A stretch of DNA of 64,000 nucleotides from Janthinobacterium sp. 344 (lineage in GTDB: Bacteria > Pseudomonadota > Gammaproteobacteria > Burkholderiales > Burkholderiaceae_D): the NCBI RefSeq assembly GCF_900112025.1, contig NZ_FOKL01000001.1, forward strand, positions 151,648 through 215,647, written 5' to 3'. The notes beneath the pieces are model-generated. The model was given only the letters and a program-made list of their open reading frames with translations, was not told the origin of the DNA and made no database searches. The translations under genes were made by a program, and so were the position numbers. Position 1 is the stretch's first letter. Every line of letters begins with the position of its first letter. Positions 1-64,000 of this stretch are shown in pieces.

Positions 1-1
1 C

Positions 2-78
2 TGGTGCGGCTGGCAGGAATTGAACCCACGACCCCTTGGTTCGTAGCCAAGTACTCTATCCAGCTGAGCTACAGCCGC
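2..78 (-). tRNA. tRNA-Arg (anticodon ACG)
   Basis: Read on the minus strand, the sequence folds into a complete cloverleaf: acceptor GCGGCTG pairs with CAGCCGC, the D-arm contains AGCTCAGCTGGATAGAG, the anticodon stem CTTGG/CCAAG encloses the loop CTACGAA with anticodon ACG, and the T-arm contains GGTTCAATTCC. The CCA end is encoded. ACG (read as ICG) decodes the CGU/CGC/CGA arginine codons. No integrase or attachment-site duplication is visible beside it in this window. Confidence 0.97.
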
Positions 79-88
79 GCAGGCAAAC

Positions 89-117
89 ATTATAGCGTAT
101 TCATTTCGCTTTGAAAA
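89..117 (-). promoter_or_regulatory. Sigma-70 promoter of tRNA-Arg
   Basis: On the minus strand a perfect -10 box TATAAT (89-94) lies 17 bp downstream of TTTTCA (112-117), a partial -35 box. Transcription would begin a few bases before the tRNA 5' end at 78. Confidence 0.7.
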
Positions 118-596
118 GTTCGATTTTTCAATCGCTTAGCTGATTTTGCAGAATACCGCCCCGCACCATCAACCACCTTTTCACTGCTAAAAAGCGTACG
201 CCTTTTATCGGTGGACACTTCTGCTTTCACAGTGGCATCCAGCGAATCGAGAAGTTGCTGTCTCGAAAGAAGCGGGATTATAGGGACTGCTTTCCCGCCT
301 GTCCAGTGCTATCTTCAGCCGCGTGGAAAACGCGCGGCGCGCTGGCCGCCGCCCGCCGTGCAAGCGTGCGGTGGCCGTGTGCCGCTTGGAGCTACAATAC
401 CAGTCAGATGGTGCGTCATATGCATGCGCAGCAAGGGGCGCATCACGGGACGCTGGCACATGGCGATGGCCGCAGTCCAGCATGCCCGTGACCATGACCA
501 ACACACCGCGCGGCGACGGGCCCTGGCCCGCCGGGCAGCGGCGGCCCCACAGGGCAAGGCGGCCCGCGTGGCAGACTAACTGTTGCAGGATTTCCG
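118..596. other. Intergenic region, no supported gene
   Basis: Short overlapping reading frames on both strands have compositions typical of out-of-frame GC-rich DNA and no recognisable domain or ribosome binding site. A TACAAT sequence near 391-396 could be the -10 element of the kinase gene that starts at 597, but no convincing -35 is present. I see no RNA gene here. Confidence 0.5.
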
Positions 597-3056
597 ATGG
601 CCAAGCATGACCGCAAGCAAGACCTGCTCCCCCCATCGGCACCGCTGCGTCTGACAGCAGAGCACCTCGTCCGCTTGCTGGAAGGCGTGACCGACGGTTT
701 CAGCCTGCTCGACCGCGACTGGACCATCCGCTATATCAATACGCGCGGCGCCGACATGCTGGCGCCGCAGCGCCTGCCAGGCGCCAGCATGGCAGGCAGC
801 AGCCTGTGGCAAGCCTGTCCCGGCTTGCTGGGCACGGAACTGGAAACCTATTACCGGCGCGCCATGGCGCAGCAGCACAGCGCCAGCTTCGAGCTGTTCT
901 ATCCGCCGCTGGGGCGCTGGCTGGAAGTGCGCATCTTCCCTTCCAGCGACGGCTTGACCACCTATATCCAGGACATCAGCCAGCGCAAGGCCGCCGAAGA
1001 AACCCTGCGCCAGAGCGAAGAAGACTTGCGCGCGCTGGCCAATTCCATTCCACAACTGGCGTGGATCGCCAGTTTCGACGGCACCATGTCCTGGTACAAC
1101 CAGCGCTGGCACGACTACACGGGCACCACCGCCGAGCAGATGGCCGGCGACGGCTGGAGCATGGCCTACGATAGCGAGAGCCTGCCGCACATGTTGCAGG
1201 GCTGGAAGGCCGCCTTGCGCGCCGGCACGCCGTTCGAGATGGAATTCCCCATCCGCGGCGCCGACGGCCAGTACCGCTGGTTCCTGACGCGCGCCAATCC
1301 CGTGCGCGACCGGGGCGGCCAGCTGCTGCGCTGGTTTGGCACGAGCACCGATGTCGACCAGGTCAAGCGCGCGCAGGAAGCCTTGCGCGACGAAACGCGC
1401 GTGCTCGAACTGCTCAACAACACGGGCGCCACCCTGGCCGGCACCCTGGACCTGCCTGCCCTGCTGCAAGAAACCGTGGACGCGGCCACGCGCATCAGCG
1501 GCGCGCGCTTTGGCGCCTTCTTTTACCAGGGTGATGAGGCCCTGCCCCCGGCGCGGGCCGTGAGCGGCATCAGTGCGCAACAGGCCAACGCCATCGCCGC
1601 CGAACTGCGCCAGGGGCCGGCCATGCGCCAGAACGATTTGCTGGCGGCCCCGGATGGCCACGCGGGCGCCGATATCGCACCGCCGCTGCGCAGTTGCCTG
1701 AGCCTGCCCGTCAGCTCGCGTTCGGGCCAGTTGCTGGGGCGCCTGCTGCTGGGGCATCCGCAAGCGGGCATGTTCAGCGCGCGCAGCGAACGCATCGTCT
1801 CGGCCATCGCGGCCCAGGCCGCCGTCGCGCTGGACAATACGCGCCTGTACGCGGCCGCCACGCGCGCCGCCGAAGAGCGCAAGGTGCTGCTCGACAGCGA
1901 GCGCGAGGCGCGCGCCGAGGCGGAGCGCACGAACCAGCTGAAAGATGATTTTCTTGCCACCCTGTCGCACGAACTGCGCACGCCGCTGTCGGCCATCCTC
2001 GGCTGGGCCCAGGTGCTGCGGCGCGGCACGCGCGACCAGGCCGACCTGCACCGCGGCCTGCAAAGCATCGAACGCAATGCCCGCGCGCAGGCACAGCTGA
2101 TCGAGGACTTGCTCGACATGAACCGCATCACCTCGGACAAGGTGCAACTGGACCTGCAAACGCTGGTGCCCGCCAGCGTCATCGCCTCGGCCATCGAAAC
2201 ATTGCGTCCGGCGGCCGACGCCAAGCACATCACCATCGATTGCAACGTCGCCAACGATGCCGGCACCATCACGGGCGACCCCAGCCGCCTGCAGCAAGTC
2301 ATCTGGAACCTGCTGTCGAACGCCCTGAAATTCACGCCACAGGGCGGGCGAGTCGATATCCACGTGCAGCGCGCGGGCAGCCGCCTGGCCATCACGGTGG
2401 CCGATAACGGCATCGGCATCCGCGCCGACTTCCTGCCGCACGTGTTCGACCGTTTTCGCCAGGCCGATGCCTCCACCACGCGCAAACATGGCGGCCTGGG
2501 CCTGGGACTGGCCATCGTCAAGCACCTGGTGGAACAGCATGGCGGCACGGTCACGGCCAGCAGCGCCGGTGAAATGCAGGGCGCCAGCTTCACCGTGCGC
2601 CTGCCCCTGAGCGCGCCGGCCACGCCGGCAGGCCAGCCCGGCAACGCCCTGCCCGACTTGCGCGGCATCCGGGTCTTGCTGGTCGACGACGAGCCGGACG
2701 CGCGCGAGCTGACGGAACGCATCTTGCGCGACAGCCACGCCGAAGTCCACGGCACCGGCAGCGCGGCCCAGGCGCTGCAGCTGCTGGGCCTAGTACAGCC
2801 TCACGTGCTGGTCAGCGACATCGGCATGCCCGGGGCGGACGGTTTCGACCTGCTGGCGCGGATCCGCGCCCGCGCTCCCGGCGACTGCGGCGCCCTGCCC
2901 GCCCTGGCGCTGACGGCATTTGCGCGGCCGGAAGACCGCCAGCGCGCACTCGACAGCGGCTTTCAGGCCTGGATCTCGAAGCCGCTGGACCCCAACGAAC
3001 TGCTGGCGGCGGTGGCCCGCCTGGCCACGCTGCGCCTGGCCGACGCGCCGCCCTGA
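597..3056 (+). CDS. Hybrid sensor histidine kinase (PAS-PAS-GAF-HisKA-HATPase-REC)
   Basis: An 819-residue cytoplasmic sensor kinase without membrane segments. A PAS domain occupies about residues 20-130, a second PAS/PAC domain about 135-260 and a GAF domain about 270-415. A short coiled linker leads to the HisKA H-box LSHELRTPLS with phospho-acceptor His458. The ATPase domain shows NLLSNALKF, DNGIGI and GGLGLGL. The C-terminal receiver, about 690-810, has the acidic pair in LLVDDEPD, phospho-acceptor Asp741 and the conserved Lys in WISKPLDP. It probably senses an intracellular signal and passes phosphate through its own receiver to a phosphotransfer protein or a separate regulator. The receiver-GGDEF gene at 3389 is a plausible partner, but this is inference from proximity only. 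Confidence 0.93.
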   Translation: MAKHDRKQDLLPPSAPLRLTAEHLVRLLEGVTDGFSLLDRDWTIRYINTRGADMLAPQRLPGASMAGSSLWQACPGLLGTELETYYRRAMAQQHSASFELFYPPLGRWLEVRIFPSSDGLTTYIQDISQRKAAEETLRQSEEDLRALANSIPQLAWIASFDGTMSWYNQRWHDYTGTTAEQMAGDGWSMAYDSESLPHMLQGWKAALRAGTPFEMEFPIRGADGQYRWFLTRANPVRDRGGQLLRWFGTSTDVDQVKRAQEALRDETRVLELLNNTGATLAGTLDLPALLQETVDAATRISGARFGAFFYQGDEALPPARAVSGISAQQANAIAAELRQGPAMRQNDLLAAPDGHAGADIAPPLRSCLSLPVSSRSGQLLGRLLLGHPQAGMFSARSERIVSAIAAQAAVALDNTRLYAAATRAAEERKVLLDSEREARAEAERTNQLKDDFLATLSHELRTPLSAILGWAQVLRRGTRDQADLHRGLQSIERNARAQAQLIEDLLDMNRITSDKVQLDLQTLVPASVIASAIETLRPAADAKHITIDCNVANDAGTITGDPSRLQQVIWNLLSNALKFTPQGGRVDIHVQRAGSRLAITVADNGIGIRADFLPHVFDRFRQADASTTRKHGGLGLGLAIVKHLVEQHGGTVTASSAGEMQGASFTVRLPLSAPATPAGQPGNALPDLRGIRVLLVDDEPDARELTERILRDSHAEVHGTGSAAQALQLLGLVQPHVLVSDIGMPGADGFDLLARIRARAPGDCGALPALALTAFARPEDRQRALDSGFQAWISKPLDPNELLAAVARLATLRLADAPP

Positions 3057-3388
3057 ACGCGGCGTCAAAAGATGATATAAAGAAATACATATCCCAAGAC
3101 AAAATATCTATTCCCATGGGTTAGCCTTCCTACTTTCAGACGCGGCACTGTCCTACAAGCAACTTACGCGAAGTTTGCTACACTGAAATGCAGAAGTACA
3201 CCTGTATGGCAGGCTGGCGACAGGCAAACCTGACTGGGAAGCGCGGCAGTAGCGGACTCGTGCGCTGTTGTGCGCCCCATCTTGATGCAAGGCGCTACTA
3301 TCATGCCCAGCCGCCGTCAGCCCCGCCACCAGCCCATTACCTGCGGCGGAAGCCAGCGTTGCATTAGACCGTATAACCGAGACCTTAC
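3057..3388. other. Intergenic region between kinase and receiver-GGDEF genes
   Basis: About 330 bp without a supported gene. It separates two co-directional signalling genes, so the second probably has its own promoter. No clear terminator with a T-run, no strong promoter match and no RNA fold stood out on reading. Confidence 0.4.
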
Positions 3389-4372
3389 ATGCCCAGCCAA
3401 GATGAGATTTTGAAAGCCAAAATTTTGGTCGTCGACGACTCACCCGACAATGTCGACCTGATGCTGGAAATCCTGCGCGATGCCGGTTACACCAACGTCA
3501 CGGCCACCATGCGCCCGGCCCAAGTCTGCCCATTACACCGGGAACATTGCTATGACCTGATCCTGCTGGACTTGCAAATGCCCGAGCTGAATGGTTTCCA
3601 GGTCATGAAAGGCTTGAAAGAGATCGAGCATGGCGGCTATTTGCCCGTGCTGGCCCTGACGGCGCAGCCCAGTTTCAAGATCGCCGCCCTGGAAGCGGGT
3701 GCGCGCGACTTCATCAGCAAACCGTTCGACCTGATGGAAGTGCACAAGCGCATCCACAACATGCTGGAAGTGCGCCTGCTGTACAAGGAACTGGCGCAAT
3801 ACAGCAAGCAGCAGCAGGAGCTGGCCCTGCATGATCCATTGACGGGCCTGCCCAACCGGCGCCTGCTGGAAGACCGCATCGAGCACACCTTGCAGCATTC
3901 GGCCCGCAACCGGGGCAAGTCGGCCATCCTGTACCTGGACCTGGACGGCTTCAAGGCCATCAACGACAGTTACGGCCACGGCTACGGCGATGAAATCCTG
4001 AAAATGGTGGCGGCGCGCCTGGTGGGCGCCTCGCGCAAGGAAGACACGGTGGCGCGCATCGGCGGCGATGAATTCGTCATCGTGCTGGGCAACCTGGCTG
4101 GCAAGGGCGACGCGCGCGAACCGGCCGCCAAGCTGATCGAAGTCATTTCCGAACCGTATTTCATCAACGACCTGACCCTGCGCCTGTCGACCAGCATCGG
4201 CATCGCCATCTACCCGGACGACGCCACCTCCGTCGAATCGCTGCTGGGTGCGGCCGACACGGCCCTGTATGAGGCCAAGCGCGCCGGCAAGAACCGTTTT
4301 TGCTGCTCGCCGCACGAGGTGATCGTACCGCAAGTGAACATGCAGAAAAGCAGCATCCCATCGATCGCCTGA
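3389..4372 (+). CDS. Response regulator with diguanylate cyclase output (REC-GGDEF)
   Basis: 327 residues. The N-terminal receiver (about 10-130) has ILVVDDSPD, phospho-acceptor Asp61 in ILLDLQMPEL and Lys in FISKPFD. A GGDEF domain follows, with the active-site motif GGDEF at 225-229 and a product-inhibition I-site RKED at 216-219. Phosphorylation of the receiver would be expected to control synthesis of c-di-GMP from two GTP, as in PleD/WspR-type proteins. The gene follows the hybrid kinase and ends just before a strong terminator at 4414-4451. Confidence 0.95.
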   Translation: MPSQDEILKAKILVVDDSPDNVDLMLEILRDAGYTNVTATMRPAQVCPLHREHCYDLILLDLQMPELNGFQVMKGLKEIEHGGYLPVLALTAQPSFKIAALEAGARDFISKPFDLMEVHKRIHNMLEVRLLYKELAQYSKQQQELALHDPLTGLPNRRLLEDRIEHTLQHSARNRGKSAILYLDLDGFKAINDSYGHGYGDEILKMVAARLVGASRKEDTVARIGGDEFVIVLGNLAGKGDAREPAAKLIEVISEPYFINDLTLRLSTSIGIAIYPDDATSVESLLGAADTALYEAKRAGKNRFCCSPHEVIVPQVNMQKSSIPSIA

Positions 4373-4413
4373 CGCCTGAGCGGGTGATGCCCGCTTGAGC
4401 GGGTGATATTCAT

Positions 4414-4451
4414 AAAAAAAACCGGGCGCCTTGCGGCTACCCGGTTTTTTT
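4414..4451. terminator. Bidirectional intrinsic terminator
   Basis: An oligo-A run, a GC-rich hairpin (ACCGGG.../...CCCGGT around CGCCTTGCGGCT) and an oligo-T run lie between the convergent genes ending at 4372 and 4465. The A-run/T-run symmetry means it can stop transcription from both sides. Confidence 0.88.
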
Positions 4452-4464
4452 GACGTTTCACCGC

Positions 4465-5176
<712 letters not shown>

Positions 5177-5890
5177 ATGTCCGCACAAACAGATCCGAAC
5201 CAGGAAACGGCCCAAGCCGATGCGGAACGCGCCGCCGATCTCAGCGAGTTGCTGGGTCACGTCAATACCAGCTGGGATAACGAGCGGCGCGCCCTGTCGC
5301 GCCAGTTGCATGACAGCCTGGGCTCCTCGCTGACGGCGCTGACCATGCACCTGTCGCTGCTGACGCAAAAGATGCCGCAGGAAGCGGCCCTGCTGGACCG
5401 CGCGGCGACCATGAAGCAACTGCTGTTGAACGTGATCGAAACCAACCGCCAGATGCAGATGAAGCTGTGGAACGACAAGCTGGAATTTCTCGGCGTGAAT
5501 GTGGCACTGGGCGAACTGGCTGCGCAATTTGCCGAGCAGCACAAGATCACCGTGCGCTGCAGCCTGCCGGAAGATGAACTGATCTGCCCCCGCAACGTGG
5601 GCGTGGCCCTGCTGCGCACCCTGGAAGAAGCGCTGAGCAACATCGCCGCCCACGCGCAGGCCACCGAAGTGGACATCATCATCGATGACAATGACGAAGC
5701 GCTGATGATGACCGTCAAGGACAACGGCGTGGGCTTGCCCACCCATGCCCCCGTCGAGATGAGCAAGCACGGCCTGCGCTCCGTGCGCGAACGGGTCCAC
5801 TACCTGGGCGGCACCTTGAGCCTGGCGGCCAACCCGCAAGGCGGCACGGCCCTGAGCGTGATACTTCCCCGTATTACGCCAAAAGAATAA
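5177..5890 (+). CDS. Soluble NarX/DegS-type sensor histidine kinase
   Basis: 237 residues. The HisKA_3 dimerisation domain carries RQLHDSLGSSLTAL with phospho-acceptor His45. The ATPase domain follows with EEALSNIAAHAQA, DNGVGLP and HGLRSVRERVHYLGG. The ATG at 5177 is chosen because the HisKA_3 segment needs only a short lead; an in-frame ATG exists upstream at 5099. There is no sensory domain, membrane segment or adjacent LuxR-type regulator, which is unusual for this class. It may receive its signal from a partner protein or phosphorylate a distant NarL-family regulator. Confidence 0.88.
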   Translation: MSAQTDPNQETAQADAERAADLSELLGHVNTSWDNERRALSRQLHDSLGSSLTALTMHLSLLTQKMPQEAALLDRAATMKQLLLNVIETNRQMQMKLWNDKLEFLGVNVALGELAAQFAEQHKITVRCSLPEDELICPRNVGVALLRTLEEALSNIAAHAQATEVDIIIDDNDEALMMTVKDNGVGLPTHAPVEMSKHGLRSVRERVHYLGGTLSLAANPQGGTALSVILPRITPKE

Positions 5891-5903
5891 GCTGACCGCC
5901 GCC

Positions 5904-6494
5904 TCAGCGCGGCGCCCCCACGATCGCCTGCGGCAGCACCAGCTGCGCGACGAGCGCGGCGCGGCATTCCGCCTGGCCCGCCAGCGTGCCCAGGCGGCCA
6001 TCGAGCAGGCGCAGGAAATATCCCACGCGCAACACATCCGTCAATTGCCGCATCAGCGCCGCGTCGGCCGGGTGGGCCTGGCTCAACGCCAGCGCCAGCA
6101 GGCTTTGCCAGATATCCGCCTGCGCCGTCTTCCAGCCAACCGTCTGTAAAAAGCTGCCAGGCGGCTGGCCCAGCTCCCCATGCACGCTTGCCAGCAAGGC
6201 ATCGCGCGGCAGTGCGCCAGGCAAGCGTTCCAGTTCCGTGCGCCACAAGGGGAAACGCAGCAGCGGCGCCGGCAGCGCCTCCAGGCTGGCGATGAAACTG
6301 GCCCTGCCGTATCCCTGCATGCGGAAATGCAAGGCATGGCGCCTCTTTTCCTCGGCCGCCTCCTCGCCCGTGCACGACAGCAGCAACTGGTAAAAATCCA
6401 GCCTGTCCGGCTCCAGGCCCAGGCTATCCAGGGTCATGTGCAGGGCAGCATCGCCTGGCACAGCGGTTAGTGGTTGCTTGGCAGTGTCATGCAT
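5904..6494 (-). CDS. Conserved hypothetical protein
   Basis: 196 residues from the ATG at 6494. Soluble, predicted largely helical and leucine/alanine-rich, with no signal peptide and no motif I recognise. The segment from about residue 20 (DSLGLEPDRLDFYQLLLSCT) through a run of helices to RVGYFLRLLDGRL looks like a real folded protein and not a shadow frame. It converges on the kinase gene ending at 5890 and is divergent from the DUF6265-like gene. The upstream in-frame extension to 6635 looks non-coding. Function unknown. Confidence 0.65.
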   Translation of the reverse strand: MHDTAKQPLTAVPGDAALHMTLDSLGLEPDRLDFYQLLLSCTGEEAAEEKRRHALHFRMQGYGRASFIASLEALPAPLLRFPLWRTELERLPGALPRDALLASVHGELGQPPGSFLQTVGWKTAQADIWQSLLALALSQAHPADAALMRQLTDVLRVGYFLRLLDGRLGTLAGQAECRAALVAQLVLPQAIVGAPR

Positions 6495-6619
6495 GGCGGG
6501 CTTTCGGCAAGGTGGTGATCGGCGGTGCTCCGAGTATAGAGGGTTTTGCCACCGTTGCGCCGCGCGCCGCCGCGCATCGGCTACACTGGGACATGATCTT
6601 ATCGACAAGGGGAGACAGC

Positions 6620-7135
6620 ATGCAACGAATCGCAACGGCCTTGCTGGCAGCGCTGCTGGCCATGGGCGCCGCCCGGGCCGCCGACAAAACCGTGCCGCCG
6701 CCGGAAACCGTGGACAAGCTGGCCTGGCTGGCCGGCTGCTGGAACGTCGATGGCGCCGAACCCGGTTCCGGCGAACAATGGAGCACGGCCGCCGGCGGCA
6801 CCCTGCTCGGCACCAGCCGCACCGTCAAGGGCGGCAAGACGACGGCGTTCGAGTTCGTGCAGATCCGCCTCACCGAACCGGGACAGCTTGCCTACATCGT
6901 GCAGCCCTCGGGCCAGCCGCCCGTGACCTTCAACCTGCTGCGCCAGGACAAGCCCAACGAATTCATCTTCGCCAACCTGGACAATGATTTCCCCAGCCGC
7001 ATCATCTACCGCCACGACAGCGAGCGCATCCTGCACGCCAGCATCGTCGGCACCTTGAAGGGCAAATTCACCACCATTGACTTTCCCATGACGCGGGGCC
7101 GCTGCGAGGCGGCGCCGGTGGCGCGCAGTAAATGA
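6620..7135 (+). CDS. Secreted DUF6265-like protein
   Basis: 171 residues. The ATG at 6620 is preceded by GGGGAGA and opens a clear signal peptide (MQRIATALLAALLAMGAARA). The mature part starts with VDKLAWLAGCW and contains GEQWSTAAGGTLLGTSR, a pattern typical of the DUF6265 family of small periplasmic beta-rich proteins. Family function is not known. The gene is monocistronic and ends at a bidirectional terminator. Confidence 0.85.
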   Translation: MQRIATALLAALLAMGAARAADKTVPPPETVDKLAWLAGCWNVDGAEPGSGEQWSTAAGGTLLGTSRTVKGGKTTAFEFVQIRLTEPGQLAYIVQPSGQPPVTFNLLRQDKPNEFIFANLDNDFPSRIIYRHDSERILHASIVGTLKGKFTTIDFPMTRGRCEAAPVARSK

Positions 7136-7160
7136 AAAAAGGGCCTTGCGGCCCTTTTTG
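7135..7160. terminator. Bidirectional intrinsic terminator
   Basis: AAAAAGGGCC-TTGC-GGCCCTTTTT lies between the convergent DUF6265-like and NADH dehydrogenase genes. Both strands have a hairpin followed by a T-run. Confidence 0.85.
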
Positions 7161-7176
7161 ACGGAATAAAAACGGA

Positions 7177-8475
7177 TCAGTGCAGCTTGACCTGCGGCGT
7201 GCTGCGCTTGATGAGGAAACGGCCCATGGCCATGACGGCCGTGCGCACGCTGCCCAGCACGGCATTGTGGTGCATCAGGTGCAGGCTCACGTACATCATG
7301 CGCGCGACAAACCCTTCGACAAACCAGCTCAGGCCCTTCAGCGAACCCATCAGGGTGCCCACCGACGTGGTGCGGCCAAACGACACGAGCGAACCGTAAT
7401 CGAGGTATTCATACGGCTTGGTCTGTGGCGGCTTGCCCTTCGCTTGCAGGAGGAAGGTTTTCAGCAGGTAATCCGCTTGCTGGTGGGCAGCCTGGGCGCG
7501 TGGCGGCACCAGCTTGCCGTCGGGACCGGCACACGCGGCGCAATCGCCCAGCGCATAGATATTCGCATGGCCCTGCACATTGAGCATGCCCGTCACTTCC
7601 AGCTGGCCGGCGCGGTTGGTCGGCAAGCCCAGGGTGGCGAGGAATTCCGGCGCGCGGATGCCGGCCGCCCACACGCAGATGTCGGCCGCGTAACTGGTGC
7701 CGCTGGCCACCGTCACCTTGTCGGGGTCGATGGCCGTCACGCGCGTGTCCGTCACCACCGTGATGCCATGCTGGTGCAGCAATTTCGAGGCGGCGATGGA
7801 AACGCGTTCGGGCAGCGGCGCCAGGATGCGCGGCGCGCCTTCCAGCAAGGTGATGCGCACATCCTTGATGGCGTTCAGGTTCTGGAAGCCGTACGCCGCA
7901 TACACGCCGCTCGCTTCGCGCAATTCGGCCGCCAGTTCCACGCCCGTGGCGCCGCCGCCGATGATGACGATATCGACGCCGGGATGGCCCGCGTCGCCCT
8001 GGCGCTGCTCGGCCATGGCCAGCAGTTTCAACAGGGTCAGGCGGAAGCGTTCCGCGTCTTCCGTGGCGTTCAGGGAAATCGTGTTTTCCTTGGCGCCAGG
8101 CACGCCGAAGTAATTCGAGGTGCTGCCCACGGCCAGCACCAGCTGGTCGTAGCTGACCGTGCGCTGCGGCAAGAGCTGCTCATCCTTGTCGGTGGCGATG
8201 GCGCCCACCGTCAGGCTGTTCGATGCCGCGTCGAGGGCGATCAGGGGACCGTAGACATAGGTAAAACCATTGTCATGCGCCAGCATCTGGTACGACAGGC
8301 CTTCCTGGTGGATGTCCAGGGTGCCGGCCGCCACCTCATGCAGCGATGGTTTCCAGATATGGTAGAGGCGGCTGTCGACCAGGGTCACCTGGCCGGCGCC
8401 GAGCTTGCGGCTGAGTTTACAGGCCAGCTCCAGGCCGCCTGCTCCGCCACCTACGATTACGATTTTACTATGCAA
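7177..8475 (-). CDS. ndh: Type II NADH:quinone oxidoreductase (NDH-2 family)
   Basis: 432 residues. It has the two dinucleotide-binding folds of NDH-2: IVIVGGGAGGLELA at the N-terminus for FAD and DIVIIGGGATGVELA near residue 170 for NADH. YALGDCAAC near residue 310 is the third FAD contact, and the C-terminal region is amphipathic, as expected for a peripheral membrane flavoprotein. It passes electrons from NADH to quinone without proton pumping. The start codon appears to be TTG with GGAGGA just upstream. Only 20 bp separate it from the preceding secreted protein gene, so the two may be co-transcribed. Confidence 0.93.
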   Translation of the reverse strand: MHSKIVIVGGGAGGLELACKLSRKLGAGQVTLVDSRLYHIWKPSLHEVAAGTLDIHQEGLSYQMLAHDNGFTYVYGPLIALDAASNSLTVGAIATDKDEQLLPQRTVSYDQLVLAVGSTSNYFGVPGAKENTISLNATEDAERFRLTLLKLLAMAEQRQGDAGHPGVDIVIIGGGATGVELAAELREASGVYAAYGFQNLNAIKDVRITLLEGAPRILAPLPERVSIAASKLLHQHGITVVTDTRVTAIDPDKVTVASGTSYAADICVWAAGIRAPEFLATLGLPTNRAGQLEVTGMLNVQGHANIYALGDCAACAGPDGKLVPPRAQAAHQQADYLLKTFLLQAKGKPPQTKPYEYLDYGSLVSFGRTTSVGTLMGSLKGLSWFVEGFVARMMYVSLHLMHHNAVLGSVRTAVMAMGRFLIKRSTPQVKLH

Positions 8476-8495
8476 AGATCCTCCGATTGACTAAC

Positions 8496-9062
8496 TTAAT
8501 TCCTGTGGTCGTTGCCCCGATCGCCGCGGTTGCCATTGCCATTGTTGCCCGGCTTGTTGCCTGGGCCATGGCCGTTGCCGTGGTCATTGCCATGACCTGG
8601 ACGGTTGCCGTGGTCGTTGCCAGGGCGTCCCGGGCGGTTGCCATTGTCGTGATGGTCGCCCGGGCGGTCCGGCCGGCCATGCTGCGGCTGCGGCGGACGG
8701 CCACCGGGACGGCCATAGTGGTGGTCGGGATGTTGCTGGCGATAACGGGGCACATACTGGTTGTTATACCAACTATCCTGTACGAAATAAACTTCTTGGT
8801 TACAGGCATTATACTTGCGGCAGTGCTTGGACCAGTTTTTCGCATGGCCAGGCGGCACGCGCAGGTAGATCGGGCGGCCCACGTAGTGCGATGGACGCTG
8901 CACGATGATCGGTTGCGGATACAGCAGTTGCGGCGCGGGATAGTCGCCCACATCGATGCGCCCGTAAAAGCCGGGCTGGCCGATCGTGACCGAGACGCCA
9001 ACCTGGGCGATGGCGCCCGTGGCGGCCGACAGCAAGGCGGCGGCAAGTATCAGGTTTTTCAT
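8496..9062 (-). CDS. Secreted protein with a Gly/Asn/His/Asp-rich tail
   Basis: 188 residues from the ATG at 9062, preceded by GGAG. The signal peptide ends near ATGAIAQ. A mature domain of about 80 residues contains paired cysteines in HCRKYNACNQEVYF, and the last 90 residues are low-complexity repeats of G, N, H, D, R and P (NDHGNGHGPGN and similar). Proteins of this layout are common as uncharacterised periplasmic proteins in Burkholderiales. A metal- or surface-binding tail is possible from composition only. Confidence 0.82.
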   Translation of the reverse strand: MKNLILAAALLSAATGAIAQVGVSVTIGQPGFYGRIDVGDYPAPQLLYPQPIIVQRPSHYVGRPIYLRVPPGHAKNWSKHCRKYNACNQEVYFVQDSWYNNQYVPRYRQQHPDHHYGRPGGRPPQPQHGRPDRPGDHHDNGNRPGRPGNDHGNRPGHGNDHGNGHGPGNKPGNNGNGNRGDRGNDHRN

Positions 9063-9154
9063 GGAGGCACTCCTTGTATTGGTTATGTCTTCATTGTAGA
9101 CCTTGTGCCAAAACAAGTTTGTACGCAAAGACACATAAGGAAAGTGTCACCCTT

Positions 9155-9919
9155 TCACCACAATTTTCCTAAAGGCACGACCAAACCGCTGAACAGCGAC
9201 CAGTCCGGCGAGGCGCCCGTCAGCCCCCGCGCCATGCCAATATCGATGGCCAGGCGCGGCGTGGGGCTGTAGGTGGCGGCCAGCAATAGCTGGGCCGTGG
9301 CCGGCGCGCCGCGCAGCCGCGTGCCGGAAAGCTCCGCCGTGGCGCCCCAGCGCGCGCTGACGGGCGTGGAAAATGAAGCCGCCCAGCCCGTTTGCACGGT
9401 GCCCGTGCCGGGATCGGCGGCGCCCAGGCGCGTGGCATTCAGGTTGGCATCCATGTGCACAGGACCCAGGTCGCGGCTGAAAATGCCGTTCAGCGCGACG
9501 TCGCTCTTGCCGCTGCCGATGGCGTCCTTGGCCGTTGGCACCTTCCAGCCCAGCTCCAGGCCCAGGGCCGTGGCGCTGTCGAGCACGAAGGCGCGCTTGA
9601 GCACCACGGTGGTGTCGCCCACGCCCGTCTCGCGCCGGCCCGTGTCGTCGCGCGCGCGCACGTAGCCCTCGCCTTCGAGCAAGAGCCCCCACTCGGGCGT
9701 GAAGGACAGTTTGAAGGTGTACGGCAGGCTGGTGCGGCGCGTGTCGCCCGTTTTCGTCGACAGGCCGCCCACTTCAAATTCCAGCTGGCCCGGCGCGGGC
9801 AGCTGGGCGGGACTGGCGACGGAGGGCCGGTAAGGCAGGACGGGATCACCGTCCTGCGCTTGTGCCAGCGGCGCCAGCAGCAGGGACAGCATCAGCAGGG
9901 GAACGGCGGGAGACGACAT
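9155..9919 (-). CDS. Putative outer-membrane beta-barrel protein
   Basis: 254 residues from the ATG at 9919 with a signal peptide ending at LAQAQ. The mature chain alternates hydrophobic and polar residues in many short strands (LEFEVGGLS, YTFKLSFTPEWGLLLEGEGY, TALGLELGWKVPT) and ends near LFSGLVVPLGKLW with an aromatic C-terminus typical of barrels handled by BamA. It resembles the transporter/'phenol MetA-pathway' group of porin-like proteins whose substrates are mostly unknown. It stands alone between the Gly-rich protein and the chemoreceptor. Confidence 0.75.
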   Translation of the reverse strand: MSSPAVPLLMLSLLLAPLAQAQDGDPVLPYRPSVASPAQLPAPGQLEFEVGGLSTKTGDTRRTSLPYTFKLSFTPEWGLLLEGEGYVRARDDTGRRETGVGDTTVVLKRAFVLDSATALGLELGWKVPTAKDAIGSGKSDVALNGIFSRDLGPVHMDANLNATRLGAADPGTGTVQTGWAASFSTPVSARWGATAELSGTRLRGAPATAQLLLAATYSPTPRLAIDIGMARGLTGASPDWSLFSGLVVPLGKLW

Positions 9920-9991
9920 GGCAGGCCCATTGGCGGCAAACGATAGCCACAGCCTACCACCGTCGCGGCCATGGCGCGCGGGCAAGCCGGC

Positions 9992-11647
9992 TCAGGCCAG
10001 GCGCCGCACGCCCTGGCGTGCCACGGCGGGCGGGCGGCGCAGCGGCGTCACATTGTTCGCCGGCGGCACGGCGCTGCGTTCGGCCTGCGCCTGCAGGCGG
10101 AACACGCCCACCAGCTCCGTCAGGGTCTGCGCCTGGTCTTGCAGCGATTCGGCGGCGGCGGCGGCCTCTTCCACCAGGGCCGCATTTTGCTGCGTCACCT
10201 GGTCCATCTGCAGCACGGCCTGGTTGACTTGCTCGATGCCGGCGCTCTGCTCGGCGCTGGCAGCCGTGATTTCCTGCATGATGTCGGCCACCTGGCGCAC
10301 GCTGGTGACGACTTCATCCATCGTCTTGCCCGCGTCATGCACGAGCTTGGCGCCTGCCTCCACCTGCTCGACGGAGTCGCCGATCAGGGTCTTGATTTCC
10401 TTGGCGGCACTGGCCGAGCGTTGCGCCAGGTTGCGCACCTCGGCCGCCACGACGGCGAAGCCACGGCCCTCCTCGCCCGCCCGCGCCGCTTCCACGGCCG
10501 CGTTCAGGGCCAGGATATTGGTCTGGAAGGCGATGCCGTCGATGACGCTGATGATGTCGACGATCTTGCGCGACGAGGCGTTGATCGATTCCATGGTCTG
10601 CACCACCTGTTCCACCGCGGCGCCGCCCTTGCCTGCCACGTCGGAAGCGGCGCCGGCCAGCACATTGGCCTGCCGCGCATTGTCGGCGTTCTGGCGCACG
10701 GCCGAGGTCAGCTGCTCCATCGACGACGCCGTCTCTTCCAGTGAACTGGCCTGCTCTTCCGTGCGCGACGACAGGTCGAGGTTGCCCTGGGCAATTTCGC
10801 CGGACGCCGTATTGATCGTGTCCGTACCCGAGCGCACCTGGCTGACGATACCCACCAGCTTGTCGCGCATGGTCTTCATGGCAAACAGCAGGCTGTCGCT
10901 GTCGTGGCTGGCCGTGCGGATGTCCATGGTCAGGTCGCCTTCGGCAATGGCGCCGGCGATCCGCACCGCATAGGCAGGCTCGCCGCCCAGCTGGCGCGTC
11001 AATGCCCGCGTGATCAGCGCACCCAGCGCCAGTCCCGCCGCCAGGCTGCCCAGCACCAGTGCGATCATGAAGCTGCGGCTGGTCTGGTACACGCTGGACG
11101 CCTGGTCGGCGGCGGCCTTGGCCCGCTCTTCTTTCTGCAAAGACAATTTATCCAGCACACTGTCAAGCTCGTCGGCATGCAGCCGCGTCTTGTTCAGCAG
11201 CTGCGTCAAGGTGGGACTGCGCTGCGCCAGCGGCTCGGCCGCCGCCAGCACCAGCGCCTGCTGCATGGTGGCGATGTACTCCGCCTCGACGGCGGCAAAG
11301 CGGGCAAACAGGTCCTTGGCGGCCGGCGTGACGAACAGCGGCTGCGCCTTGGCCAGATAGCTTTTATTTACGTCGAGAAATTTGGTGATATCGGCCTGGC
11401 GCTTGCTGCGCTCGTCCTGCGTGGTAGCCAGCAGGAAATTGCTGCGCGCCCGGCCCACCTTGATCAGGGCGATATTCGCTTCCTTGATGTATGACAGCCC
11501 CAGCAGCTCCTGAGTGTACATTCGTCCCGCCATGGTATCGATCTTGCCCATGTTGAAGATGCCGATGCCGGCCACGATGGCCCCCATCAGGGCCACGCAA
11601 AAGAAGGCCGCGAGCAGGCGCGTGCCTACCTTCATTTGATTCAACAT
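9992..11647 (-). CDS. Methyl-accepting chemotaxis protein
   Basis: 551 residues from the ATG at 11647, preceded by GGGAGGA. The first transmembrane helix is [20 protein letters not shown] near the N-terminus. A four-helix-bundle periplasmic sensor of about 160 residues follows, with a second helix near 190-210 ([17 protein letters not shown]), a HAMP domain and the signalling hairpin with the conserved tip [20 protein letters not shown]. The C-terminus ends in RRLA without the NWETF-type pentapeptide that tethers CheR/CheB. It senses a periplasmic ligand, unknown here, and controls CheA. Confidence 0.95.
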
Positions 11648-11772
11648 GTTTCCTCCCAAGCCAGACGGTGGCGGATAAGCACAGCAATGCTTTGAATATA
11701 GGGAAAAAACGGTTAAAAAAATGCTCGGATTGTCACCAACCAACAATTCCTTGATATAAAGCAACATGCACA

Positions 11773-11798
11773 AGGGCTTGCCGTGCTAGGCAAGCCCT
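11773..11798 (-). terminator. Hairpin after the copper operon
   Basis: A perfect 10-bp stem (AGGGCTTGCC/GGCAAGCCCT) with a 6-nt loop lies 13 bp beyond the multicopper oxidase stop codon. The T-run is short, so efficiency is uncertain. Confidence 0.6.
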
Positions 11799-11810
11799 CG
11801 AAGCAAGCGG

Positions 11811-13196
11811 TCAGTGTCCGCCATGCCCTGTCGGCTTGCGCACCGTCATCTCGATGCCGCCCTTGGCCGCCGGCTTGGCCGCGCCCTGGCCGCGCACGGG
11901 TTCCGGCAAGGCGCCCGTCCATTCATACGCCAGGGTGCCGGCCGGATGCTTGTACCAGCCCGGGTCGCGGTAATCGCCCGGTTTCTGGTCCTTGCGCACC
12001 TTCACCGTGGTAAACATGCCGCCCATGCCGATGGCGCCGAACGGGCCGTCGCCCGCCATCATGGGCAGGGTGTTGTCGGGAATCGGCATCTGCATCTCGC
12101 CCATGTCGGCCATGCCCCGCTCGCCCATCACCATGTAGCCGGGCACCAGCTGGTTGATCTTGGCCGCCACGCCCTGGTGGTCGACGCCGATCATGGTCGG
12201 CACGTCATGCCCCATGGCATTCATCGTGTGGTGCGACTTGTGGCAGTGGAAGGCCCAGTCGCCCAGGTCCGTGGCCGTGAACTCCACGGCGCGCATCTGG
12301 CCCACGGCGATATCGGTGGTCACTTCGGGCCAGCGCGACTCGGGGCGCGTCCAGCCGCCATCCGTGCCCGTCACCTCGAATTCATGGCCATGCATGTGGA
12401 TCGGGTGGTTGGTCATGGTGAGATTGCCCACGCGCACGCGCACCTTGTCGCCCTGGCGCACGACCATGGGGTCGATGCCGGGGAAGACGCGGCTGTTGAA
12501 GGTGAACAAATTAAAATCCGTCATGGTCATGATCTTCGGCGTGTAGCTGCCCGGATCGATGTCGTAGTTACTGAGCAAGAAGACGAAATCGCGGTCCACC
12601 TTCATGAAGTTCGGGTCTTTCGGGTGCGTCACCCAGAAACCCATCATGCCCATGGCCATCTGCGTCATTTCGTCCGCATGCGGGTGGTACATGAAGGTGC
12701 CGGGCCGCTTGGCGACGAATTCATACACAAAGGTTTTACCTGGGGCAATGCCGGGCTGGGTCAGGCCCGTGACGCCATCCATGCCGTTCGGCAAGCGCTG
12801 TCCATGCCAGTGCACGCTCGTGTGTTCCGGCAATTTGTTGGTGACAAAGATGCGCACGCGGTCGCCCTCCACCACTTCGATGGTGGGGCCGGGCGACTGG
12901 CCGTTATAGCCCCACAGGTTCGCCTGCATGCCGGGCGCCAGCTCGCGCACGACGGGTTCGGCCACCAGGTGGAATTCCTTGACGTTGTTGTTCATGCGCC
13001 AGGGCAAGGACCAGCCGTTCAGGGTGACGACGGGGTTGTAGGGGCGCCCGTTCGGCGGCGGTGGCGGCGCCTTGGTGTCCGCGCCGGCCATGCTGACGGC
13101 TTCCGGCAACGAGGCCGCGCCCACGCGGCTGACGGCCGCCGCGCTCAGGGCGACGGCGCCCGCGTTCATGAAAAAGTTTCTACGTGTAATCATCAT
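11811..13196 (-). CDS. Tat-exported multicopper oxidase
   Basis: 461 residues. The N-terminus has a twin-arginine signal (TRRNFF followed by a hydrophobic stretch), so it is exported folded. Four copper motifs are present in order: HWHG, HPHADE, HPIHMHGHEF and HCHKSHHTMNAM, the last giving the type 1 site with methionine as axial ligand. A methionine-rich loop (MADMGEMQMP and neighbours) follows, as in CueO-like cuprous oxidases. It probably oxidises Cu(I) in the periplasm to protect the cell. It is the last gene of the CueR-type copper operon; its ATG overlaps the stop codon of the TolC-like gene by one base (TAATG), suggesting translational coupling. An adjacent second ATG could also be used. 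Confidence 0.93.
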   Translation of the reverse strand: MMITRRNFFMNAGAVALSAAAVSRVGAASLPEAVSMAGADTKAPPPPPNGRPYNPVVTLNGWSLPWRMNNNVKEFHLVAEPVVRELAPGMQANLWGYNGQSPGPTIEVVEGDRVRIFVTNKLPEHTSVHWHGQRLPNGMDGVTGLTQPGIAPGKTFVYEFVAKRPGTFMYHPHADEMTQMAMGMMGFWVTHPKDPNFMKVDRDFVFLLSNYDIDPGSYTPKIMTMTDFNLFTFNSRVFPGIDPMVVRQGDKVRVRVGNLTMTNHPIHMHGHEFEVTGTDGGWTRPESRWPEVTTDIAVGQMRAVEFTATDLGDWAFHCHKSHHTMNAMGHDVPTMIGVDHQGVAAKINQLVPGYMVMGERGMADMGEMQMPIPDNTLPMMAGDGPFGAIGMGGMFTTVKVRKDQKPGDYRDPGWYKHPAGTLAYEWTGALPEPVRGQGAAKPAAKGGIEMTVRKPTGHGGH

Positions 13197-14566
13197 TATT
13201 CCTTTGCCGCAGTGGCCGCACCTGGGCCGCTGCCATTGATGGCTGACTGCAATTCAGTTTGGGCGATCCAGAAATCGCGCTGGGTGGCGATGGCGCCGTT
13301 CACGCTGGCCACCTGTTCGCGCGCGTCGGCCAGCAGCTCGAACACGCTGGCCAGCATGCCGTTGTAGCGCAGCAGCACTTCATGCGAGATCGTCTTGCGC
13401 AGCGGCACGACTTCATCGCGGTAGTGGCGCGCCAGGTCGTAGGCCGTGCGGTAGCTGGAATACGCCTCGCGCACTTCCGAGCGGGCTTTGACGGCCGTGC
13501 CCGCCGTGCGCTGCAGCGCCTGCTCATACAGCGCCTGCGCCCTGGCGTTGCGCGCCGTGCCCCAGTCGAACAGGGGCAGCTCCAGCGATACCTCATAACC
13601 GTTTTCGCGCGGCGCCTCGCTGCTGCTCTTGTTGGTATAGCCCACGTCGAGCACATTGACAAAACCCGTCACCTTCGACAGGCCCAGCGCGTCGGCCGTG
13701 GCATGCGCGTCGATTTTGCTCATTTGCACGTCGAGGCGCTGCTCCATGGCCTGCGCCTCGATATTGCCGGCCTCTGCAGCCTGGGCCGGCAAGTCGGGCA
13801 GGCGCTGCGGCAAGGTGAACGTCGTTTGCCGGCCCCACAGGCCCAGCAGGCGCGTCAGGTGCTCGCGCGCGGCGGTGGCCTGGTGGCGGGCGCGGGCCAG
13901 GTCGCTGACGGCGTCCGCATAAAACACTTGCTGGCGCGCCTGGTCGAGGCGGCTCCAGTTGCCCGCCTGCTGCAAGCGCGTGGCCAGTTCCGCGCCCGCC
14001 TCGGCCGACAGCAGCGCGCGCTGCATGAACTGTTCCGTCTGCACGGCGGCGACCGCGTTGAAATACGCGCGGCGCGTGTCGGCGGCCAGCTGCACGGCGC
14101 TGCTGGCGGCCTGCAGCTTGGCTTGCTCGAAACGGCCCCGCTCGATGTTCACGCGCAGCGGCATGGTCAGCAAGCCGGCCAGGTCGAAGCTCACGCCCCG
14201 GTCGATTTCATTGCCGTGGCTGCCGTGCGAGCGGCCGAACGACAGGCCGGGATTGCGCAAGCGCCCCGCCTGCACCAGGTCCGCCTCGGACGCGCCCAGT
14301 TCGGCCAGCGCCACCTTCATGCCGTGGTTGTTCATCAGGGCGATGCGCACGGCGCTGTCCGCGTCCAGCGGCTGGGCCAGCAATTGCGCCAGCCTTGCCT
14401 GCGTATCCCCGGCGGCCAGCGCATCGGGTGCGCCCGTGCGGGCATCGGCCAGCGCGGACACCGTCCGCATGCCGCCATCCTGGCTGAAACTGGCGCAGCC
14501 GCCCAGCAGCAGGACGGCCGCCAGCGCCAGCGGCGTCAGGCAAGTGGAGGTCGTGAGTCCGGCCAT
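13196..14566 (-). CDS. TolC-family outer-membrane efflux lipoprotein
   Basis: 456 residues from the ATG at 14566, chosen because GAGGGAC lies at the proper distance; a slightly longer start at 14581 would overlap the upstream gene. The N-terminus is a lipoprotein signal with lipobox LLGGCAS. The rest shows the two repeated long-helix coiled-coil modules of outer-membrane efflux proteins. The copper context suggests a CusC/CopB-like role in moving copper across the outer membrane, but no RND pump or adaptor is encoded next to it. Confidence 0.87.
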   Translation of the reverse strand: MAGLTTSTCLTPLALAAVLLLGGCASFSQDGGMRTVSALADARTGAPDALAAGDTQARLAQLLAQPLDADSAVRIALMNNHGMKVALAELGASEADLVQAGRLRNPGLSFGRSHGSHGNEIDRGVSFDLAGLLTMPLRVNIERGRFEQAKLQAASSAVQLAADTRRAYFNAVAAVQTEQFMQRALLSAEAGAELATRLQQAGNWSRLDQARQQVFYADAVSDLARARHQATAAREHLTRLLGLWGRQTTFTLPQRLPDLPAQAAEAGNIEAQAMEQRLDVQMSKIDAHATADALGLSKVTGFVNVLDVGYTNKSSSEAPRENGYEVSLELPLFDWGTARNARAQALYEQALQRTAGTAVKARSEVREAYSSYRTAYDLARHYRDEVVPLRKTISHEVLLRYNGMLASVFELLADAREQVASVNGAIATQRDFWIAQTELQSAINGSGPGAATAAKE

Positions 14567-14567
14567 C

Positions 14568-14963
14568 TCAATGTCCCTCATGGTGGTGTTGCGGGGCCGG
14601 CTTGGCATCCGGCTTGGCATCCGGCTTGGGCGTGGCGTGATCCATTGGCATCTTCTGCATCGGCATCGAATGGCCTCCCATCTTGTGCCCATCCATCTTG
14701 TGGCCCGGCATCTGCATCATGCCCATGTGGCCGCCAGCATCGCCGACTTTCTGGTTCAGGGCGCGCCAGGTCTGGTCGGGCGTGGCCTCGTCCTCGGCGG
14801 CGGGACGGTAGCCGTCGAAGGCGGAACGGTAGGTGGCGGCCGGCACGGCGGCTTGCGCCTCTTGCGGGCCGGCGGCGGACTGGGCAGGCGGGACAGCGGA
14901 GGCGGCCAGCGGCACGGCAAGCGCGACGCCGGCGGCCAGCGCGCGGCTAAATATTTGCTTCAT
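14568..14963 (-). CDS. Periplasmic Met/His-rich copper-binding protein (putative)
   Basis: 131 residues with a signal peptide ending near AAASAVPPAQ. The C-terminal half has repeated Met/His pairs (HMGMMQMPGHKMDGHKMGGHSMPMQ in pieces) and ends in HHHEGH, the composition of periplasmic Cu(I)/Cu(II) chaperones. It is the second gene of the copper operon, and its stop codon lies one base before the TolC-like start. Function is inferred from composition and context; no named domain is recognised. Confidence 0.8.
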   Translation of the reverse strand: MKQIFSRALAAGVALAVPLAASAVPPAQSAAGPQEAQAAVPAATYRSAFDGYRPAAEDEATPDQTWRALNQKVGDAGGHMGMMQMPGHKMDGHKMGGHSMPMQKMPMDHATPKPDAKPDAKPAPQHHHEGH

Positions 14964-15072
14964 GGTATTCCTTGGATGACAGGGTATGGCGCGGCGGGCG
15001 CGCGGTGGAACGCTGGCGTGCCATCGCGACGTGCAGGGACGTGCGGCGGCGCACCGCCAGGTTCACGGGCGG

Positions 15073-15510
15073 TCAGGCGGAGTGCGTGCTTCTCGGGGGA
15101 CGTTCGGGTCCAGGCGGGATATGCCCGGCGAACAGGGAATCGGGTGCCAGCGCCGGCGGCGGCGCGCGCAGGGTCAAGGCCTGCAAGGCCGCCATGCCGG
15201 GCGGCGCCGTGGCGCCCACGGTGCAGGCGCCATGGTTGCTGCAATCGTGGCCAGGGTGGCCGGCGCCGCCATCGTCCATGGCCATGTGCAGCGGCTGGCC
15301 CTGCATGTGGGTCATGCCGGCCATGTCGGCCATGTCATGGCACTGGGGCGCCTGCATGGCCTCGGCGGTGACGGCAATGACGGTGACCGCCGCCGCCCGC
15401 TCATCCACGCAGCAGCTGCGCATGGCCGACGCAAAACCCTGCAAGGGCAGCGTCACGGCCAGCAGCCACAGCAGCGAGCGGGCGAGGGAGCGGAAAAAGG
15501 CACGGTTCAT
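15073..15510 (-). CDS. DUF2946-like small exported copper-associated protein
   Basis: 145 residues with an N-terminal signal or anchor (LLWLLAVTLPLQGFASA), a vicinal Cys pair in MRSCCVDE and a His/Met-rich core (CHDMADMAGMTHM, HPGHDCSNHGAC). This resembles DUF2946-type proteins found at the head of copper-resistance operons. It is the first gene behind the CueR-type promoter. Its ATG sits where transcription is predicted to start, so translation may be leaderless. Exact role unknown; metal binding is inference. Confidence 0.78.
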   Translation of the reverse strand: MNRAFFRSLARSLLWLLAVTLPLQGFASAMRSCCVDERAAAVTVIAVTAEAMQAPQCHDMADMAGMTHMQGQPLHMAMDDGGAGHPGHDCSNHGACTVGATAPPGMAALQALTLRAPPPALAPDSLFAGHIPPGPERPPRSTHSA

Positions 15511-15516
15511 GGCAGG

Positions 15517-15547
15517 ACTATAAACCTTCCCACATGAGGAAGGTCAA
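15517..15547 (-). promoter_or_regulatory. CueR/MerR-type copper-responsive promoter
   Basis: On the minus strand the -35 box TTGACC (15542-15547) and -10 box TATAGT (15517-15522) are separated by 19 bp, the stretched spacing of MerR-family promoters. Within the spacer is the perfect inverted repeat ACCTTCC-N7-GGAAGGT (15524-15544), identical to the CueR operator consensus. It drives the four genes from 15510 to 11811. No cueR gene lies in the window. Confidence 0.92.
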
Positions 15548-15566
15548 GTCCCCATTTGCCGCCTGT

Positions 15567-16088
15567 TCATTGCGTCAGCCAGATGATGTAGGCGCCGTAA
15601 TAGCCCTGCCCTTCCAGGATGACCTGGCCATCGGCGAAATAGATTTTTTCCACTTTATTGACGGTAAAATACGCGCGGCCATCGGCCGCCTGCACGTCGC
15701 CCGGGCAACGGGCGCGGGGCCGGCAATAGCCGCTGGCGCGCCCGATGGCCCACATCAGGTCGCCGATCATGAAGTCGTGCATCATGTCGGCCAGCAGCGG
15801 CCGGTGCCCCGCCAGCATGGCCGTGATGTCGGGGTAGCCGGCCTGCATGAGCTCGGGCAAGTCGCTTTCCTCGTACTGCAGGTCGTCTTCGCGGCAATCC
15901 TGCACGAAACGGTTGAACGGTTCGTCGAGCAGTCCCGCCAGCGCCGCTTCCGGCACGCTCAGGCGAAACGGGTGCAGCGGCAGCACGCTGTGCTGGCCGT
16001 AATTGAGTTCGCGGCAGTCGAGGAAGGCCGGCGCATGCGGCCGCCCATCGACGTCGCAGCGGATGCCAGATTCTTGCTCAAACGTCAT
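15567..16088 (-). CDS. Hypothetical cytoplasmic protein
   Basis: 173 residues, acidic, no signal peptide. Cysteines are scattered (IRCDVDG, FLDCREL, QDCREDD, YCRPRARCPG), and the C-terminal strand-rich part (YFTVNKVEKIYFADGQVILEGQGYYGAY) looks like a small beta domain. I do not recognise a family. It lies upstream of the copper promoter in the same orientation but is not part of that operon. Codon use matches its neighbours. Confidence 0.7.
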   Translation of the reverse strand: MTFEQESGIRCDVDGRPHAPAFLDCRELNYGQHSVLPLHPFRLSVPEAALAGLLDEPFNRFVQDCREDDLQYEESDLPELMQAGYPDITAMLAGHRPLLADMMHDFMIGDLMWAIGRASGYCRPRARCPGDVQAADGRAYFTVNKVEKIYFADGQVILEGQGYYGAYIIWLTQ

Positions 16089-16224
16089 TAATATCTACCC
16101 TTGCCATGCCCGTCGTCCCCGTTGTACCGCATCAGCGCCACATGGTAAGCGCTGGCGGGCAAACGGGACAGGCTCAGATACCACACAAAAACAGCGGATC
16201 AGTTCATGCCGCGCGGCACGCCCG

Positions 16225-17808
16225 TCAGGCCGGTTCCGTGATGCCCACGCAATTGCGTCCGTTTTCCTTGGCCACGTACAGGGCCGCGTCGGCGGCCAGC
16301 AGCACGGCGTCCGCACCGCCCGCCTTGCCCACACCTTGCTCCGACGACACGACGCCCAGCGAGACCGTGACGGCGCCCGCGCCGGGAATCACGGCGGCGG
16401 CCACCTTGGCGCGCAGGCGCTCGGCCACCTGGAGGGCCACGTCCAGGTCGGCATCGGGCAGCAGCATGATGAATTCATCGCCGCCATTGCGGCATAGCAC
16501 GTCGGCATCGCGCGAACAGGCGCGCATCAGCTGCGCCAGGCGCAGGATGACGTCATCGCCCACGGCATGGCCCCATTGGTCGTTGACTTGCTTGAAATGG
16601 TCGATATCGATGGCGATGACGGAAAACGGCCGCGCCTGCGCCTGCCAGGCATCGAGCGCCGCCGCCATGCCGCGCCGGTTCGACAGGCCCGTCAGCGGGT
16701 CCGTCTGTACATCGGTCTTCAGCTTGCCGATCTTGTTCTGCAGCAGCGCCAGGCCCTTCAGCAGGGCTTTCTTGATCTGCGCCGCTTCCACGTACCACGA
16801 GCGGATGGCGGCCAGCTGCTCGGCCGTGCCCGGCGCATCCATGCGCCGCGCGCCCTCGGCCAGTTGCACCAGGGGCCGCGAAATCAGGCTGGCCAGCCAC
16901 CAGATGAATGGCAAGCTCAGCAAGGCGATCGGCAAGGACTGCCACACCGTATCGGCCATCAGCTGGTTCAGCGGCGCCAGGGTCATGGCCGTCGGGCGCT
17001 GCGCCACGATGCCCCAGCCGGTCGACGGCATGAGGGCATAGCCGGCCAGCATGTCCACGCCCAGGCTGTTGTCCATGCGCCGGCTGCCGCCGCCCTGGCG
17101 CGCGATGATGGCATCGATCACTTCATTGCGGCCCGCCAGGTCGCCCAGGCGCTCCGGGTCCGGGTGGTACAGCAGGCGCCGCTTCTGGTCCACCACGTAC
17201 AGATAGGAGCCGTCGCGGTAGTAATGCTGGCCCAGCATGGTGTACAGGATATTTTTCTGCTTCAGGTAGATGCTGCCGCCCACATAGCCGAGGTAGCGCC
17301 CGTCCTTGCCGACGATGGGGTGCGAGATGAAGACCACCAGGTTGCCGGCCGACGACATGTACGGCTGCGTGACCAGCGGGCGGCGCTCGCGCAGGGCCTG
17401 CACGGCGCCGGCCGAATCGAGCTGGCGGTGCTTGAGGGCCAGGGTTTCCGGCGACACGCCCAGCACCTTGCCCTGGGCATCGACGATCAGCACGGAGTTG
17501 AAACTGTTGGTTTGCAGGCGCAGCCGCTGCGCCTCGGCTGTCAGCCAAGCGTCGTCATCCATCCGCGATGGCAGGCTGCCGGCGCTGTAGGCCAGCTGCT
17601 GGCGCGCCGACTGCAAAAAATCCTCGGCCGTGCTGGCCAGCTTGCTCGCATACGCATGGTTCGCTTCCAGGGTCGTATCGATCAGCAACTGGCGCTGCAC
17701 GCGGTAGCTGGCATAAAAGGTATTCGCCAGCGACACCAGGGCGCTGGCGAAGGCCACGAGCACGATCAAACGGCGCAAGTTCATGCGCAGAACAGGTTTA
17801 GTCCACAT
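16225..17808 (-). CDS. Membrane diguanylate cyclase with periplasmic dCache sensor
   Basis: 527 residues. One transmembrane helix near residues 12-32 and a second near 300-320 enclose a dCache-like periplasmic sensor of about 250 residues (SVLIVDAQGKVLGVSPETL, GYVGGSIYLKQKN). A linker helix leads to a GGDEF domain with motif GGDEF at 442-446 and an intact I-site RDAD nine residues before it. It should make c-di-GMP in response to a periplasmic ligand. A perfect FNR/Anr box lies about 133 bp upstream of the start codon, pointing to oxygen control. Confidence 0.93.
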   Translation of the reverse strand: MWTKPVLRMNLRRLIVLVAFASALVSLANTFYASYRVQRQLLIDTTLEANHAYASKLASTAEDFLQSARQQLAYSAGSLPSRMDDDAWLTAEAQRLRLQTNSFNSVLIVDAQGKVLGVSPETLALKHRQLDSAGAVQALRERRPLVTQPYMSSAGNLVVFISHPIVGKDGRYLGYVGGSIYLKQKNILYTMLGQHYYRDGSYLYVVDQKRRLLYHPDPERLGDLAGRNEVIDAIIARQGGGSRRMDNSLGVDMLAGYALMPSTGWGIVAQRPTAMTLAPLNQLMADTVWQSLPIALLSLPFIWWLASLISRPLVQLAEGARRMDAPGTAEQLAAIRSWYVEAAQIKKALLKGLALLQNKIGKLKTDVQTDPLTGLSNRRGMAAALDAWQAQARPFSVIAIDIDHFKQVNDQWGHAVGDDVILRLAQLMRACSRDADVLCRNGGDEFIMLLPDADLDVALQVAERLRAKVAAAVIPGAGAVTVSLGVVSSEQGVGKAGGADAVLLAADAALYVAKENGRNCVGITEPA

Positions 17809-17940
17809 GGAATCGGCGAAAAATATGCAATATTGCGCTAAAGAAAGGGCGCATTATACCGAGTAAGACGTGCCAAAAAGGAACTCCTGGCAGCCGTGGC
17901 AAAGGAAAGTATACAGGCGGCAACGACATACGCTGCCGCC

Positions 17941-17954
17941 TTGATATGCATCAA
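17941..17954. promoter_or_regulatory. FNR/Anr-type box upstream of the diguanylate cyclase gene
   Basis: TTGATATGCATCAA is a perfect match to the FNR/Anr palindrome TTGAT-N4-ATCAA. On the minus strand a TATAAT -10 box lies at 17853-17858 without a good -35, so the box would sit near -100, a possible upstream class I activator position. The downstream minus-strand gene is the diguanylate cyclase starting at 17808. Confidence 0.7.
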
Positions 17955-17978
17955 GGGGGATGTGTCAGGCTGACCCCA

Positions 17979-18536
17979 TCAGGCGTGGATGGCGTGCTTC
18001 TTGACCCAGTCCACATAGCGCTGCATCCAGCCCTGGAAGAAGCCCAGGCTGGCGGGACCGATGCCGCCGTGCGCATCGAACAGGCCGTCCTTGGCCTGGA
18101 TAAACATCTCGGGCTGGGACAGCAGCGGCACGTCCAGGTAGGCCAGCACATTGCGCAAATGCTGCTGTGCCAGCGCCGTGCCCGTGGCGCCCACGGACAC
18201 GCCCAGCACGGCGCCGGGCTTGCCGCCCCACACGCTCTGGCCATACGGACGCGAGCCGTGGTCGAGCGCGTTTTTCAGCACGCCGGGAATCGAGCGGTTG
18301 TATTCGGGAGTGAGGAAGAGCAAGGCTTGCGCGTCGGCGATCTCGGTCTTCAGGCGCAGCACCTGCTCGGCCTGCGCGCCATCGTCATCCTGGTTGTACA
18401 GCGGCAAGTCGCCGATTTCGATGTGCTTGAAGGAAAACTCGGGCGGCGCCAGCTTGATGATGGCCTCGGCCAGCTTGCGGTTGAAGGAATCCTTGCGCAG
18501 GCTGCCGACGATGATTGCAACGTTATATTGACTCAT
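17979..18536 (-). CDS. NADPH-dependent FMN reductase family protein
   Basis: 185 residues with a flavodoxin-like fold. IIVGSLRKDSFNRKLA forms the phosphate-binding loop for FMN, and LFLTPEYNRSIPGVLKNALD is the signature of the ChrR/YieF/azoreductase group. These dimeric enzymes reduce quinones, azo dyes or chromate with NAD(P)H. The gene is preceded by a terminator and so is a separate unit from alr. Confidence 0.92.
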   Translation of the reverse strand: MSQYNVAIIVGSLRKDSFNRKLAEAIIKLAPPEFSFKHIEIGDLPLYNQDDDGAQAEQVLRLKTEIADAQALLFLTPEYNRSIPGVLKNALDHGSRPYGQSVWGGKPGAVLGVSVGATGTALAQQHLRNVLAYLDVPLLSQPEMFIQAKDGLFDAHGGIGPASLGFFQGWMQRYVDWVKKHAIHA

Positions 18537-18554
18537 AAAATCCCCGCTGATGGT

Positions 18555-18590
18555 TAAAGAAAAGCCCCGAAGTGAATGTCACGCCGGGGC
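18555..18590 (-). terminator. Intrinsic terminator downstream of alr
   Basis: On the minus strand GCCCCG pairs with CGGGGC, with an inner GTGA/TCAC stem, followed by TTTTCTTT. It closes the dadA-alr transcript before the FMN reductase gene. Confidence 0.8.
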
Positions 18591-18610
18591 TATCTTGCCA
18601 CACAATCATC

Positions 18611-18742
18611 GGTTTCGCGCTGCCTAGCGTGCGAAACCAGCGCACCTGAAAAAATGCCCAGGGCTAGGCGCCTTGCCGAAGACAGTACGAATGTACGGCA
18701 AGGCAAGGCAACAACGCCATGGGCGTTTTGGCAGGTGCGCTA
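18611..18742. repeat. Nested palindromic element at the alr 3' end
   Basis: Two adjacent palindromes. The first (18611-18638) pairs GGTTTCGC with GCGAAACC. The second (18639-18741) is a 103-nt nested structure: outer arms AGCGCACCTG/CAGGTGCGCT, middle arms AAAATGCCCA/TGGGCGTTTT (one G-T pair), inner arms GCCTTGCCG/CGGCAAGGC and a core GTAC-GAAT-GTAC. The outer arm runs into the alr stop codon (18740-18742). The architecture looks like a REP/BIME-type extragenic palindromic repeat; copy number elsewhere cannot be judged from this window. Confidence 0.75.
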
Positions 18743-19861
18743 ACGTGCCAGGCCCCGGTACTCGCGGTAATAGCGTCCGCCCAGGTTGGTCAGCACCTCG
18801 TAGCCGATGGTGTTGGCCATGGCGGCGACGGCGTCGACCGGGTGTTCGGCGCAGATCAGGTCGACCAGGCTGCCCGGCGCCACGCGCTCCTGGGCGATGG
18901 CGCTGACGTCCAGGGTGATGGAATCCATGGAGATGGCGCCGATCTGCGGCACCTTCACGCCATCGACGAGGGCCAGGCCCTGGTTGCTCATGCTGCGCAG
19001 CCAGCCATCGGCATAGCCAACGGAAATAGTGGCCACCTGGCGCGGCTCGCTGGCCGTGTAGCGGCGGCTGTAGCCCACGTGGTCGCCGGCGGCAATCGTG
19101 CGCGTCTGCATGACCTTGCCCTGCAGGCGCACCACGGAGCGCAGGGGATTGGGCGCGTCGGCCTGCGGCGCGATGCCGTACAGGGCCGCGCCCGGGCGCA
19201 CCAGGTCGAAATGATAGTCGGGCGACAGGAAGATGCCCGAGGAATTGGCCAGGCTGGCGCGGTACTGCGGCAAACGGGCACGGATGGCGGTGAAACGCGC
19301 CAGCTGCTCGCCATTCATGGGGTGATGCCGCTCGTCCGCGCACGCCAGGTGGCTCATCACGTAGCGCACATTGATACCGTCAAGAAAGTGCGGATCCAGC
19401 AGCCAGCCATCGACTTCCCGCGGCGACAGGCCCATGCGCGACATGCCCGTGTCCACCTGCACGATGGCATCCAGCGTGGTGCCCAGCGCCTGCGCATGCG
19501 CGCGCCAGCCGGCCACCTGCGGCTCGCTGTTGAGCACGGGCGTCAGGCCGTGGGCCGTGAATTCGCCTTCCGTGTCGACGGGCGGGCCGTGCAGCACGAA
19601 GATGGCCGCGTCGGGCGCCACGTGCGGACGCAGGCTGATGCCCTCTTCCAGGTGCGCCACGAAAAAGTGGCGGCAGCCTTCTTCATACAGGGCCGCGCCC
19701 ACTTGCGCGGCGCCCAGGCCATACGCATCGGACTTCACCACGGCCGAGCAGGCGGCCGGCTGGGCCTTGTCGCGCAACAGGCGGTAATTGGCGCGCACGG
19801 CATCGAGGTCCACCGTCAGGATGGCGCCGCTACGTTCTTTCGGAGGCATGCTTCCCGCCAT
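18740..19861 (-). CDS. dadX: Alanine racemase (catabolic, DadX-type)
   Basis: 373 residues, the usual length. The PLP lysine is Lys43 in VVKSDAYGLG, and the partner catalytic tyrosine lies in HVGYSRRY. It interconverts L- and D-alanine. It begins one base after the dadA stop codon on the same strand, so it is the second gene of a dadAX operon. This supports a catabolic role (making D-alanine for DadA), although it could also serve cell-wall synthesis if it is the only alr. Its stop codon is inside the palindromic element. Confidence 0.94.
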   Translation of the reverse strand: MAGSMPPKERSGAILTVDLDAVRANYRLLRDKAQPAACSAVVKSDAYGLGAAQVGAALYEEGCRHFFVAHLEEGISLRPHVAPDAAIFVLHGPPVDTEGEFTAHGLTPVLNSEPQVAGWRAHAQALGTTLDAIVQVDTGMSRMGLSPREVDGWLLDPHFLDGINVRYVMSHLACADERHHPMNGEQLARFTAIRARLPQYRASLANSSGIFLSPDYHFDLVRPGAALYGIAPQADAPNPLRSVVRLQGKVMQTRTIAAGDHVGYSRRYTASEPRQVATISVGYADGWLRSMSNQGLALVDGVKVPQIGAISMDSITLDVSAIAQERVAPGSLVDLICAEHPVDAVAAMANTIGYEVLTNLGGRYYREYRGLAR

Positions 19862-19862
19862 C

Positions 19863-21152
19863 TCAGGCTCCCGCGTATTGCAGTTTGCCGCCGCCCTGCG
19901 CGCCGCTGTAGCGGCTGACGGACAGGTCGTCGGCCAGGATGGCCGGCTTTTTCGACGACATCAGGTCGGCCAGCAATTGCGCCGAGCCGCAGGACATGGT
20001 CCAGCCCAGGGTGCCGTGGCCCGTGTTGAGGAACAGGTTGCGCAGCGGCGTGCGGCCGACGATGGGCGTGCCATCCGGCGTCATGGGGCGCAGGCCCGTC
20101 CAGAAGGTGGCCTCGGCGGTGTTGCCGCCGCCGGGGAACAGGTCGTTGACGACCATTTCCAGGGTTTCGCGGCGGCGCGGGTTCAGGTTCAGGTTGTAGC
20201 CGGCGATTTCCGCCATGCCGCCCACGCGGATGCGGTCGTCGAAGCGCGTCACGGCGATCTTGTAGGTTTCATCGAGGATGGTCGAGACGGGCGCCTTGGC
20301 CGCGTTGACGATCGGCACGGTGATCGAATAGCCCTTCAATGGATACACGGGAATGTCCAGCAGCGGCTTCATGAAGCCCGTCGAGTAGGAACCCAGGGCC
20401 ACGACGTAGGAATCGGCCTTGACGATTTCCGCGCCGCATTGCACGCCGGCGATCTCGTCGCCCTGCGTCAGCAGCGCGTCGATGGCGACGCCGTAGCGGA
20501 ACTTCACGCCCAGCGCCACGGCCATTTCCGACAGGCGCGTGGTAAACAGCTGGCAATCGCCCGTTTCATCGTTGGGCAGGCGCAGGCCGCCGAACAGTTT
20601 ATTCTTGACGGCTTCGAGGGCCGGTTCCGCGCGCGACAGCTCGTTGCGCTGCAGCACTTCGTACGGCACGCCCGCGTCCTTCAACACTTCGATATCCTTG
20701 GCGGCGTCGTTGTATTGCTTTTCGGTACGGAACAATTGCATCGTGCCTTGCTGGCGGCCTTCATACGTGATGCCCGCCTCGGCGCGCAGCACCTTGAAGC
20801 AATCGCGGCTGTACTCGGCCAGGCGCACCATGCGCTCCTTGTTCACGGCATACGCTTCCGGTGTGCAATTACGCAACATCTGCCACATCCATTTCAGCTG
20901 GGCGGCGCTGCCGTCGAGCGAGATGGCGAGCGGCGCGTGGCGCTGCATCATCCACTTCACGGCCTTCAGGGGAATGCCGGGCGCGGCCCACGGCGAAGCG
21001 TAGCCGGGCGAGATTTGCCCCGCATTCGCGAAGCTGGTTTCCAGTGCCGGGCCCGGCTGGCGGTCGATGACGGTCACATCGTGCCCTGCCTTGGCCAGAT
21101 AGTAAGCACTGGTGACGCCGATGACGCCGCTACCCAGAATCACAATACGCAT
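19863..21152 (-). CDS. dadA: D-amino acid dehydrogenase small subunit
   Basis: 429 residues from the ATG at 21152, preceded by GAGGAAA. The N-terminus [22 protein letters not shown] is the FAD-binding fold, and the C-terminus has [17 protein letters not shown] and [16 protein letters not shown] typical of DadA. It oxidises D-alanine and other D-amino acids to keto acids and ammonia, feeding electrons into the respiratory chain at the inner membrane. It is co-transcribed with the racemase and divergent from an Lrp-family regulator, a classical dad arrangement. Confidence 0.96.
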
Positions 21153-21256
21153 AGTTTCCTCGATTATATTTATGGCTAGTGCCAGATTAACCGCTATCAT
21201 ATTGGGAAAGAGCCAGTATTTGTTCACGTATAAATCGAGATATTCAGCAATAAATC

Positions 21257-21757
21257 ATGAGAATCCTTAAAGAATCGGCACGTGGCCTCGACAAGCTGGA
21301 CCGCCACATCCTGCGCATCCTGCAACAGGACGGCCGCATCTCGATGAAAGACCTGGGCGAGCAGGTGGGGCTATCGATCACGCCCTGCATCGAGCGGGTC
21401 AAGCGCATGGAGCGCGACGGCGTCATCACGGGCTACCACGCCAAGGTGAATCCGGCCGCGCTGGGCGCCAAGCTGCTGGTCTTTGTCGAGATTACGCTGA
21501 ATCAGAAATCGGCGTCCGCCTTCGAGCAATTCCGCCGGGAAGTCTTGCAAATTCCCGAGGTGCAGGAATGCCACCTGGTATCGGGCGACTTCGATTACCT
21601 GATCAAGGCGCGCATCCACGAAATGGCCGAGTACCGCAAATTACTGGGCGACATGCTGCTGCAGCTGCCCGGCGCCGCGCAATCGAAGAGCTATGTGGTG
21701 ATGGAAGAAATCAAGGAAACCCTGGCGCTGTCGACCGAGGTGCTGCAGAACCGCTGA
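21257..21757 (+). CDS. Lrp/AsnC-family regulator of the dad operon
   Basis: 166 residues. The N-terminal helix-turn-helix (LDRHILRILQQDGRISMKDL...GLSITPCIERVKRMERDG) is followed by the RAM ligand-binding domain (LVFVEITLN, ECHLVSGDFDYLIKARI). It is divergent from dadA across a 104-bp AT-rich gap, so it most likely senses alanine or another amino acid and controls dadAX, as DadR/Lrp do elsewhere. The target is inferred from position. Confidence 0.92.
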   Translation: MRILKESARGLDKLDRHILRILQQDGRISMKDLGEQVGLSITPCIERVKRMERDGVITGYHAKVNPAALGAKLLVFVEITLNQKSASAFEQFRREVLQIPEVQECHLVSGDFDYLIKARIHEMAEYRKLLGDMLLQLPGAAQSKSYVVMEEIKETLALSTEVLQNR

Positions 21758-21905
21758 AGGTAGCATCTGCCAGTACCGACGGCGCCGGAATATGCGCCTT
21801 TGTATAATCTTGTAGCACATTCGCGGCCACGCAAGCACACTCCAGTCCTGACATCACGCCCGTCCCCTCTGAGATTGGAAGCAGTGATGCACACCGGGAG
21901 TCCGT

Positions 21906-22253
21906 ATGAACACATTGATCAAACTGGCAGCTTCCTGCCTCGCGGGCCTGGCCGTGGCCATGTGCACCGCCAGTGAATACAAAGTCAACCGCGCGCCGGC
22001 CAACGGCGCCATCTATCAAAACATCAAGGTGGGCAAGACCACCCGCCTCGACCTCGACGCGGCCCTGGGCAACGCCACCGTGGTCAGCTTCGATCCCGGC
22101 TATGAAGTGTGGGTCTACAAGAACCAGCTGCAAGCGCCCGGCGTGACGCGGCTGATTCCCCTGCTGGGCGAAAAAGGCACGCGCGAAGTGGCCGTCATGT
22201 TCGACCAGGCTGGCATCGTCAGGAAATTCCGCATACACGAACCGCGCAAGTAG
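21906..22253 (+). CDS. Small exported protein, SmpA/BamE-like fold (tentative)
   Basis: 115 residues, preceded by GGGAG. The signal sequence runs to VAMCTASEYKV; the cysteine is not in a canonical lipobox because Met precedes it. The segment IKVGKTTRLDLDAALGNATVV...YEVWVYKNQ follows the 'G-x-T-x-x-D-v-x-x-x-l-G ... W-x-Y' pattern of SmpA/OmlA (BamE-like) proteins. It stands alone. Fold assignment is a pattern impression and the function is unknown. Confidence 0.72.
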   Translation: MNTLIKLAASCLAGLAVAMCTASEYKVNRAPANGAIYQNIKVGKTTRLDLDAALGNATVVSFDPGYEVWVYKNQLQAPGVTRLIPLLGEKGTREVAVMFDQAGIVRKFRIHEPRK

Positions 22254-22383
22254 GCGCCCATCGGCGCCGGCCTCGGTGCGCCGGCGGGCCGCGCACGACA
22301 GCGAACGCGCGCCGCCGGCCAGATGGCTATACTGGCGGCTGGCTCCGGCGTCCCGCCGCCCACCATCCCAGCAAGGAGGTTGC

Positions 22384-22950
22384 ATGCGCCTGCCCCTGAT
22401 CGCTCCGCAAGACCTGACGCCCGCACAAAAGCCGCTGTATGACGACATGCGCAAGGGCATCACCAGCAATTTCAACGATTTCATCGCCGTGCGCGACGAT
22501 GGCGCCCTGATGGGGCCGTGGAATCCCTGGCTGCACGAACCGGCCATCGGCAAGGCCATCTGGGACCTGACCCTGGCCATGACGGCCAACGCCACCCTGC
22601 CCGACAAGGTGCGCCAGATTGCCATCCTGGTGGTCGGCGCGCGCTACAACGCCGCCTATGAAATCTACGCCCACATCGCCGTCGCCGAGCGCGAAGGCAT
22701 GTCGGCCGAGCGCCTGGCCACCCTGGTGGCCGACGTCAAGCCCGTCGACCTGGACCGGCATGAGAGCATCGCCTACGACCTGGCCTACGCGCTCAGCGGC
22801 GGCGGCACGCTGCCGGAGCCCTTGTACCGGCTGGCGCTGGCCACCTTCGGCCAGCACGGCACCAACGAGCTGATCTATCTGGTGGGCCTGTACGCGCTCG
22901 TCTCCACCACCTTGAACGGCTTCAACGTGCCGGTGCCGGAACGCGACTGA
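22384..22950 (+). CDS. Carboxymuconolactone decarboxylase-family protein
   Basis: 188 residues from the ATG at 22384, which has a strong AAGGAGG site. The helical AhpD/CMD fold is indicated by LPDKVRQIAILVVGARYNAAYEIYAH and later helices. The CxxC pair of peroxidase-active AhpD proteins is absent (NAAY at that place), while the Glu and His of the ExxxH part remain, so it is more like the decarboxylase or an uncharacterised branch. It lies alone; substrate unknown. Confidence 0.85.
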   Translation: MRLPLIAPQDLTPAQKPLYDDMRKGITSNFNDFIAVRDDGALMGPWNPWLHEPAIGKAIWDLTLAMTANATLPDKVRQIAILVVGARYNAAYEIYAHIAVAEREGMSAERLATLVADVKPVDLDRHESIAYDLAYALSGGGTLPEPLYRLALATFGQHGTNELIYLVGLYALVSTTLNGFNVPVPERD

Positions 22951-22999
22951 AGCGCTTGCCCTTCACCGGCCACCGCATTCGCGGCAACGCCGCGCCCGT

Positions 23000-23932
23000 T
23001 CAGGCCGCCGCCCTGGCCATGCGCGGCGGCCGGTGCGCCGCGGCGCAGGCCAGCACGCCCGCCAGCAGCAGCGCCGTCGCCGCATATTCCGCCGGCGTTG
23101 GCCAGCGCCGCTCCCACGCATAGCCGTACAACAGGGCAAACAAAAACTCGAAGACGATCATCTGCCCCATCAAGGTCAGCGGCAACACGCGGCTGGCGTA
23201 GTTCCACAAGCCATTGCCGACGACGGAACACAGCATGGCCACGGCAGCCACCACACCGGTAAACTGCAGCCATTGCGCCGGCGCGCGCGCCGCTGCCGGC
23301 ATGAGCAGGGCGGGAACCGCCAGCAGCAGCGCCGCCGCGCCCGTGACCACGCCCGTCAGCAGGTTCCATTCCTGCGCCGAGACGGCCGGCAGGCGGCCCA
23401 TCGAGCGGCTGTTGCTGACGGCGTACACCGTCCACGACAGCAGCGCCGCCAGCGCGCATGCCAAGCCCAGCAGCGAGGCGTGGCCCGCCCGGGACAGCGA
23501 CTGCCAGCTGATGCAGCCCAGCCCGCCTGCGCTCAGCAGCAAGGAGGGAAACAGGCGGCGCAAGGGCACGGCGTCCCGGTCGCGGCTGCCAACCAGGGTG
23601 ACGACCACGGGCAGCAGGCCGATCACCATCGACGTTAGCGCCACGCCGCCCGCCTGCACGGCACTGGCCAGCAGGACGTAATACACGATGTTGCCTGTCA
23701 GGCTGAGCCAGAGCAGCGTGCGCCAGTCGCGCCAGCCCAGGGTGCGGCGCAAACGCTGCCAGGCCGGCGCGACCAGCACCAGGGCCACGAGGCCGTAGGC
23801 CAGGTAGCGCCCGGCGGCCAGTTCCAGCGGGTGAAACGCGGGCACCAGCGCGGGGGCGAGAAACACCAGGCCCCACAGGGCGCCCGCGCCGATACCGGCC
23901 AGCATGCCTGCCCGGGTATTGTAGACGTACAT
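23000..23932 (-). CDS. EamA/DMT-superfamily transporter
   Basis: 310 residues from the ATG at 23932, preceded by AGGAGA. About ten hydrophobic helices are visible in two EamA repeats, including MLAGIGAGALWGLVFLAP and NIVYYVLLASAVQAGGVALTSMVIGLLPV. Such proteins export small metabolites such as amino acids or drugs. It lies 58 bp downstream of an AraC-family regulator gene on the same strand, which probably controls it. Confidence 0.9.
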   Translation of the reverse strand: MYVYNTRAGMLAGIGAGALWGLVFLAPALVPAFHPLELAAGRYLAYGLVALVLVAPAWQRLRRTLGWRDWRTLLWLSLTGNIVYYVLLASAVQAGGVALTSMVIGLLPVVVTLVGSRDRDAVPLRRLFPSLLLSAGGLGCISWQSLSRAGHASLLGLACALAALLSWTVYAVSNSRSMGRLPAVSAQEWNLLTGVVTGAAALLLAVPALLMPAAARAPAQWLQFTGVVAAVAMLCSVVGNGLWNYASRVLPLTLMGQMIVFEFLFALLYGYAWERRWPTPAEYAATALLLAGVLACAAAHRPPRMARAAA

Positions 23933-23990
23933 AAATAATCTCCTGAAAAGGAGATTGTGGCCGCGGCGGCGCCGCGCTTCTTGGCGCAGG

Positions 23991-24755
23991 CTACTGTATT
24001 GTTGACGCAAGCTCGCGACGTTGGCGCCGGTAGGCGGCCGGCGTCGTGTCGATGCTGTCGCGCATGGCCCGCGTCAGCGCGCTCTGCTCGGAAAAGCCGG
24101 CCACCAGGGCGATCTCGGCGATGCTGGCGTCGCTGGCGGCGAGCAAGTCGCAGGCCCGCCCTATCCTCTGCTGCTGCAGCCAGGCATGCGGGCTGGCATC
24201 CATTTCCTCACGGAACAGCGCGTGCAAACGGCTGACGCTGAGGTGGGCAACGCGCGCCATCGATGCGGTCGACCACGGCAAGCCAGGCTCGGCCTGCACG
24301 CGCGCCAGCAGCGCGGCCAGGCGCGAACGGGTCTGCGGTTCGGACAGCAGCAAGGTGTCGAGCAGCAAGGGGGTCCAGCCCTGGACGATGGCCGGGGTCA
24401 GCGCCTGCTGGCGCGCCATCAGCCCCAGGTATTCGATCAGCTTGCGGGCGCCGGGACCCAGCGCCGTGTACGGCCGCTCCAGCAGCCGCCCCCAGTTGCC
24501 CTGCGCCACGGCGGCCGCGTCCACGTCGAGAATGATGGAATGGTTGGCCACCCGGCTATGCTGGGCATGCCAGGCATGGGCCGGAATCACCACGCCCTGC
24601 TGCGTATCCACCTTGCCGGGCCGGCCATCGATGTCCAGCAGCAACTGGCCATGCAGGGGCAGCACCAGTTGCACGAAATCGTGCCGGCTCGGTTCACCGA
24701 TGTCCGCATAGCTGCGAAGGCTGAGGTCGATAACAGGAAGTGGTGTGCTGGACAT
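23991..24755 (-). CDS. AraC-family transcriptional regulator with cupin N-terminus
   Basis: 254 residues. The N-terminal half looks like a cupin sensor (FVQLVLPLHGQLLLDIDGRPG...GVVIPAHAWHAQ). The C-terminal AraC domain has two helix-turn-helix units: MARVAHLSVSRLHALFREE and IAEIALVAGFSEQSALTRAMRD, followed by TPAAYRRQ. It most likely regulates the adjoining EamA exporter gene in response to a small ligand. Confidence 0.9.
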   Translation of the reverse strand: MSSTPLPVIDLSLRSYADIGEPSRHDFVQLVLPLHGQLLLDIDGRPGKVDTQQGVVIPAHAWHAQHSRVANHSIILDVDAAAVAQGNWGRLLERPYTALGPGARKLIEYLGLMARQQALTPAIVQGWTPLLLDTLLLSEPQTRSRLAALLARVQAEPGLPWSTASMARVAHLSVSRLHALFREEMDASPHAWLQQQRIGRACDLLAASDASIAEIALVAGFSEQSALTRAMRDSIDTTPAAYRRQRRELASTIQ

Positions 24756-24899
24756 GGCGGGACCGCCGGGCGCGAAGAAGCGCTTATTTTATCAGCTCGG
24801 CGAGCTGTTCCGCCTGGCGTGCCGGCACGTGGCGCAACGGTGCGCACGGGTGCAGGCCTGCTTGCTCTACACTGGCGTTTTCTTTCACCCGCGACCTCC

Positions 24900-25757
24900 A
24901 TGCATCTACCTGCGAACCTCGCCCACATCTCGCTCGAGCAAGACTGGCAACACCACGCGCCCTATCCGCCGCTGGGCTTCATCCCGTTCTACGAAGGCGC
25001 CCTGGGCAATGGCGACACCTTCGGCCTGTACTGGCCCATCGGCCGCGAAGCCAGCGAACCGATCGTGGTCGAGACCTGGCATGACGAATGGCGGCTGCAG
25101 CCGCACTTTTCCAGCCTGGCGAGCTTCCGGCAAGCCTATGCGACAGCGGAGGACGAATATGTCGCCACGCCAACACTGGCCGACGACCCCGCTTCGCCGC
25201 GCGCCGCCTTCCTGGCGGCCAAGGAATTGATTGCCCAGCGTAACCCTGAAGCGGCGATCACCCTGCTGGAGGCGGCGCTGGCCCTCCTGCCCGAATACAC
25301 GAACGCGCTGGTGCTGCTGCATGGCCAGTATGTGCGCGCGGGAAGAATCGACGCAGCCGTCAAGGTGGCCATCCAGGCCATCATTTCGCCGCCATCGTTT
25401 GGCGGCCCGCCAAGCAAGGCCTTGCAATGGCTGCGCACGCAGGCGGTGCCGGAAGGCGAACTTGATCCCATCTGGCGCGCCTGCGGGCAATTGTCGTTCA
25501 ACTTCGGCGGCAGCAAGGAAAACGCGGATTACCCCGTGCTGCTGGCCGCCATCGACACGTATCTGGAGCAAGGCAATGTCCGCTGCGCCGCGACCCTGAT
25601 GCAGACGTATGCCGAACTGATGAGCGCGGAAACCGTTTCGTTCCAGGAGCGCTACGAATTTGACCAGACCGCCTTCATCGCGCGGCAAATCGCCGTCAGC
25701 GCGCAGCTGCCCAACGGCAGCCGGGATCCAGCGATGATGCTATTCAAAGGTCAGTGA
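24900..25757 (+). CDS. Hypothetical protein, SUKH-like N-terminus with helical-repeat C-terminus (tentative)
   Basis: 285 residues from the ATG at 24900; a much longer upstream frame is an artefact opposite the araC gene. The first 90 residues (PPLGFIPFYEGALGNGDTFGLYWPIG...PIVVETWHDEW) resemble SMI1/KNR4 (SUKH)-type domains, which serve as immunity or scaffolding modules. The rest carries TPR-like helical pairs (AKELIAQRNPEAAITLLEAALALLPEYTNALVLL). No signal peptide. No toxin gene is adjacent, so an immunity role is not supported by context. It overlaps the next, convergent gene by 18 bp. Confidence 0.72.
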   Translation: MHLPANLAHISLEQDWQHHAPYPPLGFIPFYEGALGNGDTFGLYWPIGREASEPIVVETWHDEWRLQPHFSSLASFRQAYATAEDEYVATPTLADDPASPRAAFLAAKELIAQRNPEAAITLLEAALALLPEYTNALVLLHGQYVRAGRIDAAVKVAIQAIISPPSFGGPPSKALQWLRTQAVPEGELDPIWRACGQLSFNFGGSKENADYPVLLAAIDTYLEQGNVRCAATLMQTYAELMSAETVSFQERYEFDQTAFIARQIAVSAQLPNGSRDPAMMLFKGQ

Positions 25758-26642
25758 CTGGAAGAATCGCTGTCGGGATGCGAGCGACTGTGCATCATGT
25801 TCCTTGTCGGCAATGACGCTCAACATATACGTTCCACCAGGCACGCGGAACCACAGTCCATGCGTGATCTTTGCGCCATTGCTTTCAGGTAAAGTTCCCT
25901 GCGTGATGACGGCATCGGCGCCCTTGAACTTGGTGACATTGGCATTCGGCTTGAAATATGCATCGTCAAACGTTGCGCCCATGCTCGAACCAGGACCGGA
26001 CCGTTCAAACACAGCCATGAACGTGGAGCCATGACGGTCGGTTCCACGCAGCATGAACGCCGCTTGCCCGCCACTGCCCTTCGTCATATCGGAAAAAGGG
26101 CCGGGCATGTCCACTGAAAAACCGCCATCTGCCGAGCGTGCCCGGGTCCAGCCCTGCGCATCGAACGGCGCAGCGATAGGCAGCTGTTTTTTATCCGTAT
26201 ATTCCTTGCGCACCACGGCAATGGCAGGCATGGCCGGGGCGACGGCTTGCACGAAGAAAAAGCGGCGTCCCCCGCCTGCTGTCAGTTTTGTGCCATAAAA
26301 GCGCATGCGCTTGCCGACGAGCTGACTGGCGGCGGCCTTACCCCGCACGGGTATTGCGCTTTCTGAAAAACACGCATCGGCGATCAACATGGCACTGAAG
26401 AAACGGGGTGAACGCTCAAGCTCGTATTCAACCTTGGCATTGTCAATGCTGACATGAAGGCGCTCAGGGTCGGAATGCATGCGCACGACATCGACGACAT
26501 CGCCATCGATCACCCAATCCGCCCTGTCTGCCGCGTCTTGCGCGGACTGGACGATGGCGGTGCAGTCCTTGCCAGTCTGGGCAAGCGCCGTGTTTGAGAA
26601 CAGGAAGAAGGCCAGTGCAGTGATGGGAAATAGGTTTTTCAA
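25740..26642 (-). CDS. Exported hypothetical protein
   Basis: 300 residues, taking a TTG start at 26642 with AAAGAGA upstream. That start gives a clean signal peptide (KNLFPITALAFFLFSNTALA); a longer frame to 26723 lacks this. The mature part has an N-terminal region with CTAIVQSAQDAADRADWVIDGDV and a C-terminal half (GGFSVDMPGPF...GTYMLSVIAD) resembling PsbP/MOG1-like lipoprotein domains that begin with 'F-sv-d-mPg'. The role is unknown. The last 18 bp overlap the convergent gene. Confidence 0.75.
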   Translation of the reverse strand: MKNLFPITALAFFLFSNTALAQTGKDCTAIVQSAQDAADRADWVIDGDVVDVVRMHSDPERLHVSIDNAKVEYELERSPRFFSAMLIADACFSESAIPVRGKAAASQLVGKRMRFYGTKLTAGGGRRFFFVQAVAPAMPAIAVVRKEYTDKKQLPIAAPFDAQGWTRARSADGGFSVDMPGPFSDMTKGSGGQAAFMLRGTDRHGSTFMAVFERSGPGSSMGATFDDAYFKPNANVTKFKGADAVITQGTLPESNGAKITHGLWFRVPGGTYMLSVIADKEHDAQSLASRQRFFQSLTFE

Positions 26643-26754
26643 GCGCGTCTCTTTCGGCTGGGTGATGTCAATATATAAAATCCGCGTGAATATTATCCCA
26701 GCACAACTAGAAATGCACTTCATTAATTAACAATAAGAAGGGCCGTGTCCGGAC

Positions 26755-27747
26755 TCAGGCCACGCCATCGGCCGAGCGCTGCCGGAACAGCTTGCGGTAC
26801 GCCGACGGCGACGTCTGCAAGCTGGCCCGGAAATGCTGGCGCAGCGACAGGGCCGTGCCAAAGCCCGCCTCCTGCGCCACGACATCGATCGACGCGGCGC
26901 TTTTCTCCAGCAAGCCTTGCGCATGCGCCAGGCGCTGGTTCAGCAGCCACTGCTTGAACGACGTGCCCGTCGCCTGGCGGAAGTGGCGCGTGAAATTGCG
27001 CCGGCTCATGGCGGCCCGCTCGGCCAGCGCATCGATGCTGTGCGCCACGCCCAGGTTGGCCGTCACGCAGGCAAGCACTTCGGCAAAACGCCCTTCGCTG
27101 CCGGACACGGGCAGCGGGCGCTCGATGAATTGCGCCTGCCCGCCCTGGCGGTGCGGCGCCACCAGCAGCCGGCGCGCCACCCGGTTGGCCACCTCGGCGC
27201 CCGCCAGCTGGCGCAGCAGATACAGGCAGCAATCGAGGCCGGCCGCCACGCCGGCCGACGTCAGCACGCCGCCATCATCCACGTACAGCACTTCCCGGTC
27301 CACCTTGACTTTGGGGTAGCGGGCCGCCAGCCGGTCCGCCATGCCCCAGTGCGTGGCTGCACTCTTGCCATCCAACAAGCCCGCCTGCGCCAGGGGAAAC
27401 GCGCCCAGGCACAGGCCCACCATGCGCGCGCCGCGCCCGCTGGCCGCCTGCAGCGCCGCGACCAGGGATGGCGCCGCGTCGCGGCAATCGTCGTGCCAGG
27501 CCGGCATGATGACGATATCGGCGCCGTCCAGCCCTTCCAGGCCGAACTCGGGCGTGATGCCGAAGCCGGCCGCCGTGCGCAAGGGCACGGGGTCGGCGGC
27601 GCAGACGCGCACGTGGAAAGGCAGCAGGTCGGCCTCGTCCGTCTGGGCGCCAAACACAAGGCAAGGCACGGACAAGTGGAATGGCGTCATGCCGTCGAAG
27701 GCGATCACGGCCACGCTCAAGGGGGAAGAAGCTGGAAAAGTAGGCAT
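26755..27747 (-). CDS. GlxA-family transcriptional regulator (DJ-1/PfpI plus AraC HTH)
   Basis: 330 residues. The N-terminal DJ-1/PfpI-like domain includes MVGLCLGAFPLAQAGLLDG, where a catalytic-type cysteine remains in the elbow, and YVDDGGVLTSAGVAAGLD. The C-terminal AraC domain has AERAAMSRRNFTRHFRQATG and VVAQEAGFGTALSLRQHFR. Proteins of this class regulate nitrogen- or amine-related catabolism. It is divergent from a cysteine hydrolase gene, its likely target. Confidence 0.93.
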   Translation of the reverse strand: MPTFPASSPLSVAVIAFDGMTPFHLSVPCLVFGAQTDEADLLPFHVRVCAADPVPLRTAAGFGITPEFGLEGLDGADIVIMPAWHDDCRDAAPSLVAALQAASGRGARMVGLCLGAFPLAQAGLLDGKSAATHWGMADRLAARYPKVKVDREVLYVDDGGVLTSAGVAAGLDCCLYLLRQLAGAEVANRVARRLLVAPHRQGGQAQFIERPLPVSGSEGRFAEVLACVTANLGVAHSIDALAERAAMSRRNFTRHFRQATGTSFKQWLLNQRLAHAQGLLEKSAASIDVVAQEAGFGTALSLRQHFRASLQTSPSAYRKLFRQRSADGVA

Positions 27748-27859
27748 GGCCCGATTTTATCGCAGATAGGCCTTCGGGCCACTTTTTGTTTACGGCGCGC
27801 GGCTTGAAAATGGCTGTATCGGGGAAGTCCTTCCTCTTTCAACCATTCAGGAGTCACAC

Positions 27860-28501
27860 ATGTCCAACACTACCGCACCGCGCCGCGCCCTGCTCGTCAT
27901 CGACGTGCAAAATGAATACTTCACGGGCGACTTGCCGATCGAATACCCGTCCGTCGAGATTTCCCTGCCGAACATCGTCACCGCCATGGCCGCCGCCCGC
28001 GCCGCCGGCGTGCCCGTCATCGTCGTCCAGCACGATGCGCCGGAAGCTTCTCCCATCTTTGCAAAAGGCAGCGACGGCTGGCAGCTGCACCCGCAAGTGG
28101 CTTCCTTTGCCGCCGACCACCGCATCAACAAGGCCATGGGCAGCGCGTTTGCGGGCACGGACTTGCGCGCCTGGCTGGAGAGCCACGGCATCGACACCCT
28201 GACGGTGATCGGCTACATGACGCACAACTGCGACGCCGCCACCATCTACCACGCCGCGCACGACGGCTTGCAAGTCGAGTTCCTGCAGGACGCCACCGGC
28301 ACCCTGCCCTACGCCAATGCGGGCGGCACGGCCAGCGCCGAGGAAATCCACCGCGTCTTCAGCAGCGTATTTCATTCGAATTTCGCCGCCGTCGCCAGCA
28401 CGCAGGACTGGCTCGATGCCGTGCGCGCAGGCAAAGCGCTGGAAAAGGACAATATCTACCTGTCAAACCAGCGTGCGCGCAAGGCGGCTGTCGCCGCCTG
28501 A
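27860..28501 (+). CDS. Cysteine hydrolase of the isochorismatase family
   Basis: 213 residues, preceded by AGGAGT. The nicotinamidase/isochorismatase triad is visible: Asp15 in LLVIDVQNEY, Lys91 in INKAMGSAF and Cys124 in VIGYMTHNCDAAT, with the cis-peptide region just before the cysteine. Substrate cannot be told from sequence; amides, carbamates or isochorismate are possible. The divergent GlxA-type gene is the probable regulator. Confidence 0.93.
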   Translation: MSNTTAPRRALLVIDVQNEYFTGDLPIEYPSVEISLPNIVTAMAAARAAGVPVIVVQHDAPEASPIFAKGSDGWQLHPQVASFAADHRINKAMGSAFAGTDLRAWLESHGIDTLTVIGYMTHNCDAATIYHAAHDGLQVEFLQDATGTLPYANAGGTASAEEIHRVFSSVFHSNFAAVASTQDWLDAVRAGKALEKDNIYLSNQRARKAAVAA

Positions 28502-28510
28502 GTTGGCTTC

Positions 28511-29002
28511 TTAAAAGCGCCGGTGCCCGTCATCGGCGTCGCAGCGGCCGCTGAACTTGATCATGCCGTCGACCGTGATCACGCCGCTGCGGCGGTTGAT
28601 CACCACGGTGGGGCGGTTCAGGGCGTTCAGACGGAAACGGCCGCGGATTTCATCGTGGCCCACGATCAAATCCATCAGATCCCACCAGCCGTCGTTGCTG
28701 TCGCCATGAATCGGTGGAATCAGCTGCTTCGGCAAACGGATCTGCGCCGCGCTGCCCTGGATACTGACGTTGACGGCCGTATCGAAACGGCTCTTGCCCG
28801 TTTCCACGGTGGATTTCTGCACATATTGATGCTTGTCATTGTCCCATTCCATGCCGGAACGATTTTCCATGACGGTTTTTTCTGCCTCGCCATAGCAGAC
28901 GAGCTGGATGTCATCGCCGCGCCCGGCACGTTCGGCATGCTCATACTGGTCCGCCTGGGCGGCGAAAGCGATGGCAATCAGGATGCTGGATACGGCTGTC
29001 AT
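28511..29002 (-). CDS. Exported hypothetical protein
   Basis: 163 residues from the ATG at 29002, which has GGAGA upstream. A short signal peptide ends near AFAAQADQ. The mature protein has a single strong aromatic cluster (NDGWWDLMDLIVGHDEIRGRFRLN) followed by RPTVVINRRSGVITVDGMIKFSGRC, a beta-rich pattern seen in uncharacterised gamma/beta-proteobacterial periplasmic proteins. Two cysteines (LVCYGEA and SGRCDAD) could form a disulfide. Function unknown. Confidence 0.78.
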   Translation of the reverse strand: MTAVSSILIAIAFAAQADQYEHAERAGRGDDIQLVCYGEAEKTVMENRSGMEWDNDKHQYVQKSTVETGKSRFDTAVNVSIQGSAAQIRLPKQLIPPIHGDSNDGWWDLMDLIVGHDEIRGRFRLNALNRPTVVINRRSGVITVDGMIKFSGRCDADDGHRRF

Positions 29003-29152
29003 GCTGGTTCTCCAATGCAAGTAAGGGGATCAGGTTGCCAGATCACCAAGTTTAGCATAGGCGAAAATCCACCTGCGCCGGCTTGCGAATGGTCAAATCG
29101 CGGCGCGATCTGCTACAGTCGCGCTCACGAAAAACCTGCCGGATGCCTGACG

Positions 29153-29713
29153 ATGCGAAGATTGACACTGACCGCCCTGCTGGCGCTGATAACGTTCTCG
29201 CTGGCCACCGCCACGCTGGTGCTGGAAGGCCTCGACGACAAGCTGGCCCCGGCCGACGTCATCGTCGTGCCTGGCAACACCATCCTGCCCGACGGCACGC
29301 CCAGCCCCCGCCTGCAGGCGCGGCTCGACGCGGCGCTGACGCAATTCCAGGCTCGGCGAGCACCGCGCATCCTCGTCAGCGGGGCGACGGGCAAGGAAGG
29401 GTTCGACGAGGCCGCAGCTATGGCCCGCTACCTGCTCAAGCACGGCGTGCCCGCCGGCGCCATCCTTGAGGATAATCAAGGCTGGACCACGGATGCCACG
29501 GCCCGCAACGCGGCGGCATTGATGCGCGCACGCGGCTGGAAGACGGCCATGGTCGCCACGCAATATTTTCACGTGCCCCGCTTCCGGCTGGCCTTGGCAC
29601 GGGCCGGTATCGATGTCAGCGGCAACGTGCATGCGCCGTATTTCGAGTTGCGCGACCTGTATTCCGTACCCAGGGAAACCGTGGGCTACCTTGTGTATTA
29701 CGTGAAATCCTGA
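29153..29713 (+). CDS. YdcF/SanA-like DUF218 protein
   Basis: 186 residues. A short N-terminal hydrophobic helix precedes the DUF218 core: ADVIVVPGNTILPDGTPSPRLQARLDAAL, ILVSGATGKEGFDEAAAMARYL, and DNQGWTTDATARNAAALM. The family includes ElyC and SanA, linked to envelope homeostasis, and YdcF, which binds S-adenosylmethionine. The start at 29153 gives the membrane helix; upstream in-frame codons cross a non-coding region. The next gene begins two bases after its stop. Confidence 0.88.
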   Translation: MRRLTLTALLALITFSLATATLVLEGLDDKLAPADVIVVPGNTILPDGTPSPRLQARLDAALTQFQARRAPRILVSGATGKEGFDEAAAMARYLLKHGVPAGAILEDNQGWTTDATARNAAALMRARGWKTAMVATQYFHVPRFRLALARAGIDVSGNVHAPYFELRDLYSVPRETVGYLVYYVKS

Positions 29714-29715
29714 AC

Positions 29716-30096
29716 ATGAGGATACTTGCCTTTGCCGCCAGTTTTGGCCTGGTGGCCGCATGCGCCGTGCCGTCGATGGCCGCCGCCGATGCGGAGCCGA
29801 TCGGCGCCGCTGCAAGCCTGTACCTGTTTGGCGCGCTGATGCTGGGGGTGTGCATCGCCGCCTTTGGCGCGCTGGCGCGGCGTGTGGACGTGGCGCATGG
29901 CCACTGGCTGTCGGCCTGCGTGGGCGCGCTGTGCGGCGCGGTGCTGTATGGCAGTTTCGCGCTGGCATTTGCAACGCAATCGATCACGGCGAGCTTTGCC
30001 TATGCCGCCAGCGCCCTGTGCGCCGCAAGCGCGGCCCTGTTGCTGCCGGGCCTGCTAAAGCGCGTGGCAAGGCTTATGGCAAGGCCAGGCCAGTGA
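29716..30096 (+). CDS. Small integral membrane protein, unknown function
   Basis: 126 residues with four hydrophobic segments (about 1-22, 31-52, 63-84, 89-110), rich in alanine. The first could be a signal peptide (VPSMAAADA). It begins two bases after the YdcF-like stop, so the two are probably translated from one mRNA. No family recognised. It converges on glpK with a 4-bp gap and no visible terminator. Confidence 0.7.
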   Translation: MRILAFAASFGLVAACAVPSMAAADAEPIGAAASLYLFGALMLGVCIAAFGALARRVDVAHGHWLSACVGALCGAVLYGSFALAFATQSITASFAYAASALCAASAALLLPGLLKRVARLMARPGQ

Positions 30097-30100
30097 GCAA

Positions 30101-31594
30101 TCACTCGCTCCAGTCGCGCGAGCGCTCGACCGCCCGCTGCCACTTGTGCAGCCGGCTCAGGCGTTCATCGGCCGCCATGGCCGGCTCGAATCGGCGCCCC
30201 ACCTGCCATTGCGCGGCGATTTCTTCTTCCGACGCCCAGAAGCCCACGGCCAGGCCCGCCAGGTAGGCGGCGCCCAGGGCCGTCGTTTCCGTCACCACGG
30301 GGCGCACCACGGGCACGTTCAAGATGTCGGCCTGGAACTGCATCAGCATGTCGTTGCGGGCCGCGCCGCCATCGACGCGCAATTCGGATAGCGCGATGCC
30401 CGCATCGTCCTGCATGGCCGACAGCACGTCGACGTTTTGATACGCCACGCCTTCCAGCGCCGCGCGCGCGATGTGCGCCTTGCCCGTGCCGCGCGTGATG
30501 CCGATCAGGGTGCCCCGCGCGTACGGGTCCCAGTACGGCGCGCCGAGCCCGGCGAACGCGGGCACGAAGACCAGGCCGCCCGAATCGGGCACGCTGGTGG
30601 CCAGCGCTTCCACTTCGGACGAGTCGCGGATGATGCCGATGCCGTCGCGCATCCATTGCACGGCCGCGCCCGCGATAAAGGCACTGCCTTCGAGCAAGTA
30701 ATCAGTCTTGTCGCTGCCCGCGCCCAAGCTCCAGCCCACCGTCGTCAGCAGCCGGTTTTTCGATGGCAGCGGGCGCTTGCCCACGTTCATCAGCATGAAG
30801 CAGCCCGTGCCGTAGGTATTCTTCGCCATGCCCGGTTGCAAACAGGCCTGGCCGAACGTGGCCGCCTGCTGGTCGCCCGCGATGCCGGCGATGGGCACGG
30901 ACACGCCCAGCAAGGCCGCATGCGTGTGCGCGGCCACGCCGCTCGACGGCACGACGTCGGGCAGCAGCGAGGCGGGAATGTCCAGCAGCGCCAGCAAATC
31001 CGTGTCCCACTGCAAAGTGTGGATATTGAACAGCATGGTGCGCGCCGCGTTGCTCGTGTCCGTCAAGTGGGCGCCGCTCATCTTGTAGATCAGCCAGCTG
31101 TCGACCGTGCCGAAGGCCAATTCGCCCCGCTCGGCGCGCGCGCGGGCGCCGGCCACGTTGTCGAGCAGCCATTTCAATTTCGTGGCGGAAAAATACGCAT
31201 CGAGCACCAAACCCGTCTTGCGCTGGATCAGGTCCGCCTTGCCTTGTTCCACCAGTTGCTCGCAGAACGCGGCGTTGCGCCGGTCTTGCCAGACGATGGC
31301 GTTGGCCACGGGTTCGCCCGTGGCGCGGTCCCACAGCACCGTCGTTTCGCGCTGGTTGGTCACGCCGATGGCGGCCACGTCGGACGCGGCCACGCCGCTG
31401 TCGCGCAAGACCTGGTGCAGCACGCCTTCCTGCGAGGCCCAGATTTCACCGGCGTCATGCTCGACCCAGCCCGGCTGGGGGAAAATCTGGCGGAATTCGC
31501 GCTGCGCGCTGGCGTGCGGCCGGCCCGCGTGGTCAAACAGGATGGCGCGCGAACTGGTGGTGCCCTGGTCTAAAGCAAGTATGTATTTGGTCAT
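30101..31594 (-). CDS. glpK: Glycerol kinase
   Basis: 497 residues, the standard length. It carries the FGGY-kinase landmarks: [14 protein letters not shown] near the N-terminus, [35 protein letters not shown] and [17 protein letters not shown]. It converts glycerol plus ATP to sn-glycerol 3-phosphate. It is the last gene of the glycerol locus but is separated from glpV by an intrinsic terminator, and no strong ribosome binding site precedes its ATG (GTAGCGACC), so its expression is probably lower than the transporter's or depends on read-through. Confidence 0.98.
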
Positions 31595-31617
31595 GGTCGC
31601 TACTACGGCTAGACGGT

Positions 31618-31645
31618 AAAAAAGGCACGGGCAAAGGCCCGTGCC
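31618..31645 (-). terminator. Intrinsic terminator between glpV and glpK
   Basis: On the minus strand GGCACGGGC-CTTT-GCCCGTGCC forms a perfect 9-bp stem followed by TTTTTT. It lies 30 bp after the glpV stop and about 24 bp before the glpK start, within a co-directional gene series. Confidence 0.9.
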
Positions 31646-31675
31646 CCGGGAAAGCGGCTGCAGGAGTTTACACGA

Positions 31676-33403
31676 CTACCTGACCTTGCCCTCTTTCCAA
31701 GCCTGCAATAATTTATCGTAGGCAATCGTTTCGCCCTTCGGCTTTTCATTCGCCAGCTTTTTCCACGGGGCGTGCTGGTCCGACAGGTACTGGTTCGGGT
31801 CGCCCTTCGGATTGAGCTTGGGCGCGCACGCCTTCATGCCGGCCCGCTGCAGGCGCGCCATGACCTGGTCCATTTCCTCGGCCAGGTTATCCATGGCGGC
31901 CTGCGGCGTTTTTTCCGCCGTGATGGCCGTGGCCACGTTTTTCCACCACAGCTGCGCCAGCTTCGGATAGTCGGGCACGTTGTTGCCCGTCGGCGTCCAC
32001 GCCACGCGGGCGGGGCTGCGGTAGAACTCGATCAAGCCGCCGTATTCATTGGCGTGCTTCGTGAAATAATCGTGGCGGATGTCGGAATCGCGGATGAAGG
32101 TCAGGCCGACGATGGATTTCTTCAGCGACACGGTTTTCGACGTGACAAATTGCGCGTACAGCCAGGCGGCCGCCTTGCGGTCATCGGGCGTGGACTTGAA
32201 CAGGAACCAGGAACCGACGTCCTGGTAGCCGTTCTGCATGCCCTCTTTCCAGTACGGGCCGTGCGGCGACGGCGCCATGCGCCATTTCGGCGTGCCGTCC
32301 TTGTTCACCACCGGCAAGCCCGGTTTCGTCATGCCGGCCGTAAATGCCGTGTACCAGAAGATTTGCTGGGCGATCTCGCCCTGCGCCGGCACGGGGCCCG
32401 ATTCCGAGAAATTCATGCCGTTCGCCTGCGGCGGCGCGTATTTCTTCATCCAGTCGATATATTTCGTCAGCGCAAACACGGCGGCCGGCGAATTGGTGGC
32501 GCCGCCGCGCGACATCGAGGCGCCCACGGGCGTGCACTTGTCGGCCGCCACCTTGATGCCCCACTCGTCGACCGGCATGCCGTTAGGAATGCCCTTGTCG
32601 GCCGCGCCAGCCATCGACAGCCACGCATCGGTAAAGCGCCAGCCCAGCGATGGATCTTTCTTGCCGTAATCCATGTGGCCGTAGACTTTCTTGCCGTCCA
32701 GTTCCTTCACGTCATTGGTAAAAAAGTCGGCGATGTCTTCATACGCTGACCAGTTTTGCGGCACGCCCAGCTCGTAACCATACTTGGCCTTGAACTTGGC
32801 TTGCAAATCCTTGCGCGCGAACCAGTCGGCGCGGAACCAGTACAGGTTGGCAAACTGCTGGTCGGGCAACTGGTACACCTTGCCATCGGGCGCCGTGGTG
32901 AAGCTGATGCCGATGAAATCCTTCAGGTCCAGGCCAGGATTGGTAAATTCCTTGCCCTTGGCGGCCATGTAGTCGGACAGCGGTTCGACGGCGCCATAGC
33001 GGTAGTGCGTGCCGATCAGGTCGGAATCGGAAATCCAGCCGTCATAGATGCTCTTGCCCGACTGCATGGACGTTTGCAGCTTTTCCACCACGTCGCCTTC
33101 CTGGATGATGTCGTGGCGCACCTTGATGCCCGTGATTTCCTCGAAGGCCTTGGCCAGGGTCTTCGATTCGTAGACGTGGGTGTCGATGGTTTCCGAGACC
33201 ACGGAAATTTCCTTGATGCCCTTGGCTTTCAGCTTGGCCGCCGCATCGATGAACCATTTCATTTCAGCAAGCTGTTGCTGCTTGCTCAGGCTGGATGGCT
33301 GGAATTCCTTGTCGATCCAGGTTTGCGCCTGCTTGGCGTCGGCCAGGGCCGCATTCGACACGAGCATGGCCGCAGCCGCGAAGACCGTGAACTTCAATTT
33401 CAT
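31676..33403 (-). CDS. glpV: Glycerol ABC transporter substrate-binding protein
   Basis: 575 residues from the ATG at 33403, with AAAGGAG upstream and a signal peptide ending at SNAALADAK. The size and sequence (VVSETIDTHVYESKTLAKAFEEITGIKV, ESGPVPAQGEIAQQIFWYTAF) match the large GlpV-type periplasmic binding protein known from the rhizobial glpSTPQUV transporter, not the shorter UgpB type. It delivers glycerol to GlpPQ. Position in a glpD-S-T-P-Q-U-V-K series supports the name. Confidence 0.92.
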   Translation of the reverse strand: MKLKFTVFAAAAMLVSNAALADAKQAQTWIDKEFQPSSLSKQQQLAEMKWFIDAAAKLKAKGIKEISVVSETIDTHVYESKTLAKAFEEITGIKVRHDIIQEGDVVEKLQTSMQSGKSIYDGWISDSDLIGTHYRYGAVEPLSDYMAAKGKEFTNPGLDLKDFIGISFTTAPDGKVYQLPDQQFANLYWFRADWFARKDLQAKFKAKYGYELGVPQNWSAYEDIADFFTNDVKELDGKKVYGHMDYGKKDPSLGWRFTDAWLSMAGAADKGIPNGMPVDEWGIKVAADKCTPVGASMSRGGATNSPAAVFALTKYIDWMKKYAPPQANGMNFSESGPVPAQGEIAQQIFWYTAFTAGMTKPGLPVVNKDGTPKWRMAPSPHGPYWKEGMQNGYQDVGSWFLFKSTPDDRKAAAWLYAQFVTSKTVSLKKSIVGLTFIRDSDIRHDYFTKHANEYGGLIEFYRSPARVAWTPTGNNVPDYPKLAQLWWKNVATAITAEKTPQAAMDNLAEEMDQVMARLQRAGMKACAPKLNPKGDPNQYLSDQHAPWKKLANEKPKGETIAYDKLLQAWKEGKVR

Positions 33404-33475
33404 CGTGAATCTCCTTTTATAGTTTTTACCGGCCGCCTGCTGGCGGTACGGCATCCATCAACACCGGCAAGCCGG

Positions 33476-33781
33476 TCATCCCCAACGCATAACAATCAAC
33501 AACAACACAAAACTGATGGCGGCGCCTATCGCCTGCTGCATTTCCGTGAACCCCGCCCAGGCCAGGTTCACGTAAGCGGCCGTGAGCAAGCCGATGAACA
33601 GGCGGTCGCCGCGCGTCGTCGGCATGGGCAAAAAGCCCTTGCGTTCGATGCTGGGCGAGCGGATTTGCCAGATCGTCATGCCGGCCAGCATCAGGCCGAT
33701 GCAGATGAAAAAGACGGCCACTTCCGGCGTCCACGCCATCCAGCCGAACAGGCTGGCCGTGCTATCCATATTGTTTTCCAT
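33476..33781 (-). CDS. glpU: Small membrane protein of the glycerol transporter (DUF2160, GlpU)
   Basis: 101 residues from the ATG at 33781, one base after the glpQ stop. Three hydrophobic helices are visible (VAVFFICIGLMLAGMTIW, RLFIGLLTAAYVNLAWAG, AIGAAISFVLLLIVM). A short cytoplasmic loop between them has RSPSIERKGFLPMPTTRGDR. It corresponds to DUF2160/GlpU, always found with this transporter type. Its role is not established; a third membrane component or assembly factor is possible. Confidence 0.9.
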   Translation of the reverse strand: MENNMDSTASLFGWMAWTPEVAVFFICIGLMLAGMTIWQIRSPSIERKGFLPMPTTRGDRLFIGLLTAAYVNLAWAGFTEMQQAIGAAISFVLLLIVMRWG

Positions 33782-33782
33782 G

Positions 33783-34589
33783 TCACACCCTCCCCATGGC
33801 AAAGCCCTTGGCGATGTAATGCCGCACGAACCAGATCACCAGCGCGCCGGGCACGATGGTCAGCACGCCGGCCGCCGCCAGCACGCCCCAGTCCATGCCC
33901 GCCGCCGACACCGTGCGCGTCATGGTGGCGGCGATGGGCTTGGCGTTGACGGACGTCAGGGTGCGCGCCAATAACAGTTCCACCCAGCTGAACATGAAGC
34001 AGAAGAAGGCCGTCACGCCCACGCCCGACTTAATCATCGGCAAGAAAATCTGGATGAAGAAGCGGGGGAAGCTGTAGCCGTCGATGTATGCCGTCTCGTC
34101 GATTTCCTTCGGCACGCCGGACATGAAACCCTCCAGTATCCACACGGCCAGCGGCACGTTGAAGACCATGTGCGCCAGCGCCACGGCCAGATGCGTATCC
34201 ATCAGGCCGACCGTCGAGTACAGCTGGAAGAAGGGCACGAGGAAGACGGCGGGCGGCGTCATGCGGTTGGTCAAGAGCCAGAAGAACAGGTGCTTGTCGC
34301 CGACAAAGTTGTAGCGGGAAAACGCATACGCGGCCGGCAAGGCCACCGTGACCGACATGACCATGTTCATTGCCACGTAGATCATGGAATTGAGGTAGCC
34401 GCTGTACCAGGACGGGTCCGTGAAAATGGTCTTGTAGTTGGCGAACGTGAGTTGCCGGGGCCACAGGCTCAGCACGCCCACGATTTCCTCGTTGGTCTTG
34501 AGCGACATGTTGAGCATCCAGTAGATGGGCAGCAAGGAGCCCAGCAGGAAGATGGCAAGGATGGCGCCACTGATTTTCCGGTTCATCAT
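33783..34589 (-). CDS. glpQ: Glycerol ABC transporter permease
   Basis: 268 residues. Six membrane helices with the MalG-type coupling motif EIDETAYIDGYSFPRFFIQIFLP (in two pieces here: EIDETAYIDG and the following helix). The ATG overlaps the glpP stop codon (ATGA), which sets the start at 34589; the long upstream frame is out of the gene. Partner of GlpP in the inner membrane. Confidence 0.94.
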   Translation of the reverse strand: MMNRKISGAILAIFLLGSLLPIYWMLNMSLKTNEEIVGVLSLWPRQLTFANYKTIFTDPSWYSGYLNSMIYVAMNMVMSVTVALPAAYAFSRYNFVGDKHLFFWLLTNRMTPPAVFLVPFFQLYSTVGLMDTHLAVALAHMVFNVPLAVWILEGFMSGVPKEIDETAYIDGYSFPRFFIQIFLPMIKSGVGVTAFFCFMFSWVELLLARTLTSVNAKPIAATMTRTVSAAGMDWGVLAAAGVLTIVPGALVIWFVRHYIAKGFAMGRV

Positions 34590-35473
34590 TTCTGGTCTCC
34601 CGTGCCGACCCGCTGCATCCACGTGTACAGCACAAAGCAGAACAGCAGGATGATGAGGAAATAGATGAGCGAGAAGGCCGAGGCCGGTCCCAGGTCGAAC
34701 TGGCCCACGGCTTTCTGCGTCAGGTATTGCGACAGGAACGTGGTGGCATTGCCCGGCCCGCCGCCCGTCAGCACGAACGGTTCCGTGTAGATCATGAAAC
34801 TGTCCATGAAGCGCAGCAGGACGGCAATCATCAGCACGTTGCGCAGTTTCGGCAGCTGGATGTAGCGGAACACGGCCAGGCGCGAGGCGCCGTCGATGCG
34901 CGCCGCCTGGTAATACGCGTCGGGAATGGCGCGCAAGCCCGCATAGCACAGCAGCACGACGAGCGGCGTCCAGTGCCAGATATCCATCACCATCACCGTC
35001 AGCCAGGCGTCGAGCGAATTGCCGTTGTAGTTGTAGTCAAAGCCCAGCTGGTTCAGGGTATAGCCCATCAGGCCGATGTCGCCGCGGCCGAAGATTTGCC
35101 AGATGGTGCCCACCACGTTCCAGGGAATGAGCAAGGGCAGCGCGATGAGCACCAGGGCCAGCGACGCCTTCCAGCCATCGGCCGGCATGCACAGGGCGAT
35201 CAGGATACCGAGCGGAATCTGGATGGCCAGCACGGAACCGGAAAACAGCAGCTGGCGCAGCAAGGCGCTGTGCAGGTCGCCGTCGAGCATGACCATGCGG
35301 AACCACTCGGTGCCCACGAAGACCTTTTGCGTGGGGCTCAAAATATCCTGCACGGAATAGTTCACCACCGTCATCAGGGGCAGGATGGCGGAGAAGGCCA
35401 CGCACAGCAGCACGGGCAGGATCAGCAGCCAGGCGCGGCGGTTATTGTCGGTTTTACCAGTATTGATCATCAT
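34586..35473 (-). CDS. glpP: Glycerol ABC transporter permease
   Basis: 295 residues with six membrane helices and a MalF/UgpA-type coupling loop (YYQAARIDGASRLAVFRYI). The protein starts after the glpT stop with an ATGA overlap and ends overlapping glpQ the same way, so translation of T-P-Q is likely coupled. It forms the channel with GlpQ. Confidence 0.95.
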   Translation of the reverse strand: MMINTGKTDNNRRAWLLILPVLLCVAFSAILPLMTVVNYSVQDILSPTQKVFVGTEWFRMVMLDGDLHSALLRQLLFSGSVLAIQIPLGILIALCMPADGWKASLALVLIALPLLIPWNVVGTIWQIFGRGDIGLMGYTLNQLGFDYNYNGNSLDAWLTVMVMDIWHWTPLVVLLCYAGLRAIPDAYYQAARIDGASRLAVFRYIQLPKLRNVLMIAVLLRFMDSFMIYTEPFVLTGGGPGNATTFLSQYLTQKAVGQFDLGPASAFSLIYFLIILLFCFVLYTWMQRVGTGDQK

Positions 35474-36573
35474 GCCACCCGCTTATCGTTGACGTAGTAC
35501 AAGGTGCGTTGCTGGGGAAAGCGCAGCCGCACGGCCTCCCCCGCCACAACCCCCGTGGCGCGCAGCTTGGCCGCCACCGTGGCGCTGCCCAGGCGAAACT
35601 CGGCCAGGTAATGCGTGCCCATGTTGCGCACGGCCGTGACGGTGGCGGCCAGCGTATTTTCCACGTCCGCCCCGCCGCCCTCGCCTTCGCGCCGGCACTC
35701 GACAAACTCGGGCCGCACGCCGACCGTTATCTTGCCTTGCGCACCCGACAGCGCCGCGCGCGCCGCAGCGGACAGGGCCAGCGGCTGGCCCGCCACCCGC
35801 GCCACGCCGTCGTCCACCGTGCAATCGAGCAGGTTCATGCCGGGATTGCCGATGAAATAGCCGACGAAGGTGTGCTCGGGTTCCTCGAACAGCGCCTGCG
35901 CGCTGCCCGTCTGCACCACTTCGCCCTGCGTCATGACGACCACCTGGTCGGCAAACGTCAAGGCTTCCACCTGGTCATGCGTGACGTAGATCAGGGACAA
36001 TTTCAGCTCGTGGTGGATTTCCTTGAGTTTCCGGCGCAGCAGCCATTTCAGGTGCGGGTCGATCACCGTCAGCGGTTCATCGAACAGCACGGCCGCCACG
36101 TCGGGGCGCACGAGGCCCCGGCCCAGCGAGATCTTTTGCTTCGCGTCCACGGACAGGCCGCTGGCGCGCAATTTCAGGTCGCCCGTCAGTTCCAGCATCT
36201 GCGCCACCTGCTGCACGCGCTTTTTCACCTCGCTCTCCTTCCAGCCGCGATTACGCAGCGGAAACGCCAGGTTATCGTGCACGGTCATGGTGTCGTAGAT
36301 GACGGGAAACTGGAATACTTGCGCGATATTGCGTGCCTCCGTCGGCAGCTGCGTCACGTCCTTGCCGTCGAACAGCACCTTGCCATGCGACGGTTTCACG
36401 AGGCCGGAGATGATATTGAGCAAAGTCGTCTTGCCGCAGCCGGACGGCCCCAGCAAGGCATACGCGCCGCCGTCGCGCCACTCCATGCGCATGGGCCGCA
36501 GCGCATAGTCGGCGGGCTCCGCCGGGTTCGGCTTGTAGGCGTGGGCCAGGTCCACCAGTTCGATGCGCGCCAT
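35470..36573 (-). CDS. glpT: Glycerol ABC transporter ATPase subunit with degenerate signature
   Basis: 367 residues from the ATG at 36573. Walker A GPSGCGKTT (42-50), Q-loop Gln88, Walker B VLFDEP (162-167) and switch His199 are intact. The ABC signature LSGGQ is missing; LSVDAKQK stands there at 140-147. A TOBE-like C-terminal domain follows. It pairs with GlpS. Because GlpS keeps LSGGQ but lacks the switch histidine, the heterodimer should have one proper and one degenerate ATP site. Confidence 0.94.
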   Translation of the reverse strand: MARIELVDLAHAYKPNPAEPADYALRPMRMEWRDGGAYALLGPSGCGKTTLLNIISGLVKPSHGKVLFDGKDVTQLPTEARNIAQVFQFPVIYDTMTVHDNLAFPLRNRGWKESEVKKRVQQVAQMLELTGDLKLRASGLSVDAKQKISLGRGLVRPDVAAVLFDEPLTVIDPHLKWLLRRKLKEIHHELKLSLIYVTHDQVEALTFADQVVVMTQGEVVQTGSAQALFEEPEHTFVGYFIGNPGMNLLDCTVDDGVARVAGQPLALSAAARAALSGAQGKITVGVRPEFVECRREGEGGGADVENTLAATVTAVRNMGTHYLAEFRLGSATVAAKLRATGVVAGEAVRLRFPQQRTLYYVNDKRVA

Positions 36574-36574
36574 G

Positions 36575-37669
36575 TCACACCCCTCCTTGCACAGGAGCGA
36601 ACACGAGCCCGCCATCGTCGCCAAAGATCAGCAAGTCATGCGGCTGGCAATACACGGTGCAGGCGCTGCCGATCTCCAGGTCGTGCACGCCGCCCAGCTG
36701 CGCCACCAGGGACAGCTCGCCGCGGCGCGCATGCACATAGGTTTCCGAGCCGCTGATTTCGGCCAGGTCCACCGTCGCTGCGATGGGCACGTCGCCATCG
36801 GACCGGGGCGACAGATGCAGGCTGTGCGCGCGCACGCCGAGGATCACGTCCGTGCGGCCCGCCAGGCGGGCGCGCTGCGCGCCGCTCAGGTGGATGGACA
36901 GGCCGTCCGCCGCCTGCGCCACGCCGTGGCCATCCACGCGCGCAGGGATCAGATTGATGGGCGGGTCGCTGAAGGTGCGCGCCACGTCGATGGAATTGGG
37001 CGCATTGAAGACGTCCAGGGTCGGTCCCTGCTGCAGCAAACGGCCCTCGTGCAGCACGGCCACGTGGCCGCCCAGCTGCAGCGCTTCCAGCGGTTCCGTG
37101 GTGGCATACACGACCGTCGTGCTGCCGCTGGAAAACAGTTCCGTCAATTCGCGGCGCAATTCCTCGCGCAGTTTGTAGTCGAGGTTGACCAATGGCTCGT
37201 CGAGCAGCAGCAGGGACGCATCCTTGATCAGCGCGCGCCCCAGGGCCGTGCGCTGCTGCTGGCCGCCCGACAACTCGCCCGGCGTGCGCTGCAGATACGG
37301 CGTGATATGCAGGCGCTCGGCCAGCGCCTGCACCTTGGCGCGTATCTGGTCCTCGGGCACCTTGCGCAAGCGCAAGGGCGAGGCGATATTGTCGTACACG
37401 GTAAAGGCGGGATAGTTGATGAATTGCTGGTACACCATGGCCAGGTTGCGGCGGCTGACGGGCACGCCCGTCACGTCCACGCCATCGGCCGTGACCGTGC
37501 CCCCGCTGGGCTTGTCCAGGCCCGCCATCACGCGCATCAGGGTCGTCTTGCCGGCACGCGTGGTGCCCAGCAAGACATTGATGGCGCCAGGCACGAGGGC
37601 CAGCGACATCGGATACAAATACGTCTCGGCACCCTGCTTCTTGCTGATCTTTTCCAGTACCAGTTGCAC
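36575..37669 (-). CDS. glpS: Glycerol ABC transporter ATPase subunit lacking the switch histidine
   Basis: 364 residues from a GTG at 37669 with GGAGAAGC upstream; earlier in-frame codons run into glpD and are not credible. Walker A GTTRAGKT (35-42), signature LSGGQ (133-137) and Walker B LLLDEP (154-159) are present. The H-loop reads VVYATTEPLEA, so the usual histidine is Thr191. TOBE-like C-terminus. First gene of the transporter proper; glpT begins one base after its stop. Confidence 0.93.
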   Translation of the reverse strand: MQLVLEKISKKQGAETYLYPMSLALVPGAINVLLGTTRAGKTTLMRVMAGLDKPSGGTVTADGVDVTGVPVSRRNLAMVYQQFINYPAFTVYDNIASPLRLRKVPEDQIRAKVQALAERLHITPYLQRTPGELSGGQQQRTALGRALIKDASLLLLDEPLVNLDYKLREELRRELTELFSSGSTTVVYATTEPLEALQLGGHVAVLHEGRLLQQGPTLDVFNAPNSIDVARTFSDPPINLIPARVDGHGVAQAADGLSIHLSGAQRARLAGRTDVILGVRAHSLHLSPRSDGDVPIAATVDLAEISGSETYVHARRGELSLVAQLGGVHDLEIGSACTVYCQPHDLLIFGDDGGLVFAPVQGGV

Positions 37670-37743
37670 GCGCTTCTCCTCCAGTGATGTATTCTTTTTC
37701 GCCGCGCCCTCAAGGGACTCGGTCGCCAGCACGCTCTTTTTCT

Positions 37744-39321
37744 TCAGCCTGCGGGCGGCAACGGATGCCGCGCCAGCCAGGCATCGAGCTGGCCCGCCGT
37801 CTCGCGCGGCAGGTGCAAGCCCAGCTTGGAGCGCCGCCACAGGATATCGGCCGCGCTGACGGCCCATTCATGGCGCCGCACATACTCCACTTCCGCCGCG
37901 TACAGGCCGGCGGCGATTTCCTCGCCCATGGCCGCCACGTGCGCGCGCCCGTTCAGCAGCACGTGGATACGCGTGCCGTAGGCGCGCGCATAGCGGGCCA
38001 CCAGGCTGGCCGGCAGCCACGCATACTCACGCTGCAAGCCCTGCACGAACTGCTCGAACTCGCGCACGGAGCGGTTCTGCGGCGTGCTGCCGAACAGGTC
38101 GCCACCGGGCAGGCAAGCCTGCGCGGTCCACGCGCCGCGCGTTTTGCCGCGCGTCAGCAACGGTTCCAGCAGATCCACGGCTTCCTCGGCCAGCTTGCGA
38201 AAGGTGGTGATCTTGCCGCCGAAAATACTCAGCAGCGGCGCCCCGTCCTGCTCCAACTCGAAGCGGTAATCGCGCGTCACGGCCTTGGCGTCGGCGGCCG
38301 CATCCTCCACCAGCGGACGCACGCCGGCATACGTCCAGACCACGTCGGCAGGACTGACGGGCTTGCTGAAATAGTAACTTGAAAGTTCGCACAAGTAACG
38401 AATTTCCTCTTCATCGATTTCTACCTTGCCGCTGTCGCCCTGATAGTCGAGGTCGGTGGTGCCGATCAGGGTGAAATCGTGCTCATACGGAATGGCAAAC
38501 ACGATGCGCCCGTCCGGATGCTGGAAGATATACGCATGATCATGCGCGAACAGGCGCTTGACGACGATATGGCTGCCCTTGATCAGGCGCAAATGCCGGT
38601 GCGGCGCGGCGGGCGCCGCCTGGCGCAGGAATTGCGCCGTCCACGGCCCGGCCGCATTGACGACGCTGCGGGCGCGCACGGCCGTTTGCCGGCCGCTGGC
38701 GTGCTGCAAGGTGGCCAGCCAGGAATCGCCCCCGCCGTCGCGCGCCAGCGCCGTGCAGCGCGTCTGCGTCACGATGCGCGCGCCGTGCTCGCCAGCATCC
38801 ATGGCATTGAGCACCACCAGGCGCGCATCGTCGACCCAGCCGTCGGAATACACGAAGCCGCGCTTGAACTGGGGTTTTAACGGTTGTCCGGCCGCGTGGC
38901 GGCGCAGGTCGATGCCGCTGGAGGCAGCCAGGATTTCGCGCCGCGCCAGCATGTCGTACAGGAACAGGCCGGCGCGTATCAGCCAGGCCGGGCGCTGGCC
39001 CTGGGCGTGCGGCATGACGAAGCGCAGCGGCCACATGATGTGGGGCGCCGAGCGCAACAGCACTTCGCGCTCGATCAGCGCCTTGCGCACGAGGCCGAAT
39101 TCATAGTATTCGAGGTAGCGCAGGCCGCCGTGTATCAGCTTGGTGGAAGCGGACGAGGTATGGGAAGCCAGGTCATCCTTTTCGCACAGCACCACGGACA
39201 ATCCCCGCCCGGCCGCGTCGCGCGCGATGCCGGCGCCGTTGATGCCGCCGCCCACCACCAGCACGTCGCATTCGAGCGTGCCGTCCGCCGCCACCTCCAC
39301 GTCCTGCCGTGCTGCCGCCAT
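37744..39321 (-). CDS. glpD: Aerobic glycerol-3-phosphate dehydrogenase
   Basis: 525 residues. The FAD fold VLVVGGGINGAGIARDAAGRG is at the N-terminus, followed by SSASTKLIHGGLRYLEYYEFGLV, typical of GlpD/GlpA. It oxidises glycerol 3-phosphate to dihydroxyacetone phosphate at the inner membrane and passes electrons to quinone. It is the first gene of the leftward glycerol series and divergent from glpR. GGAG precedes the ATG. Confidence 0.97.
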   Translation of the reverse strand: MAAARQDVEVAADGTLECDVLVVGGGINGAGIARDAAGRGLSVVLCEKDDLASHTSSASTKLIHGGLRYLEYYEFGLVRKALIEREVLLRSAPHIMWPLRFVMPHAQGQRPAWLIRAGLFLYDMLARREILAASSGIDLRRHAAGQPLKPQFKRGFVYSDGWVDDARLVVLNAMDAGEHGARIVTQTRCTALARDGGGDSWLATLQHASGRQTAVRARSVVNAAGPWTAQFLRQAAPAAPHRHLRLIKGSHIVVKRLFAHDHAYIFQHPDGRIVFAIPYEHDFTLIGTTDLDYQGDSGKVEIDEEEIRYLCELSSYYFSKPVSPADVVWTYAGVRPLVEDAAADAKAVTRDYRFELEQDGAPLLSIFGGKITTFRKLAEEAVDLLEPLLTRGKTRGAWTAQACLPGGDLFGSTPQNRSVREFEQFVQGLQREYAWLPASLVARYARAYGTRIHVLLNGRAHVAAMGEEIAAGLYAAEVEYVRRHEWAVSAADILWRRSKLGLHLPRETAGQLDAWLARHPLPPAG

Positions 39322-39440
39322 CGGGACTCCGTCGCTGTGAAAGGACCGGCGCGCCAGGAAAGACTAGGCGCTGCCGGCAACTGCCGTTAAGATCAAGATT
39401 GATGTGATACGCATGCAATATGAATAAGATTACGCCAGAA

Positions 39441-39492
39441 TGCGAACTCATAGCAACATATTTTCATGATTATTTGTTCGTTTTTGTTCGTT
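39441..39492. promoter_or_regulatory. Putative GlpR operator region between glpD and glpR
   Basis: Two exact copies of TTTGTTCGTT in tandem occupy 39473-39492 with a 10-bp period, and an inverted CGAAC occurs at 39443-39447. TTCG-containing half-sites are the known target type of DeoR-family GlpR. On the minus strand TTGCTA and TAATCT, 18 bp apart, could form the glpD promoter, and the CGAA element lies within that spacer. Confidence 0.6.
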
Positions 39493-39516
39493 TGTGATTT
39501 TTAAAGAGACAACGCC

Positions 39517-40278
39517 ATGAATTTGAATCCCCGCCAGCGCCGCCTGCTCGAAGCCGTGCGCCAGAAGATCACCATGTCGGTCGAGGAACTGGCGCAGCAA
39601 CTGGAGGTGACGCCGCAAACCGTGCGCCGCGACGTCAAGCAGATGGAGGAAGCGCGCCTGCTGGCCCGCTATCACGGCGGCGTGGGCTTGCCGTCGTCCG
39701 TGGAAAACATCGATTACAGCCAGCGGCAAGTGTTCAACAGCGACGCCAAGCGGCGCATCGCCGCCGCCGTCGCCGCGCAAGTGCCGCACGGCTGTTCGCT
39801 GCTGATCAATATCGGCACGACGACCGAGGAAGTGGCGCGCGCGCTGGGCCAGCATGCGGGCTTGCACGTGGTGACGAACAACCTGAACGTGGCCGCCATC
39901 CTGGCCGATAACGCCGCCTGCGAAGTCATCGTGGCCGGCGGCGTGGTGCGCGGGCGCGACCGCGGCATCGTCGGCGAAGCCACCATCGACTTCATCCGCC
40001 AGTTCAAGGTCGACATCGGCATCATCGGCATTTCCAGCATCGACGAGGATGGCAGCCTGCGCGACTTCGATGCGCGCGAAGTGAAAGTGGCGCAAGCCAT
40101 CATCGAGCAGTCGCGCGAAGTATGGCTGGTGGCCGACCAGCATAAATTCGGCCGCAAGGCCCTCGTGCGCCTGGCCGACCTGGCACAGGTCGATATGCTG
40201 TTTACGGATGCGCCGCCGCCGCCCCGCTTCGCCGAGGTATTGCGCGAGGCGCGCGTGAAGGTGCTCGTGGCAGCCTGA
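39517..40278 (+). CDS. glpR: DeoR-family glycerol-3-phosphate regulon repressor
   Basis: 253 residues. The N-terminal winged helix (RQRRLLEAVRQKITMSVEELAQQ, TPQTVRRDVKQMEEARLLARYHGG) is typical of DeoR repressors, and the sensor half has LLINIGTTTEEVARAL and IGISSIDEDGSLRDFD as in GlpR. It probably releases DNA on binding glycerol 3-phosphate. Divergent orientation to glpD and tandem operator-like repeats in between support the assignment. Confidence 0.94.
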   Translation: MNLNPRQRRLLEAVRQKITMSVEELAQQLEVTPQTVRRDVKQMEEARLLARYHGGVGLPSSVENIDYSQRQVFNSDAKRRIAAAVAAQVPHGCSLLINIGTTTEEVARALGQHAGLHVVTNNLNVAAILADNAACEVIVAGGVVRGRDRGIVGEATIDFIRQFKVDIGIIGISSIDEDGSLRDFDAREVKVAQAIIEQSREVWLVADQHKFGRKALVRLADLAQVDMLFTDAPPPPRFAEVLREARVKVLVAA

Positions 40279-40631
40279 AGACTGGAACTGGGGGCATGGC
40301 GCCGCGCTGTCGCGCGGGCAAGACGCCTTGTGTGGAAAAGCGCACTGAATGATATGAAATATTTATTAATTCATCAAAAATGCTGTTACCATTGATGCAA
40401 CATGCGTTATTTTTTTAATCTTCCTCTCCGGCAGTACGATTATTCGCCTGATATTGCTTTTTATGCACTTAAAGCAATAGAATGAGGAAAACCGCTAGTC
40501 GTGTAAATGATTTCCAGTGAAAACAGTGTTAGAACTAGTTCACGCAAGACGATTGTTCCCCAACAAACCACTCGACAGCAAGCGCCAAGGCCTTAACCAT
40601 GCCGGCAGCGCCGCCCAGTGAAGGAAAAGAA
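40279..40631. other. AT-rich intergenic region upstream of the MarR gene
   Basis: About 350 bp, clearly AT-richer than its surroundings (for example 40355-40375 and 40400-40420). No open frame has a ribosome binding site and plausible composition. It holds a perfect palindrome (separate entry) and presumably the promoter of the MarR-type gene. No RNA fold with a terminal T-run was evident. Confidence 0.45.
40532..40541. promoter_or_regulatory. Palindrome, possible MarR operator
   Basis: GAACTAGTTC is a perfect 10-bp palindrome about 90 bp before the MarR start codon. MarR-family proteins bind such short inverted repeats and often repress themselves. Assignment rests on position and symmetry only. 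Confidence 0.4.
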
Positions 40632-41135
40632 ATGAGCCACAATTTTGAAGCGGCCGCCCTGCCGCAAGCCTCGCATCCCAACACCGCTTCCGTCAGCGAA
40701 CTGGAAGCCCACCTCGGCTACTGGCTGCGCTTCGTCTCCAACCACGTGTCCCACAGCTTCCAGAAAAAAGCCGAAGCCAATGGCGTGACCGTGTCCGAAT
40801 GGGTGGTGTTGCGTGAAATGTTCCGCCTCGGCTGCACCTCGCCCACCGTGCTGGCGCAGGTGGCCGGCATGAGCAAGGGGGCCGTGTCGAAACTGATCGA
40901 CCGCCTCGAAAGCAAGGGCATGGTCAGCAAGTCCATCCTGCTGGCCGACCGCCGCCAGCACTCGATCGAATTGACGACGGAAGGCGAAGCGCTGGTGCCC
41001 GTGCTGGCCGGCATGGCCGACCAGAACGACGAGGAATTCTTTGGCAAGCTGCCGCGCCAGCTGCGCGAGGACTTGCTCGAAGCGATGAAGGAAGTGGCCC
41101 GCACGCATCAGCTCAAGAGCGCGCCGCTGAACTGA
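40632..41135 (+). CDS. MarR-family transcriptional regulator
   Basis: 167 residues from the ATG at 40632, preceded by AAGGAAA. The winged helix is clear: SEWVVLREMFRLGCTSPTVLAQVAGMSKGAVSKLIDRLESKGMVSK, in pieces the recognition helix GAVSKLIDRLE, and the wing LADRRQHSIELTTEG. Helices at both ends form the dimer interface. No target gene is adjacent in the same operon; autoregulation through the upstream palindrome is possible. Confidence 0.93.
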   Translation: MSHNFEAAALPQASHPNTASVSELEAHLGYWLRFVSNHVSHSFQKKAEANGVTVSEWVVLREMFRLGCTSPTVLAQVAGMSKGAVSKLIDRLESKGMVSKSILLADRRQHSIELTTEGEALVPVLAGMADQNDEEFFGKLPRQLREDLLEAMKEVARTHQLKSAPLN

Positions 41136-41145
41136 GCGCGTAAAT

Positions 41146-41166
41146 CAAAAAGGCGCCGCAGCGCCC
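41146..41166 (-). terminator. Intrinsic terminator of the small membrane protein gene
   Basis: GGCGC-CGCA-GCGCC hairpin with TTTTTG on the minus strand, between convergent stops at 41135 and 41190. On the plus strand there is no T-run. Confidence 0.65.
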
Positions 41167-41189
41167 TTGGGAACATGCCGAGCGGCAGG

Positions 41190-41525
41190 TCAGACGGTCG
41201 GCGACGGCAAGGCGATGCCGATGGCAGCGGCCGCTTCCGCATTTTCGCTTGGCGAGCCGGCCAGCACGTAGCCGCGTTCGAGCAGCTTGCCCGTGTAGTA
41301 TTTGTTGTACAGGAAGGCCCACACCACGCCGACGATGAACATGCCGAAGCCGGCGGTAAACAGGCCGATGATCACCGTGACAACAAAGGCGCCGATAAAG
41401 GTAATGAAGTCGCCGCGAAACAGGGCCGGGAAAAAGCCGAAGAAGAACGTGGTCCACGAAAAGCCATAAAAGCCATCCTTCATCAGGCCCGTGTCCTTGT
41501 GCTTCATTGCAATACGAGTTGCCAT
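41190..41525 (-). CDS. Small membrane protein, DUF2628-like
   Basis: 111 residues. The segment DGFYGFSWTTFFFGFFPALFRGD followed by two hydrophobic helices (FIGAFVVTVIIGLFTAGFGMFIVGVVWAF, in pieces) and YNKYYTGKLLERGY is typical of DUF2628-type proteins of unknown function. N-terminal 15 residues are polar. Single-gene unit with its own terminator. Confidence 0.85.
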   Translation of the reverse strand: MATRIAMKHKDTGLMKDGFYGFSWTTFFFGFFPALFRGDFITFIGAFVVTVIIGLFTAGFGMFIVGVVWAFLYNKYYTGKLLERGYVLAGSPSENAEAAAAIGIALPSPTV

Positions 41526-41678
41526 TACAGTTCCTTTGTTTTTTGAAGTAGAAAAAATTCCAATTTTATTTTATCAACTTTATAAATTGACGTGTGGAAA
41601 TTTTTCACACGCAGCGGGACGCCGCCGCGCGCGCCATCTGCGCTAAGATGCCTGCCTGATTCTTTTCATGGATTACGC

Positions 41679-42602
41679 ATGGCCCTGCACATCGACACCC
41701 CTCTGCTCAACTCGCGCGCCCTGAGCCTGCACAGCGAGCGCGCCATCTGGCTCAAGCTGGAAGCCTTGCAGCCGCCCGGCTCCTTCAAGATCCGCGGCAT
41801 CGGCCTCGCCTGCGAAGAATACGCGCGCCGCGGCGCCAGCCGCTTCATCTCCTCTTCCGGCGGCAACGCCGGCATCGCCGTCGCGTATGCGGGTCGCCAG
41901 CTGGGCATCCCCGTCATCGTCGTCGTGCCGGAAACCACCAGCGCCAGGGCCAGGGCCCTGATCGCGCAGGAAGGCGCCGAAGTCATCGTGCATGGCGCCG
42001 CGTGGCAGGAAGCCAACGCGCTGGCGCAATCGATGCTCACGCCGCAAGACGCCTTTCTGCACCCGTTCGACGACCCGCTGCTGTGGCAAGGCCACGCGGG
42101 CATGATCGATGAAGTGGCGCGCGCGGGCGTGAAACCGGACGCCGTGGTGCTGTCGGTGGGCGGCGGCGGCTTGCTGGCCGGCGTGGCGGAAGGCTTGCGG
42201 CGCAATGGCTGGGACGACGTGGCCCTGGTGGCCGTGGAAACGCAAGGAGCAGCCTCGCTGGCGGCCGCCGTGGCCGCGCGCGACCACGTGGCCCTGCCCG
42301 CCGTCACCAGCATCGCCACCTCGCTGGCCGCGCGCCAGGTCTGCGCCCAGGCCTTCCACATCAGCCAGACGCGCCCGCTGCACAGCGTGGTGGTGTCGGA
42401 CAAGGCCGCCGTCGATGCCTGCCAGCGCTTCATTGCCGACCAGCGCCTGGTGGTGGAACCGGCCTGCGGCGCGGCCCTGGCGGCCATCTACGAACGGGTG
42501 CCGCAGCTGGCGCCCTACCGCAACGTGCTGGTCATCGTCTGCGGCGGCGTCACGGCCACCACCCAGCAGCTCGACCACTGGAGCGCCAGCCTGCAAGGCT
42601 AG
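41679..42602 (+). CDS. PLP-dependent serine/threonine dehydratase-like enzyme
   Basis: 307 residues. Fold-type II PLP enzyme: lysine Lys37 in PPGSFKIRG, the substrate/phosphate loop SSGGNAGIA and the PLP-phosphate loop SVGGGGLLAG. Length and motifs match the monofunctional L-serine dehydratase (SdhA/SDS)-like group without a regulatory ACT domain. It likely deaminates L-serine or L-threonine to the keto acid. Its TAG stop shares the tetranucleotide CTAG with the stop of the convergent diguanylate cyclase. Confidence 0.9.
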   Translation: MALHIDTPLLNSRALSLHSERAIWLKLEALQPPGSFKIRGIGLACEEYARRGASRFISSSGGNAGIAVAYAGRQLGIPVIVVVPETTSARARALIAQEGAEVIVHGAAWQEANALAQSMLTPQDAFLHPFDDPLLWQGHAGMIDEVARAGVKPDAVVLSVGGGGLLAGVAEGLRRNGWDDVALVAVETQGAASLAAAVAARDHVALPAVTSIATSLAARQVCAQAFHISQTRPLHSVVVSDKAAVDACQRFIADQRLVVEPACGAALAAIYERVPQLAPYRNVLVIVCGGVTATTQQLDHWSASLQG

Positions 42603-44602
42603 CCGGGCGCCTCGATCAGCGCCACGCCATCGCGGCCCTGCCCCTTGGCCTGATACAGGGCCTGGTCCGCCAGGTCCAGCAGCTGCGCCGGCGCCAGCTC
42701 GCCGGCGCGGTAGATGGCGATGCCGATGCTGGCCGTCACGGCCAGCGGGCCGCTGGCCAGCGCGAACGGCGCGCGGATGGCGTCGAGGATCTTGGCGCCG
42801 ATCTGGCGCACTTCGGCCGCGCTCTTGACACCCTCGAAGATGATGACGAATTCATCGCCTGCCAGCCGCGCCACCAGGTCGCTGGCGCGCACGCTGCGCG
42901 CCAGGCGGGCGGCGAATTCCTGCAGCACGGCGTCGCCCGCCTGGTGTCCCAGGCGGTCGTTGATGGCCTTGAAGCGGTCGATGTCGAGGTAGGCCAGCGC
43001 CATCGGCGCGCGCGTCATGCGCGTGCGCTGCATGCCCGGCGCCAGCTGTTCATCGAAGCGGCGCCGGTTGGCGATGCCCGTCAGGGTATCGGTGGCGGCG
43101 GCAAACTGCAGCGCCGTGTGCACCGCCTTGACCTTGGTGATTTCGTGGATCAGGCCATACACGCCGGCCACGGCGCCCCGCTCGTCCACGTCAGGCACGT
43201 AGCTGGTCTGGAAGGCGCGCGGCGCCTGTCCGTTTTCGCCCTCGACGGTGAATTCATACTCTACCTCCTCGCCCGCGAAGGCGCGCCGCAGATACTGCTC
43301 GCGCAGCTGGTACGCTTCCTCGCCCAGCACCTCGCGGATCGAGTGCATCAGGCTTTCCTTGTGCGATCTGCCGAACCATTTTTCAAACGTCGCGTTGATG
43401 AACTGATAGCGGTGCTCGGGGTCGATGTAGACGATCACCACGGGCACGTGGTCCGTCAGCAGCTTCAGCCGCCGTTCGCTGTCGCGCGTCTGCGCCTCGG
43501 CGATCTCGCGCTCGGCCACCAGAGAGTAGAAATCGCGGCTCAAGTCGCCGATCTCGTCGCGCCGCTCGATCTGCAGCGCTTCGATGCCCAGGCGCTGGCG
43601 GCGAATCTCATGCACATGGTGGCGCAGGCGCGCCAGAGGCAGCAAGAGGCGCAGCACCGCGCGCCAGCCGGCCAGGCCCGCCAGCGCCGCCAGCAGCACG
43701 GCGGCCAGCAGGATCTTGCTGCGGATCGCATGCAGCGGCGCGAACGCATCGCGCATCGGATAGACGGACGCCAGTATCCAGCCCGTGGAGGCGATGCGGT
43801 GATAGGCGAACAGCGCATCGACGCCGTGCGTGGTGCGGCCCGCCATCCACCCTTCGAAGCCCTGCATAGCGCGCCGCGTCGGCTCGCTGACGGGGCCAAG
43901 GGCTTCGATATGCTGCATGATGCGCGACTTGTCCGGGTGCTCGACGATCACGCCCTCGCTCGTCATGATGTACAGATAGCCGCCCTTGCCCGGCTTGAGC
44001 GCGTCCAGGCGCCCCAGGAAATCGGGCTGGCGCAGGTTCACGCTGGCCGCCAGCACATAGCGCATGCCGCCCTGCGCGTCGAACACGGGCTGCGTCACGA
44101 CGACGATGGGCATGCGGGAAATGCTGCCGTTGAGCGGCGCGGAAATGACGGAACGCCTGCTTGCCAGGGTCTGCTCGAAATACGGCCGGCCCTTCAGGTT
44201 CATGCCCGCCTGCGGCTGGAACGGACTCACGCTGGCCAGCAGGCGGCCGTCGATGGCAACCACGCCCGCCGTATAAAACTCGGCGCCCAGCACCGTTTGC
44301 GCGGCCAGGAAGCGCTGCAGGCTGGCGCCGTCGTGCGCGCCGCTGGCCGCCAGGCTGTCGGCGATCACGCGCAGCACCTTGCGCTTGGCGTCGAGTTCCT
44401 CGTCGATGAAGACGGCGGCGCTGGACAGCGACACGTATTGCTGGCGCCCCGTGACGTCGCGCATGCCCCGTTCGGCCACGGCCAGGGTGGCCAGCGCCAG
44501 CAGGGCGACGGCGCCCAGCACCAGCAAAAAGACGACCACGCTCATGCGCGCCTTCAGGCTGGCGGGCAGGCGCCGGCGCAGCCACTTGCGCCAGCGCGTC
44601 AC
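42599..44602 (-). CDS. Membrane diguanylate cyclase, dCache-HAMP-PAS-GGDEF with AGDEF motif
   Basis: 667 residues with a GTG start overlapping the cysC stop (GTGA). Helix near 20-42, a periplasmic dCache sensor to about 290 (YFEQTLASRRSVISAPLNG is a landmark), a second helix near 295-320, HAMP, then a PAS domain (LLTDHVPVVIVYIDPEHRYQFIN) and GGDEF domain. The active-site motif reads AGDEF (581-585), a variant that can be active in some enzymes; the I-site RASD is intact. Probably makes c-di-GMP. Its start inside cysC suggests coupled expression with sulfate activation. Confidence 0.92.
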   Translation of the reverse strand: MTRWRKWLRRRLPASLKARMSVVVFLLVLGAVALLALATLAVAERGMRDVTGRQQYVSLSSAAVFIDEELDAKRKVLRVIADSLAASGAHDGASLQRFLAAQTVLGAEFYTAGVVAIDGRLLASVSPFQPQAGMNLKGRPYFEQTLASRRSVISAPLNGSISRMPIVVVTQPVFDAQGGMRYVLAASVNLRQPDFLGRLDALKPGKGGYLYIMTSEGVIVEHPDKSRIMQHIEALGPVSEPTRRAMQGFEGWMAGRTTHGVDALFAYHRIASTGWILASVYPMRDAFAPLHAIRSKILLAAVLLAALAGLAGWRAVLRLLLPLARLRHHVHEIRRQRLGIEALQIERRDEIGDLSRDFYSLVAEREIAEAQTRDSERRLKLLTDHVPVVIVYIDPEHRYQFINATFEKWFGRSHKESLMHSIREVLGEEAYQLREQYLRRAFAGEEVEYEFTVEGENGQAPRAFQTSYVPDVDERGAVAGVYGLIHEITKVKAVHTALQFAAATDTLTGIANRRRFDEQLAPGMQRTRMTRAPMALAYLDIDRFKAINDRLGHQAGDAVLQEFAARLARSVRASDLVARLAGDEFVIIFEGVKSAAEVRQIGAKILDAIRAPFALASGPLAVTASIGIAIYRAGELAPAQLLDLADQALYQAKGQGRDGVALIEAPG

Positions 44603-45135
44603 TGGCGCTGCCGCCGCTGCAGATATTCGCAGATGCGCGCCACCGATTCCTCCAGCGCCAGCGCCTGCGTATCGAGCGTCAGGGCGGCGTCCAGCGGTTC
44701 TTCATAAGGCGCCGACACGCCCGTGAATTGCGCCAGCTGCCCCCCGCGCGCCTTCGCGTACAGGCCCTTGACGTCGCGCGCCTCGCATACGGCCAGCGGC
44801 GTGCTGACGTGCACTTCGATGTAGCGCTCGGCGCCTATGATGGCGCCGGCCATGGCGCGGTCGCTGCGGTACGGGGAAATGAAGGCGGCGATAACGGTCA
44901 GGCCCGCCTCGTTCATCAGGCGCGCCACTTCCGCCGTGCGGCGGATGTTTTCATGCCGGTCCTGCGGCGAAAAACCCAGGTCGCGGTTCAAGCCATGGCG
45001 CAGCTGGTCGCCATCGAGCACCGTCGCGGCGCGGCCCTGCGCCTTCAGCGCTTGCGCCAGCGCCAGGGCGATGCTGGTCTTGCCGGCGCCGCTCAAGCCC
45101 GTCAGCCAGAGCGTGGGGTATTGTGCTGCTGTCAT
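44599..45135 (-). CDS. cysC: Adenylylsulfate (APS) kinase
   Basis: 178 residues from the ATG at 45135, with GAGG upstream; the longer frame runs into nasA. Walker A GLSGAGKT (13-20), LDGDQLRHGLNRDLGFSPQDR (substrate loop) and the lid region YKARG-like KGLYAKARGG are diagnostic. It phosphorylates APS to PAPS in sulfate activation. No cysD/cysN is adjacent. It begins 62 bp after the nasA stop and overlaps the next gene by 4 bp, so it may be the distal part of the nitrate operon. Confidence 0.95.
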   Translation of the reverse strand: MTAAQYPTLWLTGLSGAGKTSIALALAQALKAQGRAATVLDGDQLRHGLNRDLGFSPQDRHENIRRTAEVARLMNEAGLTVIAAFISPYRSDRAMAGAIIGAERYIEVHVSTPLAVCEARDVKGLYAKARGGQLAQFTGVSAPYEEPLDAALTLDTQALALEESVARICEYLQRRQRQ

Positions 45136-45197
45136 CACACTGCCTCTCTCTCGTAGAGCTGGCAATATAGCAAAGCCTTGCGGGAAAGGACAGATTA

Positions 45198-47867
45198 TCA
45201 GGCCGCGCCGCGCGCCTGGGCCAGCAACTGTCGTATCTCCGGTACGCAGGAGCCGCAATTGCCGCCCGCCTTGACGCAGGCCGTCACTTGCGCCGCCGTC
45301 GTCAGCTTCCGCTCCACGATGGCGGCGCAGATGGTGTTGCGCCCCACGCCAAAGCACGAGCAGACGGTGGGGCCGGCGTCCACGCCCTTGCCGATGGGCT
45401 GGCCCAGCAGCACGCCGGCGCGATCAAGCGCGTCCATGTGCGCATGCGCAAACAGGCCCGCGAGCCAGCTGCGCGACGGCAGGTCGGGGCGCGGCGAGAC
45501 ATACACGCATTGCGCGATGCGCCCCTCGTCCAGGTGCACGGCGCGGTACACGCCGGCGCTGGCGTCCGCGTAATCGAGCCAGTCGGCGTTGTCGTCCGTG
45601 ACGCCCAGCAGCGCGCGCGCCCAGGCGCCCAGGTCGGCGATGCGCTGGCGCCCGGCCAGCTCGTAGCGCAGGAACTGCGCGCCCTGGATGCGCGTCCAGT
45701 GCGCCACGCCCTCCAGGCTCAAGGGGGTGCGGCTCAGCACAAACGCATGCCAGTGCACGCGGAACTGTTCGATGCGCACGGGCGTATGCTTGAATTCCGG
45801 CTCGCCCGAGACGGGATCGACGACCGGGTTGACGACGGCGCCCACGCGCGCATCGGACGCATGCGCGTCGCTCCAGTGGATCGGCACGAAGACCTGGCCG
45901 CGCGCGATGCCGCCGCCATGCACGACCCGCGCCACCATCGCGCCCCAGGCGCTGGAGACGCGCGCCAGCTCGCCCTCGCGCACGCCGTACAGCAGCGCGT
46001 CCTGCGGATGGAGGTCGATGAACGCTTCGGCGACGTGGCCCGACAATTTCGCCGCCTTGCCCGTGCGCGTCATCGTGTGCCACTGGTCGCGCACGCGGCC
46101 CGTGTTGAGGATCAGCGGATAGTCCTCGTCGGGCATGTTGCGCGGCGCGCGCGGCGGCGTCGGCACGAAGCGCGCGCGCCCGTCCGCATGCGCGAAGCGG
46201 CCGTCGCCGAACAGCCGCGCCCGGCCCTGCGGCCACTGCTGCGGCGGCAAGCCGTCGTACTGCGCCGCGTTCAGCGCCACCAGGTGCGACAGATTGAACA
46301 GGCGGGCCGTCTCGCCGCCGTTGCGGAAGGCGGACAGGCGCGCGTGCTCGTCGAAGATGGCCTGCGCCGATGTGAATTCAAAGCCCGCATACCCCATGCG
46401 CCGCGCCACGTCGCACAGCACGCGCCAGTCGGCGCGCGCCTCGCCCGGCGCCGGCAAAAAAGCGCGCTGGCGCGAGATGCGCCGCTCCGAGTTCGTCACC
46501 GTGCCATCCTTCTCGCCCCAGCCCAGGGCGGGCAGCAGCACGTGCGCCTGCGCGTTCGTGTCCGACTGCGCGCTGATGTCGGACACCACCACCAGCTCGC
46601 ACCTGGCCAGCGCGCGCCGCACCTGGTCGGCGTCCGGCATGCTGACCAGCGGATTGGTGGCGATGATCCACACGGCTTTGACCTTGCCCGCCTCGATCGC
46701 GTGGAACAGGTCCACCGCCTTCAAGCCCGGTTTGCTGGCGATGCGCGGCGCATCCCAGAACGCTTGCACGGTATCGCGGTGCCGCGGATTATCCAGTTCC
46801 AGATGCGCCGCCAGCATGTTGGCCAGGCCGCCCACTTCGCGCCCGCCCATGGCGTTCGGCTGGCCCGTCAGCGAAAACGGGCCCATGCCGGGCTGGCCGA
46901 TGCGCCCCGTCGCCAAATGGCAGTTGATGATGCTGTTGACCTTGTCCGTGCCGGAAGACGACTGGTTGACGCCCTGTGAAAAGGCCGTGACGACCTTGCG
47001 CGTGGCGGCGAACGCCTGGTAAAACGCCAGCAGCGCTTGCGGGTCGACCTTGCAGATGCGCGCCACCTGCAAGGGGTCGCTGCAGTCCGCGTGCGCGGCC
47101 GCCAGCGCCTCATCGAGGCCGCGGCTGTGGCGCGTGACGAAATCGCCGGCGATCGCGCCCTCCTTCGCCAGGTAGCACAGCAAGCCGTTGAACAGCCACA
47201 CGTCGGTGCCCGGTTTCACGGGCAGGTGCAGGTCGGCCAGCTCGCAGGTGGCCGTGCGGCGCGGGTCGATCACCACCAGTTTCACTTCCGGCCGGGTTTC
47301 GCGGATGCGGGCAATGCGCTGGAACAAAATCGGGTGGCACCAGGCCGTGTTCGAGCCCACGAGCACGACCATGTCGGCCAGCTCCAGGTCTTCATAGCAG
47401 CCGGGCACGATATCTTCGCCGAACGCGCGCTTGTGGCCGGCGACGGCCGACGACATGCACAGACGCGAATTGGTGTCGATATTCGCGCTGCCCACGTAGC
47501 CCTTCATGAACTTGTTGGCGACATAATAATCCTCCGTCAGCAGCTGGCCCGACACATACAGCGCCACCGCGTCGGGCCCGTGCTCATCGATGATGGCGCG
47601 CAGGCCGCCCGCCACCTTGTCCAGAGCGGTGTCCCAGGAAGCGCGCTGCAACACGCCATCGACGCGCACCTGCGGCTGCAGCAGGCGGTGCTCGAGGTCC
47701 AGCGTATCGCCCAGGGCCGAGCCTTTCACGCACAGCTTGCCCAGGTTGGCCGGATGGCTGGCGTCGCCGGCGATGCGGATGGCGCCATCGGGCAAGGCTG
47801 TCGCTTCCACGCCGCAGCCGACGCCGCAATACGGGCAGGTGGTTTTCACGGGTGTGCAGGTCGTCAT
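45198..47867 (-). CDS. nasA: Assimilatory nitrate reductase catalytic subunit
   Basis: 889 residues from the ATG at 47867, preceded by AGGAA; the open frame upstream of this ATG lies opposite other genes and is not coding. The N-terminal [4Fe-4S] ligands are C11, C14 and C18 (CPYCGVGC) with the fourth in LCVKGS. The molybdopterin domains follow (SSAVAGHKRAFGED, NPLVSMPDADQVRRAL). A C-terminal BFD-like [2Fe-2S] domain (VCSCFGVGRNTICAA...CVKAGGNCGSCVPE) is typical of NasA. It reduces nitrate to nitrite in the cytoplasm with electrons from the preceding FAD protein. Confidence 0.96.
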   Translation of the reverse strand: MTTCTPVKTTCPYCGVGCGVEATALPDGAIRIAGDASHPANLGKLCVKGSALGDTLDLEHRLLQPQVRVDGVLQRASWDTALDKVAGGLRAIIDEHGPDAVALYVSGQLLTEDYYVANKFMKGYVGSANIDTNSRLCMSSAVAGHKRAFGEDIVPGCYEDLELADMVVLVGSNTAWCHPILFQRIARIRETRPEVKLVVIDPRRTATCELADLHLPVKPGTDVWLFNGLLCYLAKEGAIAGDFVTRHSRGLDEALAAAHADCSDPLQVARICKVDPQALLAFYQAFAATRKVVTAFSQGVNQSSSGTDKVNSIINCHLATGRIGQPGMGPFSLTGQPNAMGGREVGGLANMLAAHLELDNPRHRDTVQAFWDAPRIASKPGLKAVDLFHAIEAGKVKAVWIIATNPLVSMPDADQVRRALARCELVVVSDISAQSDTNAQAHVLLPALGWGEKDGTVTNSERRISRQRAFLPAPGEARADWRVLCDVARRMGYAGFEFTSAQAIFDEHARLSAFRNGGETARLFNLSHLVALNAAQYDGLPPQQWPQGRARLFGDGRFAHADGRARFVPTPPRAPRNMPDEDYPLILNTGRVRDQWHTMTRTGKAAKLSGHVAEAFIDLHPQDALLYGVREGELARVSSAWGAMVARVVHGGGIARGQVFVPIHWSDAHASDARVGAVVNPVVDPVSGEPEFKHTPVRIEQFRVHWHAFVLSRTPLSLEGVAHWTRIQGAQFLRYELAGRQRIADLGAWARALLGVTDDNADWLDYADASAGVYRAVHLDEGRIAQCVYVSPRPDLPSRSWLAGLFAHAHMDALDRAGVLLGQPIGKGVDAGPTVCSCFGVGRNTICAAIVERKLTTAAQVTACVKAGGNCGSCVPEIRQLLAQARGAA

Positions 47868-47878
47868 GGGAATTCCTA

Positions 47879-49105
47879 TCAGGCGGCCTGGCCGCACAGG
47901 GCCTGGCCAAACAGCAGGTGGGAGCGCAGCGCGGCGATATCGCGGCGCTGCTGGATCAGGTCGAAATACCAGGGGCCGTCCTGCACCTCGCCATACAGCA
48001 CGGCGCCCACCAGGCGGTTGCCCTGCACCACCAGGCGCTTGTAGATGCCACGGCGCGGGTCGCGCAACACCAGGTCTTCGCTGCCTTCGCCGCCGAGGAT
48101 GTCGCCGGCCGAATACAGGTCGATGCCCGTCACTTTCAGTTTGGTGGCGCTGGCTTGCTGCACGTAGCGGCGGTGCCCGGCGCCGGCCAGGTGCGCGCCG
48201 CACACGCGCGCCTGTTCCCAGATGGGCGCCACCAGGCCGAAGGTGGCGCGCCGGTGCTGCACGCACTCGCCCACGGCGTAGACGCGCGGGTCGTAGCTTT
48301 GCAGGCAGTCGTCGACGACGATGGCCCGCTCGCAGTGCAGGCCGGCCGCCTGCGCCAGCGCGATGTTGGGGCGCACGCCGGCCGTCATCACCACCAGGTC
48401 GGCGGGGATGACGCTGCCGTCCGCGAACTGCACGCCTTCCACGCGCGTGCTGCCCATGATGGCGGAGGTTTGCGCCTGCATCAAAAAGCGCAGGCCACGC
48501 GCTTCCAGCGCCGTTTTCAGCAGCATCGATGCGGGAGGATCCAGCTGCTGGTTCATCAGCGCGCCGCTCATGTGCACCACCGTCACCGCCATGCCCTGGC
48601 GCTGCAAGCCGTTGGCCGCCTCCAGCCCCAGCAGGCCGCCGCCGATGACCACCGCGTGGCGGCGCGTGCGCGCCGCCCGCAGCATGGCGTCGACGTCGTC
48701 GATATCGCGGAAACCGATCACGCCGGGCAGCGCGTGGCCCGGCACCGGGACGATGAAGGGCGTGGACCCTGTCGCCAGCAGCAGGCGGTCGTAGCGCACC
48801 GCGATGCCGGACAGCGACTGCACGGTGCGCGCCTGGCGGTCGATGCGCACCACCGGGTCGCCCGCATGCAGGGTGATGCCGTGCTGCGCATACCAGTCGC
48901 GCGTATGCAGCATGATGTCGTCCACCGTCTTTTCGCCGGCCAGCACGGGCGACAGCAGGATGCGGTTGTAATTGCCATGCGGTTCGGCGCCGAACACCGT
49001 GATGTCGTACAGGTCCGGCGCGAGTGTCAAGAGTTCCTCGACCGTGCGCATGCCGGCCATGCCGTTGCCGACCACGACTAAAGACGGCCGTGCGGCGGCG
49101 CTCAC
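47879..49105 (-). CDS. FAD/NAD(P)-dependent oxidoreductase, electron donor for nitrate reductase
   Basis: 408 residues with a GTG start overlapping the nirD stop (GTGA). It has the FAD fold LVVVGNGMAGMRTVEEL, the NAD fold AVVIGGGLLGLEAANGL and the GDCxxH-like site YAVGECVQHR of the NirB N-terminal/NasB family, but no Fe-S or siroheme domain. Standing between nirD and nasA, it most likely passes electrons from NAD(P)H to NasA. The frame upstream of the GTG is not coding. Confidence 0.9.
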   Translation of the reverse strand: MSAAARPSLVVVGNGMAGMRTVEELLTLAPDLYDITVFGAEPHGNYNRILLSPVLAGEKTVDDIMLHTRDWYAQHGITLHAGDPVVRIDRQARTVQSLSGIAVRYDRLLLATGSTPFIVPVPGHALPGVIGFRDIDDVDAMLRAARTRRHAVVIGGGLLGLEAANGLQRQGMAVTVVHMSGALMNQQLDPPASMLLKTALEARGLRFLMQAQTSAIMGSTRVEGVQFADGSVIPADLVVMTAGVRPNIALAQAAGLHCERAIVVDDCLQSYDPRVYAVGECVQHRRATFGLVAPIWEQARVCGAHLAGAGHRRYVQQASATKLKVTGIDLYSAGDILGGEGSEDLVLRDPRRGIYKRLVVQGNRLVGAVLYGEVQDGPWYFDLIQQRRDIAALRSHLLFGQALCGQAA

Positions 49106-49455
49106 AGGGCCACCCACACCATGCCGCCAGACACGCGCGCGGGCCAGGCGGCGACCGAGTGTTCCGGCGCTTCCATGCATTCTCCGCTGGCCAGGTCGAA
49201 ATGCTGCTTGTAGATGGGCGACGCCACCACGACGCGCTCGCCGAGGCTGCCCACCAGGCCCCGCGACAGCACGGAGGCGCCCGCGTTCGGGTCGACATTG
49301 TCGATGGCGTACACGCGCGGCGCCGCATCGCCGACGCGGAACACGGCCACGTGGCGGCCGTGCAGCAAGGCGCATACGCCCGTGTCGGGCACGATGTCGT
49401 CCAGCGCGCAGACGGCCACCCAATTGGCGTTGGCGGATAGGGACAGGTCGTTCAT
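49102..49455 (-). CDS. nirD: Nitrite reductase small subunit
   Basis: 117 residues. The ATG at 49455 has GGAGG at good spacing; a GTG six bases upstream overlaps the nirB stop but sits too close to that site. The protein has the Rieske-like NirD fold (WVAVCALDDIVPDTGVCALL, VYAIDNVDPNAG, SPIYKQHFDLASGECME) without the cluster-binding Cys/His pairs, as is normal for NirD. It forms the assimilatory nitrite reductase with NirB. Confidence 0.94.
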   Translation of the reverse strand: MNDLSLSANANWVAVCALDDIVPDTGVCALLHGRHVAVFRVGDAAPRVYAIDNVDPNAGASVLSRGLVGSLGERVVVASPIYKQHFDLASGECMEAPEHSVAAWPARVSGGMVWVAL

Positions 49456-49457
49456 GG

Positions 49458-52025
49458 TCACGCCTCCACGGCAAGGATGGGAATCACGGTGCCGGAGCGG
49501 CGTTCGCTTGCGGTGGCGGGACGGATCTGGCCCCGCTCCGCCACGAACACCACGTTCTCATCGTTCTTCCCGCTGTTGACGAAGTGGCGGAAACGCTGGC
49601 GCACGGCGGGGTCGGTGACGGCCGCCTTCCACTCGCAGGCATAGGTGTCGACCACGTGCCGCATGTCCGCTTCCAGTTCCGCGCCCAGGCCCAGGCTGTC
49701 GCCGATGATGACGCGCTTGAGGTAATCGAGGCCCCCTTCGAGGTTGTCGCGCCACACGCTGGTGCGCTGCAGGCGGTCTGCCGTGCGCACGTAAAACATC
49801 AGGAAGCGGTCGACATAGCGCACCAGGGTGGCTTCATCGAGATCGGATGCCAGCAGTTCCGCGTGGCGCGGCTTCATGCCGCCATTGCCGCAGACGTACA
49901 GATTCCAGCCCTTTTCCGTGGCGATCAGGCCGATGTCCTTGCCCTGCGCCTCGGCGCATTCGCGCGTACAGCCGGAGACGCCGAACTTGATCTTGTGCGG
50001 CGTGCGCAAGCCCTTGTAGCGGTTTTCCAGTTGAATGGCGAAGCCCACGCTGTCGGCCACGCCGTAGCGGCACCAGGTGGAGCCGACGCACGATTTCACC
50101 GTGCGCAAGGATTTACCGTAGGCGTGGCCCGATTCGAAGCCGGCCGCGATCAGCTCTTCCCAGATGGCCGGCAACTGGTCCACGCGGGCGCCGAACAGGT
50201 CGACCCGCTGGCCGCCCGTGATCTTCGTATAGAGACCGTATTTTTTCGCCACCATGCCGACGGCGATCAAGCCATCGGCCGTCACTTCGCCACCCGGCAT
50301 GCGCGGCACCACCGAGTACGTGCCATCCTTCTGGATATTGCCGAGAAAATAATCGTTACTATCCTGCAGGCTGGCGTGCACGGGCGAGAGCACGAAATCG
50401 TTCCAGCAAGACGCCAGGATATTCGCCGCCACGGGCTTGCACACGTCGCAACCGAGGCCCTGGCCATGCGCGGCCAGCAGTTCGCCGAAGCTGCGGAGCT
50501 TGCCGACCCGCACCAGGTGATGCAGTTCCTGGCGCGAATAGGCAAAGTGTTCGCACACGTGGTTGTTCACCATCATGCCCTGCTTCTGCATTGCCGCCTT
50601 CATGATCTGCGTCACCAGCGGCACGCAGCCGCCGCAGGCCGTGCCGGCGCACGTAGCACTTTTGAGGGCACCGATGGTGGTGGCCCCGCCCGCGACGGCC
50701 GCGCACAGCGCGCCTTTCGACACGTCGTTGCACGAGCAGATCTGCGCCGCATCGGGCAGGGCATCCACGCCCAGGCCCGCCTTTTGCTGGCCGTCCGGCT
50801 GCGGCAGGATGAGGAATTCGGGCGATGCCGACAGCTCGATCTTATTCAGCATCATCTGCAGCAAGGTGCCGTACTCGCTGGCGTCGCCCACCATCACGCC
50901 GCCCAGCAGATACTTGCCGCAATCGGAGACGACGATCTTCTTGTAGATCTGCTTGCGCTCGTCCATGAACTGGTAGGAGCGGCTGCCCGGCGCGGTGCCG
51001 TGCGGGTCGCCCAGGCTGGCCACGTCCACGCCCATCAATTTCAATTTGGTGCTCATGTCGGCGCCCTTGAAGCTGGCCTCGCCCGCTTCTCCCTCCTCCG
51101 TCCGCAGCAGGTGGCGCGCCGCGATGCGCGCCATTTCATAGCCGGGCGCCACCAGGCCGAAGACCAGGCCGCCCCACAGCGCGCATTCGCCGATGGCATA
51201 GATGTCGGGGTCGGACGTGAGGCAGCGGTCGTCGATGGCGATGCCGCCGCGCGGCCCCACCTCCAGGCCGCAGGCGCGTGCCAGTTCGTCGCGGGGACGG
51301 ATGCCGGCCGAGAAAACGATCATGTCCGCTTCCAGGTGGCTGCCGTCGGCGAACTGCATGCGGTGCGTGGCCGATTCGCCATCGACGATGGCCACGGTGT
51401 TCTTTTGCGTGTGCACCGTCACGCCCAGCTCCTCGATCTTGCGGCGCAGGACGCGCGCGCCCCCTTCATCGACCTGCACGGCCATCAGGCGCGGCGCGAA
51501 TTCCACCACGTGGGTATCGAGTTTCAAGTCGCGCAAGGCCTTCGCGCATTCGAGGCCCAGCAGCCCGCCGCCGATGACCACGCCCGTGCGGGACTTCGCG
51601 CCCCAGGCCAGCATGGCTTCCAGGTCTTCGATGGTGCGGTAGACGAAGCAGCCGTCGCGCTCCTTGCCCGGCAGCGCCGGCACGAACGGCGTCGAGCCGG
51701 TGGCGAACACCAATTTATCGTAGGCGAGCACCTCGCCCGTGCTGGCCGTGACGGTTCTTGCCGCCCGGTCGACGGACACGGCGCGCGCATTGAGTTTCAG
51801 CACGACGTTGCCCTTGTCGAAGAAGCCGGGCGCCACCAGCGACAGCTCGTCCGCCGATTTGCCGCTGAAAAATTCGGACAGGTGCACCCTGTCGTAGGCG
51901 GGGCGCGGTTCTTCGCACAGCACGGTGACGTGCAGGTGCGGCGCCGTGTCCAGCGCCAGCCGTTCGAGGAATTTATGCCCGACCATGCCATGGCCCAGGA
52001 CGACGATCTTCAGGGGATGGTGCAT
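49458..52025 (-). CDS. nirB: NADH-dependent nitrite reductase large subunit
   Basis: 855 residues, standard length. Order of domains: FAD/NAD oxidoreductase (VVLGHGMVGHKFLERL, VVIGGGLLGLECAKAL), BFD [2Fe-2S] domain (CSCNDVSKGALCAA...CAGTACGGCVPLV), and the siroheme/[4Fe-4S] reductase with cysteines in CVGSTWCRYG and VSGCTRECAEAQG. It reduces nitrite to ammonium by six electrons from NADH. Second gene of the nitrate operon, 10 bp after the transporter. Confidence 0.97.
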   Translation of the reverse strand: MHHPLKIVVLGHGMVGHKFLERLALDTAPHLHVTVLCEEPRPAYDRVHLSEFFSGKSADELSLVAPGFFDKGNVVLKLNARAVSVDRAARTVTASTGEVLAYDKLVFATGSTPFVPALPGKERDGCFVYRTIEDLEAMLAWGAKSRTGVVIGGGLLGLECAKALRDLKLDTHVVEFAPRLMAVQVDEGGARVLRRKIEELGVTVHTQKNTVAIVDGESATHRMQFADGSHLEADMIVFSAGIRPRDELARACGLEVGPRGGIAIDDRCLTSDPDIYAIGECALWGGLVFGLVAPGYEMARIAARHLLRTEEGEAGEASFKGADMSTKLKLMGVDVASLGDPHGTAPGSRSYQFMDERKQIYKKIVVSDCGKYLLGGVMVGDASEYGTLLQMMLNKIELSASPEFLILPQPDGQQKAGLGVDALPDAAQICSCNDVSKGALCAAVAGGATTIGALKSATCAGTACGGCVPLVTQIMKAAMQKQGMMVNNHVCEHFAYSRQELHHLVRVGKLRSFGELLAAHGQGLGCDVCKPVAANILASCWNDFVLSPVHASLQDSNDYFLGNIQKDGTYSVVPRMPGGEVTADGLIAVGMVAKKYGLYTKITGGQRVDLFGARVDQLPAIWEELIAAGFESGHAYGKSLRTVKSCVGSTWCRYGVADSVGFAIQLENRYKGLRTPHKIKFGVSGCTRECAEAQGKDIGLIATEKGWNLYVCGNGGMKPRHAELLASDLDEATLVRYVDRFLMFYVRTADRLQRTSVWRDNLEGGLDYLKRVIIGDSLGLGAELEADMRHVVDTYACEWKAAVTDPAVRQRFRHFVNSGKNDENVVFVAERGQIRPATASERRSGTVIPILAVEA

Positions 52026-52035
52026 TGCGCTCTCC

Positions 52036-53328
52036 TCAGGCCGCGGCCATTGATGGTTCGGCCGCTACACGGGTAAAGCGCACGGCGATGGCGCACAGGG
52101 CCGAGATCACCACCAGCGCGCTGAGGATGATCAAGGTCTGGCGGATGTCGCCCGTGCCCTTCATCAGGAAACCGGCGGCCACGGCGCCCACGTTGCCGCC
52201 CGCGCCGATGATGCCGGCCACGCCGCCGAGAGCCTTGCTGTCGATGAAGGGCACCAGCGCGTAGGTGGCGCCGCACGCCATGTGGGTGAACAGGCCGAAG
52301 ACCAGCATGGCGATGACGGCGTACGTGACGCTGTCGACCTTGGCAAACCACAGCAGGCCCACGCCTTCGCCGATCATCAGCATGAACAGCAGGGTCACGC
52401 GGCTGTTCAGGTTGCCGCGCAGGGCCAGTTTGTCGGACAGCCAGCCGCCCAGGGCGCGGGCGAACAGGGCCAGCAAGCCGAAGCTGCCGGCGGCCAGGCC
52501 GGCCGATTTCAGGGACATGCCGAAATGGTCGACGTAGTACACGGCGGCGATGTTGTGGATGAAAATCTCGATGCCGAAGCAGGCGCCGTAGGTGACGAAC
52601 AGCAGCCACACGCGGTAATTGGCGCTGGCGGCCTTGAAGCTGGCCCAGCCGCCCTTTTTCCCTTCGATGGCAGTGCCGGCCTTGCGCAGGTCCGAGTAAT
52701 TACCTTCCGGGCAATCCTGCGTATAGCGCCAGTACAGCGCGGCCATGATCAGCATCAGCACGCCCGGCACCAGCAAGGCGATGCGCCAGCCCAGCGATTC
52801 GGACACGCCCAGCATCAGCACGGCGCCGAGCAGCAAGGGCATCAGCGCCTGCGCGGCGCCGCCGCCCGCATTGCCCCAGCCGGCGGCGGCCGCATTCGCC
52901 GTGCCGACGACGCGGGGGGCGAACATCACGGAGGTGTGATATTGCGTGATGACAAAACTGGCGCCCACGGCGCCGATGCCCAGGCGGAAGAACAGAAAGC
53001 TTTCATAGCTTTGCGAGGCGGCCACGCCCAGCACGGGGATGGCGCCCAGCAGCAGCAAGCCCGTGTAGGTCTTGCGCGGGCCGTAGCGGTCGCACAGTGG
53101 CCCCACGAGCAGGCGCACGAGGATGGTGATGGCGACAGCGGCGATATTGATGTTCGCCACTTGCGCCAGGGACAGGCCGAACTCGCCCTTGATGACAGGC
53201 ATCAGCGGCGCGCAGGCGAACCAGGCGAAGAAACACACGAAAAATGCCATCCACGTCAGGTGGAATGCGCGCATGGGCGGCGTGGCGAGGGAGAAGAGCG
53301 CGATGCTTGTTGCTTTTTGGCTGGCCAT
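52036..53328 (-). CDS. narK: MFS nitrate/nitrite transporter (NarK/NasA family)
   Basis: 430 residues from the ATG at 53328. About twelve helices with the two nitrate signatures: GWGNAGGGAAQALMP near residue 150 and GIIGAGGNVGAVAAG near 380. Arginine residues in helices 2 and 8 regions (VRLLVGPLCDRYGPRK) fit the NNP family. First gene behind the sigma-54 promoter and the ANTAR leader. It imports nitrate for assimilation. The symbol is the family name; nasA is also used for such carriers. Confidence 0.93.
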   Translation of the reverse strand: MASQKATSIALFSLATPPMRAFHLTWMAFFVCFFAWFACAPLMPVIKGEFGLSLAQVANINIAAVAITILVRLLVGPLCDRYGPRKTYTGLLLLGAIPVLGVAASQSYESFLFFRLGIGAVGASFVITQYHTSVMFAPRVVGTANAAAAGWGNAGGGAAQALMPLLLGAVLMLGVSESLGWRIALLVPGVLMLIMAALYWRYTQDCPEGNYSDLRKAGTAIEGKKGGWASFKAASANYRVWLLFVTYGACFGIEIFIHNIAAVYYVDHFGMSLKSAGLAAGSFGLLALFARALGGWLSDKLALRGNLNSRVTLLFMLMIGEGVGLLWFAKVDSVTYAVIAMLVFGLFTHMACGATYALVPFIDSKALGGVAGIIGAGGNVGAVAAGFLMKGTGDIRQTLIILSALVVISALCAIAVRFTRVAAEPSMAAA

Positions 53329-53355
53329 GATGGTGTCCCGAAGTATCCCGTTGAT

Positions 53356-53411
53356 AAAACAAAACGGCGCCCGCCCCCGCCGATGAAAAATCAGCCAGGG
53401 CGGACGCCGTT
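53356..53411 (-). terminator. Attenuator terminator in the nitrate operon leader
   Basis: On the minus strand AACGGCGTCCGCCC pairs with GGGCGGGCGCCGTT (14 bp with one G-T pair) across a loop of about 23 nt, followed by TTGTTTT. It lies between the transcription start and the first start codon, directly after the second hexaloop hairpin, so it must be bypassed for the operon to be expressed. Confidence 0.92.
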
Positions 53412-53419
53412 GTCCAGGT

Positions 53420-53470
53420 GGTCCCACGTTGGACCGTCGTTGCGTTTATTCAGGGGATCGCCGTTGATCC
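53420..53470 (-). promoter_or_regulatory. ANTAR-target RNA element (two hexaloop hairpins)
   Basis: On the minus strand GGATC-AACGGC-GATCC (53455-53470) and GGTCC-AACGTG-GGACC (53420-53435) are two 5-bp hairpins with six-base loops. Both loops have A at position 1 and G at position 4, the conserved bases of the ANTAR-binding RNA motif. Placed just before an intrinsic terminator, they match NasR/NasT leaders, where the nitrate-activated ANTAR protein binds and prevents termination. Confidence 0.88.
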
Positions 53471-53483
53471 GTACCTCCTGTTT

Positions 53484-53499
53484 AGCAAGCGCCGTGCCA
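53484..53499 (-). promoter_or_regulatory. Sigma-54 promoter of the nitrate assimilation operon
   Basis: TGGCACGGCGCTTGCT matches the -24/-12 consensus TGGCAC-N5-TTGC exactly. Transcription would start near 53473, immediately before the first hexaloop hairpin. GGTGCA half-sites at 53562-53567 and 53583-53588 could be part of an NtrC enhancer. Confidence 0.88.
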
Positions 53500-53653
53500 G
53501 CTTGCGGCAAGGGCACGCACCGCCATCGCCATGCACTTTGCGCCAGATCATGTCACCTGGCGGTGCAAGGGCGCCACTTCCTGGTGCAGGCGGGAACCGG
53601 CACGGCACACGGCCTGTCTAAATACCGATGGGATAACTTGCCGGGAGGGCCGG

Positions 53654-55402
53654 GTGAACGAGCGATCTTGGCGGCAACATTGGCGACAAGTAAGATGGCT
53701 GGCGTGCGCATGCGTCGGTGCCGTCCTGTTTGCCTGGAGCACCAGCGCCACGGGGCAGGCGCCACCGGCCGCCTCCGCGGAACAGTCCGAGCCGAAGGAA
53801 CACAGCGAACTCGATGCCACCGTGCAAGCGCCGTTCCGCGCCGCGCCCGCCGAGCGCGGCAGCCAGGCGCGCACGTTTGTCGTGCGCCTCGCCTACCCGG
53901 ACGCAGGCCGCGTGCACGCGGTGCGCTGGACATTGACCTTGTCCGGCCCCGGCCCGCAGGGCGCCGTGCTGCGGCGCTGGTCAGGCACGGAACAGGTGGG
54001 CGCCAGCGAGCGCAGCGTGCGCCTGGCGTGGGATGGCCGCGCCGACGCCGATGCGCGCGAACGGCGCGCGCGGGTTCCCGATGGCTTGTACCAGCTGCGC
54101 CTGCTTGCCGTGGCCGATGCGGGCACGCCGCAGGAAGCGCAGGTGGAACAGCAGTGGCAAATCCAGGTGCGGCGGGGCCGCGGCGCCCCGCTCCAGGTGC
54201 CCGCCTTCCAGGCCGGCCTGCAGCAATTGCCCAGCCTCGGTGGCCAGGCCGACTACCGCATCGTCTACGCCAACCTGCACAGCCAGACGCGCCACAGCGA
54301 CGGCGGTGCCCCGCTGGACGCCTGCCATGGCGCGCAGGAACCACAGACGGCGCCGTTCGGCCCCATCGATGCATACAAGTATGCGCAAGATCACGGCCTG
54401 GACGCCCTGCTGACATCCGAGCACAACCATATGTACGATGGCTCGGACGGCACCAACAGCGCGGCCGTGCCCGCTGAAGCGAAGGCCCTGTACCAGACGG
54501 GCCTGGCCGAAGCGGCCGCGTATTCGGCCGCCCACCCGGGCTTCCTGGCCCTGTACGGCATGGAATGGGGCGTGATCAACAAGGGCGGCCACCTGAACAT
54601 CTTCAATAGCGAGCAATTGCTGGGCTGGGAAAGGAATGCCCAGGGCGAGTTGCTGGCCGACGTGGAAACGCCGAAAAGCGACTACGCGGCCCTGTATGCG
54701 CTGATGCGCGAACGGGGATGGCTGGGCCAGTTCAACCATCCCGCCTTCGCGGGCCAGTTTCTCGTCCATGGCCAGCCCCTGGGCTACACGCCCGATGGCG
54801 ACGCGGCCATGGTCTTGTGCGAAGTGATGAACACGTCCGCGTTTTCCACCAACGACGAGGAAACGGAAACGCGGCGCAGCAACTATGAAGCGGCGTGCAA
54901 CCGGGCGCTGGCCGCTGGCTACCATGTGGCGTTCAGCAGCAACCAGGACAACCACTGCGCCAACTGGGGCGCGGCGTATGGCAACCGCACGGCCGTGCTG
55001 GTGGCCGGCCAGCAGGCGGGCGCGGGCGCCACCGGCACGCCGCCGTTCCTGACACGCGACAGTTTCCTCGAGGCGCTGCGCGCGCGCCGCGTGTTTGCCA
55101 CCATGGACAAGCACGCCCAGCTGCTGTTTACGGCGAATGGCAAGCTGATGGGCGAACGCTTCGACAACCACGGTCCGCTGCAGCTGTCCACGCATTTCAG
55201 CAACAGCGCAGGGCGCCAGGCGGCGGCCATCGCCATCTTCCACGGCGTGCCAGGCGCAAACGGTTCCGTCACGCCCATCGCCGACCAGGCCGAGGTCACG
55301 GTCACGCCCGCGCCCGGCCCGCACTTTTATTATGCGCGCCTGACGCAGGACGACGGCAATCTCGTCTGGTCGGCGCCCATCTGGGTCAATCAGCTGCCTT
55401 AG
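53654..55402 (+). CDS. CehA/McbA-like PHP-type metallohydrolase, exported
   Basis: 582 residues from a GTG at 53654 with GGGAGG upstream. The signal peptide is LACACVGAVLFAWSTSATGQA. An N-terminal beta domain with a FlgD-like WDGRADADARERRARVPDGLY is followed by the PHP core: ANLHSQTRHSDG, LLTSEHNHMYDG, YGMEWGVINKGG, QFNHPAF and SSNQDNHC give the His/Asp/Glu metal ligands. The family includes the carbaryl hydrolase CehA and related phosphoesterases/amidases. Natural substrate unknown. Confidence 0.85.
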   Translation: MNERSWRQHWRQVRWLACACVGAVLFAWSTSATGQAPPAASAEQSEPKEHSELDATVQAPFRAAPAERGSQARTFVVRLAYPDAGRVHAVRWTLTLSGPGPQGAVLRRWSGTEQVGASERSVRLAWDGRADADARERRARVPDGLYQLRLLAVADAGTPQEAQVEQQWQIQVRRGRGAPLQVPAFQAGLQQLPSLGGQADYRIVYANLHSQTRHSDGGAPLDACHGAQEPQTAPFGPIDAYKYAQDHGLDALLTSEHNHMYDGSDGTNSAAVPAEAKALYQTGLAEAAAYSAAHPGFLALYGMEWGVINKGGHLNIFNSEQLLGWERNAQGELLADVETPKSDYAALYALMRERGWLGQFNHPAFAGQFLVHGQPLGYTPDGDAAMVLCEVMNTSAFSTNDEETETRRSNYEAACNRALAAGYHVAFSSNQDNHCANWGAAYGNRTAVLVAGQQAGAGATGTPPFLTRDSFLEALRARRVFATMDKHAQLLFTANGKLMGERFDNHGPLQLSTHFSNSAGRQAAAIAIFHGVPGANGSVTPIADQAEVTVTPAPGPHFYYARLTQDDGNLVWSAPIWVNQLP

Positions 55403-55540
55403 CGCCCGTCTCTCCAGGCCGGGCGGCGCCGGCGCCCGGTGCGCGCTGTGTGTCCTGCCGAACTGAACGGATGGCGCAAGCGTGTTCTACTGCATCATCG
55501 GCCACGTCATTCTGGCCCATGATAAAAAGAGGAACATCTG

Positions 55541-55963
55541 ATGCACAAGAAAATAATCGTTTCCGCCATGCTGGCGGCCCTGGCGGCATACGGCGTATCG
55601 GCATACGCCCAGGATCGCCATGCGCAGAATGCGCACGGCACGCAGCAGCAAGACCAGCGCGGCGACGCCGCACGTGACCACGGCAACAATGATCGCCGCG
55701 ACAATGATCACCGCGACATTCATGCCCAGCCTAACAAGGGCGCCCAGCATGCCGGCAACCGTGGCGCCGGCTCCCGCCATAACTTGCACAAGGGCAATCG
55801 CGTGCCCGCCGCCTACCGCAACAAGCAGCATTATGTGAGCGACTGGCGCGGCCGCCACCTCAGCGCCCCGCCCCGCGGCCACCAGTGGGTCCAGGTCGAC
55901 GGCGACTATGTGCTGATGACTGTCGCGACAGGCTTGATCACGCAGATCATGCTCGGCAATTAA
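55541..55963 (+). CDS. RcnB-family periplasmic protein
   Basis: 140 residues with a signal peptide ending at GVSAYAQD. A His/Asp/Asn-rich linker (DHGNNDRRDNDHRDIHAQ) leads to the compact C-terminal RcnB domain: YRNKQHYVSDWRGRHLSAPPRGHQWVQVDGDYVLM, in pieces DWRGRHLSAPP and GHQWVQVDGDYVL. RcnB of E. coli works in nickel/cobalt homeostasis, but most homologues are uncharacterised and no nickel gene is nearby. Confidence 0.9.
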   Translation: MHKKIIVSAMLAALAAYGVSAYAQDRHAQNAHGTQQQDQRGDAARDHGNNDRRDNDHRDIHAQPNKGAQHAGNRGAGSRHNLHKGNRVPAAYRNKQHYVSDWRGRHLSAPPRGHQWVQVDGDYVLMTVATGLITQIMLGN

Positions 55964-56070
55964 GTCCCGATGAAGTCCCTTTAGCGGCGCCCGCCAGGCG
56001 CCGTCCCTGTTGTCCGGTGCCCGGCTTTGCCCCGCACCGGATGTTCCCGTTGCGGCGCCCGCCGTCAAGA

Positions 56071-57003
56071 TCAGGCCGATTGCCGCGGCGCGTGGCCCTG
56101 CAGCGGTGCATGCTCTTCCATCAGCGCAGCCGCCCAGTCGATGAAGACGCGCAGCTTCTTGCTCACATGCCGGCTGGGCGGATACGCCAGGTACAAGGGC
56201 ATCGGCGCCATCCGCCACGCCTGGAACAGGGGAAGCAAGGCGCCGCTCGCCACGTGGGGCCGGGCCATGTAGTCAGGCAGCCACAACACACCCAAGCCCG
56301 CCAGCCCGGCCGCCAGGTAGGCATTGCCGTCGTCGATGGACAGGATGTGCTGGCCTTCAAGCGCCACGCGCGTGCCGCCCTGCTGCATTACGGCAGGAAA
56401 GACGCCGTCGCGTCCCCAGCGAAAGTGCACGATGCGGTGCTGCGCGTCGCGCAACTGTTGCGGATGGCTGGGTGTGCCCGCGCGCGCCAGGTAATCTGGC
56501 GCCGCATACACGGCCAGTTGCAGCTCGCCGATCTTGCGCGCCACCAGCGACTGGTCGCGTATCTCGCCGCCGCGGATGACGCAATCGACATTGTCGCCGA
56601 TCACATCGACCATGCGGTCGCTGGCGCCCATGTCCAGCTGGATGTCCGGATAGCGGGCGGAAAACTGCGGCAGCGCGGGCACCAGCAACATGCTGGCGAG
56701 CGGACTGGGCACGTCGATGCGCAACTGGCCACGCGGCAGCGCCGCGGCGCCGGGCAAGGTGGTTTCAATCTCGTCCAGGGTCGCCAGCACGGGCAGGATG
56801 CGCGTGTAATACGCTGCGCCATCGGCCGTGACGTTGACCTTGCGCGTGGTGCGGTTCAGCAATTTCAGGCGCAGCCGGGCTTCCAGCTGCTGCACCAGCT
56901 GCGTCACGCTGGTGCGGCTCATGTGCAGGGTCTGGGCCGCCCGGGTAAAACTGCCCGTCTCGACCACTCGCACGAACACGCGCATCGCATCCAACTTGTC
57001 CAT
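56071..57003 (-). CDS. LysR-family transcriptional regulator
   Basis: 310 residues from the ATG at 57003, with GGAGGCGAGG upstream. The N-terminal winged helix is MDKLDAMRVFVRVVETGSFTRAAQTLHMS (in the first 30 residues) and the periplasmic-binding-like sensor follows (GQLRIDVPSPLASMLLVPALP). It is divergent from the RidA-like gene across 145 bp with a palindromic site, its likely target. Confidence 0.93.
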   Translation of the reverse strand: MDKLDAMRVFVRVVETGSFTRAAQTLHMSRTSVTQLVQQLEARLRLKLLNRTTRKVNVTADGAAYYTRILPVLATLDEIETTLPGAAALPRGQLRIDVPSPLASMLLVPALPQFSARYPDIQLDMGASDRMVDVIGDNVDCVIRGGEIRDQSLVARKIGELQLAVYAAPDYLARAGTPSHPQQLRDAQHRIVHFRWGRDGVFPAVMQQGGTRVALEGQHILSIDDGNAYLAAGLAGLGVLWLPDYMARPHVASGALLPLFQAWRMAPMPLYLAYPPSRHVSKKLRVFIDWAAALMEEHAPLQGHAPRQSA

Positions 57004-57023
57004 CCTCGCCTCCGCCACTTGAT

Positions 57024-57042
57024 TGTTTGGATTATACAAACA
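57024..57042. promoter_or_regulatory. Palindrome between the LysR and RidA genes
   Basis: TGTTTG-N7-CAAACA is a perfect 6+6 inverted repeat starting 21 bp upstream of the LysR start codon and about 107 bp from the RidA gene. Spacing fits the T-N11-A type of LysR-family sites, suggesting autoregulation. Confidence 0.55.
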
Positions 57043-57148
57043 GTCTTGGGGGCACTTGCCCCTTTATCCGCCCTGCCTTGATGGCTACAGTGTTCTCCAG
57101 GCAGCCAGGTGGCTGCAACATCCGGCCAATCATCCCAGGAGCAAGACA

Positions 57149-57556
57149 ATGACCCAAACACACCAGAAACGCGACGTGGTGTTTCCACCAGGACGCCAGG
57201 CCTTGTATGAGCAGAACCGCTATTCGCCCGCCGTGCGGGCCGGCGGCTTGCTGTTCGTTTCCGGCCAGGTGGGCAGCCGCGCCGACGGCTCGCCCGAACC
57301 GGAGCTCGAAGCGCAAGTCAGGCTCGCCTTCGACAACCTGAACGCCATCCTGCGCGCCGCCCGCTGCAGCTTCGACGACGTGGTCGACGTGACGGTCTTC
57401 ATCGTCAATCCGGAAGCGCATTTCCAGCGTATCTGGGATATCGTGCAGGCCGGGTATTGGGGCGAGGCGCCGCATCCGACCGTGACGGCCGTCGGGGTCA
57501 CGTGGCTGTACGGTTTCCAGTTCGAGATCAAGGTGGTGGCCAAGCTGCCGGACTAA
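57149..57556 (+). CDS. RidA/YjgF-family protein
   Basis: 135 residues from the ATG at 57149, preceded by CAGGAG. The YjgF fold is clear: YSPAVRAGGLLFVSGQVGSRADG, QVRLAFDNLNAILRAARCS and VVDVTVFIVNPE. The catalytic arginine of the true RidA imine deaminases, expected in the C-terminal part, is not obvious (HPTVTAVGVTWLYG), so it may belong to the Rid2-7 branches or have another substrate. Likely controlled by the divergent LysR-type regulator. Confidence 0.9.
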   Translation: MTQTHQKRDVVFPPGRQALYEQNRYSPAVRAGGLLFVSGQVGSRADGSPEPELEAQVRLAFDNLNAILRAARCSFDDVVDVTVFIVNPEAHFQRIWDIVQAGYWGEAPHPTVTAVGVTWLYGFQFEIKVVAKLPD

Positions 57557-57746
57557 TACACCTCGTGGCCCCGCGAGCGCCGCAGAATATACGGCGTGGC
57601 GCAGGCTCGGCAAATATTATAGGAAATACATGCCAACTCTTTACTGATCTCCACGAGACACTGGTTCCCCTCAGCAATCCGTGGCACCATGGCTGCGCCG
57701 TTTTGCCTGCAACACGGCCTCCATCCGGATCACCAAGGAACCCTCT

Positions 57747-59852
57747 ATGTCGTCATATCGCACCTTCGCCGGCAGCATGCTGCTCGGCCTGGCCGCAGCG
57801 GGCATTGCCCATGCACAAGCACCCGCCCCTGCCGCCGCCAATACCGATCCCCATCAATGGCTGGAAGACGTCCTCGGCGACAAGCCGCTGGCCTGGGTGA
57901 AACAGCACAATGCCGTCACCGTCAAGGAGCTGGAAAGCCAGCCCGGCTTCGCCGCCCTGCAGGCGCGCCTGAAAACCATCCTCAATTCCAAGGAGCGCAT
58001 TCCCTACGTCAGCAAGGAAGGCGAGTATTACTATAATTTCTGGCGCGATGCCCAGCACGTGCGCGGCATCTGGCGCCGTACCACCCTGGCGCAGTACCAG
58101 TTGGCCGAGCCGGCATGGGAAACCGTCATCGACCTCGACCAGCTGGCCGCCGGCGAGAATGAAAACTGGGTCTGGGCCGGCGCGTCCTGCCTGTATCCGA
58201 AGGGCGAACGCTGCCTCATTTCCCTGTCGCGCGGCGGCGGCGACGCCACGGTGGTGCGCGAATACGACGTGGCCAGGCGCGCGTTTGTCGACGGCGGCTT
58301 TACCCTGCCCGAAGCGAAAGGCAGCGCCAGCTGGATCGACCAGGATACCTTGTTCGTCTCCACCGATTTCGGCCCAGGCTCGATGACCAGCTCCGGCTAC
58401 CCGCGCATCATCAAGCAGTGGCAACGCGGCACGCCCCTGCCGCAGGCGCAGACCGTGTATGAGGCCAGGGCCGACGACTTGAGCGCCGCCGCCTACAAGG
58501 ATTTCACGCCCGGCCACGAACACCAGTTCATCGAGCGGCAGATCGATTTCTACAGCGGCGAGATGTTCCTGCGCGATGGCGCCACGCTGACAAAAGTGCC
58601 GAAGCCGGACGATGCCACCGCCTTCACCGTGCGCGACCAGCTGATCATCACCTTGCGTTCGGACTGGAAAGTCAACGGCAAGACTTACCCGCAAGGCGCC
58701 CTGCTGGCCACCGACTTCAAGGCCTTCATGCAGGGCAAGCAAGAGCTGGAAGTGCTGTTCGCGCCGACCGCCACGTCGTCGCTGGACAATGTCACGCCGA
58801 CCAAGTCGGCCATCCTCGTGACCACCCTGGATAAAGTGAAAAACCGCCTGACGGAACTGCGCCACGTGAACGGCAAGTGGCTGCGCCGCAGCGTCGACGC
58901 GCCGACACTGGGCACCCTGGCCGCCAGCGCGCTCGACCCCGTCGATTCGGACCAGTACTTCCTCACCGTCACCGACTTCCTCACCCCCACCACGCTGTAC
59001 CTGGGCACGGCGCAGAGCGACAAGCGGACGAAAATCAAGTCCCTGCCCGCCTTCTACGACGCCACGCCGTACAAGGTGGAGCAGTTCGAATCGACGTCGA
59101 AGGATGGCACCAAGGTGCCGTACTTCGCCATCATGAACAAGAAGACGAAGTTCGATGGCAGCAACCCCACCGTGCTGTATGGCTACGGCGGCTTTGAAGT
59201 GTCGCTGAAACCGAGCTACAGCGGCACCACGGGCGTGGCATGGCTGGAAAAAGGCGGCGTGTACGTGCTGGCGAACATCCGCGGCGGCGGCGAATTCGGC
59301 CCCCGCTGGCACCAGGCGGCGCTGAAGGAAAACCGCCAGCGCGCATATGACGATTTCATCTCGGTGGCGCAGGACCTGATCGCCCGCAAGATCACCACCC
59401 CGCGCCACCTGGGCATCATGGGCGGCAGCAATGGCGGCCTGCTGACGGGCGCCGTGCTGGTGCAGCGTCCCGACCTGTTCAACGCCGTCGTCAGCCAGGT
59501 GCCGCTGCTCGACATGCGCCGCTATAACAAGCTGCTGGCGGGCGCTTCGTGGATGGGAGAATATGGCGACCCGGACGTGCCGGAGCAATGGGCCTACATC
59601 AGCAAGTACTCGCCGTACCAGAACGTCTTCAAGGACAAGAAATATCCGCGCGTGCTGTTTACCACCTCGACGCGCGACGACCGGGTCCACCCCGGCCATG
59701 CGCGCAAGATGGTGGCCAAGATGGAAGAGCAAGGCCACGACGTGCTGTACTGGGAAAACACGGAAGGCGGCCATGCGGGCGCCGCCAACAACGACCAGCA
59801 GGCGCTGATGTGGGCGCTGACCTACACCTTCCTGCAGGAGCAGCTCAAGTAA
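57747..59852 (+). CDS. Prolyl oligopeptidase (S9A family), exported
   Basis: 701 residues from the ATG at 57747, with AAGGA upstream, and a signal peptide ending at AGIAHAQAP. An N-terminal beta-propeller is followed by the alpha/beta-hydrolase domain with Ser561 in GGSNGG, Asp at 643/644 in STRDDRVHPGH and His676 in EGGHAG as the triad. It cleaves short proline-containing peptides, probably in the periplasm. Terminator follows. Confidence 0.93.
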   Translation: MSSYRTFAGSMLLGLAAAGIAHAQAPAPAAANTDPHQWLEDVLGDKPLAWVKQHNAVTVKELESQPGFAALQARLKTILNSKERIPYVSKEGEYYYNFWRDAQHVRGIWRRTTLAQYQLAEPAWETVIDLDQLAAGENENWVWAGASCLYPKGERCLISLSRGGGDATVVREYDVARRAFVDGGFTLPEAKGSASWIDQDTLFVSTDFGPGSMTSSGYPRIIKQWQRGTPLPQAQTVYEARADDLSAAAYKDFTPGHEHQFIERQIDFYSGEMFLRDGATLTKVPKPDDATAFTVRDQLIITLRSDWKVNGKTYPQGALLATDFKAFMQGKQELEVLFAPTATSSLDNVTPTKSAILVTTLDKVKNRLTELRHVNGKWLRRSVDAPTLGTLAASALDPVDSDQYFLTVTDFLTPTTLYLGTAQSDKRTKIKSLPAFYDATPYKVEQFESTSKDGTKVPYFAIMNKKTKFDGSNPTVLYGYGGFEVSLKPSYSGTTGVAWLEKGGVYVLANIRGGGEFGPRWHQAALKENRQRAYDDFISVAQDLIARKITTPRHLGIMGGSNGGLLTGAVLVQRPDLFNAVVSQVPLLDMRRYNKLLAGASWMGEYGDPDVPEQWAYISKYSPYQNVFKDKKYPRVLFTTSTRDDRVHPGHARKMVAKMEEQGHDVLYWENTEGGHAGAANNDQQALMWALTYTFLQEQLK

Positions 59853-59880
59853 CACGGGCTTGACGGCCCCGGCAAGCGAG

Positions 59881-59918
59881 AACGCCTGCACCGGACTTCC
59901 GGCGCAGGCGTTTTTTTT
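59881..59918. terminator. Intrinsic terminator after the prolyl oligopeptidase gene
   Basis: AACGCCTGC-A-CCGG-ACTT-CCGG-C-GCAGGCGTT followed by eight T residues on the plus strand. It separates the gene from the convergent glutathione transferase gene. Confidence 0.92.
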
Positions 59919-59924
59919 GGGAGC

Positions 59925-60548
59925 TTACTTCGCCTGCGCGCTGGGGCGTTCGGCGATGCGGTCGCGGTAGGCCTGCAGGTTGGGCAGGCCTTCCGCGCCG
60001 GGACGGTATTTCATCAGGCCGCGCGCGAACTCCAGCGCGCAGAAGGCCGTGATGTCGGCAATCGTAAAACGCTCGCCGGCGACGTAGGGCTGGTGGGCCA
60101 GCACCTGGTCGAGCCATTGCGCCGTCTCGCGCAGCTTGCCTGCCTGCGCCGTGGCGAAATCGGGAAACTGCGGGTTTTCCAGCGCCACCAGGGCCGGATG
60201 GCCGTGGCGCACCCAGTTGGCGGCGGCGCTGAACAGGTGCAGTTCCACCCGGCGGTCCGCCATTTCAATGAACGCCCGCTCTTCGAAACCCTCGCCCATC
60301 AGGTTCGGCTGCGGCTGCAAGCCTTCCAGGTAGGTGCAGATGGCGCGCGTCTCGGTCAGCACCCGCCCGTCGTCCAGTTCCAGCACGGGCACGCGGCCCA
60401 GCGGGTTTTTCGCCAGGAAGGCGGGATCGCGGTGCTGGCCCGCCATCAGGTCGAGCGCCACTTCCTCGATGCCGCCGATGCCCTTCTCGGCGATGAACAT
60501 GGTGACGCGGCGTGGATTGGGCGTGCGGGGGCTGATAGTCAGTTTCAT
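59925..60548 (-). CDS. Glutathione S-transferase family protein
   Basis: 207 residues. The N-terminal thioredoxin-like half has LTISPRTPNPRRVTMFIAEKG, GRVPVLELDDGRVLTETRAI (cis-Pro and glutathione contacts) and the all-helical C-terminal half AFIEMADRRVELHL...ERFTIADITAFCALEFARG. The N-terminus with Ser/Pro/Asn instead of a clear catalytic Tyr or Cys fits a beta/theta-like branch. Substrate unknown. Confidence 0.92.
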   Translation of the reverse strand: MKLTISPRTPNPRRVTMFIAEKGIGGIEEVALDLMAGQHRDPAFLAKNPLGRVPVLELDDGRVLTETRAICTYLEGLQPQPNLMGEGFEERAFIEMADRRVELHLFSAAANWVRHGHPALVALENPQFPDFATAQAGKLRETAQWLDQVLAHQPYVAGERFTIADITAFCALEFARGLMKYRPGAEGLPNLQAYRDRIAERPSAQAK

Positions 60549-60802
60549 GTGCTTGGGTCTCGTCTCGTTATGGTGGTTGGCAATCAGTGGCGGGACTGGC
60601 CTGCGGCGGCACAGTCAGGCCCCCATCATACCAGCGCTCCGCCGTGCGGCGGCGCCCCTGGCGCGTTGACTTTGCCCCCGTTTCGCCTTAGATTGCTGGA
60701 CGGGAACGCTGACCGACAACTCCAGCGAGGTCCCGCCACCGTCATCCACGCCTGCGGCCTATCCGGCCAGCGGGCGTTTACTTCATGAACCCAGGGCATA
60801 CC

Positions 60803-63535
<2,733 letters not shown>

Positions 63536-64000
63536 ACGGCGGTCCCGGCGCCAGCGGGCTGGGCCAACAATGGCGTCGGCTTGCGCCCGCTGGGCTAAGC
63601 CGGCCTACGCCGAGCGACGCCACCAGAGAGAAAACGGCAGGCAAAAAAAAACCGGCTTCGCAAGTCGCGGCAGCCGGTTGAAACGCTGTTTCAGAGCGCA
63701 GGGATAAACTGGGAAAGCTGGTAAAACAAACACAGCGGAAATCGTGCCGGTCATTGAGGTGTCCGGCAACCTTGGGCCCGGGGTTTCCGTGCGCCATGTA
63801 TCCACTATGCCAGCCCTTCCTCGCGGCAGGCTTAGGACTTCATTAAATCCCCGGCCTGACGGTCGCTTTTCCTGTTCCCTGCCCTGCTTTCATTGCTATC
63901 AAAACAATTTTGACGTGTCTGGTGCCGATGGTTGAGCTCACCGGCTAAGCTGTTGAGTCATGCCTGCATCCTATCGCTCCCGGAGCGTAGTGATATGCGC
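63536..64000. other. Gene-free end of the window
   Basis: About 465 bp with no supported protein gene on either strand. Near the aminopeptidase stop a 9-bp stem (CCAGCGGGC 63551-63559 / GCCCGCTGG 63585-63593) could end that mRNA but lacks a T-run. Farther on are a minus-strand terminator (separate entry) and a TCAAAA-CAA-TTTTGA palindrome at 63899-63913. An RNA gene on the minus strand is possible. Confidence 0.45.
63643..63693 (-). terminator. Minus-strand intrinsic terminator with upstream hairpin
   Basis: On the minus strand a TGAAAC-AGC-GTTTCA hairpin (63679-63693) is followed by AACCGGCT...AGCCGGTT (63650-63679, 14-nt loop) and a run of seven or more T residues. No minus-strand protein gene lies upstream within the window, so it ends either an RNA gene in 63.7-64 kb or a transcript entering from beyond the window. 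Confidence 0.82.

Follow-up and report, generated by a model that had tools for sequence, protein, structure and literature searches.

What decides whether RNA polymerase enters the nitrate assimilation operon on the minus strand of the 64-kb stretch of DNA analysed here (the window), and what is the structured leader in front of its first gene? We read this leader as a NasT-controlled transcription antitermination leader that carries three ANTAR hexaloops and lies downstream of a sigma-54 promoter, with a probability of roughly 0.9. The mechanism is known; the leader is a three-hexaloop variant of it, the textbook ANTAR examples having two. The operon, which the earlier note had listed as transporter, nirB, nirD, FAD reductase and nasA, is supported by Pfam and NCBIfam matches. 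Its first gene (52036..53328, minus strand) encodes a narK-type nitrate/nitrite MFS transporter that matches Pfam MFS_1 and scores 297.1 bits, under the cut-off of 311.7, against the NarK family model TIGR00886. On the same strand follow nirB, the assimilatory nitrite reductase large subunit (49458..52025; TIGR02374, 1106.9 bits, over cut-off), nirD, the nitrite reductase small subunit (49102..49461; TIGR02378, 116.6 bits, over cut-off), a FAD/NAD(P) reductase like the N-terminal half of NirB (47879..49105, start codon chosen by hand), which matches positions 1–392 of the 794 in TIGR02374 with 437.2 bits, under cut-off, and a nasA-type molybdopterin nitrate reductase (45198..47900, 5′ end approximate), which matches the Fdh-alpha, NasC and NasA models, each under its cut-off. 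A tRNA gene occupies the extreme start of the window (5–78, minus strand).

Just upstream of the leader, and in line with the sigma-54 control claimed before, we observed a −24/−12 element of the sigma-54 type, TGGCAC-N5-TTGC (53485..53499, minus strand, as are all features below), from which the usual −12 distance would place the transcription start near 53473. A simple NtrC-like palindrome pattern is found upstream in 4 of 36 leaders (a set in which one locus is broken and another is a duplicate), the window's among them, and is not conserved. The first hairpin, H1 (GGATC-AACGGC-GATCC, 53455..53470), begins ~3 nt from the predicted RNA 5′ end and is followed by H2 (GGTCC-AACGTG-GGACC, 53420..53435) and H3 (TGGAC-AACGGC-GTCCG, 53401..53416), each with A at loop position 1 and G at position 4 (A1/G4), where an ANTAR target leader is expected to have at least two such hexaloops. 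H3 overlaps the 5′ arm of an intrinsic terminator (53356..53409), whose stem (53409–53365) consists of an outer 13 bp, or 14 counting the A–T pair beside the T tract, and an inner 6 bp, and is followed by the T tract TTTTGTTTT (53364–53356); the narK start codon ATG lies at 53328–53326. The loops AACGGC and AACGTG, the terminator with its T-rich tail and the narK start codon had all been recorded by the earlier note and are all present. H1 and H2 are thus real, but their designation as the recognition pair of a two-hexaloop leader does not hold, since a third A1/G4 hexaloop, H3, had been overlooked, and it is H3 that competes with the terminator.

Such an arrangement is rarely produced by chance. 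When the 145-nt leader was dinucleotide-shuffled 20,000 times and A1/G4 hexaloops with stems of at least 5 bp were counted, none was present in 18,950 shuffles, one in 1,031, two in 19 and three in 0, and the 64-kb window contains, on either strand, no second triple of A1/G4 hexaloops within 100 nt. The segment 53310–53500 folds with z = −4.47, 0 of 200 shuffles folding as well. In the predicted minimum-energy fold H1, H2 and the terminator are formed and H3 is sequestered; with the T tract left out of the fold, the terminator amounts to −40.0 kcal/mol versus −4.0 for the 4-bp H3 hairpin alone.

A1/G4 hexaloops are the binding sites of ANTAR proteins, which let polymerase pass by holding the loop that overlaps a terminator; in published leaders this overlapping hexaloop is required (PMC3369936). 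In the window, the 3′ stem and loop bases of H3 are the 5′ arm of the terminator, so that distal hexaloop and terminator are mutually exclusive, and because the 3′ half of H3 lies within the terminator, it is H3, not H2, that is the antiterminator stem (P2 of published ANTAR leaders). H2 corresponds to P1, and H2 and H3 together are the classical P1/P2 pair, with a linker of 3–4 nt and loop starts 19 nt apart. The ANTAR type that had been assigned to this leader is therefore borne out, with three hexaloops and the distal one overlapping the terminator. In the mechanism that we propose, RNA polymerase would start near 53473, H1 would fold as it leaves the polymerase and H2 after it. Without nitrate, NasS would hold NasT, the H3 region would pair into the strong terminator, and transcription would end ~110–118 nt in. 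With nitrate, NasS would release NasT, which would grip the A1/G4 hexaloops and keep H3 closed; as the 3′ stem and the 3′ half of the loop of H3 form the terminator 5′ arm, a closed H3 would break the terminator, and narK-nirB-nirD-FAD reductase-nasA would be transcribed.

We then compared the leader with those of relatives. narK orthologues were found in 38 of 116 family genomes (E ≤ 1e-60), and an alignment of 34 rows (A1), the window's leader (L003) and 33 relatives, was made from the sigma-54 element to H3. Left out were L071 (deletion into narK), L072 (leader same as that of L026), L023 and L070 from one genome (a contig end cuts the leader of L023, and the script missed L070), and L068 and L069 (no leader). 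In L071 (G003), the sequence passes from just after H2 into narK coding sequence, H3, the terminator and the narK start being missing. Across the 34 aligned leaders, the GGCA and TGC columns of the sigma-54 element are invariant, and loop A1 and G4 are constant in 33 of 33 H1 (L064 has no H1), 34 of 34 H2 and 34 of 34 H3, which agrees with the expected conservation of loop positions 1 and 4 and of the terminator. Positions 1, 2 and 4 are invariant in all three loops, whereas H1 and H2 differ among leaders at positions 3, 5 and 6. In H3, A1, A2, G4, G5 and C6 are kept in 34/34, positions 5–6 being fixed too, as would be predicted if these bases do double duty in the terminator. The loop-closing pair is C–G in 33/33 H1 and 34/34 H3, and in H2 it is C–G in 23 and U–G in 11 leaders.

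The stems are conserved as structures: 94.6% of stem cells hold standard pairs versus 88.6% with shuffled partners, and both sides are changed in 42 cells versus 12.6 in the shuffles. Doubly changed pairs, indicating covariation, number two in H1, five in H2 and none in H3, whose stem is almost invariant and so offers none; one H3 stem pair is broken in L012. A terminator follows each of the 34 leaders, 33 of them identified automatically (−25.6 to −42.7 kcal/mol) and that of L014 by eye, the script having picked the wrong T run there. The overlap of H3 (3′ stem and loop bases) with the terminator 5′ arm was likewise recovered automatically in 33 of 34 leaders, with loop bases 4–6 paired in the terminator in 28 of them and 5–6 in five, and is visible by eye in L014. 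As to spacing, the T of TGGCA lies 33–44 nt from the H1 loop (sd 1.9), which would put H1 almost at the 5′ end of the transcript, the H1 and H2 loops are 30–54 nt apart (sd 4.7), and the starts of the H2 and H3 loops 19–27 nt (sd 2.6; the 34 leaders). The one leader without H1, L064, belongs to a genome (G067) that has NasT nonetheless, so H1 is dispensable in L064.

Which regulator could act on these loops? The earlier note made its reading depend on an ANTAR protein in the genome and placed the regulator outside the window, and on both points the genome search agreed. The genome, 6.44 Mb in 27 contigs and given as 100% complete, contains two ANTAR matches, both outside the window's contig. 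One belongs to a nasT-nasS pair on contig 12, the window lying on contig 17: the NasT candidate (L001) is a 222-aa frame with ANTAR and without a Pfam receiver match, in which a pseudo-receiver would be expected, and the nasS candidate is a 413-aa NMT1_2 frame ~25 bp downstream of nasT. NasT and NasS, the latter a nitrate-binding, NrtA-like protein in such systems, are hence encoded together, as a NasS-NasT system requires. The second ANTAR gene (L002) encodes receiver plus ANTAR, and its adjoining frames resemble, by eye, thiE and an alcohol dehydrogenase. Neither of the genome's two ANTAR proteins has the NIT domain of a Klebsiella-type NasR, which narrows the control by "NasR/NasT" proposed earlier to NasT-NasS, the NasR half of that proposal being dropped. 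We take NasT as the more probable regulator of the leader, since L002 carries a receiver domain and nothing resembling a nitrate sensor was seen next to it.

NasT aligns with PDB 6wsh/6ww6, titled "Response regulator", which we take for EutV from the sequence and from the residue numbers in the accessible part of PMC8934654. The Met-Asn pair of the EutV loop-binding site is kept in NasT, and two arginines of that site are lysines in the window genome's NasT (residue roles as given in the same partial text, PMC8934654).

A covariance model, R1, was built from 34 of the aligned leaders. In the window's genome it gave a single match, and no further copies of the leader were found there. In the family and the order, where scans used stricter filters that lose weak matches, R1 matches 69 of 116 and 107 of 399 genomes, respectively. 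ANTAR genes are present in 87 of the 116 family genomes and a NasT match in 74. An ANTAR gene accompanies the leader in 68 of 69 genomes, and R1 finds nothing in 28 of the 29 ANTAR-less genomes (Fisher p = 2.7e-13, genomes being counted as independent despite shared ancestry). The only leader-positive family genome without ANTAR is G079, whose match, at 29 bits and lacking both a −24/−12 element and a T tract, we do not accept as a true leader.

Six leader genomes have no NasT match: G079, G103, in which the ANTAR match lies within a 410-codon frame, and four genomes of one genus, in which the sole ANTAR match lies in a frame of 421–470 codons. The protein scanned from this genus (L077) is a NasR-like NIT-ANTAR protein. 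One family thus combines the same leader architecture with no fewer than two kinds of regulator: NasS-NasT and, in a single genus, NIT-ANTAR. Counting against the proposed control, 11 family genomes with a NasT match lack an R1 match. Among them are G008 and G074, the 2 of 38 narK genomes in which the leader is missing despite an ANTAR protein. We noted that in one genus the ANTAR protein has a PilJ domain behind ANTAR (L082 from G074; L083 from G008, by eye); going by a title in the reference list of PMC8199190, the PilJ domain of the chemoreceptor McpN reportedly binds nitrate. In G074, narK belongs to a divergent operon with a sigma-54-like element, the first gene of which is rich in NHALLESN repeats, and no hexaloop leader was seen at this narK operon.

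The leader is not confined to narK. We scored by script 45 further sites from 43 loci, namely 23 high-scoring order matches and 20 hand-picked family stretches, with no random draw, and with a site of L139 that is listed again in L140 counted once. At least three A1/G4 hexaloops were present in 24 sites, two in 19 (the rejected G079 match included) and one in 2. By eye, 41 of the 45 directly precede a nitrate, nitrite or siroheme gene, the products being NrtA-like, a second NarK kind, NarK-like, NirB, an FNT-like channel or CobA-like; two of the rest have no readable frame and two look unrelated, one of these being the rejected G079 match. In L126, two divergent leaders share one intergenic region (1249–1336, minus strand, and 1501–1614, plus strand), one before a narK-like gene and the other before a cobA-like gene.

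Parts of this architecture recur in known systems. The nasF leader of Klebsiella oxytoca, controlled by NasR, likewise has A1/G4 hexaloops with C:G closing pairs, a distal hexaloop overlapping the terminator and a nitrate assimilation operon downstream (PMC3369936; PMC7496416, in the portion available). It has two hexaloops in contrast to three in the window, and its regulator is a single NIT-ANTAR protein, NasR, in contrast to NasT and NasS in the window's genome. According to the same portion of PMC7496416, NasR selects the C:G closing pair and binds two hairpins about tenfold tighter than one (~1 versus 12 μM). NasS-NasT systems (Paracoccus, Pseudomonas, Azotobacter, Bradyrhizobium) share the nasT-nasS gene pair; nitrate frees NasT from NasS, and NasT then binds the nas leader RNA, as stated in the available sections of PMC3795266 and PMC5424462. 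For the Paracoccus leader, these sections describe hairpins HI and HII, and a three-hexaloop count was not seen in them. The Enterococcus eut leaders, bound by EutV, also have A1/G4 hexaloops with P2 overlapping the terminator, and differ in having two hexaloops, an ethanolamine signal and a phosphorylated receiver (PMC3369931 and PMC8934654, both in part). Their linkers span 5–12 nt, more than the 3–4 nt between H2 and H3, and shortening to 3 reduced induction, a point against our reading; the eutP loops start 24 nt apart (A29 to A53), the P1–P2 spacing to which H2–H3 of the window comes closest (excerpts of PMC3369931).

Two models compete for the way in which an ANTAR dimer engages a pair of loops: the earlier one has both bound at once, whereas the structure of EutV with RNA pointed to single loops being bound in turn (PMC8934654, partial text). 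Three-loop leaders and sister lineages with only H1 or H2 beside H3 provide natural variants that could separate these two models by loop counting. We found no description of a three-hexaloop nitrate leader in the open literature searched, parts of it seen as excerpts; the key narK-motif and 2012 P. aeruginosa papers lie outside it, so an earlier description is possible. By its title, the 2012 paper reportedly deals with antitermination in the P. aeruginosa nirBD operon, and a paper on an A. vinelandii nitrate leader is also said to exist.

In a further sample, sites were chosen by a pattern consisting of the sigma-54 element, a gap of 62–92 nt and H3, run over named genomes with H1 and H2 disregarded. 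The pattern yielded at least 121 sites in at least 120 loci; it is a sample from which the gap length excludes short two-loop leaders, and at least three sites (L168, L210, L231) come from genomes also in A1. Among the matches listed, and by strict criteria, 106 of 121 gaps hold an A1/G4 hexaloop versus 5% of shuffled gaps, and 39 of 121 hold two versus 0.05% of shuffles; of the 150 gap hexaloop hairpins of at least 5 bp, again among the matches listed, 122 are A1/G4. With relaxed stems, a second A1/G4 hexaloop stands beside H3 in 114 of the 121 sites listed (H1 and H2 in 38, H1 only in 51, H2 only in 25, neither in 7), and at least one is present in 7.5% of the relaxed shuffles.

These counts bear on the possibility that H1 and H2 are the pair that matters and that H3 is a mere by-product of the terminator sequence. 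The H3 stem and loop bases 4–6 are constrained by the terminator in any case, and A1 and A2 of H3 could pair weakly with the T tract, a segment that the fold did not include; yet none of the 33 folds places A1 or A2 in the terminator stem, and the 34 leaders nonetheless never lose them, an A1/G4 H1 is absent in 32 and an A1/G4 H2 in 58 of the 121 pattern sites (among the matches listed), and published leaders need the terminator-overlapping loop (PMC3369936). We find this possibility hardly credible, and keep H3 as the antiterminator stem.

H3 usually has at least one more hexaloop, and which one depends on lineage, the window's lineage keeping both. With genera grouped into families by hand from record titles, and among the matches listed, Oxalobacteraceae have H1 and H2 in 15 of 16 sites; Burkholderiaceae in the narrow sense (n = 35) have H1 only in 30, both in 2 and neither in 3; Comamonadaceae-type sites (n = 35) have H2 only in 18, both in 13, H1 only in 3 and neither in 1; and the remaining 35 sites have both in 8, H1 only in 18, H2 only in 6 and neither in 3.

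What, then, does H1 do? The leader might be an ANTAR target in which H1 plays no part in antitermination, being a protective or insulating 5′ hairpin or the relic of a duplication. In keeping with this, H1 is absent from L064, and 24 of the 25 sites that have H2 without an H1 hexaloop still allow a 5′-proximal hairpin with another loop, in several cases a tetraloop (among the matches listed, by a loose criterion and without shuffle control). Against this, loop bases A1, A2 and G4 of H1 are unchanged in all 33 leaders that have it, although positions 3, 5 and 6 drift, a pattern that mere structure would not predict; and in 30 of the 35 narrow-sense Burkholderiaceae sites listed, the sole A1/G4 partner found for H3 is H1, not H2. 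We consider a role outside antitermination somewhat unlikely. Most likely, H1 is an extra hexaloop where NasT would load early or gain affinity; transfer onward after such loading would fit the fixed position and strict loop conservation of H1. As a tentative extension, to which we give rather less than even odds, the nitrate leaders of beta- and gammaproteobacteria may work as a ladder, in which a NasT dimer loads on H1, passes to H2 and then to H3, H1 and H2 being exchangeable partners of H3 of which lineages keep one, the other or both; the presence of all three here would then make induction more sensitive or cooperative than in a two-loop leader.

Finally, we asked how the leader relates to annotated RNA families. 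At gathering cut-off, Rfam has nothing at the leader site; a relaxed search returned RF03032 (narK RNA) at 26.3 bits versus a cut-off of 43.2 and RF00625 (P11) at 25 bits versus 70. None of 20 loci of order or family type (L112–L131) reaches a gathering cut-off, and another 18 loci gave a single one that does, the Pseudomonas-type L275 (P11, 126.2 bits). L275 shares with the window a sigma-54-like element and three A1/G4 hexaloops, the last inside the terminator (ACAGAG and AAAGGC found by script; the first, AACGUG, by eye and from the Rfam structure line), and differs in a longer spacing from promoter to first loop. narK RNA matches occur in 34 of 300 order genomes, three of them over cut-off, and 26 of the 34 match places coincide with R1 matches. 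Of 12 narK RNA loci scored by script, 7 have the sigma-54 element and at least two hexaloops, and all 12 a T run. The three members over cut-off are among those 7; narK RNA thus shares the sigma-54-like element, A1/G4 hexaloops and T tract, and differs in that these three members have two hexaloops.

The filing of the Pseudomonas relative L275 by Rfam as an sRNA gene raises the possibility that the terminated leader is a trans-acting small RNA, with termination as its purpose, as the name given to P11 implies. We regard this as very unlikely, given that 41 of the 45 further sites immediately precede a nitrate-, nitrite- or siroheme-related gene (by eye) and that the mutual exclusion of H3 and terminator is conserved; the 2012 paper, which by its title reportedly concerns antitermination at the P. 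aeruginosa nirBD operon, speaks against it too. Judged by the shared sigma-54 element, hexaloops, terminator or T run and overlap with R1, the P11 "sRNA" and narK RNA seem to be antitermination leaders of the window's type, and both Rfam families are best read as ANTAR leaders. The finding suggests a function for two Rfam entries, of which the narK motif is said to originate with Weinberg 2017 and P11 with early Pseudomonas sRNA screens. The RF03032 and RF00625 models also seem to include sigma-54 promoter DNA.
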